Positions 1 to 36,770 of a DNA stretch of 36,770 bases are shown here, one piece after another. The notes below the pieces were generated by a model that searched no databases, had not been told where the DNA came from, and saw only the letters and a program-made list of their open reading frames with translations. The number at the start of each line of letters is the position of its first letter. Positions within the stretch are counted from its first letter, which is position 1. A program made the translations under genes and the position numbers. The stretch is from Nitrospirota bacterium (GTDB lineage Bacteria > Nitrospirota > Thermodesulfovibrionia > Thermodesulfovibrionales > Dissulfurispiraceae), in the NCBI GenBank assembly GCA_004321915.1, contig SCQE01000094.1, positions 1 through 36,770 of the forward strand, read 5' to 3'.

Positions 1-120
1 TGTCTGTAATTCAATTCTACGAACAAAAGTTTTTTGTAACAGTCCAGTCAACGACTTTAAGCCGCTTGATTCACTTTAAAAAGGCTCCCAGCGATAGGGA
101 TAAATTCCTTCCGTTCAGGG
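1..120. other. Host DNA, left flank
   Basis: This is the host sequence left of the element. It holds no gene I can support. A short hairpin (ACAAAA/TTTTGT, about 23-37) is present. A short reverse-strand reading frame ends at 57 but starts inside the prophage. When the insertion is removed in silico and the six-base duplication collapsed, that frame meets a stop about 12 codons into the right flank, so it does not restore a recognisable host gene. Confidence 0.7.
115..120. repeat. Target-site duplication, left copy
   Basis: The six bases TCAGGG lie immediately before the 5'-TGTA terminus and are repeated exactly after the right terminus. This is the footprint of a transposase-made staggered cut and fixes the insertion point. 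Confidence 0.85.
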
Positions 121-175
121 TGTACCCGACTGATATAAAGAGAAGGGTACAATTGTGATAGTTCACTTCCGAAAG
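121..175 (+). repeat. Prophage left end (attL) with transposase-binding site
   Basis: The terminus TGTACCCG opens the element. About 30 bases inward lies a 25-base site at 151-175 (AATTGTGATA, then CTTCCGAAA after five variable bases). Read inward from the right end, the same site occurs with 21 of 25 bases identical and almost the same distance from the end (30 versus 29 bases). By analogy with the MuA end-binding sites L1 and R1, this is the likely transposase recognition site. Assignment as a binding site is inference; the inverted repeat is directly visible. Confidence 0.8.
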
Positions 176-399
176 GCGGGAAGGGACGGGAAAACCCGTC
201 GAGAAGTGGGTAAAAATTAAATTTAGTTTGATTATACAAAACACAGTGATCCTTTCAATCTTATTAAGGCGTTTTTTGACGACAACTTTACAAATCTAGG
301 CTATATTAACACAAGCGAATTTCAAAATTTATAAACGCCGCCGATCTTTTATTAATAATAATCAAGTCTTGTTTGATTTTTGCGGCTACCGCGATTTTT
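176..399. other. Gene-free left-end region
   Basis: No gene is supported here. An AT-rich motif TTTAGTTTGATT (about 220-231) recurs as TTGTTTGATTTT near 368-379 and, inverted, inside the right end as AAATCAAATCTAA. These are candidates for further transposase or host-factor sites. A short GCGG-CTA-CCGC hairpin (382-392) followed by a run of T (395-401) could weakly terminate rightward transcription entering the prophage. Confidence 0.4.
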
Positions 400-672
400 T
401 TACTTTGGGTTGTTTCTTTTCAGTGGTCGCGGATTTCGAAATCTTTCAGGTAAAGCATCGTCTATAGACTTCAGTAGCTTATCCTTTTTCTTAGGGGAAA
501 GATTAAGCAGTTCGTTAGACATTCTTTCTACAGCAGATATTGCTAATTTAGGAGACAACCCCTCAGATACTTTCATTATCTGTATCATTGAATAAACACC
601 TATCAGCATAAAACGCTCATCCATATCTTTTCTGCACTGTCCACAATTATGGTTATCGTCCTTTGCTCTCAT
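400..672 (-). CDS. Small hypothetical protein, last gene of the lysogeny operon
   Basis: This is an unrecognised 90-residue protein with an N-terminal Cys-x-x-Cys pair (CGQC) and a basic, Pro-rich C-terminus. I chose the ATG at 672 because AGGAG sits five bases before it. An earlier in-frame ATG at 690 overlaps the upstream stop as ATGA and would add six residues by translational coupling, so either start is possible. It is the distal member of a leftward operon headed by the repressor and is probably made in the lysogen. No function can be assigned. The local sequence is more AT-rich than the rest of the prophage, which is compatible with separate acquisition. Confidence 0.7.
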   Translation of the reverse strand: MRAKDDNHNCGQCRKDMDERFMLIGVYSMIQIMKVSEGLSPKLAISAVERMSNELLNLSPKKKDKLLKSIDDALPERFRNPRPLKRNNPK

Positions 673-686
673 TCCCTCTCCTAATA

Positions 687-1322
687 TCATCTTTCTATAG
701 TCTTTGTTGCATCTGCATTAAAATTAGGGCACCAATCAACATTTAATTCTACAGCTCTTGCTTGAACCTGATCAATTATCTTAGACGGATGGTGTTTGGA
801 TAAATAAGTAATTTCAAGCTGCTTACATGGCCTCGGTAATAAAGGTATTTTAAAAGGTTGTTCCTTTATCTCTTTTTCTTGAAGATTTAAAGTTATAACC
901 ATACCACCAACAGAATATTTGTCTTCTCTATAAAATGGATGCTCTATAATATCCCAGCAGTATGCCTCGTGTTTTCTGCAAAACAAGCTTAATAAAAAGC
1001 AATTCAGTGTTTTAATACAGGCATACGCATCTGTTATTGGTCGTCCCCCTGCAAAATAACTCGTGCCTTTCCAGCCGCCAATAAGACCTTGTAGGGTTGT
1101 AAACTTCGAAATTTCTTTATGTGATTTTCCAAAGCCAACAAGATTAATCTGCTTGCCTTCAATTATAATTTGCTGAAAATAAGAACAGCTACCCGAAATA
1201 GAGACAGCTTCTTTGTAGTTCGATGATGACGATTGTAAGAACATAGCCACAATAAGCCATTTTTTTGATAATTCACATGGATCAAAGGGCAAATCGTCTG
1301 TTTTTATAGAAAGATTGTTCAT
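687..1322 (-). CDS. Hypothetical protein of the lysogeny operon
   Basis: This 211-residue, apparently soluble protein is one I do not recognise. It is rich in Cys and aromatic residues, with a Gly-rich segment near residues 80-93 (GLIGGWKGTSYFAGG) and no clear signal peptide or membrane span. Its start codon overlaps the stop of the upstream membrane-protein gene as TAATG, and its stop overlaps the possible ATG of the next gene as ATGA, so the three are tightly coupled. Being co-directional with and downstream of the repressor, it should be expressed in the lysogen. A role in exclusion, defence or host modification is a guess from position only. Confidence 0.75.
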   Translation of the reverse strand: MNNLSIKTDDLPFDPCELSKKWLIVAMFLQSSSSNYKEAVSISGSCSYFQQIIIEGKQINLVGFGKSHKEISKFTTLQGLIGGWKGTSYFAGGRPITDAYACIKTLNCFLLSLFCRKHEAYCWDIIEHPFYREDKYSVGGMVITLNLQEKEIKEQPFKIPLLPRPCKQLEITYLSKHHPSKIIDQVQARAVELNVDWCPNFNADATKTIER

Positions 1323-1822
1323 TAGAAATTCATCATTATTTCTTTATCTATCAATAGGTCTCCGTCTTTAGTTTTTCCACGCGACAAGAGGATGGAATAA
1401 GATTGTATAGATCTGATTTCTTTGCCATCATTGGCTTCTTTAATTTTTTCTTTTAAAATGTTTCTAGCATCAGACTTGTCTTTATCGCTGAATTTTAACC
1501 ATAGCTTTTCAAGAATAAGAAAACTCAGTCGTGGATTGGTAGTAAATTCACCAAAAGGCATAAAAATACAGTCTTTGTTTTTTAGACAGTTACTAATTTT
1601 TTCATTATGTGCATCGTGATCAACCGGTGAGCTCTTGGTAAAATAAGGCTGTGTATTTCCATCGGTAGCTTTGACCGCAGGCTTATTATTTAAAACCCAA
1701 GGCAGCAAGAGAATAATAAAGATTACAAGAGACACAAGGCTGTGCTTTCTGATCGCCTTCCACAACTTTGCTGCTAATCGGCCAGCTATTGCAGGTACTT
1801 CACTAGTGCTATAATCTCCCAT
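1322..1822 (-). CDS. Single-span membrane protein of the lysogeny operon
   Basis: This 166-residue protein has a basic N-terminal stretch (about residues 14-27) followed by one strongly hydrophobic segment (about 28-43, LVSLVIFIILLLPWVL). The rest is a charged soluble domain with two Cys residues in NCLKNKDC. The topology is probably N-terminus inside and C-terminal domain outside the inner membrane. The start is well supported by AGGAGGGG two bases before the ATG. It lies 24 bases downstream of the repressor stop and is coupled to the next gene by TAATG. I do not recognise the family. Membrane-anchored lysogeny proteins in this position often act in superinfection exclusion, but here that is speculation. 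Confidence 0.78.
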   Translation of the reverse strand: MGDYSTSEVPAIAGRLAAKLWKAIRKHSLVSLVIFIILLLPWVLNNKPAVKATDGNTQPYFTKSSPVDHDAHNEKISNCLKNKDCIFMPFGEFTTNPRLSFLILEKLWLKFSDKDKSDARNILKEKIKEANDGKEIRSIQSYSILLSRGKTKDGDLLIDKEIMMNF

Positions 1823-1846
1823 CGCCCCTCCTACCTACGTTACCTT

Positions 1847-2686
1847 TTATCTCTCTATCTCCCGCCCGAACCAGATCACTTTGCCGTTAATCGTAAGCTG
1901 ATCCGATTCTGCCTCCAGATAAGAATACTTCGCATTATCGCTTATAACGCGTACAGTTTTAGACGGATAAATCGCCTGCAACCTTTTAATCATTATAGTA
2001 CCGTTCATCGCAATTGCATAGATGCCGCCCTGCGGGTCGATAAAATTTCTGTTGTGATCTATTAACACTAGATCTCCGGACATTAAGGTCGGCTCCATGC
2101 TATCGCCGCTTACGCGAATAAGAGACATGTTATTCGGATCGCCTCTGCGCTGAATCCAATCACGCCTAAAGGCAACTCTCATTTCTATATTATTATTGGG
2201 CAGCAGCCCTCCACCGGCGCTGATCTCTCCACTCACTATAGGAACAAAAACGAAATTACTAATATTTTTCTGCGGCGCAGCATCATAACCAGCTCGGGGA
2301 TTAGCTATCGTCTGAGTTTTATTCTGTTCAGCAACGCGTTTATCAAATTCCAGAACAGGTATTCCCCAAAATTTGCAGATATCAGAAATGACCATAGGAC
2401 CGCGATTCGTCATATATGTCATTTCATCGTCCTCGCCCATAGAGGCTGGAGCTAAGCCATAAACAACTAAATTGTCTTCTTCCTTTGTTTTGCCCAATAA
2501 GAGCTTATCTAAAGATAAACCCTCTTGTTCACAAAACGAAACAATTAAATCAAACGGAATGGTACCTCTTTGTTTCCAATTTGATACAGTACCTCGCTCA
2601 ATATTCAGCATCTCCGCGAGCGCCATATCAGTCTTCAGGCCTTTTAGTTCCTTGATTGTATCCAATATTTCAGCTATCGTTTTCAT
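1847..2686 (-). CDS. c: Prophage repressor, CI/LexA type with S24 autoprotease domain
   Basis: This 279-residue repressor would hold the early promoter silent. Residues 1-66 form a CI-type helix-turn-helix domain (LAEMLNIERGTVSNWKQRGTIP). Residues 145-277 form an S24 peptidase domain with catalytic Ser196 (VSGDSMEP), catalytic Lys234 (IMIKRL) and a likely self-cleavage site at Ala157-Gly158 (ISAGGG). The Ser-Lys spacing of 38 matches LexA and CI relatives. RecA-triggered cleavage, and so SOS induction, is expected, unlike the Mu c repressor, which lacks this domain. The ATG has no Shine-Dalgarno sequence and the predicted transcript begins only a few bases upstream, as in lambda cI made from PRM. 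Confidence 0.93.
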   Translation of the reverse strand: MKTIAEILDTIKELKGLKTDMALAEMLNIERGTVSNWKQRGTIPFDLIVSFCEQEGLSLDKLLLGKTKEEDNLVVYGLAPASMGEDDEMTYMTNRGPMVISDICKFWGIPVLEFDKRVAEQNKTQTIANPRAGYDAAPQKNISNFVFVPIVSGEISAGGGLLPNNNIEMRVAFRRDWIQRRGDPNNMSLIRVSGDSMEPTLMSGDLVLIDHNRNFIDPQGGIYAIAMNGTIMIKRLQAIYPSKTVRVISDNAKYSYLEAESDQLTINGKVIWFGREIER

Positions 2687-2698
2687 GTTTTCGGATTG

Positions 2699-2726
2699 AT
2701 TAACTTTTCTCTTGACTTGTTTTCAA
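2699..2726 (-). promoter_or_regulatory. Repressor promoter, overlapping the early promoter
   Basis: On the reverse strand TTGAAA (2726-2721) and GTTAAT (2704-2699) are spaced by 16 bases, a moderate sigma70 match. It overlaps the early promoter face to face, so the two would compete. Transcription would start near 2692, giving a nearly leaderless repressor message, which fits the absent Shine-Dalgarno sequence. Confidence 0.5.
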
Positions 2727-2740
2727 ATATATGTTTTAAT
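2712..2740 (+). promoter_or_regulatory. Early promoter driving the rightward transposition operon
   Basis: TTGACT (2712-2717) and TTTAAT (2735-2740) are separated by 17 bases, and TG sits one base before the -10 element (extended -10). This is the strongest promoter-like sequence in the left region and lies between the divergent repressor and Ner-like genes. Repressor or Ner-like protein presumably binds here. Two ATAATGA direct repeats at 2747-2753 and 2766-2772 are candidate operator half-sites. Confidence 0.7.
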
Positions 2741-2768
2741 GTATTCATAATGATAACAGGTGTTAATA

Positions 2769-2990
2769 ATGACAGCCAAAAATAAAGCAACAAAACGAAT
2801 CAGGATTCTCATCTGGGAGAAAGACCTTAATGTTGCCGCGCTTGCACGGCGCATCGGTAAGTCTCGCACATGGACCAGCCAAGTTTTATACGGTCGCATG
2901 AGAAGCGAGGCAACTCGCAGAGCAATTGCCGACACTCTGGGTGTTAGCGTTGTCGAACTTTGGCCTGAGAATAATCGCAAGGCGGCATAG
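2769..2990 (+). CDS. ner: Ner/Cro-like transcriptional regulator
   Basis: This is a 73-residue helix-turn-helix protein, first gene of the early operon. The core ARRIGKSRTWTSQVLYGRM is a recognisable HTH, followed by IADTLGVSVVELWPE, typical of the end of Ner and Cro-type regulators. The size is close to Mu Ner (75 residues). I placed the start at ATG 2769 because CAGG lies eight bases upstream; a GTG at 2760 in the same frame has no such site. The likely role is to damp early transcription and repressor synthesis after induction. It could be a Cro-like rather than a strict Ner homologue. Confidence 0.75.
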   Translation: MTAKNKATKRIRILIWEKDLNVAALARRIGKSRTWTSQVLYGRMRSEATRRAIADTLGVSVVELWPENNRKAA

Positions 2991-3034
2991 GATAATGACA
3001 TATTTAATTTTATATTTTTTTACCCTTTTAGGCA

Positions 3035-3682
3035 ATGTCAATTCTATCGGTTTTTTCAGGTGTGCATGTGAATAGATTCTCACACTTCAAAAACCCACAC
3101 GAAATCCTTGATACCGTAATAGACGAATGGTGCGACCGCGAGCGCGAGCGCCGGAAGCAAGAAGGCATTCCTCCATTGTCAAAACTCGAACTTAAAAATG
3201 AACTCGGACATGCCGTTGGTCTCGGCAACGGCGGCGATGACAACTCAGCCGGAAAAGGCATCTACAGATATTGCAGCGGCGAGACGCTTATATCTATAGA
3301 TAAAGCCCTCCAGATATGTCACTACATCAGAAACTATGAGCTCATCCAGTGGCAGGGTTATCAATGCGGCATGCTCATGACCCATCGCAGCGTCCTTGAT
3401 CACATAGACGAGATTGAAGAGGAAGACATGCTGGATGAGATTGTGAAATGCCTTAAAGACACAACAAAGTTTGTGGAGACTCTCTCCAGCACCTATCAAC
3501 AGAAAGCCAGCTTTGAAGCCATCAGGATTATCGAGGATGTATTTATGAAGGCGATCCTTCAAATGGAAAAGACGAGGCTGATGCTCAAAAAACTTGTAGA
3601 GCGCATGCTGAAGCCGGGGACACAGGGAACTCTATGGTGCATGCCGGAAAAGAAAAACAAGAAGCGGGGAGGTCTTAAATGA
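3035..3682 (+). CDS. CII/CP76-like phage regulatory protein
   Basis: This 215-residue protein has the layout of the phage_CP76 (regulatory CII) family. An N-terminal DNA-binding-like part contains NPHEILDTVIDEW. A middle segment (SIDKALQICHYIRNYELIQWQGYQCG) resembles the family's conserved helix, and a helical C-terminal half (about residues 125-195) follows. The assignment rests on pattern, not a search. ATG 3035 has only a weak ribosome binding site; a GTG at 3068 preceded by CAGGTG would remove 11 residues and is a fair alternative. The stop overlaps the next ATG as ATGA. It probably regulates early gene expression. Confidence 0.6.
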   Translation: MSILSVFSGVHVNRFSHFKNPHEILDTVIDEWCDRERERRKQEGIPPLSKLELKNELGHAVGLGNGGDDNSAGKGIYRYCSGETLISIDKALQICHYIRNYELIQWQGYQCGMLMTHRSVLDHIDEIEEEDMLDEIVKCLKDTTKFVETLSSTYQQKASFEAIRIIEDVFMKAILQMEKTRLMLKKLVERMLKPGTQGTLWCMPEKKNKKRGGLK

Positions 3683-3891
3683 GACGTGTAACGGCAGTGG
3701 ATCTCGCGCAGGGTGTGATCGATAATTGCCGGATATCCGGCAGCACGGCATCGCTGGACGGCGTGAAAGATGAGCGCGTGCTTATAGCAATGGCGCGGCT
3801 TTGCGGCATAGAGAGCATAGTCGCCGGTGAAAACATTAAAGACGCGGTGCGTACTGCGATAGCTCAGAAATACAACATTAAGGAGGGGTGA
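3679..3891 (+). CDS. Small hypothetical early protein
   Basis: This is an unrecognised 70-residue protein with no Cys-rich or membrane segment. It appears to be a small alpha/beta protein. The ATG overlaps the preceding stop as ATGA and is preceded by GGGGAGG, so translation is well supported. It ends two codons after an AAGGAGGGG site that serves the next gene. Position between regulators suggests a role in early regulation or replication, but nothing in the sequence shows this. Confidence 0.7.
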   Translation: MRRVTAVDLAQGVIDNCRISGSTASLDGVKDERVLIAMARLCGIESIVAGENIKDAVRTAIAQKYNIKEG

Positions 3892-4191
3892 GTGGCAAAG
3901 ACTTATTCAAGGATCGATGCAGTTAGAAAGACCGCTAACATTCTTAAATTTTTGGGTGATCAACGCGAGCCGGTGAGTCCCGCAGAAGTATCTAAGGCCG
4001 TTGAGATGCCGACTGGCACGGTTATGTGTCACCTCGTAACGCTTGAGGAATGCGGTTTTGCCGAGATGATCGGAGAGAAGTACCGCATCGGCATGGGCGC
4101 GGCAATGCTCTGGGCGCGCTACAAAAGCCTGATGGAATCTGACAGAGCAAGAATCGACAGGAATCTAAATCAACTGGACGGAGGAGAATAA
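3892..4191 (+). CDS. IclR-like winged helix-turn-helix protein
   Basis: This 99-residue protein matches the IclR N-terminal DNA-binding domain: RKTANILKFLGDQREPVSPAEVSKAVEMPTGTVMCHLVTLEECGFAEMIGEKYRIG. This has the helix-turn-helix (about residues 28-50) and the wing ending in YRIG. The IclR effector domain is absent, so this is a stand-alone winged helix, as seen in other transposable phages. It starts with GTG directly after the preceding stop, with AAGGAGGGG upstream. It probably acts as a DNA-binding accessory factor. Its TAA directly abuts the next ATG. Confidence 0.75.
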   Translation: MAKTYSRIDAVRKTANILKFLGDQREPVSPAEVSKAVEMPTGTVMCHLVTLEECGFAEMIGEKYRIGMGAAMLWARYKSLMESDRARIDRNLNQLDGGE

Positions 4192-5145
4192 ATGGCAAAG
4201 AAACAAGACCCGGTATCGACAGCAGCGCTTGAAATAGTCGGCGCAGAGAAAATGCAGGAAAGCTTAAAGCAGAGCGAACAACAATTAAAGGAAAAGAGCA
4301 TGGTAATAGCTGCCGAACTGGTAGGGACAATAAAGGCTATGAATTTTATGCGCTCGCTTTCTGATATTACCGTCCTCGTGAAGCTCAAAGAATTAAAGGA
4401 GAGCAATCACTATAAGGCATCTTTTTCCACATGGGAAGAAACCTGCGAGGCGATGGGTCTAAAACGCAGGACCGTGGATGAAAAACTTGCAGACCTCGAA
4501 CCCTTCAGAGATGACTTTCTCGGCAATTTCGCCAGTTTCTTTAGCAACGATTTCAGGAAAATCAAATACTTAGGCAAAGCAGTTTCGGCGGAATCCGCCA
4601 AAATTGAAGATAATGCCATCCTTTATAACGGCGAAACTATCCCTGTTACTCCAGAGCATGCCGACGAAATACAGGCCCTGATCGAGAAGCTCGAAGACGA
4701 CTACAAAGCCAAAATCTCAGACAAGGAGTCCGAGCTTAAAGCTCAGAAGCGCATCGCCTCCTCCAAAGAAGATGTTATCAAGAAGATGGAAAAGGAGATC
4801 AAGCGTCTTGAGCGCACTGCAACAATCGACGATCTGTCTCCTGAAGAGCGCGAGTCTTTTGACCTCATGGCCCGTGTGCAGGGCGATATTGTTTCGCTCT
4901 TTAGCGCGCTTAAGCAGCAGATTGATTATCACAAGGCACCCGCATCCGTGCTGCGCTCGCTGTATTTCCTTTATATCTTCGGTTCCAAAATATTCAGCGA
5001 CGAACGCATGGCACTGAATGAAGTGTATAAGGATGCCGAAATGGTTCCGTGGGAAATTGACGAATGCGAACTTCCACCTTCTGCCGTGCTGGCAAAAGAG
5101 ATGCCCTTAACCAAGGGCTTAAAGCACAAAAAAGGAAAGAAGTAA
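4192..5145 (+). CDS. Coiled-coil protein of the early operon
   Basis: This 317-residue protein has an N-terminal helical region (about 40-105) that includes LKELKESNHYKASFSTWEETCEAMGLKRRTVDEKLADL. That resembles DUF3102-like segments in which a helix-turn-helix follows a KELKES motif. A long charged coiled coil spans about residues 160-215, and a helical C-terminal domain is followed by a Lys-rich tail. The ATG follows GGAGG closely. It lies immediately upstream of the transposase, where transposable phages often carry accessory early genes. The function is not known; a DNA-binding structural or replication role is a reasonable guess. Confidence 0.65.
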   Translation: MAKKQDPVSTAALEIVGAEKMQESLKQSEQQLKEKSMVIAAELVGTIKAMNFMRSLSDITVLVKLKELKESNHYKASFSTWEETCEAMGLKRRTVDEKLADLEPFRDDFLGNFASFFSNDFRKIKYLGKAVSAESAKIEDNAILYNGETIPVTPEHADEIQALIEKLEDDYKAKISDKESELKAQKRIASSKEDVIKKMEKEIKRLERTATIDDLSPEERESFDLMARVQGDIVSLFSALKQQIDYHKAPASVLRSLYFLYIFGSKIFSDERMALNEVYKDAEMVPWEIDECELPPSAVLAKEMPLTKGLKHKKGKK

Positions 5146-5150
5146 TTATT

Positions 5151-6950
5151 ATGCCGGTCTCTGAAGTCATACTCCAGCACGTATATCAGTCCATGTCCGG
5201 TCTTGCCGAAGGCGAGGCCGGACGCAAGGCTTTAGAACTCGCCGAACATTACGGCGTGACGCGCCAGACCATATTCCGTTATGCGGCGATCAAGGGCCTC
5301 CGCTGGAGAAAAGAAAAAAACACCAAAGGTTCGACGCGAGTATCGGAGGATACGCTCAAGGCAGCGGGTGCATTGCTCCTTGCCTCGCGCCGCACCAGCA
5401 ACGAAATCCCTCTGCCTGCATGCGATGCAAAAGAGATGCTCGAAGACTCGGGTGTGGACACAGGGGTTTCGACCTCCCGCTTTTTAACTTTAATGCGTGA
5501 GCGCGAAATCAACAAAGATGCGCTTTTGCAGCCCTCACCCCATCAAACAATGCTCAGCGAGCATCCCAATCATGTCTGGCAGTTCGACGTGACCAACTGT
5601 TTGCAATACTTCCTTGACGATAAAGGCATGGGCGAGCGCGATGCAGACATGACACTGTACAAAAACAAGATCGTGCAGACCGCCAAGTCTATTAAAAAAG
5701 AACTGCTGAGATACGCCGTTGTTGACCACTGCACCGGCGCGTTCTTTTTGTGGTACTACTACGCCTCCGGCGAGCGTGCTATAGACGGCGCGGATTTTCT
5801 GTATAAGGCCATGCGACCCAAGAACGAAATTATCGAGCAGACATGGAACGGCTCCAGTGGCAGCAAGCTCGGCAAATATCACTTTCACGGCGTGCCGTTT
5901 ATGCTCATCCCTGACAGAGGCTCCATTATCACCAATAAGGCCAACGAAAACTTATTAAAGGCGCTCCGCATAAAGGTAGAACCGCACATGCCGGGCAATC
6001 CAAGGGCAAAAGGCTCGATAGAAGGATTGATGCATATCATCAACCGCTTTGAAGCGAATCTGAAATTTAAGCGCCCCCGGGATCTGGCAGAGCTTAACGC
6101 ATGGGCGCTGGACTGGTGCATTAAATTCAACGGCGTCAACCTTATGCGTGGCGTGGCTCCTCGATCCGCCATGTGGTCAACCATACGCGCCGAGCATTTA
6201 CGACTTTGCCCCGAATGGCATATATACAAAATGCTGATCAGGAGGCCGGAAATAGACAAGCGTGTTGACGGTGCGCTGCACTTCGCTCTTGACGGCAAGA
6301 CGTATCAGGTGCCTAATCCAAACGCGGCACGCAAGACCGTTAAGGTCGTCATACAGCCGTATGAATACCCGAACGTGGAAGTCCACTTTAACGGTGAGGT
6401 GTGGCTGCTGCAACCGATTCCAAAAGACCAGTACGGCAGGCTCACACAGGGTACAACCTTCGGAGAATACAAGAGCCACAAATATACAGAAACGCAGAAA
6501 GCAAAAGCGGAGATGGAGAAGATCGCATCCGAACAGTGGGGACTCACATGGAAGGGCACAGGCGACAAGCGCAGGGCTGTTGCGCCTCCTGTGGGTGCAG
6601 AGACTCCCTTACAGGTCTTCGGGCATCAGGCAGAGAAGGTCAAGGTCGAGTTTTTGAACAGGCAGGGCACGGAGCTTGAGTACATAAAGCCCGTAGAGCT
6701 GACCGAGCCAATGCAGCCTCATGCAGTGGAAGTCTCCCGCGCAATAGTTGATCGCAAGGTCCCCATTCTTGAGCTCATCAAAGAGCTGCGTGACGTTATG
6801 ACTCCCGCGCTCAATCAGGCATTGCGCGAAACCTATGGGCAGGGCATCGAGAAATCCAAGATAGAGGAGGTGGTGAGTCAGATCAAGGCCGGAATATGGA
6901 ATCCCGGCAGCAGTGAAGAGCAAAAATTGGCCGCAGCAGGCGGCCTGTAA
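5151..6950 (+). CDS. A: DDE transposase, MuA-like
   Basis: This 599-residue transposase catalyses strand transfer and replicative transposition of the phage genome. The N-terminus has a helix-turn-helix (AEHYGVTRQTIFRYAA, residues 31-46). The catalytic core contains Asp146 (WQFDVT), Asp255 (PDRGS) and Glu291 (GSIEGL), with 35 residues between the last two, the exact DD(35)E pattern. After the core there is a Mu-type beta-barrel region and a C-terminal part that may contact the B protein. The ATG at 5151 is preceded by AGGAAAG; an upstream in-frame extension runs inside the previous gene and is not needed. The protein presumably binds the end sites at 151-175 and 36602-36626. Confidence 0.95.
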   Translation: MPVSEVILQHVYQSMSGLAEGEAGRKALELAEHYGVTRQTIFRYAAIKGLRWRKEKNTKGSTRVSEDTLKAAGALLLASRRTSNEIPLPACDAKEMLEDSGVDTGVSTSRFLTLMREREINKDALLQPSPHQTMLSEHPNHVWQFDVTNCLQYFLDDKGMGERDADMTLYKNKIVQTAKSIKKELLRYAVVDHCTGAFFLWYYYASGERAIDGADFLYKAMRPKNEIIEQTWNGSSGSKLGKYHFHGVPFMLIPDRGSIITNKANENLLKALRIKVEPHMPGNPRAKGSIEGLMHIINRFEANLKFKRPRDLAELNAWALDWCIKFNGVNLMRGVAPRSAMWSTIRAEHLRLCPEWHIYKMLIRRPEIDKRVDGALHFALDGKTYQVPNPNAARKTVKVVIQPYEYPNVEVHFNGEVWLLQPIPKDQYGRLTQGTTFGEYKSHKYTETQKAKAEMEKIASEQWGLTWKGTGDKRRAVAPPVGAETPLQVFGHQAEKVKVEFLNRQGTELEYIKPVELTEPMQPHAVEVSRAIVDRKVPILELIKELRDVMTPALNQALRETYGQGIEKSKIEEVVSQIKAGIWNPGSSEEQKLAAAGGL

Positions 6951-6966
6951 AAAGGGGGTGTGAAGA

Positions 6967-8235
6967 GTGCCTACAGCAGCAGCGTATATAACACCGTTTA
7001 AGCCGATGACTATCAAGCGGTTATTGCTCCAGTTGGGAATTGATCAGGCAACGGTAAGCAGGTCTCTGGACGTATCCCGCGCGCTCGTGAGTTTGGTTAT
7101 TAATCGCGGATATATTCCTCCGAGCATGCGCGATATCAGGGAAAGGATAGAGCAATTATTGGTAATACGTCCGGATGTCGATGAATGGCTTAAAAAAAAT
7201 CAAACAAACATCACGGCTATCTGGCAGATAGAGGGCGAGGATCTGCGCGACAGGAAACCCTCCGGGGCCAACAGGCGCGGACGAGAAACGAACAAGATGC
7301 CCGCAATAGTGATCTGCAATCCCAATACTGACGCATCTAAAATCAAGGAGGAAGACTACATGCTATCGCAGGAAGCAAAAAAGCATTTCAAGATGTTCAG
7401 ACATCCATTCTTAAACGACATGGAAAAAGACGGCGACACCTATATGGGAGAAGACCACCGGTACATACTCGAGGTGATGGACTTCGCCGCAAATCACGGC
7501 GGCATGGTCGCGGTGATCGGCGAGGTCGGCAGCGGTAAGACCAGCATGCGCCGCGAGCTCGAAAAGCGCATCAGGCGCTCAGGCGATATACGCATTGTGT
7601 ATCCGCGCATCATAGACAAATCAAGGGCAACCGCATCCTCATTATGCGATGCCATTGTCTATGACCTGACTGATGGCAAGGGCACGCCGAAGTCGCGGCT
7701 GGAAGCCAAGTCGCGGCAGGTAGAGCAGCATCTAAAGGATCACTGCCGCAGCGGCATGAAAGTCGCAATGATCATCGAAGAGGCGCAGGACCTTATAGCC
7801 AACAGCCATACGATCAAGATGCTCAAACGCTTTAACGAGATCGAGTTCGAGGGCAAAAAGACCATAGGCATTATCCTGATCGGCCAGAGCGAGCTTTCAA
7901 GCGTGTTTGATGAGACTGTGAACTACCACATGCGCGAAGTTATCAGACGCTTTGAGGTTGCCATAATACGCGGACTTAACGGCGACCTCAAAACATACCT
8001 TGATCATAAGTTCAAGCGCGTCGGAGTTGACCTAAAAACAATCATCACCGATGAGGGCATTAAGGCGCTGTCCGACAGGCTCACTACAAAAGAAGGCAGG
8101 CGCAAGGTGAGCATAGCCTATCCGCTTACGGTCAACCGCTGGATGGTGCGTGCCATGAACGAGGCCGTAGAACTCGGGGAACGCATAGTCACTCCTGAGA
8201 TCATCAACAGTCTGCAGGGCTTGGAGGCGCTATGA
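6967..8235 (+). CDS. B: MuB-like transposition target ATPase
   Basis: This is a 422-residue AAA+ ATPase. An N-terminal helix-turn-helix (residues 26-48, IDQATVSRSLDVSRALVSLVINR) is followed by a linker and an ATPase domain. That domain has Walker A GEVGSGKT (185-192), Walker B VAMIIEEAQD (266-275) and a sensor-like GIILIGQSEL (301-310). In Mu, B binds target DNA, delivers it to the transposase and gives target immunity. At 422 residues it is longer than Mu B (312). The GTG start has GGGGG about ten bases upstream. The gene follows the transposase by 16 bases and overlaps the next gene as ATGA. Confidence 0.92.
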   Translation: MPTAAAYITPFKPMTIKRLLLQLGIDQATVSRSLDVSRALVSLVINRGYIPPSMRDIRERIEQLLVIRPDVDEWLKKNQTNITAIWQIEGEDLRDRKPSGANRRGRETNKMPAIVICNPNTDASKIKEEDYMLSQEAKKHFKMFRHPFLNDMEKDGDTYMGEDHRYILEVMDFAANHGGMVAVIGEVGSGKTSMRRELEKRIRRSGDIRIVYPRIIDKSRATASSLCDAIVYDLTDGKGTPKSRLEAKSRQVEQHLKDHCRSGMKVAMIIEEAQDLIANSHTIKMLKRFNEIEFEGKKTIGIILIGQSELSSVFDETVNYHMREVIRRFEVAIIRGLNGDLKTYLDHKFKRVGVDLKTIITDEGIKALSDRLTTKEGRRKVSIAYPLTVNRWMVRAMNEAVELGERIVTPEIINSLQGLEAL

Positions 8236-8480
8236 AACTTAGGGACGCCGTTATCTGCGTGGATTGCGAAGAGGTTTACGACATTGTCAGAGAAGAAGGC
8301 TGCTGCCCTGCCTGCACATGCAGCGCATCGGTGTTTGTTTGTCGCTGGGTGCCGACAGTCGCGGAGGTGTCAAGCGGAAAGGCAAGCGTGCAGGAACTGA
8401 AACAGGCTATATGCAGAGTAATAAAAAGGGGCGGTGATGTTGACGCATCAACCGCCCTCGCGCCCGTTAGGGCAGCGTAA
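8232..8480 (+). CDS. Small zinc-ribbon-like protein
   Basis: This 82-residue protein has a CVDC pair and a CCPACTC cluster within its first 30 residues, the spacing of a treble-clef or zinc-ribbon knuckle. Such small proteins commonly follow the B gene in transposable phages. Its ATG overlaps the B stop as ATGA. The last part of the gene contains a strong inverted repeat (8429-8457). The role is unknown; a metal-binding accessory to transposition or replication is plausible. Confidence 0.65.
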   Translation: MKLRDAVICVDCEEVYDIVREEGCCPACTCSASVFVCRWVPTVAEVSSGKASVQELKQAICRVIKRGGDVDASTALAPVRAA

Positions 8481-8512
8481 CAACGCACTGACAGTATATC
8501 AGAGGAGATGCG

Positions 8513-8683
8513 ATGGGAAACAGATCTAATAGAAAGCAGACACTCAAAGTAAAGATGCAGGCCAGTAGTTTGGTTACTGCCTGCAAAGCGAGGGAGGGAC
8601 AGCAGGTTGATCCCTCCACATGCGAAATAATCCAAATCCGCACGCCTCACGACTGTGTAGGCTGCAATAAATTCAGGGGGTGA
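8513..8683 (+). CDS. Small Cys-containing protein
   Basis: This 56-residue reading frame, MGNRSNRKQT to GCNKFRG, is too short for many gene finders. It has AGGAGA five bases before the ATG and four Cys residues, two in the pattern HDCVGCNKF near the end. Its stop lies three bases before the next ATG, consistent with operon packing. It fills what would otherwise be a gap in a tightly packed operon, which supports it. I do not recognise the family; the paired Cys suggest metal binding. Confidence 0.6.
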   Translation: MGNRSNRKQTLKVKMQASSLVTACKAREGQQVDPSTCEIIQIRTPHDCVGCNKFRG

Positions 8684-8686
8684 AAT

Positions 8687-9094
8687 ATGACGACTACAAC
8701 AATGGAAGAATGCCTTAACAAATCCTGTATCGGCTGCACATGCACGGTAAGTGCCTCGTCAGAAAAACCGGACGTTTTGTCCGGATACAAAACCGAACTG
8801 TGGGACCTGTATGCAGAGTTTTTGAAGTCTGTGCAGAACTGTCTCGGCGATTATTGCGATGAGTTTATTACGGCAGAAGCATGGGTTACAGAAAGGGTCG
8901 TTGTTGTACGACAGAAAGCCTTCTCGTTCTCGGACTGTGCGGAGGACTATTTTGATTTGGCGCTCGTCTTCACCGTGCTCATGGACCACGCGATTTCATG
9001 GGGCTACGTCGAGGCCTCGCGTAGGCTCGAAGCGCTTGCCGAGCGCGCAAAAGTATTGAACGAAAAAATGTACAGAAAGGAGATAGGAGGATGA
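8687..9094 (+). CDS. Hypothetical early protein with N-terminal Cys cluster
   Basis: This 135-residue protein opens with a Cys-rich stretch (CLNKSCIGCTCTV, residues 9-21) that could hold a metal, followed by a mainly helical domain ending in a basic tail. GGGGG lies about ten bases before the ATG. The stop overlaps the start of gam as ATGA. I do not recognise it. It belongs to a run of four small Cys-bearing proteins between B and the methyltransferase locus. Confidence 0.65.
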   Translation: MTTTTMEECLNKSCIGCTCTVSASSEKPDVLSGYKTELWDLYAEFLKSVQNCLGDYCDEFITAEAWVTERVVVVRQKAFSFSDCAEDYFDLALVFTVLMDHAISWGYVEASRRLEALAERAKVLNEKMYRKEIGG

Positions 9095-9627
9095 GGCTGG
9101 GAGATATCGAACAACTGGCAAAGCGGTACCATGCAACCGAAGCGGATCTGGCAGAGAAGATCGTGGCTATGGATAGGGAACTCAAGTCTATCGAGGCGCG
9201 GTACCTGCCGCTGATCAAGCGGCGCTTCGAGGCAGCGGTTGAGGCCCACGCATCATTGCATGCCGGGGTATTACAGAGCCCTGAACTTTTCAAACAGCCC
9301 AAGACGATAGTTATTCACGGCGTGAAGTGCGGCTTCGGTAAGGGCAAGGGCAAGATCATCATCGAGAACGCAGACAACACAGTGCGCCTGATCGAAAAGC
9401 ATCTGCCTGAACAAGCCGAGGCGCTCATTGAGACGACAAAGAAGCCCATGAAAAACGCCCTCCAAAACCTAAGCGGCGCGGAACTTAAAAAAGTAGGAGT
9501 CACGGTACAGGAGGCCGGAGAGCAGGTCGTTATCAGGCTCGTAGCCAACGTAGTGGAGAAGATCGTAGCGGCTTTCAGGAAGCAATACATGAAAAACGGC
9601 GAAGCGGAGATGGAGGAGGCGGCATGA
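9091..9627 (+). CDS. gam: Host-nuclease inhibitor Gam
   Basis: This 178-residue protein matches Mu Gam in size (174) and pattern. A long N-terminal coiled coil (MRLGDIEQLAKRYHATEADLAEKIVAMDRELKSIEARY) is followed by the beta core with the IVIHGVKCGFGKGKGKI segment, and it ends in the conserved helix with LVANVVEKIVAAFRKQ. Gam is a Ku-like dimer that binds double-stranded DNA ends and blocks exonucleases. GGAGATAGGAGG precedes the ATG. Both ends overlap neighbours as ATGA, so it is translated as part of a coupled series. Confidence 0.9.
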   Translation: MRLGDIEQLAKRYHATEADLAEKIVAMDRELKSIEARYLPLIKRRFEAAVEAHASLHAGVLQSPELFKQPKTIVIHGVKCGFGKGKGKIIIENADNTVRLIEKHLPEQAEALIETTKKPMKNALQNLSGAELKKVGVTVQEAGEQVVIRLVANVVEKIVAAFRKQYMKNGEAEMEEAA

Positions 9628-9803
9628 GTGAGCAGCCCGAAGAGTACTACTGCCCGGTCCATAAATACAATCCTCCGGCTAACTCTGGATTTTTGTTATG
9701 CCCGTTTTGTGAAAAAGAAGCGGTGATCAAGAGAGACCAAACAAATGCTTTGGTTGAACATCCCCTTAATCCTCTACACGATATGGGCTTGCTGGATGGT
9801 TAG
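9624..9803 (+). CDS. Small zinc-finger-like protein
   Basis: This 59-residue protein has the arrangement Cys-Pro-Val-His and, 16 residues on, Cys-Pro-Phe-Cys (YYCPVHKYN to LLCPFCEKE), a likely zinc knuckle. Its ATG overlaps the gam stop as ATGA and GGAGGAGG precedes it. It is the last gene before the ribozyme-bearing leader of the methyltransferase locus. Mu Com, the translational activator of mom, is also a small zinc-finger protein, but I see no sequence evidence that this one binds RNA. Confidence 0.68.
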   Translation: MSEQPEEYYCPVHKYNPPANSGFLLCPFCEKEAVIKRDQTNALVEHPLNPLHDMGLLDG

Positions 9804-9815
9804 TAAGTGACCGAA

Positions 9816-9875
9816 GGCCGAAACGGCGGGGCAGTAATCCCGCCGTCGCTCCGTTAAGCGGAGACTGATGAGGCC
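9816..9875 (+). ncRNA. Hammerhead ribozyme, type II (open at stem II)
   Basis: All invariant hammerhead core elements occur in the right order for the type II permutation. These are GAAA (9820-9823), the cleavage triplet GUC (9845-9847) and CUGAUGA (9865-9871). Stem III is 8 bp (9823-9830 with 9839-9846, including the required A-U closing pair) with an 8-nt loop. Stem I is 5 bp (9849-9853 with 9859-9863) capped by UUAAG, with a G-A mismatch at its base. Stem II pairs GGCC at 9816-9819 with GGCC at 9872-9875, the conserved G-C next to the core included. Cleavage would fall after C9847. The ribozyme ends at the base before an ATG, and the only Shine-Dalgarno-like GAGG (9870-9873) is inside it. 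Confidence 0.88.
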
Positions 9876-10874
9876 ATGAAAAAAACATGTATGAACTATC
9901 ACTCTTTACAGGCGCGGGGGGGGGCATCCTCGGATCAAAAATCCTTGGATGGAAAACCCTCGGATACGTCGAGGTCAACGCTTACAGACAGCGAATCCTC
10001 GCGCAGCGCATTGCAGATGGAATTCTTGATGCCGGGCCTATATTCGGCGATATCCGTGCATTCATCAGTGAAGGGTACGCCCTCAGTTATCAAGGCATGG
10101 TTGATGTCGTATCGGCAGGTTTCCCCTGCCAACCCTTTAGCGTTGCCGGCAAAGGACTCGCCGAAAACGATCCCCGCAATATGTGGCCTGAAACTATCGA
10201 AGTCATTCGCATCGTTCGACCGAGGCACATCCTCTTGGAAAACGTCCCCGGACTTCTCTCAAAGCCATACGTTAGGCGAATTCTCGGAGACTTGGCCGAA
10301 ATCTTTCCTTATATTCGAGGGGGCTGCTTATCGGCTTGCACCGTTGGAGCAAATCACCGGAGGACGCGACTCTGGCTTATTGCCGACACCGAACGCCGGG
10401 GATGGTGTGAGAGGTGCTCGACCGGCGGACGGCAAGAGAGGGAAGTTGCTGACGGATTATGCGGGACCGAATCCCACTCGGCGTTGGCCGACGCCAACGG
10501 TGATGGATGCGGCAGGCTTTTGCGGCAAGCCGGACAAAGGGCGGACATCGCCAAATTCGGGGAGGACACTGACAGGCAAGGTATTGGAGATAGAAGGCGT
10601 AGGGCCCCACGCGAAAAAAATGTGGCCGACGCCGAGGGCATCTGCGAGCGGTCCGGACTTTGCCCGAATAAACAGAATTACGAAAAACGGGAACAAGCCG
10701 GGCGGGGACGATCTCGTGACGGCCGTAGTAAAAGAAATGGGTCCGACGACTGGTGGGAGATTGAACCCCGACTGGGTCGAGTGGCTCATGGGGTGGCCGC
10801 TCGGCTGGACAGACTTGAGGCCATTGGACTTGGACAGGTACCAAGAGTGGTGGCGGAAGTATGGCGATTATTGA
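9876..10874 (+). CDS. Overprinted reading frame inside the cytosine methyltransferase gene
   Basis: This is a second open frame of 332 codons, offset by one base and covering nearly all of the methyltransferase gene. Its product has an ordered motif set. SFASFDRGTSSWKTS (110-124) overlies the ENV motif. Three [LW]PTP repeats (LPTPNAGDG 169-177, WPTPTVMDA 204-212, WPTPRASAS 250-258) overlie the ADT/ADA repeats. LNPDWVEWLMGWPLGWTDL (296-314) overlies motif X. I recall similar proteins annotated in many phages, sometimes loosely as methyltransferases; this needs a search. Start ATG 9876 directly abuts the ribozyme, with GAGG two bases upstream. It could be translated, be joined to the other frame by slippage at G9, or be an unused shadow. 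Confidence 0.5.
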   Translation: MKKTCMNYHSLQARGGASSDQKSLDGKPSDTSRSTLTDSESSRSALQMEFLMPGLYSAISVHSSVKGTPSVIKAWLMSYRQVSPANPLALPAKDSPKTIPAICGLKLSKSFASFDRGTSSWKTSPDFSQSHTLGEFSETWPKSFLIFEGAAYRLAPLEQITGGRDSGLLPTPNAGDGVRGARPADGKRGKLLTDYAGPNPTRRWPTPTVMDAAGFCGKPDKGRTSPNSGRTLTGKVLEIEGVGPHAKKMWPTPRASASGPDFARINRITKNGNKPGGDDLVTAVVKEMGPTTGGRLNPDWVEWLMGWPLGWTDLRPLDLDRYQEWWRKYGDY

Positions 10875-10885
10875 ACGATGAGTGA
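9887..10885 (+). CDS. dcm: DNA cytosine-5 methyltransferase (Dcm type)
   Basis: This 332-residue protein transfers methyl from S-adenosylmethionine to C5 of cytosine. Motif I FTGAGG is at residues 7-12, motif IV with catalytic Cys81 in GFPCQPFS, motif VI ENV at 118-120, motif VIII-like HRRTR at 157-161, and a motif IX/X-like end VAHGVAARLDRLEAIGLGQVP at 299-319. The usual GN of motif X (IGNGQVP) is GL here. The region between (about 168-290), where a target-recognition domain would sit, is short, Arg/Gly-rich and built on ADT/ADA repeats. Start ATG 9887 lacks a well-placed Shine-Dalgarno sequence. A G9 tract encodes motif I. It probably protects phage DNA from restriction. Confidence 0.85.
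   Translation: MYELSLFTGAGGGILGSKILGWKTLGYVEVNAYRQRILAQRIADGILDAGPIFGDIRAFISEGYALSYQGMVDVVSAGFPCQPFSVAGKGLAENDPRNMWPETIEVIRIVRPRHILLENVPGLLSKPYVRRILGDLAEIFPYIRGGCLSACTVGANHRRTRLWLIADTERRGWCERCSTGGRQEREVADGLCGTESHSALADANGDGCGRLLRQAGQRADIAKFGEDTDRQGIGDRRRRAPREKNVADAEGICERSGLCPNKQNYEKREQAGRGRSRDGRSKRNGSDDWWEIEPRLGRVAHGVAARLDRLEAIGLGQVPRVVAEVWRLLNDE
9916..9924 (+). repeat. G9 homopolymer at the start of the methyltransferase frames
   Basis: Nine consecutive G lie 30 bases into the methyltransferase frame and 41 bases into the overlapping frame. A slip of one base exchanges the two frames, whether by replication slippage or by ribosome slippage. From the ATG at 9876, a -1 shift enters the methyltransferase frame just at motif I. 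Poly-G tracts of this length are classic phase-variation sites; here it also encodes the Gly run of motif I, so it may simply be constrained coding sequence. Confidence 0.6.
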
Positions 10886-11234
10886 ACAACTGCAAATAGG
10901 ATTTGAGCTGACGGCGCGGGAGCGATTGATCCTGTCGCTGATTCCGACGGGTAAAAAGAATGCCCGGCTAGTCGGCACGATAGCCGAACAATCTTTATTG
11001 CATTGGCGAGAGGTTCAGCAGGTAGTGGAGACTTTAATACATAAACACGATTACTGCATCGGCAGCTCAAGCGGCAAGCCGTGCGGCTACTACATCATAA
11101 CAGACGAACAAGAGCTTGAGACGGTCTATCAATCGCTCAGACGACGAGGCATAAAAATATTGCAAAGGGCGTCTAAGCTCAAGCGGATAGCCATTGAAGA
11201 CGTATTCCAACAGGGAAGACTGGAGGTAATGTGA
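10878..11234 (+). CDS. Hypothetical protein, winged-helix-like
   Basis: This 118-residue protein begins with a winged-helix-like pattern (ERLILSLIPTGKKNARLVGTIAEQSLLHWREVQQVVETLIHKHDYCIGSSSGKPCGYYIITDEQEL). Helices, recognition helix and a wing of the form CGYYI(I) are all suggested. A basic C-terminal helix follows (LRRRGIKILQRASKLKRIA). The ATG lies inside the last codons of the methyltransferase gene, so the two are coupled. It is probably a DNA-binding accessory protein; similar small proteins sit upstream of gemA in other phages. The family name is not certain. Confidence 0.7.
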   Translation: MSEQLQIGFELTARERLILSLIPTGKKNARLVGTIAEQSLLHWREVQQVVETLIHKHDYCIGSSSGKPCGYYIITDEQELETVYQSLRRRGIKILQRASKLKRIAIEDVFQQGRLEVM

Positions 11235-11707
11235 ATAGGATTCCAGATTACTGCGATAACCAGCAGAAAAAAATAATCCACATGCTGAAAAACCAGCTTG
11301 TTAAAAACGGTGAGTTGAGCGAGGACGGATACAGAGATCTGATGGAGAGACATTATGGTGTTCGGTCATGCGTTTATTTGACCTACAAACAAGCCACGGC
11401 CTTCATCACCGATCTGACGGCCATGGGCGGCGTGATAACCGCTAAACGCAAGACCCGCCGTCCGAGTGCTCCGAACATTATAGCGTTGGTCAGCCCGCAG
11501 GAACTGGCAAAAATAGAGCATCTAAAAAAAGACGTCCAGTGGAGGTATCCGGGCGGATACTGGGGATTAATGAAAAAGGTGCTGCGCGGCAAGGACCGCA
11601 TTATTACAAGCGCGGATGCCATGCGAGTTATCGAGGCATTGAAGGCGATAAGAAATCGGCAGCAGGCCGCTGCGCCTGCTGTGGAAAAAGTAGGAGATCC
11701 ATTTTGA
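11231..11707 (+). CDS. gemA: GemA-like regulatory protein (Mu gp16 family)
   Basis: This 158-residue protein has the DUF1018/GemA pattern. The N-terminal KKIIHMLKNQLVKNGELSEDGYRDLMERHYGVRSCVYLTYKQATAFITDL matches the family's conserved start. The C-terminal half contains SPQELAKIEHLKKDVQWR and the helical ITSADAMRVIEALKAIRNRQ. Mu GemA alters host gene expression and DNA topology. The gene starts with GTG overlapping the previous stop, with GGAGG nearby. An AGGAG near the end of the gene serves the next reading frame. Confidence 0.85.
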   Translation: MNRIPDYCDNQQKKIIHMLKNQLVKNGELSEDGYRDLMERHYGVRSCVYLTYKQATAFITDLTAMGGVITAKRKTRRPSAPNIIALVSPQELAKIEHLKKDVQWRYPGGYWGLMKKVLRGKDRIITSADAMRVIEALKAIRNRQQAAAPAVEKVGDPF

Positions 11708-11892
11708 GCTGGAGAGAGCAGGCAAGCAAAGTCATTGGCGATGTAGTAGCCCAATATGGCAAAACCGACATGAAATTAATACGTTCGAAACTGCGCGAAG
11801 CATATCCATTCGGAGAGCGTAAATATCACCCATACAAAATAGGTGCGTCGGCAATTGGGAATAAAAAAGCCAAGGACTGTAAAAGGCGATAG
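11704..11892 (+). CDS. Small conserved phage protein
   Basis: This 62-residue basic protein begins LSWREQASKVIGDVVAQYG and contains REAYPFGERKYHPYKI, a pattern I recognise from small proteins following gemA in transposable phages. The start is TTG at 11704, overlapping the gemA stop, because AGGAG (11692-11696) lies seven bases upstream; a longer frame upstream runs inside gemA and is not supported. The conserved Tyr-Pro-Phe and His-Pro-Tyr pattern suggests a small nucleic-acid-binding protein, but its function is unknown. Confidence 0.7.
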   Translation: MSWREQASKVIGDVVAQYGKTDMKLIRSKLREAYPFGERKYHPYKIGASAIGNKKAKDCKRR

Positions 11893-11930
11893 TTCATTGT
11901 CTTTATTTAACTGAGAAGAAAGGAGAATAC

Positions 11931-12233
11931 ATGGTGACTACACATTACAATAATTTGTCACCAGCGGAGGCTGAGCGGTTGGCCCTTTTGCTGGAAGAGC
12001 TTGGCGAGGCACAACAAGCGATAGGGAAAATACTCCGTCACGGTTACGAATCATATCACCCTCTGGCCCCCAGCCCTACGAACAGAGAAATGTTAGAGCG
12101 TGAAATTGGAGATATTATTTTTGCGCTTGGATTTATGGAGGATGCCGGAGATTTAAACAGGCAGTCAATTTGCGACCACAAAAATAATAAAGCGGTGAAT
12201 GTGAGGAAATACCTTCACCATCAGGGAGCATAA
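11931..12233 (+). CDS. MazG-like NTP pyrophosphohydrolase family protein
   Basis: This 100-residue all-alpha protein has the helical metal-binding pattern of the MazG/dUTPase-2 superfamily: LLLEELGEAQQAIGKILRHG (EExxE-like) followed by LEREIGDIIFALGFM (ExxxD-like). Such enzymes hydrolyse nucleoside triphosphates to monophosphates and pyrophosphate; phage versions may modulate nucleotide pools or ppGpp. The ATG has AGGAG seven bases upstream. It is separated from the preceding gene by 38 bases and from the mor-like gene by two bases. Confidence 0.75.
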   Translation: MVTTHYNNLSPAEAERLALLLEELGEAQQAIGKILRHGYESYHPLAPSPTNREMLEREIGDIIFALGFMEDAGDLNRQSICDHKNNKAVNVRKYLHHQGA

Positions 12234-12235
12234 TT

Positions 12236-12526
12236 TTGAACTGGCTTGAAAACCTGACAATCGAAGACCTGCCTGAAAGCTATCAGGAGATGGCCTGCAT
12301 AATCGGCTTAGAGAACACGCTGAAGCTGTCGGAGCATTACGGCAAACAAAGCTTGTATTTCCGTAGCCTTGATGAGCTGATCGCTGAAAAGAAACGCAGG
12401 TTTATACTCGATAAATTCACCGGCGCAAACCACGCAGAGCTTGCGCGTGCCACCGAATACAGCGAGCGGTGGGTGTATGAGGTATTAAAAAATGCACGGG
12501 ATGAAAAACAACCGGCGTTATTGTAA
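12236..12526 (+). CDS. mor: Mor-like middle or late transcription activator
   Basis: This 96-residue protein matches the Mor/C activator family. An N-terminal dimerisation part (NWLENLTIEDLPESYQEMACIIGLENTLKLSEHYGKQSLYFRSLDEL) is followed by a helix-turn-helix near residues 66-86 (GANHAELARATEYSERWVYEVL). In Mu, Mor turns on the middle promoter and C turns on the late operons; here only this one family member is visible, so it may do both jobs. The start is TTG, with AGGGAG eight bases upstream. The likely target is upstream of the late genes, within 12958-13263. Confidence 0.85.
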   Translation: MNWLENLTIEDLPESYQEMACIIGLENTLKLSEHYGKQSLYFRSLDELIAEKKRRFILDKFTGANHAELARATEYSERWVYEVLKNARDEKQPALL

Positions 12527-12550
12527 AATTAAACGGAAAAAGGAGGCTAT

Positions 12551-12694
12551 ATGGAAACATTGAAGTATGTGAGTCTGACGGAGCACGACGATAAAAAAAC
12601 GTTTGATCTGACTATTCTATCAGGTTGGTCCGTCCGCACGAATACGAGCGGGAAAAGTAGCACACAACACAGCGTTAAAAAGAGGGAAGGTTGA
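12551..12694 (+). CDS. Small hypothetical protein
   Basis: This is a 47-residue frame, METLKYVSLT to KKREG. Its support is an AGGAGG four bases before the ATG and its position directly after the mor-like gene. The product is charged, with no Cys or membrane span. No relatives are recognised. A real small gene is likely, but the short length limits certainty. Confidence 0.5.
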   Translation: METLKYVSLTEHDDKKTFDLTILSGWSVRTNTSGKSSTQHSVKKREG

Positions 12695-12747
12695 ACGTGC
12701 CGGAAGGTTTGTTATACGTTTTTATTAATTTTGGGAGGTTGATTTTT

Positions 12748-12957
12748 ATGAACATTTTGTGGATGGCAAAGGGTAAATTTGAAGGTAAGGACGTTTACTT
12801 GACTCATCGTGTCAGAGAAACAAAAGCTGACCTACTCTCAGATATTATGCATAAAGCAAGGGAAGAAGGCTTTAAAGGCACTATAGATGAAAGATTAAAA
12901 GAACTGGATTGGGAAATAGTACAAGTTGAATTTCATGAGGTCAAGATAGGCCAATAA
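12748..12957 (+). CDS. Small hypothetical protein, last gene before the late leader
   Basis: This 69-residue protein begins MNILWMAKGKFEGKDVYLTHRV. I chose ATG 12748 because GGGAGG lies nine bases upstream; the frame is open back to a TTG at 12691 but without comparable support. The product is alpha/beta, acidic and soluble. I do not recognise it. A terminator-like hairpin follows 33 bases after its stop, so it closes the middle operon. Confidence 0.6.
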   Translation: MNILWMAKGKFEGKDVYLTHRVRETKADLLSDIMHKAREEGFKGTIDERLKELDWEIVQVEFHEVKIGQ

Positions 12958-12988
12958 ATTCTCTGCAAGCACATCAAGTACATCTCCG

Positions 12989-13020
12989 AAGGCTGTGAGG
13001 ATAACACCCCACAGCCTTTT
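12989..13020 (+). terminator. Rho-independent terminator closing the early/middle operon
   Basis: AAGGCTGTG (12989-12997) pairs with CACAGCCTT (13010-13018) around a 12-base loop, followed by TTTT and shortly by TTTTT. It is placed just after the last middle gene. Confidence 0.75.
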
Positions 13021-13065
13021 ACTTTTTGAACCACTTCAATATTTTTTCAGAGTAACTCTTCCTTA

Positions 13066-13099
13066 AAATTGAATCTGATGAAAGCATCAGATTCAATTT
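13066..13099. terminator. Perfect 15-bp hairpin, possible second terminator
   Basis: AAATTGAATCTGATG (13066-13080) and its exact complement (13085-13099) are separated by only AAAG. The stem is AT-rich and followed by ATCTATCTTTT. It could be a back-up terminator or a dyad bound by an activator at a late promoter. Its symmetry makes it active on both strands if it is a terminator. Confidence 0.45.
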
Positions 13100-13208
13100 A
13101 TCTATCTTTTGAAAACCCGGTGGGGACTGGCGTGAAGAGCGCCACGACCGTTGGAAGGCTCGCAAGAGACTTAGCGGCGACAGAGCCCCTTATGATGTTT
13201 CACTCCCC
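13100..13208 (+). ncRNA. Gene-free, GC-rich, possibly structured late leader
   Basis: No gene is supported between the middle operon and 13264. Part of this stretch is noticeably GC-richer than its surroundings and can form several short stems. These are TGGCG/CGCCA (13128-13132 with 13140-13144), CTC-GCAA-GAG (13159-13168, a GNRA loop) and a closing GGGG/CCCC (13122-13125 with 13186-13189). It could be a structured RNA in the late leader. I cannot match it to a known class, and the stems are short. Confidence 0.3.
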
Positions 13209-13238
13209 GTCCTGCGGCGTGTGGAAACGCCGCAGGAC
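13209..13238 (+). promoter_or_regulatory. Strong GC-rich hairpin before the late operon
   Basis: GTCCTGCGGCGT (13209-13220) pairs perfectly with ACGCCGCAGGAC (13227-13238) around GTGGAA. It sits 25 bases before the peptidase start and 11 bases before its AAAGGAG site. There is no U run, so intrinsic termination is unlikely. A transcript-stabilising or processing element, or a regulatory stem, fits better. Confidence 0.5.
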
Positions 13239-13263
13239 AACCCCCTTTTGAAAGGAGAAATTC

Positions 13264-13629
13264 ATGGGTAAGCGTGGCAAGTATTTTACGGATGAAGAGT
13301 TCGCATGTAAATGCGGATGCGGCAAGGCGGATGTAAGTTCAGACCTCGTAAACAGGCTGGACCAGTTAAGAGAGGATATCGGCAGGCCGATTACCATAGC
13401 TTCCGGCTTCAGGTGCGACAAGCACAATGCGTCCGAAGGTGGTGTCTCCGGCAGCGCGCATACGCTGGGCCTCGCGGTGGATATAAAAATCAGTTCAGGG
13501 CAGGAGCGGTTCGAGGTGCTCGCAAAAGTGCTTCGCGGTTTTCTGTTCAAGCGCATAGGCGTAGCAAAGACCTTTATCCATGTGGACATAGACGAAAGCA
13601 AGCCCCAGACAGTGGTCTGGACATACTGA
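13264..13629 (+). CDS. M15-type peptidase, probable endolysin
   Basis: This 121-residue protein matches the Peptidase_M15_3 family. GSAHTLGLAVDI supplies metal ligands His66 and Asp73, and FIHVDID supplies His106. ITIASGFRCDKHN is the conserved strand before the active site. Such enzymes cleave peptidoglycan peptide cross-bridges. There is no signal peptide, so release would depend on the holin-like proteins downstream. AAAGGAG lies eight bases before the ATG. It is the first gene of the late operon, as expected for a Mu-like lysis gene. Confidence 0.85.
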   Translation: MGKRGKYFTDEEFACKCGCGKADVSSDLVNRLDQLREDIGRPITIASGFRCDKHNASEGGVSGSAHTLGLAVDIKISSGQERFEVLAKVLRGFLFKRIGVAKTFIHVDIDESKPQTVVWTY

Positions 13630-13633
13630 ATCT

Positions 13634-13792
13634 ATGGCGTCCGCAAATCCGATAGCGGAAGCTTGGGAGCAAAACCCTGAGCATCGAGTGGGGTTTTTAA
13701 AAAAGCTGATGAAGGACTACGACGTTAGAGTGCTGGAAAAAATTGCCGACGAAGAGCGGCAGGAAAATAAGGGGAGGACATCATGCTCATAG
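13634..13792 (+). CDS. Small hypothetical protein in the lysis cassette
   Basis: This 52-residue charged frame, MASANPIAEA to GRTSCS, starts four bases after the peptidase stop and overlaps the next gene. It has no clear Shine-Dalgarno sequence, so translation would rely on coupling to the preceding stop. It fills the only gap in the cassette. Function unknown. Confidence 0.45.
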   Translation: MASANPIAEAWEQNPEHRVGFLKKLMKDYDVRVLEKIADEERQENKGRTSCS

Positions 13793-14064
13793 TTTTAATT
13801 ATTCTCATAGCAGCTCTCAACTTCGCGGACATTTACCTTACTAAAAAAGCCTTGGCACTCGGAGGCAGAGAACTAAACCCTATCATGCGCTGGTTCATTG
13901 AGCGCAAGCTCTTTATTCCCGCTAAGTTCGTATTAATCAACCTCTGCATTTTTGGGCTGTTGTACATCAGAGAATCCGAACTCGCGCCGTGGGTGGCTGC
14001 TGTCGTTGCAGCGCTTTACTCAGCCGTGGTGCTCAATAACTATTTACAGACAAGGGAGAGGTAG
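13783..14064 (+). CDS. DUF5658-like small membrane protein
   Basis: This 93-residue protein has three hydrophobic segments (about 2-14, 45-60 and 67-83). The motif NFADIYLTKKALALGGRELNPIMRW resembles the DUF5658 pattern (D followed by a Gly and E-x-NP). GGGGAGG lies six bases before the ATG. Membrane proteins of this size beside an endolysin often act as holins or antiholins; I infer a lysis role from context only. Confidence 0.65.
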   Translation: MLIVLIILIAALNFADIYLTKKALALGGRELNPIMRWFIERKLFIPAKFVLINLCIFGLLYIRESELAPWVAAVVAALYSAVVLNNYLQTRER

Positions 14065-14066
14065 CC

Positions 14067-14636
14067 ATGGCCGATGATCTGTGGAGCAAAGTCAAAGCAA
14101 CCGTTGCAGGCATCGCACCGATTCTCGGCAATGCAATACTTCCGGGTGTTGGAGGAGTTGCAGGCGCATTAGTGGCCTCCGCTCTCGGCACGGATAATAA
14201 GCCTGAAGCAATAAATTCCGCGCTTTTGACTGCAACACCTGAGCAGTATGCAGCCTTAAAAAAGGTCGAGGCAGATAACAGGGAGCGCTTGGCAGCAATA
14301 GCCGCAGATCTCGATAAAGCATATTTACTGGATCGTCAGAATGCAAGGCAGCGTGAAATCGAGGTTACTAAAGCTACCGGAATCCGTGATTGGGACACTG
14401 TGCTGCTCGGATGGTTTATCACCTGCGCTTATGTAGGAGTCGTGCTGTTGCTGATCTTTTACAGCCTGCCTAAAATGACGCCCGAAATAGCGTTAATGGT
14501 CGGAAATCTAATCGGGATTATAGGGTCCAAGATGACAACGGTTTTTGATTATAAGTTCGGCTCCTCCAAATCCAGCGCAGACAAAACCAATCTGCTTGCG
14601 CAAGCGCAGCCGATAAGCCAGCAGGGAGATAAGTAG
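14067..14636 (+). CDS. Holin-like protein (GTA_holin_3TM type)
   Basis: This 189-residue protein has a Gly/Ala-rich N-terminal hydrophobic region (about 10-41), a charged helical middle with DRQNARQREIE, and two further hydrophobic segments (about 110-131 and 136-152). It ends in a conserved-looking YKFGSSKSSADKTNLL tail, matching the gene-transfer-agent/phage 3TM holin family as I know it. GAGAGG precedes the ATG. It would permeabilise the inner membrane for the peptidase two genes upstream. Confidence 0.72.
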   Translation: MADDLWSKVKATVAGIAPILGNAILPGVGGVAGALVASALGTDNKPEAINSALLTATPEQYAALKKVEADNRERLAAIAADLDKAYLLDRQNARQREIEVTKATGIRDWDTVLLGWFITCAYVGVVLLLIFYSLPKMTPEIALMVGNLIGIIGSKMTTVFDYKFGSSKSSADKTNLLAQAQPISQQGDK

Positions 14637-15031
14637 TGAGCGCTGAAGCTGTCGCGAAAATCTTAGAGTCTATCGGCACATGGCCTGTATTGACCGTGCT
14701 TCTTATTCTCACAGTTGTCGTCGTGCTTGCTCCGTGGTGTGCGCTTGTATATCTCAAAAGAAACGACAGCAAACAGATCGCCGACATTCTCTCCGCTATA
14801 CGTGCGCAGATGGATGCTCAGGGAAAAAAACACGATGAGGTTGTTAGGTTCTACGAAAACAACGTCGAACTCGTCAAGAACTTCGACAAGCTGGCAAAAG
14901 ACCTTAAGGATGTAATTGTGTTGAATACCTCAAAGTGGGCAACCGCAATAAGCCTGATAGTGGATGCGCAGTACTGCCCTCTCATGAAGAAGGATATCAG
15001 AGACTTAAAAAACAAGGAGGTTACCGGATGA
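14636..15031 (+). CDS. Membrane protein with coiled coil, DUF2730- or i-spanin-like
   Basis: This 131-residue protein has one N-terminal membrane span (about 17-40, VLTVLLILTVVVVLAPWCALVYL) and then a long helical region (about 43-95). The GTG start overlaps the previous stop (TAGTG). The layout fits either the Mu gp25/26-type DUF2730 protein or an Rz-like inner-membrane spanin. No outer-membrane lipoprotein partner is visible, so the spanin reading is weak. Confidence 0.6.
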   Translation: MSAEAVAKILESIGTWPVLTVLLILTVVVVLAPWCALVYLKRNDSKQIADILSAIRAQMDAQGKKHDEVVRFYENNVELVKNFDKLAKDLKDVIVLNTSKWATAISLIVDAQYCPLMKKDIRDLKNKEVTG

Positions 15032-15276
15032 ATGCAGCAAGAGCGATGAAACAGGCGGAGCGGCAGTCTTTAAGTTTTGAGGACAGCGACGTCATAACAG
15101 AGATCAACAGGTATGTGGAAGCGATAACAATGAAGCTGGCTCTTGCATCGACAACCGCCCCGGAGAATCTCGATACAAAAGGCATTCTGTTTGACGCCCG
15201 CAGACTCAATGAACTGAACGAGCGGCATAAAGCCCTGTTAGCAAAAATTAACACCCTCGATGAGGAGCTCGGCTAA
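15028..15276 (+). CDS. Small hypothetical protein before the terminase
   Basis: This 82-residue helical protein starts MNAARAMKQAERQSLSF. The ATG at 15028 overlaps the previous stop as ATGA and has GGAGG seven bases upstream; a longer open frame upstream lies within the preceding gene. Its stop overlaps the next start as TAATG. Position corresponds to small genes before gp27 in Mu. Function unknown. Confidence 0.65.
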   Translation: MNAARAMKQAERQSLSFEDSDVITEINRYVEAITMKLALASTTAPENLDTKGILFDARRLNELNERHKALLAKINTLDEELG

Positions 15277-15797
15277 TGGGCCGTCGCAGGCACGGCTCCA
15301 TACAGGGGCTTGATGAATCTATACGCAAGGAAGTCAATGCGCTTCTTTTGGCGAATAAAACCTACGCAGAAATTGTCGCCTTCATAAAACAAAAACACGC
15401 CTTAGACCTTAGCGATTCAAGCCTTAGCCGCTATAACGCGGCATTTATGGAAGAGGTCCGCGAGACCGAAATACTCAGGGACAATGCGCTTTGGCTAAAC
15501 GACGATCCCGACAAGGCTTTAATCTTGGAAAAACTTACCGCCACGATGATAACCCGCAGACTTGCTACTGCGCTGAAGGACGGTGGATTCGATGTTACAA
15601 GCAAAGGCGCATCTTGTTTAATTGATGCCTTTGCGAAGCTTCAGGCCAGCAGCACAAAGCGGGCTGAGTTTGAAGGCCGCATGAAAGACAAAACAGAGAA
15701 GGCAGCGACCGCTGTTGCGAAGATCGCCAAGAAGGGCGGACTCTCGGACGATACGGTCAACGACATAAAAGCGAAGATACTGGGAATAGCGAAATGA
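15276..15797 (+). CDS. Terminase small subunit, Mu gp27-like (DUF3486)
   Basis: This 173-residue protein begins MGRRRHGSIQGLDESIRKEVNALLLANKTYAEIVAFIKQKHALDLSDSSLSRYNAAF. The Arg-rich start and helix-turn-helix ending in SLSRY are hallmarks of Mu gp27/DUF3486. The C-terminal half is helical and Lys-rich. It should recognise the packaging site near the left end and hand DNA to the large subunit, which begins four bases before its stop. Confidence 0.85.
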   Translation: MGRRRHGSIQGLDESIRKEVNALLLANKTYAEIVAFIKQKHALDLSDSSLSRYNAAFMEEVRETEILRDNALWLNDDPDKALILEKLTATMITRRLATALKDGGFDVTSKGASCLIDAFAKLQASSTKRAEFEGRMKDKTEKAATAVAKIAKKGGLSDDTVNDIKAKILGIAK

Positions 15798-17368
15798 ATA
15801 CAGCGCTTGCGCCTGACATATTAAAAGACCTGCCGAAAGACGGAGTGTTACTGCAGTATCAGAAAAACTGGATTGCCGACAACTCCGACGTTAAAATCGC
15901 AGACAAGTCCCGACGCGTTGGTCTTACATGGGCCGAGTCTGCAGACGATGCCCTGACTGCGGCCAGCGCCAACGGAGACGACGTTTTCTATATCGGATAC
16001 AACCAAGACATGACGCGTGAGTTTATCGATTCCTGCGCTTTCTGGGCGCGCTATTACAGTCTGGCCGCATCCGAGGTTGAGGAGTTTATATTCAAGGACA
16101 AAACCGAGGAAGGCGAAAAAGACATCAAGGCCTTTCGTATAGACTTTGCATCAGGCTATAAGATTCTCGCACTCTCCAGCCGTCCTTCTAACCTGCGCGG
16201 CAAGCAGGGCATTGTCGTAATTGACGAGGCCGCATTCCATGAGGACCTGCAGGGGCTTATAAAGGCGGCAATCGCGCTCCTGATGTGGGGCGGCAAGGTC
16301 AGGATCATCTCTACACACTTCGGCGTTGAGAACCCTTTTAACGAGCTGATAGAGGATGTCAGAAAAGGCAAGTTCCCGTATTCGATCCACCGCATCACAC
16401 TTGACGATGCTCTTGCGGACGGTCTCTATAAAAGGATATGTCTGGTCCTTCAGCACAAGAAACCGGATATCCAGTGGAGCCCGGCCAATGAGGAGGCATG
16501 GCGTACAAAATTGATCACGTCTTACGGCGACCATGCCGACGAGGAACTTTTCTGCATCCCGTCAAAAGGTAGCGGCATATATTTCACCGGTGCGCTGATT
16601 GAGTCCTGCATGGAAGACGGCATCCCTGTTTTTCGATGGAGAGGCAAGGACCAGTTCGACCAAGAGCCGGACGATGTGCGACAGACTGTTTGCCAAGCGT
16701 GGCTTGATGATAATATCGGCCCGGCGCTTAAGGCGCTTGACCCGGCGCTCGTTCACTATTTCGGCGAGGACTTCGCGCGAGATATCGATCTCACTGTAAT
16801 CAAGCCTGCAGCACGATTGCACAACCTCACTCTCCGCGTGCCTTTTATTGTAGAACTCGCCAATATGCCGTTTCGGCAGCAGGAACAAATTCTCTTTTAT
16901 ATAGTCGACCGCCTTCCGAATTTCAGGGGCGGCGCTCTCGATGCCCGCGGCAACGGTCAGTACTTGGCCGAAGTCGCCATGCAGCGGTACGGCAAAAACC
17001 GGATAGAGCAGATTATGCTTACCCGCCAGTTCTATCAGGACAATATGCCGAAATATAAAGTCCGCTTTGAAGATAAGACAATCATTCTCCCGAAAGATGC
17101 TGACGTGCTGGACGATCACCGCGTGGTCAGGCTTGAAAAAGGTGTGCCGGTAATTTCCGATACGCGCAGGGCCAGCGGTGAAGGCGGCAAGAGACACGGC
17201 GACGCAGCGGTCGCAGGAATGCTGCTCGTTTATGCAGCGGAGAATTCCACATCCGGTCCTATCGAATACGAAACGGTATCCATTCGCTCCACTGAACATC
17301 GAGGCAGCGACGATTCCGGACGGAAAGATCACGACCGGAGTTTAAATCTCGGCAAGGGGGCATATTGA
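15794..17368 (+). CDS. Terminase large subunit, Mu gp28-like
   Basis: This 524-residue packaging motor and headful nuclease has a Walker A-like KSRRVGLTW (38-46), Walker B VVIDEAAF (141-148) and a coupling motif ISTHFG, followed by an RNase H-like nuclease domain. In that domain acidic residues are seen in FGEDFARDIDLTVI, GGALDARGNG and RHGDAAVAGML. It would package host-flanked phage genomes from integrated copies as Mu does. The start overlaps the small subunit (ATGA), and the stop overlaps the next ATG (TGATG). Confidence 0.92.
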   Translation: MNTALAPDILKDLPKDGVLLQYQKNWIADNSDVKIADKSRRVGLTWAESADDALTAASANGDDVFYIGYNQDMTREFIDSCAFWARYYSLAASEVEEFIFKDKTEEGEKDIKAFRIDFASGYKILALSSRPSNLRGKQGIVVIDEAAFHEDLQGLIKAAIALLMWGGKVRIISTHFGVENPFNELIEDVRKGKFPYSIHRITLDDALADGLYKRICLVLQHKKPDIQWSPANEEAWRTKLITSYGDHADEELFCIPSKGSGIYFTGALIESCMEDGIPVFRWRGKDQFDQEPDDVRQTVCQAWLDDNIGPALKALDPALVHYFGEDFARDIDLTVIKPAARLHNLTLRVPFIVELANMPFRQQEQILFYIVDRLPNFRGGALDARGNGQYLAEVAMQRYGKNRIEQIMLTRQFYQDNMPKYKVRFEDKTIILPKDADVLDDHRVVRLEKGVPVISDTRRASGEGGKRHGDAAVAGMLLVYAAENSTSGPIEYETVSIRSTEHRGSDDSGRKDHDRSLNLGKGAY

Positions 17369-17475
17369 TGAAGGCCTTTAAAACGCAATTGTGGGCAAAA
17401 CCGGCCTCTATGTCCGGACTGTATGCCTTTACCCAGTTTATAAACAACTTGGCGGGCTCACAGGAGGGTTTTTAA
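17368..17475 (+). CDS. 35-residue protein between terminase and portal
   Basis: This very short frame, MKAFKTQLWA to GSQEGF, shares its ATG with the terminase stop (TGATG) and its TAA with the portal start (TAATG). GGGGG lies seven bases before the ATG, and the portal's own GGAGGG lies inside its last codons. The double coupling strongly suggests it is translated. It is amphipathic with a Trp/Phe-rich middle. It may be only a leader that carries ribosomes to the portal gene. Confidence 0.6.
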   Translation: MKAFKTQLWAKPASMSGLYAFTQFINNLAGSQEGF

Positions 17476-19640
17476 TGGCGCTCCTTGATCAATATGGCAG
17501 GGAAATCAGGTCGAACAAGCCAATAACCGACGAAATCGCGGTTCAGACGATCCGTGATCGCTACTATTCTTATCCCTCAGCCGGACTCACACCCGATCGT
17601 CTCGCGCTTATTTTAAGAGAAGCGGATAACGGCGATGTGTTCAGGCAGTCCGAACTTTTTGAGGAGATGGAAGAGAAGGACTGTCACCTCGGCTCTGAAC
17701 TGGGCAAGCGCAAGGCAGCGGTTACAGGGCTTGATTGGGAAGTATTGCCTGCCTCGACTTCGACTGAGGATATAAAAATTGCTGCTGCCGCAAAAGAGAT
17801 GATCGAGTATATGGAAGAATTCGACGGCGCGCTGCTGGATATTCTTGATGCCGTAGGCAAAGGCTTTTCGGTTAATGAAATAATGTGGGACATTTCCGAA
17901 GGCCACGTATGGGCGAAGAAAATAGAGTGGGTGCATCAGAAGCGCTTTACCTTCAACTCACCGGATAAGCTTCTGAAAACCCCGCGCCTGATCACCGATG
18001 CTGAAATGGTATGGGGCGAGGAACTTCTGCCGAACAAGTTTATCTACTTCAGGCATAAGGCGCGCTCCGGCGCTGCGTCGCGCAGTGGGCTGTCAAGGCC
18101 TTGCGCTTTCATGTACCTCTTTAAAAACTTTGACCTCAAGTCATGGATTATTTTTAATGAACTTTACTCGGTACCTATGCGGGTCGGCAAATATCCAGCA
18201 GGAACCGGCGACAAGGAAAAGGACGCGCTCAAGCGCGCTGTCTTTAATCTCGGTGTTGACGCGGCAGCGGTGATCTCCGATTCAACCGTTATAGAGTTTG
18301 TCGAGAGCAAATCCCGTGGAGATGTGCAGGCGTTTGAAAAGCTTGCCGCCTTCTGTGATCGCGCGATGAGCAAAGTAATTGTTGGTCACACCGGCAGCTC
18401 TGAAAGCACGGCAGGAAGACTTGGCGGCGAGGATGAGGCTAAGGAAGTGCGGCAGGACTTGCTCGAGGCGGATGCTAAAGCTCTTCAATCCGTTATTAAA
18501 TCGCAACTGCTCGCACCGTGGACTCTGTTTAATTACGGACCAAAGGCCGGAGTCCCCAAGTTCAAGCTGCATTTTGAAGAGCCGGAAGATTTACAGACCA
18601 AGGCCACGGTTTATGGCACTCTTGTCAGGGATGCCGGATTTAAAGGCATTGGCGAGGAGCATGTATATGAAGCCTTTGGTATTCCAAAACCCAAAGCAGG
18701 GGAGAGGACGCTGGGCAGTGATTTCTCATCCTCATCCTTCGGATTTTCTGAAAAGACTGCGAAGCCGGTATCAAACAAACTTAAACTCATGATCAATACG
18801 GCAGGTTCACACGGAGGGGACTCCCTCGATAGCGAGATTGCCGATTACCTTAAAAAGATACTGCCCTCTCTCACCGCAGGTAGGCAGGATGCGCTGCAGG
18901 AAATTCAAAGCTGGCTTGACGGACTTGATCAGCCTCCGACTGCCGACGAACTGGCCCAGAAAATACAGATCACTCTCGGGGCGTCTTTCTCCGCAGCGCT
19001 CGACAAAAAAGCCATATCTGATTCTCTTGCGCAGCTCTTCGCATTTCACAAGCTTGAAGATCTCGTGAAGCCGGGTATAGAGATCGCCTTCGGCGGAGCC
19101 GATGTGAGGACAGTGGATTTTCTGACAAAGCTGGACAGCTACTATATGTCCAAGTTTATTCAGAATCCCGACACCGTTGCCGCATTGAATACTTTCATAC
19201 GCGAGCAGTTCCTTGAAAACGGGGCCGGACTCTTTGGCAATACTCCCAACTCAACCATACAGGCTTTTAAAGATCTGCTGGACCAGAAAGTCGGCGAGCT
19301 TACCGACAGTCAGGTTCGCCGCATTATCGATACCTCGGTGACGCGCGTTTCAAACTGGGCGCATGTTTCTCAGCTCAATGACGGAGGAGTGAAAAGGCTG
19401 AGAATTTTCGAGCCCACGAGGGACTGCGCGTTTTGCAAAGAGATGAACGGCAAGGTCATAGATGTATCGACCGCCTATGCGCTGATGCAGGATCACATTA
19501 ATATGTCGCCCGATGAGTACGACGCCCAGTTTTCAGCTCCTGAAAACAAGCCGACGATCGACAATATCGGAGGCCTCGTTAATAGAGGCTATCTACCGCC
19601 CTATCATCCGCACTGCCGGGGCGTAATAGTGGTGGCTTGA
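17475..19640 (+). CDS. Portal protein (Mu gp29/DUF935) fused to an F-like head morphogenesis domain
   Basis: This 721-residue protein joins two proteins that are separate in Mu. The first about 430 residues match the gp29 portal (DUF935), including GLDWEVLPAS and the conserved FCDRAMSKVIVGHTGSSESTAGRLGGEDEAKEVR segment. The C-terminal part ends with a Mu F-like domain: TRDCAFCKEMNG near 648-659 and PPYHPHCRG near 708-716, the expected Cys pair and closing Pro-His-Cys-Arg motif. I chose ATG 17475 because GGAGGG lies six bases upstream. The portal would form the dodecameric DNA gate, with the F-like part inside the head. Confidence 0.9.
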   Translation: MALLDQYGREIRSNKPITDEIAVQTIRDRYYSYPSAGLTPDRLALILREADNGDVFRQSELFEEMEEKDCHLGSELGKRKAAVTGLDWEVLPASTSTEDIKIAAAAKEMIEYMEEFDGALLDILDAVGKGFSVNEIMWDISEGHVWAKKIEWVHQKRFTFNSPDKLLKTPRLITDAEMVWGEELLPNKFIYFRHKARSGAASRSGLSRPCAFMYLFKNFDLKSWIIFNELYSVPMRVGKYPAGTGDKEKDALKRAVFNLGVDAAAVISDSTVIEFVESKSRGDVQAFEKLAAFCDRAMSKVIVGHTGSSESTAGRLGGEDEAKEVRQDLLEADAKALQSVIKSQLLAPWTLFNYGPKAGVPKFKLHFEEPEDLQTKATVYGTLVRDAGFKGIGEEHVYEAFGIPKPKAGERTLGSDFSSSSFGFSEKTAKPVSNKLKLMINTAGSHGGDSLDSEIADYLKKILPSLTAGRQDALQEIQSWLDGLDQPPTADELAQKIQITLGASFSAALDKKAISDSLAQLFAFHKLEDLVKPGIEIAFGGADVRTVDFLTKLDSYYMSKFIQNPDTVAALNTFIREQFLENGAGLFGNTPNSTIQAFKDLLDQKVGELTDSQVRRIIDTSVTRVSNWAHVSQLNDGGVKRLRIFEPTRDCAFCKEMNGKVIDVSTAYALMQDHINMSPDEYDAQFSAPENKPTIDNIGGLVNRGYLPPYHPHCRGVIVVA

Positions 19641-20101
19641 TGGAAACAAAAATCGAATTCAGACCCCGGCTCGAAGAAGCTGTGCGGAAAGCCGGGGGAG
19701 ATATATCGGAGGCCAAGCGACACGGACTGATCTATGCGGTTGAAAGAGTCGAAGGTGCGCTCAGGCAAGAGGTTCCCGTAAGGTCGGGCAATCTGGCAAG
19801 CCACGGCATATCCAGTTATGTGACCGACAATGAGGGCGTGATCAATATCACTGCACGCAATGCAGCGGGCGATAATTACGCGGTCTATCTGCGCTATGGC
19901 ACGGGTATATACGGTCCGAAGGGCAGGCCAATCAGACCTACAACAAAGAAGGCTCTTTATTTTCCGGGCGCAAAGCATCCTGTTAAATCCGTCAAGGGCA
20001 TTAAGCCCAATGACTTCGATGATCGTGCGCTCAGGAAGGCGAACGTTCAAAACTCGTTTGAAACTGGGGTTCGTAACTACCTCGATAAGATTGGAGGCTG
20101 A
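19640..20101 (+). CDS. Head-tail/tail completion protein (HK97 gp10-like, Mu G position)
   Basis: This 153-residue protein carries VPVRSGNLASHGISSYV and YLRYGTGIYGPKG followed by KALYFPGAKHPVKSVKGIKPNDF. That is the pattern of HK97 gp10-type proteins, which close the tail or head-tail junction. ATG 19640 overlaps the portal stop (TGATG), which I prefer to a TTG one codon upstream. It sits where gene G lies in Mu. Confidence 0.78.
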   Translation: METKIEFRPRLEEAVRKAGGDISEAKRHGLIYAVERVEGALRQEVPVRSGNLASHGISSYVTDNEGVINITARNAAGDNYAVYLRYGTGIYGPKGRPIRPTTKKALYFPGAKHPVKSVKGIKPNDFDDRALRKANVQNSFETGVRNYLDKIGG

Positions 20102-20105
20102 TGAT

Positions 20106-21146
20106 ATGAAAATCAAAAACAATTTGATGCTGCTTATCTGCAAAGACATGAATGGTGAGCCGCCTGCCGAAATTCAGGTGATCCCTTCCGGTTTCCATAA
20201 GACGCCGAAAGGCGATTTCATATGCGATGCCGAATCTGTTGTGTCCGTGCTGAATGCCTTTAACGCAACCGCAAACGACATGGTCATAGATTATGAGCAC
20301 CAGAGCCTTGAAAGCGGAGCAGCCCCTGCTGCGGGATGGATTAAAAAACTCATAAACAAAGGCACCGAAGGCATATGGGCCGTTGTGGACTGGACCGAAA
20401 AGGCGCGGCAATTCATCGTGAACAAAGAATACCGCTATGTCTCGCCGGTATTTCTCAAAAGAGTGTCAGACGGAAAGGTTTTATCGCTTCTCAATGTGGC
20501 GCTTACGAACATGCCGAATATCGACGGCATGGTGCCGCTAATAAACAAGCTGTCAGTAGGCAGCTATCAACAAGCAACAAAGGAGGAACCTATGTACAAG
20601 GAATTGGCAAAACTCCTCGGCCTGTCTGAAACAGTAACCGAGGCGGACGTGATCGCAGCAATCAACAAGCTCAACCTCAAGGTATCAGCGGCTGAGCAGG
20701 CTACTGCGCAGATTGTGGCGAACAAGGCTGTACTGGAGGCGCTCGGATGCAAGGAGGGCGATTCTCTCTCCGCAGTCACCGGCACGATAATGGCGATGAA
20801 ACAAGGCGCGACCTCGCTGGAAGGGCTTCAGCTTCAGGTGAACAAGCTCACCGAAGAGTTGAGAAAACGCGAGAAGGTTGACATTGATGCAATGGTCAAC
20901 AAGGGCATTGAGGACGGCAAGATAACGCCCGCCCAGAAAGACTCGATGTTGAGTTATGCGCAGAAAGACCTTGAGGGTTTTAAGGTCTTTATCGGTAAGG
21001 CTCCCGTAGTCGTGCCGACAGAGAAAGTCGCAGGCGATGAAAAAGGCGGTGCGGATGCAGTTGATGCCGTCCAGATTCAGGTCAACAAACTGATGGGGAT
21101 TGATACCGAGACATTTAAAAAATTCAATCCTAAAAAGGAGGGATAG
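20106..21146 (+). CDS. Mu I-like prohead protease with C-terminal scaffold
   Basis: This 346-residue protein is close to Mu I (361). The N-terminal 160 residues match the phage I-protein protease region, including MVIDYEHQSLESGAAPAAGWI and EYRYVSPVFLKR. The C-terminal half is a helical, charged scaffold (LEGLQLQVNKLTEELRKREKVDIDAMVNKGIEDGKITPAQKDSM) ending in a basic tail. It should assemble with and then clip the scaffold during prohead maturation. Start ATG 20106 has GGAGG eight bases upstream; longer upstream frames lie in the previous gene. An internal start yields the scaffold alone. Confidence 0.88.
   Translation: MKIKNNLMLLICKDMNGEPPAEIQVIPSGFHKTPKGDFICDAESVVSVLNAFNATANDMVIDYEHQSLESGAAPAAGWIKKLINKGTEGIWAVVDWTEKARQFIVNKEYRYVSPVFLKRVSDGKVLSLLNVALTNMPNIDGMVPLINKLSVGSYQQATKEEPMYKELAKLLGLSETVTEADVIAAINKLNLKVSAAEQATAQIVANKAVLEALGCKEGDSLSAVTGTIMAMKQGATSLEGLQLQVNKLTEELRKREKVDIDAMVNKGIEDGKITPAQKDSMLSYAQKDLEGFKVFIGKAPVVVPTEKVAGDEKGGADAVDAVQIQVNKLMGIDTETFKKFNPKKEG
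20592..21146 (+). CDS. Internal in-frame scaffold protein, Mu Z-like
   Basis: Within the protease gene an ATG preceded by AAAGGAGG (20579-20586) at ideal spacing would yield a separate 184-residue protein, MYKELAKLLG onwards. This product consists of the helical scaffold half alone. Mu makes its scaffold Z from an internal start in gene I, and lambda makes Nu3 from C in the same way. A consensus-quality ribosome binding site inside a gene, at exactly the domain boundary, is good evidence. Confidence 0.78.
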   Translation: MYKELAKLLGLSETVTEADVIAAINKLNLKVSAAEQATAQIVANKAVLEALGCKEGDSLSAVTGTIMAMKQGATSLEGLQLQVNKLTEELRKREKVDIDAMVNKGIEDGKITPAQKDSMLSYAQKDLEGFKVFIGKAPVVVPTEKVAGDEKGGADAVDAVQIQVNKLMGIDTETFKKFNPKKEG

Positions 21147-21150
21147 GATA

Positions 21151-22116
21151 ATGACAAGGAACGGTTTTGCTTCAATAATGAGCATAGTTTTTATGGCGCT
21201 GATTGCATTGGCGCTGGTCTTTGGGTCGGTGCTTGATGCGACAGCCGCACTCACTGCAGGCAGGACTACATCTGCCCGCATAGGCGCGCAGGTGAGCATG
21301 GGGGTGGCAGCAGGCAAGAAGATTTACAGCGGCGCATTGGTGGCGCGCGATTCAGGCGGATATGCAACTCCGGGCGCGGTGTCGTCGACAATCATCGGCA
21401 TAGGCCGCGCGGAAGAGACTGTGGATAACACTGCAGGGGACAATGGAACGCTTACCATAAGAGTGAGCAAGGGGACATTTCAGTACGGCAACTACTCCGG
21501 AGATCCCATCACCATAGCCGACATCGGATATATCTGCTACATCTATGACGACTACCGTGTAGCGAAGACTTCCAACGGTGGAACGCGCGGCGTGGCCGGC
21601 CGCATCTTCGATGTTGACAGCTCCGGCGTGTGGGTGCAGTTCGATTTTGCCGCTGCGCCTTCAACAATCACCTCAGCCGAGATTTCAAACGGAGCGATTG
21701 TGGATGCCGATGTGAACGACAACGCAAGCATAGCAGGCACCAAAATACTCGGACCCGTCTATCGCGTGATGACCGTCACTACGGACAGCACGACCGACAA
21801 CGTGACCTATTCGGCAGCTTCTCTTATAGGCGGGCTGGTACTGAGAAACGGCAACGACAATCGTACAGATACAACGCCTGCAGCCAGCGCGATTGTTTCG
21901 GCCATCACCAACGCCAAGGCAGGGACATCCTTTGAGTTTGAGATAAGAAATACTGATCCCGCTGCCAATACTATTACTCTGGCCGCAGGGTCCGGCGTAA
22001 CTCTCAGTGGGACTATGACCATAGCGCAGAATTATACGCGGCGCTTTGTCGCAGTAATAACCAATGTAGGAACTCCGGCCGTGACGATTTACAGTCTCGG
22101 TACGGTAGTCCATTAA
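21151..22116 (+). CDS. Head decoration/fibre-like protein with hydrophobic N-terminus
   Basis: This 321-residue protein lies between the protease and the major head protein, where decoration proteins are found. The middle (about 40-170) has the Gly-rich beta pattern of DUF2190-like decoration proteins. SAEISNGAIVDADVNDNASIAGTKI near 190 is a repeat type common in phage fibres. Residues 9-31 (IMSIVFMALIALALVFGSVLDATAA) form a strong hydrophobic segment resembling a signal peptide or anchor, which is unexpected for a head protein. GGAGGGATAGGA precedes ATG 21151. Confidence 0.65.
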   Translation: MTRNGFASIMSIVFMALIALALVFGSVLDATAALTAGRTTSARIGAQVSMGVAAGKKIYSGALVARDSGGYATPGAVSSTIIGIGRAEETVDNTAGDNGTLTIRVSKGTFQYGNYSGDPITIADIGYICYIYDDYRVAKTSNGGTRGVAGRIFDVDSSGVWVQFDFAAAPSTITSAEISNGAIVDADVNDNASIAGTKILGPVYRVMTVTTDSTTDNVTYSAASLIGGLVLRNGNDNRTDTTPAASAIVSAITNAKAGTSFEFEIRNTDPAANTITLAAGSGVTLSGTMTIAQNYTRRFVAVITNVGTPAVTIYSLGTVVH

Positions 22117-22135
22117 TAAAAAAGGAGGAACAACC

Positions 22136-23020
22136 ATGATAATAAATCAGGCAACACTGGCAGCGGTTTTTCAGAGCTTTCAGACAATCTACAATCAGGC
22201 ATTTCAGGGGGTGCCGTCCGAATGGAACCGCATAGCTATGCGCGTGCCCTCGATGACCAGCGAGGAAATTTACGCATGGCTTAACGCATTTGCAAAAATG
22301 CGGGAATGGGTCGGAGATCGTGTTCTCAAGGACCTTTCGGCCTCGGATTTTGCGATCAAAAACAAAGATTGGGAGGATACAATCTCTGTTGATCGGAACC
22401 AGATCGAAGACGACAAGATAGGTCTGCTCACGCCGATCCTTCAGATGATGGGTCAGTCGGCGAAAGAGCAGCCGGACGAAGTTGTGTTTGGCGCCCTTGT
22501 AGCAGGGTTCAATTCGCTCTGCTATGACGGACAATATTTCTTCGATACGGACCATCCTGTCGGAGATGGCACTGTCAGCAATTACGCAGCGGGCGCAGGG
22601 GTGGCATGGTACCTCATGGATACCACAAGAGCCATCAAGCCCATAGTGTTTCAGGACAGGCGGGCGTTGGAGTTCGTTTCTATGACTGCGCCTACCGATG
22701 CAAACGTGTTCATGCAGAAAAAGTACATCTACGGGGTCGACTGTAGAAACAACGCAGGGTTTGGCTTATGGCAACTCTGTTATGCCTCCAAGCTGGAACT
22801 GACTGCTACCAACTACGCTACGGCGCGTGCGGCCATGATGGATTTCAAAAACGACATGGGTAAACCGCTAGGTGTCCGTCCCAATCTGCTGGTGACGACA
22901 TCTGCCAATGAAGGCAAGGCGCGGTCAGTAGTTATGATGCAAAAAGACGCGGCCGGCGCGGACAATCCGTGGTACAACACCGCCGAGGTGTTTATCCCCA
23001 GATTCTTGGCTGCTGCATAA
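22136..23020 (+). CDS. Major head protein, Mu T-like
   Basis: This 294-residue capsid protein matches the Mu-like gpT family in length and sequence: NQATLAAVFQSFQTIYNQAFQG at the start, then WNRIAMRVPSMTSEEIYAWL, ISVDRNQIEDDKIG and the loop DGQYFFDTDHPVGDGTVSNYAAG, which is typical of the family. AAAGGAGG lies nine bases before the ATG. It follows the protease/scaffold and decoration genes, as in Mu. Confidence 0.92.
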   Translation: MIINQATLAAVFQSFQTIYNQAFQGVPSEWNRIAMRVPSMTSEEIYAWLNAFAKMREWVGDRVLKDLSASDFAIKNKDWEDTISVDRNQIEDDKIGLLTPILQMMGQSAKEQPDEVVFGALVAGFNSLCYDGQYFFDTDHPVGDGTVSNYAAGAGVAWYLMDTTRAIKPIVFQDRRALEFVSMTAPTDANVFMQKKYIYGVDCRNNAGFGLWQLCYASKLELTATNYATARAAMMDFKNDMGKPLGVRPNLLVTTSANEGKARSVVMMQKDAAGADNPWYNTAEVFIPRFLAAA

Positions 23021-23038
23021 GGAAGGAGGACATAAATC

Positions 23039-23209
23039 ATGGCAAAAGAACCTGAGAAAATCAAAGTAACCGTCAAAGCGGTGCCCGAGAAGGGATTCTG
23101 CCGCTGCGGAATGAAGTTCACCCGCGAGGGCAAAGATGTTGAGGTAACTCCCGCACAGTTGGAGATACTGAAAAACGAGAAGCTGCTCGTAGTGAGCGAA
23201 CCGAAATAG
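23039..23209 (+). CDS. Small Mu gp35/FluMu-like protein
   Basis: This 56-residue protein has the pattern IKVTVKAVPEKGFCRCGMKFTREGKDVEVTPAQLEILKNEKLLVVSE. It fits the small FluMu-type proteins that follow the major head gene (a hydrophobic strand, a GF-R-G-x-F turn, then an LTxxQLxxL-like helix and a final LVV strand). The usual turn is replaced by FCRCG, giving a Cys pair. AAGGAGG precedes the ATG. Confidence 0.75.
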   Translation: MAKEPEKIKVTVKAVPEKGFCRCGMKFTREGKDVEVTPAQLEILKNEKLLVVSEPK

Positions 23210-23218
23210 GGAGATGAA

Positions 23219-23240
23219 GGGGCGCGGTACGCCGCGCCCC
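23219..23240. promoter_or_regulatory. Perfect 9-bp GC hairpin in front of the gp36-like gene
   Basis: GGGGCGCGG (23219-23227) pairs with CCGCGCCCC (23232-23240) around TACG. It ends ten bases before the next start codon, which itself has no Shine-Dalgarno sequence. There is no U tract. It may mark an mRNA processing or stability boundary, or tune translation of the following gene. Confidence 0.5.
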
Positions 23241-23250
23241 TCATTAAACA

Positions 23251-23679
23251 ATGGCATATTGCACGCTTGACGATATCAAAGGACTTTTGAATACAGAGAT
23301 CATCATGCAGCTCACGGACGATGAGAACGCCGGAGCGATTGTTGAATCGCGCGTTATCGCAGCTATCGTCGATGCCGATGCCGAGATTGACGGGTATTGC
23401 GGTGTGCGTTATACGGTTCCGTTCAGTTCCGTCCCGGCGCTCATAAAAAAGCTCTCTGTGGATATTGCGATCTATAACCTTTACTCCCGCAAGGTGGACG
23501 AAGTTCCTGAGGCGCGCAAAGACCGCTACAACGCTGCGATAGTAAAACTCAAGGACATATCCAAAGGCATTGTCAGGCTGGATGCAACAGAAGAAAAGAC
23601 AGAATCCAGCAATGAAGTTATTTCCAATAAAGACGACGATGATCGCATCTTTACAAGCGACAGCATGGGAGGCTTTTAA
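23251..23679 (+). CDS. Head-tail connector, Mu gp36-like (DUF1320)
   Basis: This 142-residue protein matches DUF1320: MAYCTLDDIKGLL at the start, then VIAAIVDADAEIDGYCGVRYTVPFSSVPALIKKLSVDIAIYNLYSRK. It should form an adaptor ring at the portal. There is no Shine-Dalgarno sequence before the ATG, only the short AT-rich stretch after the GC hairpin. The stop is directly followed by the GTG of the next gene. Confidence 0.87.
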   Translation: MAYCTLDDIKGLLNTEIIMQLTDDENAGAIVESRVIAAIVDADAEIDGYCGVRYTVPFSSVPALIKKLSVDIAIYNLYSRKVDEVPEARKDRYNAAIVKLKDISKGIVRLDATEEKTESSNEVISNKDDDDRIFTSDSMGGF

Positions 23680-24117
23680 GTGGGCTACGACATCAAGACT
23701 ATAGAGGACGCAATATTGGCCGCGCTCAAGGCAGAGCCGCTGCTGACATCGGCTAAGACTATAGATACATACCATGGCGAGATCGAGGATTTTATACAAC
23801 AGATCCCTCAGCTCACGATCCCTCTACCTGCAGTGCTGGTGCATTATACCGGATCTGTTTATGAAGCCGTGTCCATCGAGGAGTACGATGAGACGCCGAC
23901 ATTCACACTCATTCTTATTGCACAGGACCGGCGCGGTAAAGCAAAACTGCGTACCGGCATATACGACCTTCTCACTGCCTGCAAGAGTATTCTCAGGGGA
24001 AACAATCTGGGCTTGCAAATAGGCAAACTCAAGCCCGTTCGCACATACATTATTACTACTACCAAGACTATAAGCGCATACGGTTTCGATCTATCAACTT
24101 ATTTTGCAGACGCATAA
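23680..24117 (+). CDS. Tail terminator-like protein, Mu gp37-like (DUF1834)
   Basis: This 145-residue protein follows the DUF1834 pattern: an N-terminal helix (IKTIEDAILAALKAE), then AVLVHYTGSVYEAV, FTLILIAQDRRG and a C-terminal YGFDLSTYF. It probably caps the tail tube at the head-proximal end. It starts with GTG immediately after the previous stop and is preceded by GGGAGG inside that gene. Confidence 0.8.
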   Translation: MGYDIKTIEDAILAALKAEPLLTSAKTIDTYHGEIEDFIQQIPQLTIPLPAVLVHYTGSVYEAVSIEEYDETPTFTLILIAQDRRGKAKLRTGIYDLLTACKSILRGNNLGLQIGKLKPVRTYIITTTKTISAYGFDLSTYFADA

Positions 24118-24131
24118 AAAAGGAGGACGCT

Positions 24132-24353
24132 ATGGTTTACAGGCTTAGATCAGGGATTGAAAACTTTCAGGTCGTGGACGGGCCGTTCAAAGGCCGCAGA
24201 TACGAGAAAGGAAAGAATTACGATGCTGCGGAGATCCCTCCGCAGGAAAAAAACAAGTTTGAGGCTGTAAAGGAAAAGGTCTCGGAGCCTTCATCCGCGC
24301 CAGTTTCTTCTGAAACGCAGCCCACGACAAAAAAAGAAAGAATAGGGAGGTAA
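24132..24353 (+). CDS. Small hypothetical protein at the gp38 position
   Basis: This 73-residue protein begins MVYRLRSGIENFQVVDGPFKGRRYEKGKNYDAAEIPP and ends in a Ser/Pro/Thr-rich low-complexity tail. The N-terminal part resembles small phage proteins with the pattern GPFxGRRxxxGxxY. AAAGGAGGA lies seven bases before the ATG. It corresponds in place to Mu gp38 but similarity to it is not evident. Confidence 0.65.
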   Translation: MVYRLRSGIENFQVVDGPFKGRRYEKGKNYDAAEIPPQEKNKFEAVKEKVSEPSSAPVSSETQPTTKKERIGR

Positions 24354-24359
24354 CAAATT

Positions 24360-25628
24360 ATGAAGAATTTCATAGCTGAACAAAATCTATTTGCGGTGTC
24401 GGCCGGTTCGGCCGAGGCTGACATAAACACCGAGGCGGCGCTTGACCTGTCGCTAGTTTTGGGGCTGACTGATGTTCCAATGGCGCTGGAATTCAGGAGC
24501 GAGGATAATTCGGATGAGGCGCACGGCAAGGAAGAGCCCGACACTATCTATCGCAGAGGCGCGACGGCCGGCGGAACTTATTCGGCCAAACGCGCACAGG
24601 CGCAACACTTTGGACTGATGCTGTCTTATGGTTTGGGTGCATGCGCTCCGTCCGCTTACGGGACCGGATATAAGAATGTGATAACTCCGCTTGAGAGCAT
24701 GTTCATGCCATCCATGACCGGAGCATTCAGGCTGGGAGATACCGTCCTTAAGCGCAGGTTTGCCAGCATATTCGTGGATACGCTCAAAGCGACTTTTGCA
24801 AAGGACTCTTGGGCTGCTATCGAGGCAGGGCTCAAAGCCACCGGCAAATATACTGACAACATGTTCAAAGAGACCGTTGCGGGTTTTATGGATGACGTCT
24901 CGATAACTCTGGCTGCAAACGCAGTGCAGGGAGCCGACGCTGCAGCAAGGCTCGATAACGTGCATCAGATCAGGGTAACGGTTCCGGTAACAGGTGAAAA
25001 GCAGGAAGTTGTCTATTCCGCAGTGTCAGGCGCTACGCCTGCAGTAATAACGATAGCGGCCCCGGGCGGCGCTCATACAGCCTGTACGTTCGAAGTTCTG
25101 TATGTACCCACAGAAGATGCATGGTGTACCTTTCCTGCCAGAGTTATAGAGCCGCCGCTTATGGTGTCGGATCTAGTGATCAAGGTAGGAGGTAAATGGA
25201 ACGGCGCTGCTTTCCTTGGCGGTCGCACATATGCAGGTGAAGTAAAGAGCCTTGAGTACAGCATGAATAATCAGATGGCGATTGAATTCCGTCCGGGCGG
25301 CTCCGGCGATTATGCAAGCTATGCAATGCGAGGCGGACGCACACAGACCATAGCGTTCAACCGCGAGTTCCGCGATTTCATTCTGCAGCAGAGGATGGCG
25401 GACAATGAATACTTCGGCGTATACGTCAAGGCCACGGGCGATGAATTTGAGACCGGCAAGAACTACTATGCCGAGGGCATATTCCCGCGCTGTGCAGTGT
25501 TGAAAGCTCCGCTTTCAGTGGATGGCAAGCTGTTGGCCGAAGCCGGGGATATACGCATCCTCGAGGATGACACCTACGGATCATGCATATGGACTGTGGC
25601 TAACAAACAAAACGGATATGCGCAGTAA
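24360..25628 (+). CDS. Tail tube protein (non-contractile tail)
   Basis: This 422-residue protein occupies the place of the Mu sheath but lacks sheath features. The N-terminal and C-terminal beta-rich parts resemble phage tail tube proteins, with FRSEDNSDEAHGKEEPDTIYRRGATAGGTYSAKRAQAQHFGLMLSYGLGA and the conserved-looking YAGEVKSLEYSMNNQMAIEFRPGGSG. A central insertion (about 190-250) may be an immunoglobulin-like domain. The downstream chaperone frameshift pair and tape measure support the tube assignment. It should polymerise into the tail shaft. Confidence 0.72.
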   Translation: MKNFIAEQNLFAVSAGSAEADINTEAALDLSLVLGLTDVPMALEFRSEDNSDEAHGKEEPDTIYRRGATAGGTYSAKRAQAQHFGLMLSYGLGACAPSAYGTGYKNVITPLESMFMPSMTGAFRLGDTVLKRRFASIFVDTLKATFAKDSWAAIEAGLKATGKYTDNMFKETVAGFMDDVSITLAANAVQGADAAARLDNVHQIRVTVPVTGEKQEVVYSAVSGATPAVITIAAPGGAHTACTFEVLYVPTEDAWCTFPARVIEPPLMVSDLVIKVGGKWNGAAFLGGRTYAGEVKSLEYSMNNQMAIEFRPGGSGDYASYAMRGGRTQTIAFNREFRDFILQQRMADNEYFGVYVKATGDEFETGKNYYAEGIFPRCAVLKAPLSVDGKLLAEAGDIRILEDDTYGSCIWTVANKQNGYAQ

Positions 25629-25654
25629 AAATATATAAACAAACAGGAGGCTTC

Positions 25655-26050
25655 ATGCTTTGCATAAAGACGAACATCGATGAGAACACCGAGGGAACGT
25701 GGCGTGAGTATACGCTTTTAGGGCAAAAGATACGGCTGAAAATCCGTCCTGATTCCGACGCGGTTGATAAAAAGATTAGAGAGCGGCACAAGAAAATCAA
25801 GAAAGTAAGCGGTATGCCGTTTACCGAATACGCTGACGAGAAGATCACGGAGGACCGCATAGATTATCTCCTTGAAGACTTTGAAGGGGTTGGAGATGAG
25901 AATGGAAAGCCTCTGGAGCCTACACTCAAAAACAAACTGATCCTCATGAACATGAATGTGCCGAGCGGGGAGATCTCCATCGCGTATTTCGTGAACGAGG
26001 AATCAAAGAAGTTGGCGTTTGATCTTAAAGAGGACGAAGAAAAAAACTGA
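25655..26050 (+). CDS. Tail assembly chaperone, short form (lambda gpG-like)
   Basis: This 131-residue acidic protein lies between tail tube and tape measure, where lambda-like phages encode gpG. It ends EDEEKN followed directly by TGA, over an A-rich heptamer. AGGAGG lies seven bases before the ATG. Most ribosomes would stop here, making the short chaperone that coats the tape measure; a minority shift into the next frame. No relative was recognised by sequence; the assignment rests on position and frameshift architecture. Confidence 0.78.
   Translation: MLCIKTNIDENTEGTWREYTLLGQKIRLKIRPDSDAVDKKIRERHKKIKKVSGMPFTEYADEKITEDRIDYLLEDFEGVGDENGKPLEPTLKNKLILMNMNVPSGEISIAYFVNEESKKLAFDLKEDEEKN
26041..26047 (+). 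promoter_or_regulatory. Programmed -1 frameshift site (A AAA AAC)
   Basis: The heptamer A_AAA_AAC is in the correct phase (GAA AAA AAC, then TGA) for simultaneous slippage, with the stop codon immediately after. An SD-like AGAGGA at 26029-26034 lies six bases upstream and may stimulate. After slipping, reading continues CTG ATC GGC in the -1 frame to 26439. Confidence 0.85.
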
Positions 26051-26439
26051 TCGGCCTCGTTCGCTGGAGATACGGCGACGGGGCTAAAACGGAAATGCTG
26101 CCCGGGAACGAGGAGATATGCAATCTCCTCTCTCTGGCGGCAAACCAGTGGAGGGTCGGCTTTGGCGGAGCTTATGGGCTGGATCTCAACACAATCATCG
26201 CAATGGCCGACTGCCTTGGCATCGAAAAGAATCAAAGCTTTTTTGAAAAGATCAGGATATGGGAACGAGAAGTATTGAAGATATGGGAAGAGCAAAGAAA
26301 AACAGGCGACAATGAGCGTTGCAATGAGAAAAAGAAATCTCAGTGCAAACTTGAATTTGGAGAGTTCTTTGAATGGGCCTGTTCTAAGTGTAAGAAAAAA
26401 TTAACAAAGGAGTCCGGTGATGATGCAGATGATACCTAA
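26047..26439 (+). CDS. Frameshift extension of the tail assembly chaperone (gpT-like part of gpGT)
   Basis: This region is read only after the -1 shift and adds 130 residues starting LIGLVRWRYGDGAKTEM to the 131-residue chaperone, giving a 261-residue fusion (join of 25655-26047 and 26047-26439). No start codon lies near the beginning of this frame, and the segment before the first ATG (26095) already reads as good protein, which argues for frameshifting rather than independent initiation. The part contains a CSKCKKK Cys pair near its end. In lambda, gpGT recruits the tail tube to the tape measure. Confidence 0.82.
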   Translation: MIGLVRWRYGDGAKTEMLPGNEEICNLLSLAANQWRVGFGGAYGLDLNTIIAMADCLGIEKNQSFFEKIRIWEREVLKIWEEQRKTGDNERCNEKKKSQCKLEFGEFFEWACSKCKKKLTKESGDDADDT

Positions 26440-26551
26440 AAGCGGATGGCCGAATAAGAGCGCTCCGATTCCTGCGAGCAATAATAGCCCCTTAAAAGAA
26501 CCTACGGACATAGAGCTTATCAATCCTGCGCATCCCATAATTAAATTATAG
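26420..26551 (+). CDS. Small 43-residue protein before the tape measure
   Basis: This short frame, MMQMIPKSGW to NPAHPIIKL, has AAGGAG seven bases before its ATG. It overlaps the end of the chaperone extension and stops two bases before the tape-measure ATG. That ATG has no Shine-Dalgarno sequence of its own, so the tape measure probably depends on translation of this small frame. The product is Pro/Asn-rich; function unknown. Confidence 0.6.
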   Translation: MMQMIPKSGWPNKSAPIPASNNSPLKEPTDIELINPAHPIIKL

Positions 26552-26553
26552 CA

Positions 26554-29499
26554 ATGCCACAGAACGAAGTCAAAATAATACTTATAACCGATGCCAGCGG
26601 CACCGTGATAGGATTTAAAACAGCCTCCGGTGCGGCTGTAAAGTTTGGTCAGGAAGCTACCGATGCGGCAAATCAAGCGTCCAGCGGCTTTAAAGACCTT
26701 GAGCGCTGCATCCAGACCACCATAGCTCCTCTGTACATCCTAACAAAAGGTCTCGGCACGCTTAAGGATAACGCTATGGCATCGCTTGAGTATCTGGGAA
26801 AGATAGAAACCGCAAGCCTCGGCATCGCTTCGTCTTATATGGTTGGCGGGAAATATATCGATCAAATGTCAGGCAAAGCGCTCACTGGACAACAGGCGCT
26901 TGCCGCTGCCCAGCAGGATTCAAAAGACATAATGGAAGAATTGCAGGTGGCCAACTTCCAGACGATTGCGACTTTAGACCAGTTGATCCGTGCGTATCAG
27001 GAAACCCTGCCGGTTGCTCAGGCGAAAGGTTTTAATCGCCAACAGATAAAGGAATATACGGTAGCAATGGTGCAGGCGGCTGGGGCTATAGGATTAAGCC
27101 TTGATCAGATGGCCGAAGAAACAAGATCTCTACTGACAGGTACGATCAATCCTCGTACATCAAGAATAGGCGTTATACTCGGTTTAACAAATGAGGATAT
27201 ACGTCAGCACTCTCAAAGTGCACAACAATTGTTCGACTTTTTAATGAGTAAACTTGAGGCCTACAAGATCGCGGGCCTCGAATCGCAAAAAACATGGGCA
27301 GGGATAATGTCCAACACAAAGGATATAGCCAAGCAAGTTGGAGGCATGGCTTTTCAGCCGCTTTTTGAATCCGTTAAATACGAACTCCTTCAGATGGCTG
27401 ACAGGATACTCAAGATTGACGAGAAGACAAAGAGAATCAAATGGGACCCGCAGTTCCTTGAAGGCATTAATAGTTTTAAATCGGGGCTTACAGATGTCAT
27501 TGCTGAACTGTACAGAATGGGGATGTTTATCGATAAGATTGCAGGGTCATCTACACGTCTGGGGTCTTTAGTCCCCGGACAAATAGGGGAGTACTACAGG
27601 GGATTAAACAAATACTGGGAAGATCGCTATAAGGCTTCCGATAAGGCGCTTCAAGATATGGCCATGCGCAGAGAGGGCTATAGACCGATTACTCCTGCGG
27701 ACATGGAAGCTGTACATAAATCCGGCAAGCGTTTCGACACAAGAACTATTGAAGGGCATGGAGTATATGTAAAAGATCCGCGTATCAATGCTCAATATGA
27801 AGGCGATCCTTCTAAGCCTGATGACGATGATAAAAAAGCCAAAGAGCATTACAACGCCATAGCAGCGGCAAAAAAAGAATCCTTTGACGCTCATCTTGCA
27901 ATAGAGAAAAGTTACTGGACAACATCTCTGGCTATAGAAAAGAGCAATGAAGCGCTTGCCCTTGCGCAACTCGATAATCGGCACAAGATGGGGTTGCTGG
28001 GAGATGAGGCGTATTATGATCGGCGGCTGTCTCTGCTTAACGAATACGCAAAAAGTGAAGTCGAGTCGCTTCGTAATGCGGCCAGAACTGAAAAGGATAA
28101 ATTGTGGGCCCAGAAAAAACAGTTGACGGACGATTACGAGAAAGCGCTGCCGGAAGTAAATAAGGAGATATCAAAATTGCCAAAGGGGCAGCAAGCTAAA
28201 GCTCGGGAGGCATTTGATACAAAACATGTAGCAGAGCAGGCAAAGCTCTATCAGAAGATTGTAGAGATAGACAATACGGCACAGCAAAAGATCACCGAGG
28301 TGGAAAACAAACACGAACAGTCAAGGCTTGACAATGCCGAGCAAAAAGCAAATCGAAGAATTTCCCTGACTATTGAGACATTGCAGTTTCAGCTTGAGTT
28401 AACAAAAATGTCCGGTGAACAGGAACTGCAGGCGCAACTTAATCGAAGCAAACAAGAAGAAGAGACTATAAAACACCTTTATGGGATAGGCCTATTAACG
28501 GCTGAACAGTATTCTACGAGGCTGATCGAACTATCCAATGCAGAAACTGAAACAAAGAAAAGAGCGTTGGACATTCAACTTAGAGACCTGATAATAGAAA
28601 AAAACAAAGAGTTGGCTGTAGTAGGCATCTCCGAGGATCAGAAAAGAAAAATCTCCGAGGATCTGGAAAGAGCGCGCCTAAAATATGCGGGTGACTCCCA
28701 GCAGCTTGCTATGGAAAGTGCGGATAAAATCAGGTCTTTGACATGGGAGATGAACGAACTCACCGGTTCTTTCTCCGAAGGCGCATCGAGAGGCTTCAGC
28801 AAATACTCACAGGACGCAGGCAATGCATTCAAGCGGGGTGAGGCGTTCGCTCAGTCCTCGATAAAGGCCATGGAAAAAGGCATGGAAGACTTTTTCGATT
28901 CCTCTTCTCAGGGCTTTTTAAACTGGGGCAATCTCGCCATAAACGTCATACACGAAGTCTCGATGGCAATGTTCCGCGCGCAGCTCATTCAACCAGCAGC
29001 GGCCTCGGCCTCGGGGTTCCTTGGCATGGGCATGGGAAATATCGCGGGACGGCTGGCTCCCGACTCTTCTGTCTATAACGCAGCAGCGGGCAACGCTCCT
29101 TCAGACATATTGGCAGGCAGTCAATCATTTGCGGACAGAGTGACGCAGGCATATTACGGCGGAGGCTTTGCCATGGGCGGAGTGATAAAGGGCGGCTTTG
29201 TGCCTTTCCGTGCGTTTGCAAATGGCGGCATCGCAGATCGTCCGACTTTTGGACTTATCGGCGAGGGAGACTATAACGAAGCGGTCATTCCCTTGCCGGA
29301 CGGCAAGCGCGTCCCTGTATCGCTGAGCGGCAACACGGGCGGCAGCAATACGATTCTGCTCATGCCCATTACGATAAATGCGGTAGATGCAAAGAGCTTT
29401 TATGATATGTGCAAGCGCAGCCCCGGTGCGATAATGGAGCCGGTTCTAAATGGCCTAAAAGGTAACGGGGTATTGCGCCAAGCTATAAGGAGTTCGTAA
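26554..29499 (+). CDS. Tail tape measure protein
   Basis: This 981-residue protein is the longest in the window and directly follows the chaperones. It is mostly helical. The N-terminal third holds an ordered domain with a hydrophobic stretch. The middle (about 430-740) is a long charged coiled coil rich in Lys, Glu and Gln. The C-terminal quarter (SFSEGASRGFSKYSQDAGNAFKRGEAFAQSSIKAMEKGMEDFF, then a Gly/Ala-rich region and GLIGEGDYNEAVIPLPDGKRVPVSL) is typical of lambda-type tape measures. At about 1.5 angstroms per residue it predicts a tail near 150 nm. Confidence 0.92.
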   Translation: MPQNEVKIILITDASGTVIGFKTASGAAVKFGQEATDAANQASSGFKDLERCIQTTIAPLYILTKGLGTLKDNAMASLEYLGKIETASLGIASSYMVGGKYIDQMSGKALTGQQALAAAQQDSKDIMEELQVANFQTIATLDQLIRAYQETLPVAQAKGFNRQQIKEYTVAMVQAAGAIGLSLDQMAEETRSLLTGTINPRTSRIGVILGLTNEDIRQHSQSAQQLFDFLMSKLEAYKIAGLESQKTWAGIMSNTKDIAKQVGGMAFQPLFESVKYELLQMADRILKIDEKTKRIKWDPQFLEGINSFKSGLTDVIAELYRMGMFIDKIAGSSTRLGSLVPGQIGEYYRGLNKYWEDRYKASDKALQDMAMRREGYRPITPADMEAVHKSGKRFDTRTIEGHGVYVKDPRINAQYEGDPSKPDDDDKKAKEHYNAIAAAKKESFDAHLAIEKSYWTTSLAIEKSNEALALAQLDNRHKMGLLGDEAYYDRRLSLLNEYAKSEVESLRNAARTEKDKLWAQKKQLTDDYEKALPEVNKEISKLPKGQQAKAREAFDTKHVAEQAKLYQKIVEIDNTAQQKITEVENKHEQSRLDNAEQKANRRISLTIETLQFQLELTKMSGEQELQAQLNRSKQEEETIKHLYGIGLLTAEQYSTRLIELSNAETETKKRALDIQLRDLIIEKNKELAVVGISEDQKRKISEDLERARLKYAGDSQQLAMESADKIRSLTWEMNELTGSFSEGASRGFSKYSQDAGNAFKRGEAFAQSSIKAMEKGMEDFFDSSSQGFLNWGNLAINVIHEVSMAMFRAQLIQPAAASASGFLGMGMGNIAGRLAPDSSVYNAAAGNAPSDILAGSQSFADRVTQAYYGGGFAMGGVIKGGFVPFRAFANGGIADRPTFGLIGEGDYNEAVIPLPDGKRVPVSLSGNTGGSNTILLMPITINAVDAKSFYDMCKRSPGAIMEPVLNGLKGNGVLRQAIRSS

Positions 29500-30062
29500 T
29501 GGATGTATTCCCTTCAATAACCTTCAAATACGATATTGAGACAAAGGCGGTGTGGCGGACTCTTTTAACCGAGTTTGAGACGGGCAAGGAGCAAGCACGC
29601 AAGACAAGAACTTTCCCCTTAAGGACGCTCAACCTGCCGTCCGGATCGCTGCACGAAACCAAGATCAAGGACCTATGGCAGTTCTACCAGAAACAAAGCG
29701 GAGCATACGGCTCATTCTGGTTTGTATTTCCGGAGATGAGGCACTGGTATAAAGAATATATTGGCCGCGGTGATGCAAGTCAAACCACGTTTGATATTCC
29801 GAGTATTGGTACAGATCCTGATCAGCTCGTCGTATATGTTGATAACGTTGAAACATCGGTAACCTTTATTTCGGGAGGCGGGCAGGCATCGAGCGACAGG
29901 ATTTTATTTGCGGCGCCGCCAGCCTTGGGCGCGATGCTAACAAGCGATGTCTACGGCAAGCTCCGCATCCCTGCGCGCTTTGAAAAAGACGAATTGACCG
30001 ACAAGCTCTTTCACTTCATGCTTTACACGGTTGGTATCGGCATTAAGGAGAAAAGGCTGTGA
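29499..30062 (+). CDS. Distal tail protein (DUF2460-like / M-like)
   Basis: This 187-residue protein starts MDVFPSITFKYDIETKAVWRTLLTEFETGKEQARKTRTFPLRTLNL and continues with LWQFYQKQSGAYGSFWFVFP, the DUF2460-like signature of small tail-tip proteins. It contains a predicted beta region with DPDQLVVYVDNVETSVTF. TAAGGAG lies seven bases before the ATG, and the start shares a base with the tape-measure stop (TAATG). It probably links the tail tube to the tip. Confidence 0.75.
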   Translation: MDVFPSITFKYDIETKAVWRTLLTEFETGKEQARKTRTFPLRTLNLPSGSLHETKIKDLWQFYQKQSGAYGSFWFVFPEMRHWYKEYIGRGDASQTTFDIPSIGTDPDQLVVYVDNVETSVTFISGGGQASSDRILFAAPPALGAMLTSDVYGKLRIPARFEKDELTDKLFHFMLYTVGIGIKEKRL

Positions 30063-30682
30063 GAAGCATACCTACCGCTTTGAGCGTCGAACTGCTCAAG
30101 GATGCGAATTTTCTTTGCCATCTGATTGAACTCAATTTCAGTACGCCTTTGTATTTTACCGACCTCGATGTAGATGTCTATCACAACGGGCATCAGTATA
30201 TGGCCCGGGGCATGGAGTTGGCCAATGTGTCGACCTCAATGTCCATGGAGGTCGATAATACATCGTTTGTGATCGATAACGTAAGCCGGGACATCTCTAC
30301 GACCATTCTTAACGAAGAGGTGCGCGGCAAGCGTTGCACTATAAGGCTGGCCGCGCTTACAGACCATGCGAGCGTAATCGGCGAAATGGTAAAGTTTGCA
30401 GGCATTATAGACAGCTTCCCTAATATGGATGAAAAGAAGGTCCCGCTCGAAATCTACTCTCCCTTTGTATTTTGGAAGCGTAAAACCCCGCGCAGGATAC
30501 ATCAGGCAACCTGTCCATGGATATTTAAAGACTCAGAGACATGCAGGTATGCAGGCACCTCGGCATGTGATTTGAGCTGGGACAATTGCGCCACGCTTAA
30601 TAACACCATTAATTTCGGAGGCTTCCGCTGGATACTATCGCTTCAGAATAAACAGATATGGTGGGGGCGGGCTCCGAAATGA
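30059..30682 (+). CDS. Minor tail tip protein, lambda gpL-like
   Basis: This 207-residue protein has an N-terminal beta domain (LCHLIELNFSTPLYFTDLDVDVYHNGHQYMARGMEL) as in gpL/DUF2163-type tail proteins. Its C-terminal Cys-bearing module is TCPWIFKDSETCRYAGTSACDLSWDNC. The four Cys residues parallel those that hold an iron-sulfur cluster in lambda gpL. The start is GTG overlapping the previous stop. The stop overlaps the next ATG as ATGA, keeping the L-K-J order of lambda. Confidence 0.8.
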   Translation: MRSIPTALSVELLKDANFLCHLIELNFSTPLYFTDLDVDVYHNGHQYMARGMELANVSTSMSMEVDNTSFVIDNVSRDISTTILNEEVRGKRCTIRLAALTDHASVIGEMVKFAGIIDSFPNMDEKKVPLEIYSPFVFWKRKTPRRIHQATCPWIFKDSETCRYAGTSACDLSWDNCATLNNTINFGGFRWILSLQNKQIWWGRAPK

Positions 30683-31122
30683 TAGATAAGGTTCTCTTTG
30701 CGGATACTGTTGGCAATTTTCTCGGTAAAAAATATCGTTTAGGCGCTCAGGGGCCGGACGCTTACGATTGTTTTAGTTTTAAGTATTGCTTCTATCGGGA
30801 ACTAGGTTTCGAGATCCCTTTGCCGTTTGAAGGCTACACGCTCGATAACTATCCCGACCGCTACAAACAAGAACCAGCCGCGGCTACCGATGCTATGCTT
30901 CGCCTTTTGAGATCCTGCGGCACGCCGGTCGAACGGAACTATATGCTGCCCGGGGACTTGGCGATCTGTCATGCCTCGGATGCGACAGATGGCTTTATGG
31001 GCGCTATTTATATGGGAAGAGGTAATTTCCTTGCGATGCACACGTCTCACGGCAGTATAGTTCTGCCTATGAAGGATGTCCGTTTTACGGATATAGAGGT
31101 TCGCAGGCTATGTCCGACGTAA
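30679..31122 (+). CDS. NlpC/P60-type tail tip peptidase, lambda gpK-like
   Basis: This 147-residue protein has the NlpC/P60 pattern: YRLGAQGPDAYDCFSF with the catalytic Cys, a later GDLAICHAS strand, and NFLAMHTSHGSIVLP with the probable catalytic His. Such proteins cut peptidoglycan during tail entry or assist tip assembly. I prefer ATG 30679, which overlaps the previous stop as ATGA; an in-frame ATG at 30658 would add seven residues. The J-like gene starts inside its last codons. Confidence 0.82.
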   Translation: MIDKVLFADTVGNFLGKKYRLGAQGPDAYDCFSFKYCFYRELGFEIPLPFEGYTLDNYPDRYKQEPAAATDAMLRLLRSCGTPVERNYMLPGDLAICHASDATDGFMGAIYMGRGNFLAMHTSHGSIVLPMKDVRFTDIEVRRLCPT

Positions 31123-33839
31123 TCAATGTTGTAGCCTCAATACTTCCTGCAGCGGTTGGTATTACCGTAGGGATGTTTGTCCCGGGTGCAGCGGGCGTAT
31201 TTTTGGGACTCTTGGCTGCAACAGCGACCAGCTATGCAGAATCCGCGCTAATGCCGGGACCGGAACAGCCAAAAGCTCCGAATTTCGAGATGCCGAGCAT
31301 CCAGAATAACGGACACCTCCTTAACTTCAGTAGCTCTCAGAATTCGATATCCATTATTTATGGAGAGGTTCAGGTAGGTGGCACAAGGGTTTATGTCAAT
31401 TCTTCCGGGGACACTAACGAGAAAATTCATCTCGTAATATCCATAGCGGAAGGTGAAATTGAGGGATATATGACCGGGTCTGAAAATGACAGTATCTATC
31501 TTGATGATAAAACGCTGCAAAACTATGTGGAGTATGCCTCGGCAGAATTGTTCAGAGGCACACCGGATCAGGTTGTGTCGAGTTCGTTTCAGGCTCTCTT
31601 TCCGGAGTGGTCAGATGCCATGCGCCACACAGCCTATATCATTTTATCTCTCAAATACAGCATGGATAAGTACAGCCAATTGCCCGACATGACTGTTAAG
31701 TTGAAGGGCCGAAAGGTTTATGATCCGCGCACCGGCATAACCGCTTACTCTCAGAATCCGGCCGTCTGCTTTTACGATTATATCCGTAACAAGCGTTTCG
31801 GCGCCGGTATAGGTGAGGAGTGGTGGGATATTCAATCCATAATTGATTGCGCCAACTGGTGTGATCTGAAAGGTTATAAAATGAATGCGATTATCTATGA
31901 TCGTGAGTTTTCTATAGATACTGCAAAAAAACTCCTTTCAGGCTTCAGAACTGCAATTGTACCTTCAGGGGACAAATTTAAAATGGTGCCTCTTGAATAC
32001 GATGCTCCGGTAATGCCTACATTAACCGAAGACGATATCGTTGTTGGCTCCTTGAAATGCCTGAGCTCAAGCATACAGTCTCTGCCGTCCGGCATCCGCG
32101 TGCGTTATCCAAACAAAGACAAGGGATATGCTTACGACGAATTTCTCATCCCGGCCGGAGATGCCACTACACTGAACGAGGACAATCCTGTGCTCGAGTT
32201 GACGCTGCCCGGTGTCACTGAATATGCCACAGCCTACAAAATAGGCGTCTATTATCTTAAGAGGGCGCGTATCGGCAATCCGTGGACATTTGTTGCAGGG
32301 TCAAAGGCGATACCTCTGGAGCCATGCGATATGATTCGATTAACTCATAGCTTCCCCGGCTGGGTTGATAAGCCGCTGCGCGTTCAAAAGATGGCGATAT
32401 CCGGGCAGAATGAAGTGGTCTTAATAGTAACAGAGGAAGATTCTATCCTTTACGACGATGTAGTTCATATCGTCACCCAAACCGAGTATAAAACGAGCCT
32501 CCCTGATCCTCAGCAGCCGCCTTCGGATGTTACGGACGTGGTGTTTCTTGAGCAGATATTCTACGTAGGCGGCGCTTATTTTACGCGTCTATCATGCCAA
32601 TACAACACGTCACCTTTCACCCAGTCGGTGGAAGTCTGGATATCGCAGCAGAGCGGAGAAAATTATACACATTACACCAATGCTGTAGGTGGATCATTCA
32701 CTATCGAGCCGTTGGGAGACAAAGAGACATGGTATATCAAGCTGCTGCCGGTTTCGATTCTCGGCGCAAAGAAAAGCCTTGCAGAGATCCACGAATACAC
32801 ACGATATATCTTTGGCAACACTGTAGAGCCCGCAGATGTAACAAATATAAGGAGCGAATTCGGCAACGGCGCTATGACAGTTCAGTGGGACAAAAATCCG
32901 GAGATCAATATTTTGGGATATGAAATCAGGTACCACCCTGATCCTATAAATGGTTCTTTTAATAACTCCGTATTCGTGGATTTCGTACCGGGAACGGCCA
33001 AGACGGTCTCGGCTCCGCTATCGGGCATTTACTTTGTGAAGGCTGTGAATGTGGCGCAAAAATACAGCAAAAACGCCGCCGGGCTAATCACCGATATACC
33101 CCTCGTGCAGACATACAACGCACAGGTTACTCTTATTGAAGAGCCTGCCTTTACAGGCACAAAAACCAATATGTACGTAACCGATGATGCCAAACTCGTG
33201 CCTGCAGCGGACGGGACGATAGATAGCGTAACGGATGTGGATTCTGTTTTAAGTATTGATCGAATAGGATCAACAATAAGCCCTGCTTATTACGAATGTC
33301 CTGTCGTAGATCTCGGAAGCGTTCAGATAGCCCGGTGCAGTGCATTTGTGACCTTTGTCGTGCAATCGCCAGCCCAGACTGTGGACGACATTGCGGATGT
33401 TGACGCTGTGGTAGATTGGGATAACATCGGCGGCGTGAGGGTAGAAACTCAAATCCGTCTGTCTCAAAACGGCAGCACATGGGGTAGCTGGCGAACCTAT
33501 ATATCAGGCGACTTCAAGGCACAGGCTTTCCAGACCCGGGTTGCAGCATACAGCACCGATGCGATGGCTTATGCCGAGATAAGCAACATCAAATGCACCG
33601 TGGATATGCCGGAAAGATACGAATTACACAAAAATCTATCTGTCGATGCAGCAGGCACAACTATCACATGGGATAAGCCGTTCATGGAGGCTCCGCACGT
33701 TGGCATAACTATACTAGATGCCCAGTCTGGAGACACACCTAAGATAACGAACATAACCACAACAGGCGCGACCGTCCAGATCCTTAATGCAGGGGTCGGC
33801 GTCGCTCGAAACGTAAATCTACAGCCTATAGGCTATTAA
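31110..33839 (+). CDS. Central tail tip / host-specificity protein, lambda gpJ-like
   Basis: This 909-residue protein begins with a hydrophobic Gly/Ala-rich segment (about 3-50), then a J-like N-terminal domain. It includes ISIIYGEVQVGGTRVYVNSSGD, PAVCFYDYIRNKRFGAGI and YAFDEF-like strands, as in phage tip attachment proteins. The middle (about 490-660) has two fibronectin type III-like repeats with VTNIRSEFGNGAMTVQWDKNPEINILGYEIRY. The C-terminal 200 residues are beta-rich and probably contact the receptor. GAGGTTCGCAGG precedes the ATG. It completes the L-K-J cluster. Confidence 0.85.
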   Translation: MSDVINVVASILPAAVGITVGMFVPGAAGVFLGLLAATATSYAESALMPGPEQPKAPNFEMPSIQNNGHLLNFSSSQNSISIIYGEVQVGGTRVYVNSSGDTNEKIHLVISIAEGEIEGYMTGSENDSIYLDDKTLQNYVEYASAELFRGTPDQVVSSSFQALFPEWSDAMRHTAYIILSLKYSMDKYSQLPDMTVKLKGRKVYDPRTGITAYSQNPAVCFYDYIRNKRFGAGIGEEWWDIQSIIDCANWCDLKGYKMNAIIYDREFSIDTAKKLLSGFRTAIVPSGDKFKMVPLEYDAPVMPTLTEDDIVVGSLKCLSSSIQSLPSGIRVRYPNKDKGYAYDEFLIPAGDATTLNEDNPVLELTLPGVTEYATAYKIGVYYLKRARIGNPWTFVAGSKAIPLEPCDMIRLTHSFPGWVDKPLRVQKMAISGQNEVVLIVTEEDSILYDDVVHIVTQTEYKTSLPDPQQPPSDVTDVVFLEQIFYVGGAYFTRLSCQYNTSPFTQSVEVWISQQSGENYTHYTNAVGGSFTIEPLGDKETWYIKLLPVSILGAKKSLAEIHEYTRYIFGNTVEPADVTNIRSEFGNGAMTVQWDKNPEINILGYEIRYHPDPINGSFNNSVFVDFVPGTAKTVSAPLSGIYFVKAVNVAQKYSKNAAGLITDIPLVQTYNAQVTLIEEPAFTGTKTNMYVTDDAKLVPAADGTIDSVTDVDSVLSIDRIGSTISPAYYECPVVDLGSVQIARCSAFVTFVVQSPAQTVDDIADVDAVVDWDNIGGVRVETQIRLSQNGSTWGSWRTYISGDFKAQAFQTRVAAYSTDAMAYAEISNIKCTVDMPERYELHKNLSVDAAGTTITWDKPFMEAPHVGITILDAQSGDTPKITNITTTGATVQILNAGVGVARNVNLQPIGY

Positions 33840-33855
33840 CAAAGGAGGACTCACA

Positions 33856-35607
33856 ATGAAAAAGAAATGGTTGTCAGGGATTCTCTTAGCTGTACTGCTG
33901 CTGAGCACGCCGGTCTTTGCAGGACAGGACGATTATGTATTTCCGAATACGGATGGACATACTTTTCGGCTTAAGCTGCAGACCTCTTCGCAAGCCGCTC
34001 AAACGCTTAACAGCGGGGCTACAGCCCCCACTACAACTTATCCTTACATGTTCTGGCAGGATACCTCCACAGGGCTGCTGAAACGTCGCGCGTCGGATAA
34101 TAACAGTTGGCATCTGTTTGTTGATGACATTAAGCCGACTACAACGCAGGGCGATATGCTGTATGACAACGGCTCAAACCTGACACGCTTGCCCAAGGGC
34201 ACGGAGGGACAAGCCCTGAGAATGAACCCCGGCGCAACAGCTCCGGAATGGGGAACACTGGGCGTGTCTGCAGGCGGAACGGGCGCAGACAACAAAACAG
34301 CAGCATTTGATAACTTATCTCCTACAACAACTGCCGGAGATTTAATCGTCCGCGGCGCATTGAACAATGAGCGTTTGGGAATTGGGACCTTGGGGCAGGT
34401 TCTTACGGTCACAGGTGCGACTACTATAGGATATTCAACTCCTGCAACGGTACAAAACCCCGTAACATCTGTTGGCTGGCAGAACTCATCAAACTTGAAA
34501 GCTGTTTATACATCGGCCACCACAGTAACCGTAACCGCTGACCAAATAGTTATGCCGGAGGGATTTTCAACCACAGGCAGTAACCTTGCTTTGGGCGACA
34601 ATTCTTCATTTACATCAACCGTCGGCTCATGGAGCGGAGTGAACGCTACGATCGCAAGTGTCGCAGGGGGCCAAGCAGGAAATGCGCTTGAGGTAACGAG
34701 AACTGTCGGTAGTAATCAATACACTCGGCTTGCTCTGAGCTCTTTCGGTTTAACAGCAGGGAAGTTTTACGAAGCAAGGGTCTATGTGAAAAGTGGCACC
34801 TCAGGGAATGAGACATTCTATTTTTCGGCTGGGGAGTCGTCCCCCAGCTATACCCCAAATAAATTTGTAGCTGGAACATCCTCTGGGGCGTGGGTGCAGT
34901 ACAAATTTCAGTTCAAATGTCCTGCTTCCCCGGGAAGTAGCTACCTATTTTTGGGGAAAGAAACGGCAACCGCGGGAACAATGCTTTTTGATTCGGTTGA
35001 AGTTTACGAACTCACAAGTACATTTGCCGGCAAACTATTTACCAATGTAAATAAAGCTGCAGTCATTACGACTGCAGGTGCTGGAGGCCTGAGTAACGGT
35101 TCTGAGCAGGCCTCGATGATGTATCACATTTATTTAATAGGTAAAACGGATGGAACTATCGATGCCATATTAGACACCTCTCCCGATGGCGTAGCATTAC
35201 CAGCAGGGTACACATATGCGAGCTATATAGGGGCTGTGTATAACAACTCAAGCGGCAATTTTGATTTGTTTAAACAGGTCGGCAGAGATATATCGAACGG
35301 AGCATCGCCAACTGTAGCAACAGGCTTTAATAATACTGCTTTTACTGCAATTAACTTGGGCACGAGTGGTGGAGTTCCGGTGACGGCCAAAAGCGTCAGA
35401 GTGATATTTTATGCTCAATCTGCAAATTACTACTACACTTTCAATGAAGGTAATTTTGGATCGGCGTATACAACATATACTTATGCACACACGGCCCCCA
35501 AATATTATACTGTTCCACCTCTACCTCTACATGACGCTCAAACAATATATGCGGCAGTGGATAGCGGGGCACAAATGAATGTTCTTGTAGTTGGTTGGTC
35601 GTTATAA
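33856..35607 (+). CDS. Tail fibre-like protein with a Sec-type signal peptide
   Basis: This 583-residue protein opens with a textbook signal peptide (KKKW, then LSGILLAVLLLSTPVFA, cleavage expected after Ala22). The mature part looks like a phage fibre. SGATAPTTTYPYMFWQDTSTGLLKRRASDNNSWHLF and SAGGTGADNKTAAFDNLSPTTTAGDLIVRG are repeats common in tail fibres. A jelly-roll-like carbohydrate-binding region follows (about 238-385, from NLALGDNSSFTSTVGSW to LFDSVEVYEL), then a beta-rich end. A secreted fibre is unusual for a cytoplasmically assembled phage. AAAGGAGGA precedes the ATG. Confidence 0.8.
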   Translation: MKKKWLSGILLAVLLLSTPVFAGQDDYVFPNTDGHTFRLKLQTSSQAAQTLNSGATAPTTTYPYMFWQDTSTGLLKRRASDNNSWHLFVDDIKPTTTQGDMLYDNGSNLTRLPKGTEGQALRMNPGATAPEWGTLGVSAGGTGADNKTAAFDNLSPTTTAGDLIVRGALNNERLGIGTLGQVLTVTGATTIGYSTPATVQNPVTSVGWQNSSNLKAVYTSATTVTVTADQIVMPEGFSTTGSNLALGDNSSFTSTVGSWSGVNATIASVAGGQAGNALEVTRTVGSNQYTRLALSSFGLTAGKFYEARVYVKSGTSGNETFYFSAGESSPSYTPNKFVAGTSSGAWVQYKFQFKCPASPGSSYLFLGKETATAGTMLFDSVEVYELTSTFAGKLFTNVNKAAVITTAGAGGLSNGSEQASMMYHIYLIGKTDGTIDAILDTSPDGVALPAGYTYASYIGAVYNNSSGNFDLFKQVGRDISNGASPTVATGFNNTAFTAINLGTSGGVPVTAKSVRVIFYAQSANYYYTFNEGNFGSAYTTYTYAHTAPKYYTVPPLPLHDAQTIYAAVDSGAQMNVLVVGWSL

Positions 35608-35633
35608 GTTTTAGCGGACAGCATTTCGGGGAG

Positions 35634-35761
35634 TTTGAGCCTCCCTAAAACATGTGTAAGAGCACATGACGGGATAACCCGCTGCCATCCGCACCTCGGC
35701 CAGAGGCGGTTAAAGTGTAGCAATGGTATCCCTAAAAAATCAAAACTTAGGGAGGCTCAAA
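35634..35761 (+). promoter_or_regulatory. RNA switch candidate sequestering the adenine methyltransferase RBS
   Basis: The ribosome binding site GGGAGG lies in the 15-base arm at 35747-35761, which ends at the base before the ATG. This arm pairs perfectly with 35634-35648 across 98 bases. The same SD bases (35747-35753) can instead pair with TCCCTAA at 35729-35735 to form a local 7-bp hairpin. The 98-base interval holds further small hairpins (CATGTG/CACATG, CGGG/CCCG, CCTC/GAGG). Mu mom, in the same right-end position, is kept off by an RBS-hiding stem that Com opens. No Com-like gene is adjacent here. Confidence 0.7.
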
Positions 35762-36568
35762 ATGAACAGTTTCATCGGTTGGGTAGGCGGCAAAAGACTT
35801 TTAAGGAAAACCATTATCGCATTGATGCCGGAGCACAAGACATATGTTGAGGTTTTTGGCGGCGGCGGATGGGTACTCTTCGGTAAGGATCAGTCGGATG
35901 TCGAAGTCTATAACGACTTTAATCCTGAACTGGTAAATCTCTTCAGAACCGTTCGGGATCGGCTGCCGGACTTTAAAACTCGTTTGATTTTCCTGTTAAG
36001 CAGCAGGGAGGAATACGTCAGGTTTCAGCGGATTGCTCGGACCGGCGGCGAATTTAAAAGCGAGGTGGACAGAGCGATTGCTTTCTACTACCTTATAAGG
36101 AACAGCTTCGGCAGCGGCATTCTTACCGGATGGGGTTTTAGTCCGTCACAACCGCCCCGACCGCTCATGACGAAGGATCTGGAAACAGCCGCCGACAGGC
36201 TGAGGAACGTCTACATTGACAACCTTTCCTTCGAGCGACTCATCACCAACTGGGATAGAAAAGAAACTCTGTTTTACTGCGATCCGCCTTACCGGATGCT
36301 CCTAGATAAGAAAGGACGGTCGTATTACCAATGCACCTTCAGCTTAGAAGATCACACGAGGCTGAGGGACGTCCTTCGGGGAGTCGCCGGAAGGGTCATT
36401 ATCTCATACGATGATCACCCGGAAGTCCGAGAGCTTTACAAGGGATTTAATATAACAGAAACGAAGCCGGTACTTTACACCATGAACCGACGACCCGGGG
36501 CAGCCGAAAGGAGAGTCTCGGAGCTGATCATAACTAACTTCGAGGTGAAAAACCGACTTAAATCATGA
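35762..36568 (+). CDS. dam: DNA adenine N6 methyltransferase, D12/Dam type
   Basis: This 268-residue enzyme methylates N6 of adenine using S-adenosylmethionine. The cofactor motif is split as FIGWVGGK (4-11) and YVEVFGGGG (28-36), and the catalytic motif DPPY is at 174-177 (FYCDPPYRML), the usual D12 order. I chose ATG 35762, with AGGGAGG five bases upstream; an in-frame ATG at 35723 lacks a site. The target cannot be read from sequence; GATC is the default guess for the family. It lies next to attR, where Mu keeps mom, and probably protects packaged DNA from restriction. Confidence 0.9.
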   Translation: MNSFIGWVGGKRLLRKTIIALMPEHKTYVEVFGGGGWVLFGKDQSDVEVYNDFNPELVNLFRTVRDRLPDFKTRLIFLLSSREEYVRFQRIARTGGEFKSEVDRAIAFYYLIRNSFGSGILTGWGFSPSQPPRPLMTKDLETAADRLRNVYIDNLSFERLITNWDRKETLFYCDPPYRMLLDKKGRSYYQCTFSLEDHTRLRDVLRGVAGRVIISYDDHPEVRELYKGFNITETKPVLYTMNRRPGAAERRVSELIITNFEVKNRLKS

Positions 36569-36655
36569 TAAAATCAAATCTAATTTGATACGGTCAAACT
36601 ATTTTCGGAAGCGACTTATCACAATTTTCGCAGCGAATTGTCTCGCGCGGCTACA
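36569..36655 (-). repeat. Prophage right end (attR) with transposase-binding site
   Basis: Read inward, the end starts TGTAGCCG and carries AATTGTGATAAGTCGCTTCCGAAAA about 29 bases in (36602-36626 on the forward strand), the inverted match of the left site at 151-175. Further inside, AT-rich AAATCAAATCTAATTTGATA (36572-36591) resembles the left TTTAGTTTGATT motif. Confidence 0.82.
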
Positions 36656-36661
36656 TCAGGG
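36656..36661. repeat. Target-site duplication, right copy
   Basis: TCAGGG follows the terminal CTACA directly and matches the six bases before the left terminus. Confidence 0.85.
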
Positions 36662-36770
36662 CTGCGTTTTGACAGCTCTAAATGCTCGTTACGCTACAGC
36701 CGCAAAACTCGGCCTTCGACCTCAGACACTTGCGGCTGTTTTACGCTTCACTTCGCAAAGAGCTGTTTCC
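36662..36770. repeat. Host right flank with a nested inverted repeat
   Basis: No gene is supported. ACAGCTCT (36672-36679) is inverted at 36759-36766, and inside it ACAGCCGCAA (36696-36705) is inverted at 36730-36739. The roughly 95-base unit is an imperfect palindrome, as in bacterial interspersed repeats or miniature elements. The prophage sits about ten bases from its edge. Confidence 0.55.

Follow-up and report, generated by a model that had tools for sequence, protein, structure and literature searches.

A type II hammerhead ribozyme among the early genes of a Mu-like prophage and its likely role in message processing

What does a self-cleaving RNA do between two early genes of a prophage? 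The question is raised by a short element at positions 9816-9875 of contig SCQE01000094.1 from a Nitrospirota bacterium (assembly GCA_004321915.1; the whole 36,770-nt stretch that was analysed is called the window here), which the original prediction took for a hammerhead ribozyme in the leader of a cytosine methyltransferase gene. In the prophage cases treated in PMC3088659, type II hammerheads flank single genes and cleave 2-kb polycistronic RNAs in vitro, with one set also cleaving in E. coli, and Mu-like phage genes have the strongest hammerhead and twister associations in earlier work as cited in PMC10085705. The biological role of prophage hammerheads was described as an open question in 2017 (PMC6155905). 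In this report, on the evidence of a held-out covariance model, shuffled controls, synteny and covariation, we regard the window element as a genuine, evolutionarily conserved type II hammerhead, and we propose that, lying between early-operon cistrons of a Mu-like prophage, it probably splits their polycistronic mRNA.

Positions 9814-9879 of the forward strand hold all core nucleotides and the three helices of a hammerhead. Reading 5' to 3', the 5' strand of stem II (GGCC, 9816-9819, preceded by A9815) is followed by the core GAA (9820-9822) and A15.1 (9823), which opens stem III (9823-9846). The strands of this stem (9823-9830 with 9839-9846) form eight Watson-Crick pairs, including A15.1-U16.1 (9823-9846), and are topped by one G-U pair (9831-9838) and a loop at 9832-9837. 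C17 lies at 9847, and cleavage 3' of it is predicted from the established hammerhead mechanism. Stem I (9848-9864) has 5 bp (9849-9853 with 9859-9863), a UUAAG loop (9854-9858) and a G9848-A9864 mismatch at position 1.1-2.1, and the core CUGAUGA (9865-9871) then leads into the 3' strand of stem II (GGCC, 9872-9875), which completes a 4-bp helix. These parts were read from the sequence; stem III also covaries in relatives, whose alignment likewise supports the 3' strand of stem II, and the presence of the core GAAA in all aligned relatives is a consequence of scan design. The hammerhead core pattern (CUGANGA ... GAA, an A15.1-U16.1 pair and H at position 17) is thus present at 9865-9871, 9820-9822, 9823-9846 and C9847, and GAAA, GUC, CUGAUGA and the stems of 8, 5 and 4 bp all lie where the original prediction had placed them. 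The order GAA - III - C17 - I - CUGAUGA, with stem II open-ended and stems I and III closed by loops, is that of type II, and together with the Mu-like genes around it bears out the predicted assignment to a type II hammerhead in a prophage.

Pfam and PHROG matches identify the window as a Mu-like prophage, with MuA at 5064, MuB at 6967, Gam at 9091 and GemA at 11231, and the element is intergenic both here and in relatives. The Mu Gam-like protein (9091-9627, +; phrog_491, E 4e-11, with PF07352 just below cut-off) is followed by an ORF of 59 aa with CxxH/CxxC motifs (9624-9803, +), which overlaps the Gam stop codon through ATGA and is slightly shorter than the length cut of the ORF list; its own stop, TAG at 9801-9803, lies 12 nt before stem II. 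The early operon then continues through the ribozyme, the methyltransferase frames and a phrog_2113 protein (10878-11234, +), assigned by its PHROG match and by relatives in which its gene lies downstream of the ribozyme, to GemA.

A strict descriptor matched the window once and matched none of 300 dinucleotide shuffles, both strands being searched, and the folding z-score of the element is -2.9. The Rfam type II model RF02276 aligned to it end to end with 25.2 bits and fell short of the gathering score (37), a curation threshold at which a search of the window gave no match; the window is missed there because its subgroup falls under the cut-off, which some members of the subgroup do pass (37.3-41.7 bits). 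We built a covariance model, R1, from four same-order prophage copies only, leaving the window out; it scored the window at 51.0 bits with an E-value of 5e-12 in a search over 353 kb, and the viral contig L002 at 39.8 bits, its E-values being rough because calibration was short.

Covariation was consistent with the same structure. In the four-sequence seed, 97.3% of pair cells were paired and 9 of 19 pairs had double changes, as compared with 81% and 3.8 pairs in shuffles and with 29-51% paired in slid versions. Two pattern scans of viral contigs gave at least 120 stretches each, and R1 then gave at least 127 matches in 91 searched loci. In the alignment of the 127 matches listed, the paired share of cells is 99.0% and covariation is seen at 17 of 19 pairs; shuffles gave 65% paired and on average 13.9 covarying pairs, and slid controls 33-43% paired. 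Fitting to R1 biases this alignment in favour of the structure, but given the slid controls and the effect size there is little doubt about the predicted fold. All three helices therefore show compensatory changes, the exception being the window mismatch at 1.1-2.1. Of the covariance-model check that accompanied the original prediction, the compensatory changes in related phages were found, in the seed as well as among the 127 matches listed, whereas the Rfam type II score remained below its threshold.

The relatives also define a subgroup. A scan fixing only GGCCGAAA and CTGANGAGGCC gave a set of 103 elements, and among these matches listed, stem I has 6 bp and a 5-nt loop in 83, the first loop base being U in 83/83 and the last being G in 63/83, while stem II is preceded by A in 103/103, although the scan pattern left that position free. 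We infer that the loop I positions and the A before stem II carry the tertiary contact between stems I and II that a pseudoknot makes in the type II consensus published in PMC3088659. Inspection found no pseudoknot of at least 4 bp between loop I and the tail in the window, UUAAG having no 4-nt complement in AUGAAAAAAACAUG, and such a pseudoknot is a feature of the majority, not all, of known type II examples. The likeness to RF02276 (Perreault et al. 2011), as set out in PMC3088659, lies in the core, the permutation (stems I and III closed, II open) and the intergenic prophage setting. In the consensus given there, stem II measures about 2 bp and loop I forms a pseudoknot with the 3' tail, whereas in the window's subgroup, among the matches listed, stem II is 4 bp long and mostly GGCC, stem I has 6 bp and a 5-nt loop beginning with U, and stem II is invariably preceded by A. 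The subgroup is mostly below the Rfam cut-off and yet, since a few members pass it, is continuous with type II and forms no separate class. As a separate observation, 13 of 13 aligned hammerheads with an NTCAG tail after stem II (carried by L121, L141, L144, L148, L172, L176, L188, L249, L276 and L293, some of them mutually related) have N complementary to core position 7 (C-G in 11, U-A in 2), so that CUGANG could pair with the tail in an alternative hairpin excluding the active fold; this hairpin was looked for in the window and is absent.

The genomic setting is conserved as well. Six Mu-like relatives (G118, G063, G016, G042, L237 and L002) have the element at the corresponding place, in this early block and upstream of phrog_2113, but what follows it differs. 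The ribozyme directly precedes the ATG of phrog_2113 in G118 (0 nt) and G042 (2 nt); in L237 the GTG that starts phrog_2113 comes 5 nt after the GGAGG of the ribozyme; a small ORF intervenes in L002 and G063; in G016 a gene with its own Shine-Dalgarno (SD) sequence follows; and in the window the methyltransferase lies between. Thus the ribozyme stays in position as the gene after it varies. The two sister loci, which were the only loci from a scan of genomes with the single protein phrog_2113, are Nitrospirota MAGs. The element is not universal, since no strong match was obtained in five other phrog_2113 prophages (G010, G002, G033, G077 and G004). When RF02276 was run over 150 relatives, the one canonical copy with a pseudoknot that it found was located in G042, close to a gene of the capsid region. 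This relative (G042:C12) therefore carries type II hammerheads of two different kinds (L097 8658-8715 and L081 1501-1565), which are separated by 13 kb and presumably share one Mu-like prophage: phrog_2113 is preceded by the subgroup form, and a capsid-like gene is followed by the canonical pseudoknot-type copy, which scores 68.7 bits. Elsewhere, a stretch of about 5 kb in one phage contig (L124, 170-5158, minus strand) holds 11 subgroup hammerheads between successive small genes, and the L002 hammerhead (9112-9225) has a large structured insertion of about 60 nt in stem III, with one additional U ahead of the second strand of stem II.

The link to the methyltransferase gene that the original prediction had drawn was not sustained. 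The catalytic frame of the C5-cytosine methyltransferase (9887-10885, +; PF00145, E 1e-22; phrog_363, E 1e-50) starts at ATG 9887 (MYELSLFTGAGG..GFPCQPF), 11 nt beyond the ATG 9876 that abuts the ribozyme, and the exact abutment claimed is therefore not to the methyltransferase start. An overlapping +1-frame ORF (9876-10874, +), assigned to phrog_1008 by its PHROG match and by relatives, opens at 9876; this frame also matches three small unknown PHROGs and has no Pfam match, and relatives suggest that its start may lie at 9891 or later rather than at 9876. In addition, ribozymes in relatives precede phrog_2113 or small ORFs. Among 90 methyltransferase loci, L002 alone has a ribozyme, 3-4 kb from its methyltransferase: none of the 80 loci found via the overlapping frame has one beside the methyltransferase gene (the L002 copy lying more than 3 kb beyond), and none occurs at the ten loci found via the catalytic N-terminus. 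The reading as a methyltransferase leader was accordingly dropped. Apart from the ribozyme, the C-terminal part of the methyltransferase gene appears to encode protein in two frames (9887-10885 in frame 0, 9876/9891-10874 in frame +1). At loci found without the overlapping frame, the difference at frame-0 third positions is 0.42, where the null gives at least 0.62, and the identity in frame 1 is 0.52, where the null reaches 0.29 at most; in the biased set of loci found via that frame the values are 0.17 and 0.79. Frame 1 (phrog_1008) recurs with WPTP, ETWP and NPxWVEWLMGWP motifs, and its N-terminal part has stops in relatives.

The role that we favour, argued from position, is the processing of a message between its cistrons. 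The RNA would fold as RNA polymerase passes and cut itself after C9847, splitting the polycistronic early message in two; given the type II geometry, the upstream piece would end with the GC-rich stem III hairpin and a 2',3'-cyclic phosphate, and the downstream piece would carry a 5'-OH and open with the hairpin of stem I. Such hairpin-closed ends would be expected to resist bacterial RNA decay, and protection of both new ends would allow the two halves to be translated and to decay independently. The leftover GAGG may, as a secondary effect, aid initiation where no other SD exists, as in the window. We favour this role because of the intercistronic placement, the hairpin-closed ends of the predicted products, the contig with 11 copies and the published cleavage of polycistronic RNAs. 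Among the 103 relatives (matches listed), 72 have a stop codon that ends an ORF no more than 5 nt from stem II, and in 27 of those 72 the final base of this codon coincides with the initial G of the stem; stop codons hugging stem II in this way suggest that the element is built into intercistronic gaps. The genes downstream of the family's ribozymes are diverse.

The SD-like GAGG (9870-9873) that the original prediction had noticed inside core and stem II is present and consists of core GA and stem II GG; because it is built from these parts, it occurs in most family members whatever the start codon, and its use as a device appears to recur in a minority of the family. In most of the 103 relatives (among the matches listed), the next start follows after about 15-40 nt and usually has an SD of its own. 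When core position N7 is G, giving GGAGG, 7 of 9 lineages have a start codon 5-10 nt downstream, as against 8 of 96 otherwise (among the matches listed, counting starts whose ORF runs to 40 codons or more; Fisher p about 9e-6, in a test conceived after the data had been seen, with lineages grouped by eye and the N7 = G set drawn from two scans with different patterns and one seed prophage). Hammerheads forming GGAGG with stem II in this manner are those of L214, L237, L259, L277, L288, L340-L343 and L096, mostly with a start codon 5-10 nt on. These data suggest that some family ribozymes may double as an SD. Judged by the same features, the window is not among the good examples, with U at N7 and its GAGG 2 nt from ATG 9876 and 13 nt from ATG 9887.

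The ribozyme might instead serve as a translational switch for the methyltransferase, folding to hide the GAGG and the start and exposing or destabilising them on cleavage. The GAGG is the only SD-like site here, and the N7 = G relatives indicate that a ribozyme can supply one; however, the ribozyme is not tied to methyltransferase genes, the window has U at N7 and poor spacing, and in thermodynamic modelling the unpaired probability of GAGG is nearly the same before (0.48-0.50) and after (0.51) cleavage, which leaves post-cleavage SD release unsupported. Of the prediction that cleavage would expose the start, a modest gain survives for AUG 9887, whose modelled accessibility rises from 0.60-0.71 to 0.83-0.85, whereas GAGG barely changes and AUG 9876 becomes less accessible, falling to about 0.06. 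We consider such a switch improbable. Far less credible again is a cleave-and-ligate or circular-RNA scheme with the ribozyme as one end: several copies do flank single genes in some phages, such as L124, but R1 found no second copy in the window or its own genome, and spliced or circular products of prophage hammerheads were sought and not found in the experiments described in PMC3088659.

A chance resemblance of two hairpins and a core-like string could appeal to the Rfam score below the gathering threshold, but the 0/300 shuffles, the held-out R1 match, synteny and covariation effectively refute it, and we give it almost no weight. More substantial, though still unlikely, is a decayed or nearly inactive hammerhead, inherited in the phage lineage and slowed or killed by the G-A mismatch. 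This mismatch at the base of stem I, which the original prediction had called its weak point, is present and stands out more sharply than foreseen, since position 1.1-2.1 holds a standard pair in 126 of the 127 matches listed and the window alone has G-A. Because this unique mismatch lies beside the cleavage site, the window copy may be slow or dead; it also has the lowest R1 score among the order-level prophage members (51 vs 73-91 bits, the four others having built R1). Long decay, however, should leave further defects, whereas the core positions and both hairpins are otherwise intact and stem III is strong, and the mismatch could be an assembly error in a draft genome. Besides the mismatch and the absent pseudoknot, it counts against the processing reading that stem II has a modelled probability of only about 0.58 in a 151-nt context and that the lowest-energy fold of a 261-nt model lacks it. 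We regard self-cleavage of the window copy as probable and retain message processing as the preferred reading.

Prophage type II hammerheads, their clusters around single genes, a halovirus early-gene case and the Mu-like association are already published, as reported in PMC3088659 and PMC10085705. The HHphage hammerhead of haloviruses HF1 and HF2 resembles the window element in lying 13 nt upstream of an early phage gene start in a polycistronic transcript, and differs in belonging to an archaeal lytic virus, in its structural variant and in its place upstream of a helicase; the account of it in PMC3088659 describes no SD inside the ribozyme. The likeness to the self-cleaving ribozymes covered in PMC10085705 is the association with Mu-like genes. 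The window is thus a new, well-supported type II member with unusual placement details and no new kind of switch; what may be new are the delimitation of the subgroup and an SD carried by the ribozyme. We hold only tentatively, as a possibility short of even likelihood, that there is a widespread pseudoknot-less type II phage subgroup, marked by a stem II of 4 bp, a 5-nt loop I starting with U and an A always preceding stem II, that in some lineages doubles as a ribosome-binding site through an SD formed by core and stem II. The G-A at 1.1-2.1 offers a natural test case of a mismatch beside the cleavage site, and the syntenic series, with the same block and different downstream genes, provides a setting in which to test intercistronic processing. 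In the N7 = G set, with GGAGG properly spaced from the start, coupling between cleavage and translation is directly testable; if the tentative reading is true, self-cleavage would be mechanically coupled to translation initiation in such lineages.

Follow-up and report, generated by a model that had tools for sequence, protein, structure and literature searches.

A probable C5-cytosine DNA methyltransferase encoded as two polypeptides in two frames of the same DNA in a Mu-like prophage

A Mu-like prophage locus in a Nitrospirota bacterium appears, with a probability of about 0.9, to encode a single C5-cytosine DNA methyltransferase whose two polypeptides are read from different frames of one DNA segment. 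The chain in the dcm frame, named alpha, would bind AdoMet and carry out catalysis through motifs I-VIII and would end in a motif X helix, with a disordered spacer between them. The chain in the alternative frame, named beta, would form a small domain in which a conserved block is followed by an array of [LW]PTP cassettes, by which the target is read, and by motif IX. The two chains are presumed to associate into an active, methylating heterodimer, as those of M.EcoHK31I do, and translation probably starts from two ATGs 4 nt apart that are served by one ribosome-binding region. The likely role would be that of a phage modification enzyme directed against restriction, the specificity of which could be altered by swaps of cassettes.

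The locus and its setting

The window, i.e., the whole stretch of DNA that was analysed, comprises 36,770 nt (contig SCQE01000094.1, positions 1 to 36,770); all features are given in its coordinates and lie on its + strand. Two ORFs of 332 codons each occupy the locus, one at 9876-10874 in the alternative frame (protein P0001, beta) and the other at 9887-10885 in the dcm frame (protein P0002, alpha). The surrounding region is a Mu-like prophage by its predicted gene content, with a MuA-like transposase (5064-6950, phrog_310), a MuB-like DNA transposition protein (6967-8235, phrog_296), a Mu Gam-like protein (9091-9627, phrog_491) and terminase-like genes. Neither a restriction enzyme nor a partner nuclease was found near the pair among the genes scanned, which were a subset of the window ORFs. 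Two more C5 methyltransferase genes (L268 and L283), with full-length matches to the Pfam family, are present in the host genome (G000, contigs C23 and C68).

The dcm-frame chain

Alpha (9887-10885) was matched by PF00145 (E 1e-22) at residues 4-167 only. Motif I (LSLFTGAGGG, 9896-9925), motif IV with the catalytic Cys81 (GFPCQPFS, 10118-10141, invariant), motif VI (ENV, 10238-10246) and motif VIII (GANHRRTRL, 10346-10372) were located in alignment A2. The defining C5 methyltransferase series of motifs I, IV (PC), VI (ENV) and VIII is thus present in order and is accompanied by a Rossmann fold. The AF2 model is confident at residues 1-170 and 317-330, the latter in the motif X helix, and its fold matches the large domain of HhaI/HaeIII. 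At residues 178-293 the pLDDT is mostly below 50, and residues 168-288 (10388-10750) are regarded here as a spacer, predicted to be disordered from the pLDDT values. No motif IX is present in alpha.

Motif X (ARLDRLEAIGLGQVP; family consensus NRVDRLKAIGNGQVP) was placed at 10799-10843 by alignment A2 and by the AF2 helix at residues 317-331. In the window this motif reads GLGQVP, with GLG instead of GNG, the Leu being residue 315 (10829-10831). Of 232 loci, 227 have Asn at this position, and the window is the only one with Leu. Because Leu replaces the motif X Asn, the copy in the window may be impaired, weak or inactive.

A previous sequence-only reading of this DNA quoted motifs for both frames, and these are present. 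It placed motif X under WVEWLMG of the other frame, which is correct for the left part (alpha GRVAHGVA, 10775-10798), but the core GLGQVP (10826-10843) is located about 30 nt rightward. The GRVAHGVA stretch, taken as part of motif X, is largely forced by WVEWLMGWP in beta, and it is missing from the split relatives. That alpha is without motif IX and that WVEWLMGWP corresponds to motif IX had been overlooked.

The alternative-frame chain

P0001 matched phrog_1008 'DNA methyltransferase' (E 2e-28) with residues 76-314 over positions 38-281 of the 329 in the profile; the match covers most of the profile length and places P0001 in this family. No match was obtained for P0001 in Pfam or NCBIfam, nothing was found when the beta profile was compared with PDB sequences and Pfam, and the AF2 model of beta alone (pTM 0.30) showed no confident fold and no fold match in PDB. 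A conserved block of beta named bT (residues 104-175, SFASFDRGTSSWKTS...SETWPK, 10185-10400), with its 'SSWKT...TWPK' pattern, is double-coded on alpha motifs VI-VIII, with excess conservation of z 10-17.

The motif IX missing from alpha is found in beta (LNPDWVEWLMGWPLGWT). It was assigned at 10761-10817 (LNPDWVEWLMGWPLGWTDL) by alignment to motif IX of single-chain C5 methyltransferases, with excess conservation of z 26-38. When the C-termini of split and fused relatives were compared with 20 ordinary C5 methyltransferases in hhalign, WVEWLMGWP was aligned with motif IX and RLKAIGNGQVP with motif X, with a modest E-value of 7e-4 (reversed control 0.15) and a low probability of 26%. The Pfam match was not extended over IX-X in split or fused proteins. 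Motifs IX and X of the C5 family are accounted for by the two chains together, IX in beta and X in alpha.

Since the alternative frame encodes parts that the dcm frame lacks, namely the recognition region and motif IX, beta is very probably no novel product but the other half of the same enzyme. The suggestion of the sequence-only reading that the second family, if real, was born by overprinting of dcm is supported only in part: the family is real and comes from the same loci, but beta would be the other half of the enzyme, and in the recognition region it is the dcm frame that is the shadow.

Complementary motifs and moved frame junctions in relatives

The motif sets of alpha and beta, as compared among relatives, are shown to be complementary. 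In 75 of the 80 viral loci selected by alpha, the N-domain and motif X are in alpha and motif IX is in beta, while in three others alpha holds the N-domain and beta holds both IX and X, so that the combined set is I-X in 78 of them; of the remaining two, one lies at the end of a contig and the other has a stop within alpha. A complete motif set in one ORF was found in none of the 80. Whether homologues of the two frames always come from the same loci had been proposed as a check, and the alpha N-domain was present in all 160 loci that were found through beta. A tblastn search with beta alone retrieved 73 phage records; the hosts differ widely, and the annotation often shows a pair of 'DNA methylase' genes at the same place.

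Three other arrangements were observed. In the split relatives (L019, L042, L081, L208, L210, L085 of GaugeLDP and L086 of Lilbooboo), alpha ends directly past motif VIII and beta runs on through a WVEWLMGWP-type motif to a C-terminal RLKAIGNGQVP-type motif. In the mycobacteriophages FreddyB, Ramsey, Madiba and Akhila, a single ORF carries I-VIII, LPTP units, IX (WMMGWP) and X (GNGVCPQQ), and the other frame keeps only the bT block. In Gordonia phage JKSyngboy, I-VIII, IX (WMMGLP) and X are in one ORF, with bT and the LPTP units in the other frame. By these motif assignments, the blocks and their order in the DNA are constant and the frame junctions alone shift.

It is improbable that alpha is a complete methyltransferase and beta an unrelated protein, e.g., an inhibitor or a DNA-binding accessory. 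The lack of a detectable fold match for beta would agree with such an independent product; however, alpha has neither motif IX nor a folded recognition region, motif X shifts between the two chains, fused forms occur, and motif IX of beta aligns to the C5 family.

Several irregular loci and annotations were also noted. L164, L174 and L222 have one in-frame alpha stop just past motif VIII, whereas their beta is intact and motif X follows further on in the same frame; these could possibly be three-piece enzymes or cases of early decay. The annotated beta starts of GaugeLDP gene 81 (L085, 1798-2505) and Lilbooboo gene 33 (L086, 1768-2355) omit most of bT, and these annotations appear to be trimmed to avoid overlap with alpha motifs VI-VIII. 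In the fused-form mycobacteriophages (L255, L262, L263 and L264), bT survives as an unannotated ORF of ~102-114 aa over motifs VI-VIII. In L213 the alpha and beta frames swap within the N-domain, which fits a frameshift or an assembly error in a MAG.

The start module

The two putative start codons lie in the module ATGTATG (9887-9893), with the alpha ATG at 9887 and the beta ATG at 9891. The same module is seen in relatives: 140 of 182 loci have an ATG 4 nt after the alpha start (NTGAATGAR). Where alpha codon 2 encodes Asn, it is AAT in 130 cases and AAC in 2 (35 : 1 after clustering at 80% identity), as against 43% AAT at codon 2 of other ORFs, and this codon bias preserves the 4-nt spacing of the predicted starts. 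Beta most likely starts at ATG 9891, which gives 9891-10874, and its ORF can also start at ATG 9876, which is outside the module and 2 nt after a GAGG. No well-spaced Shine-Dalgarno sequence is present ahead of 9887 in the window; both ATGs would be initiated from one ribosome-binding region. Beta residues 1-100 showed no beta-specific conservation in distant pairs with the third frame as control, and therefore the true N-terminus of beta is uncertain and the leader may exist only for the shared start site.

Programmed frameshifting could in principle make one chain that passes from I-VIII to the TRD and IX of the alternative frame and then back to X, and the order of blocks in the DNA is indeed colinear with that of a single-chain C5 methyltransferase, with single-ORF forms known among the relatives. 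This is nevertheless very unlikely. Two frameshifts would be required, a separate start codon for beta is under selection 4 nt past that of alpha, and the bT block, which lies atop VI-VIII, would drop out of such a chain.

Cassettes and target recognition

Cassettes were defined by cutting the beta sequences at [LW]PTP-like sites. Beta of the window contains three: cassette 1 (LPTPNAGD..., 10380-10484), a putative target-recognition unit; cassette 2 (WPTPTVMDAAGFCGKPDKG..., 10485-10622), of which the same family is present in L081 and L172; and cassette 3 (WPTPRASASGPDFARI...GGDDLVTAV, 10623-10757), of which the same family is present in GaugeLDP, JKSyngboy and Anthony. In total, 654 units from 257 betas gave 88 multi-member families, which occur at varying ordinal positions.

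In loci with alpha N-domains >90% identical, beta is 20% identical between bT and IX, versus 76% in IX. Among 709 locus pairs with near-identical alphas, 527 have no cassette family in common. A total of 2267 cassette pairs are at least 65% identical, of which 1257 are at different ordinal positions and 117 are between loci with alphas <50% identical. The cassettes are shown by these comparisons to be reshuffled between loci. Target-recognition units would be expected to behave in this way, and each unit may read a target. Cassettes shared between loci (beta identity 70-85%) have a median identity of 76% when read in the beta frame, as against 36% in alpha and 37% in the third frame. The alpha spacer is a reading-frame shadow of the beta cassettes, so that the frame annotated as dcm is the shadow one in this region.

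A broader proposal can be made only tentatively, and we consider its chance to be somewhat under even. A large family of phage methyltransferases would hide a target-recognition subunit in the second frame of dcm; each [LW]PTP cassette would be a separate recognition module, and specificities would be changed or added by swapping cassettes that are kept open in two frames. Many 'DNA cytosine methyltransferase' genes annotated as single-chain, with GRVAxGVxxRVDRLKAxGN C-termini, would then be half an enzyme.

Coding of both frames

When the alpha protein of the window was kept and its synonymous codons were permuted, a mean of 6.8 stops was expected in the alternative frame and 1 was observed (P<0.001), this being the stop of the alternative ORF itself. 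For the same test in relatives, loci were chosen by the dcm frame alone, and synonymous codons were permuted within each alpha gene; P0002 alone as query in viral contigs gave 3 loci, and an alignment was used as the query instead. In the 76 loci picked by alpha only, 19 stops were observed in the alternative frame versus 413 expected, a 22-fold depletion from a permutation that models phylogeny incompletely and whose controls behaved as expected. These were the third frame of the same loci (1203 observed versus 1082 expected) and the same frame of 20 ordinary single-chain C5 methyltransferases of the host's relatives (376 versus 341 stops, none open). The view that two such open frames are not due to chance was thus borne out. 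Stops scattered through the second frame of relatives, which had been named as evidence against it, were not seen, since beyond alpha codon 60 only 2 were observed versus ~377 expected in the viral loci selected by alpha. From the stop depletion and the ordinary C5 control, the beta frame is coding in the phage family and is not open by an accident of C5 sequence.

Conservation was tested in pairs with alpha identity <45% only, and the third frame again served as control. The conservation of beta exceeds that imposed by alpha at alpha residues 101-166 (z 10-17) and, very strongly, at 289-312 (z 26-38); that of alpha exceeds what beta imposes at 1-166 and 289-332, and weakly so at 167-288. On the basis of this test, the true double coding consists of beta residues 104-170 on motifs VI-VIII and of motif IX beside motif X. 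Both frames are under coding constraint, and both 332-codon frames very probably encode proteins.

The 'systematic shadow' considered in the sequence-only reading, i.e., a frame that codes for nothing and stays open through the amino-acid or codon bias of dcm, with phrog_1008 as a systematic annotation artefact, is hardly credible and was rejected. It is true that beta is in part forced by alpha, as where the GRVA-GVA stretch mirrors motif IX, and that beta 1-100 is without conservation of its own. The alternative frame is nevertheless open and conserved far beyond that forcing, with a stop depletion that is absent from ordinary C5 genes, with cassettes conserved in the beta frame (76%) and not in the alpha (36%) or third frame (37%), and with conserved IX and X in beta where alpha ends past motif VIII (L019, L042, L081, L085 and L086).

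Implications

The two-polypeptide reading offers a role for phrog_1008, a protein family that is common in phages but has no stated role, and accounts for the overlapping pairs of 'DNA methylase' genes that annotators now trim or drop. On this reading, many 'dcm' genes of phages should seem inactive when cloned alone. The locus would be a natural example of dual coding over a long segment, and one with an evident reason, for which the split, fused and frame-moved relatives serve as natural controls, and the catalogue of cassettes makes the change of methylation specificity in phages directly testable.

Comparison with known systems

No direct description of a two-frame overlapping phage methyltransferase was found in the literature searched, the coverage of which was partial. 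The closest precedent is M.EcoHK31I, the small-subunit gene of which is also in another frame within the large-subunit gene, and which shares its motif layout with alpha and beta of the window. It is a two-polypeptide C5 methyltransferase (YGGCCR) with I-VIII and X in the large chain and IX in the small chain (PMC3404938), and it is naturally split and active (PMC3439449). The window pair has the same distribution, I-VIII and X in one chain and IX in the other. However, the TRD of M.EcoHK31I was predicted in the large subunit (PMC3404938), whereas the alpha spacer of the window is disordered and unconserved and the variable region is in beta. The phage family also differs from M.EcoHK31I in its beta cassette array, its wide spread in phages and its 4-nt start module, and no partner nuclease was found among the scanned window genes.

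M.AquI (CYCGRG) is a split C5 methyltransferase whose large chain carries I-VIII and whose small chain carries IX-X (PMC3404938). This division is found only in the split relatives, such as L019, L042, L081, L208 and L210, and not in the window, where X is kept in alpha. Unlike in M.AquI, bT of the phage family overlaps motifs VI-VIII extensively on the same DNA.

The C5 methyltransferases of Bacillus phages (SPR, SPbeta, phi3T and H2) are multispecific and have several tandem recognition units (PMC8936443). The cassettes are likewise tandem units that may read targets, but they are in the second frame and are reshuffled, and the Bacillus phage enzymes are not described as two-frame. For phrog_1008, PHROG gives 'DNA methyltransferase' only; it is argued here that the family is the half with the TRD and motif IX and that it overlaps alpha. 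Out-of-frame HNH inserts of the ShiLan type have been reported in phage methylases (PMC11855218), and there too a second protein is hidden in the other frame of a phage methylase gene. That insert is a mobile homing endonuclease, whereas beta would be the enzyme's own half.
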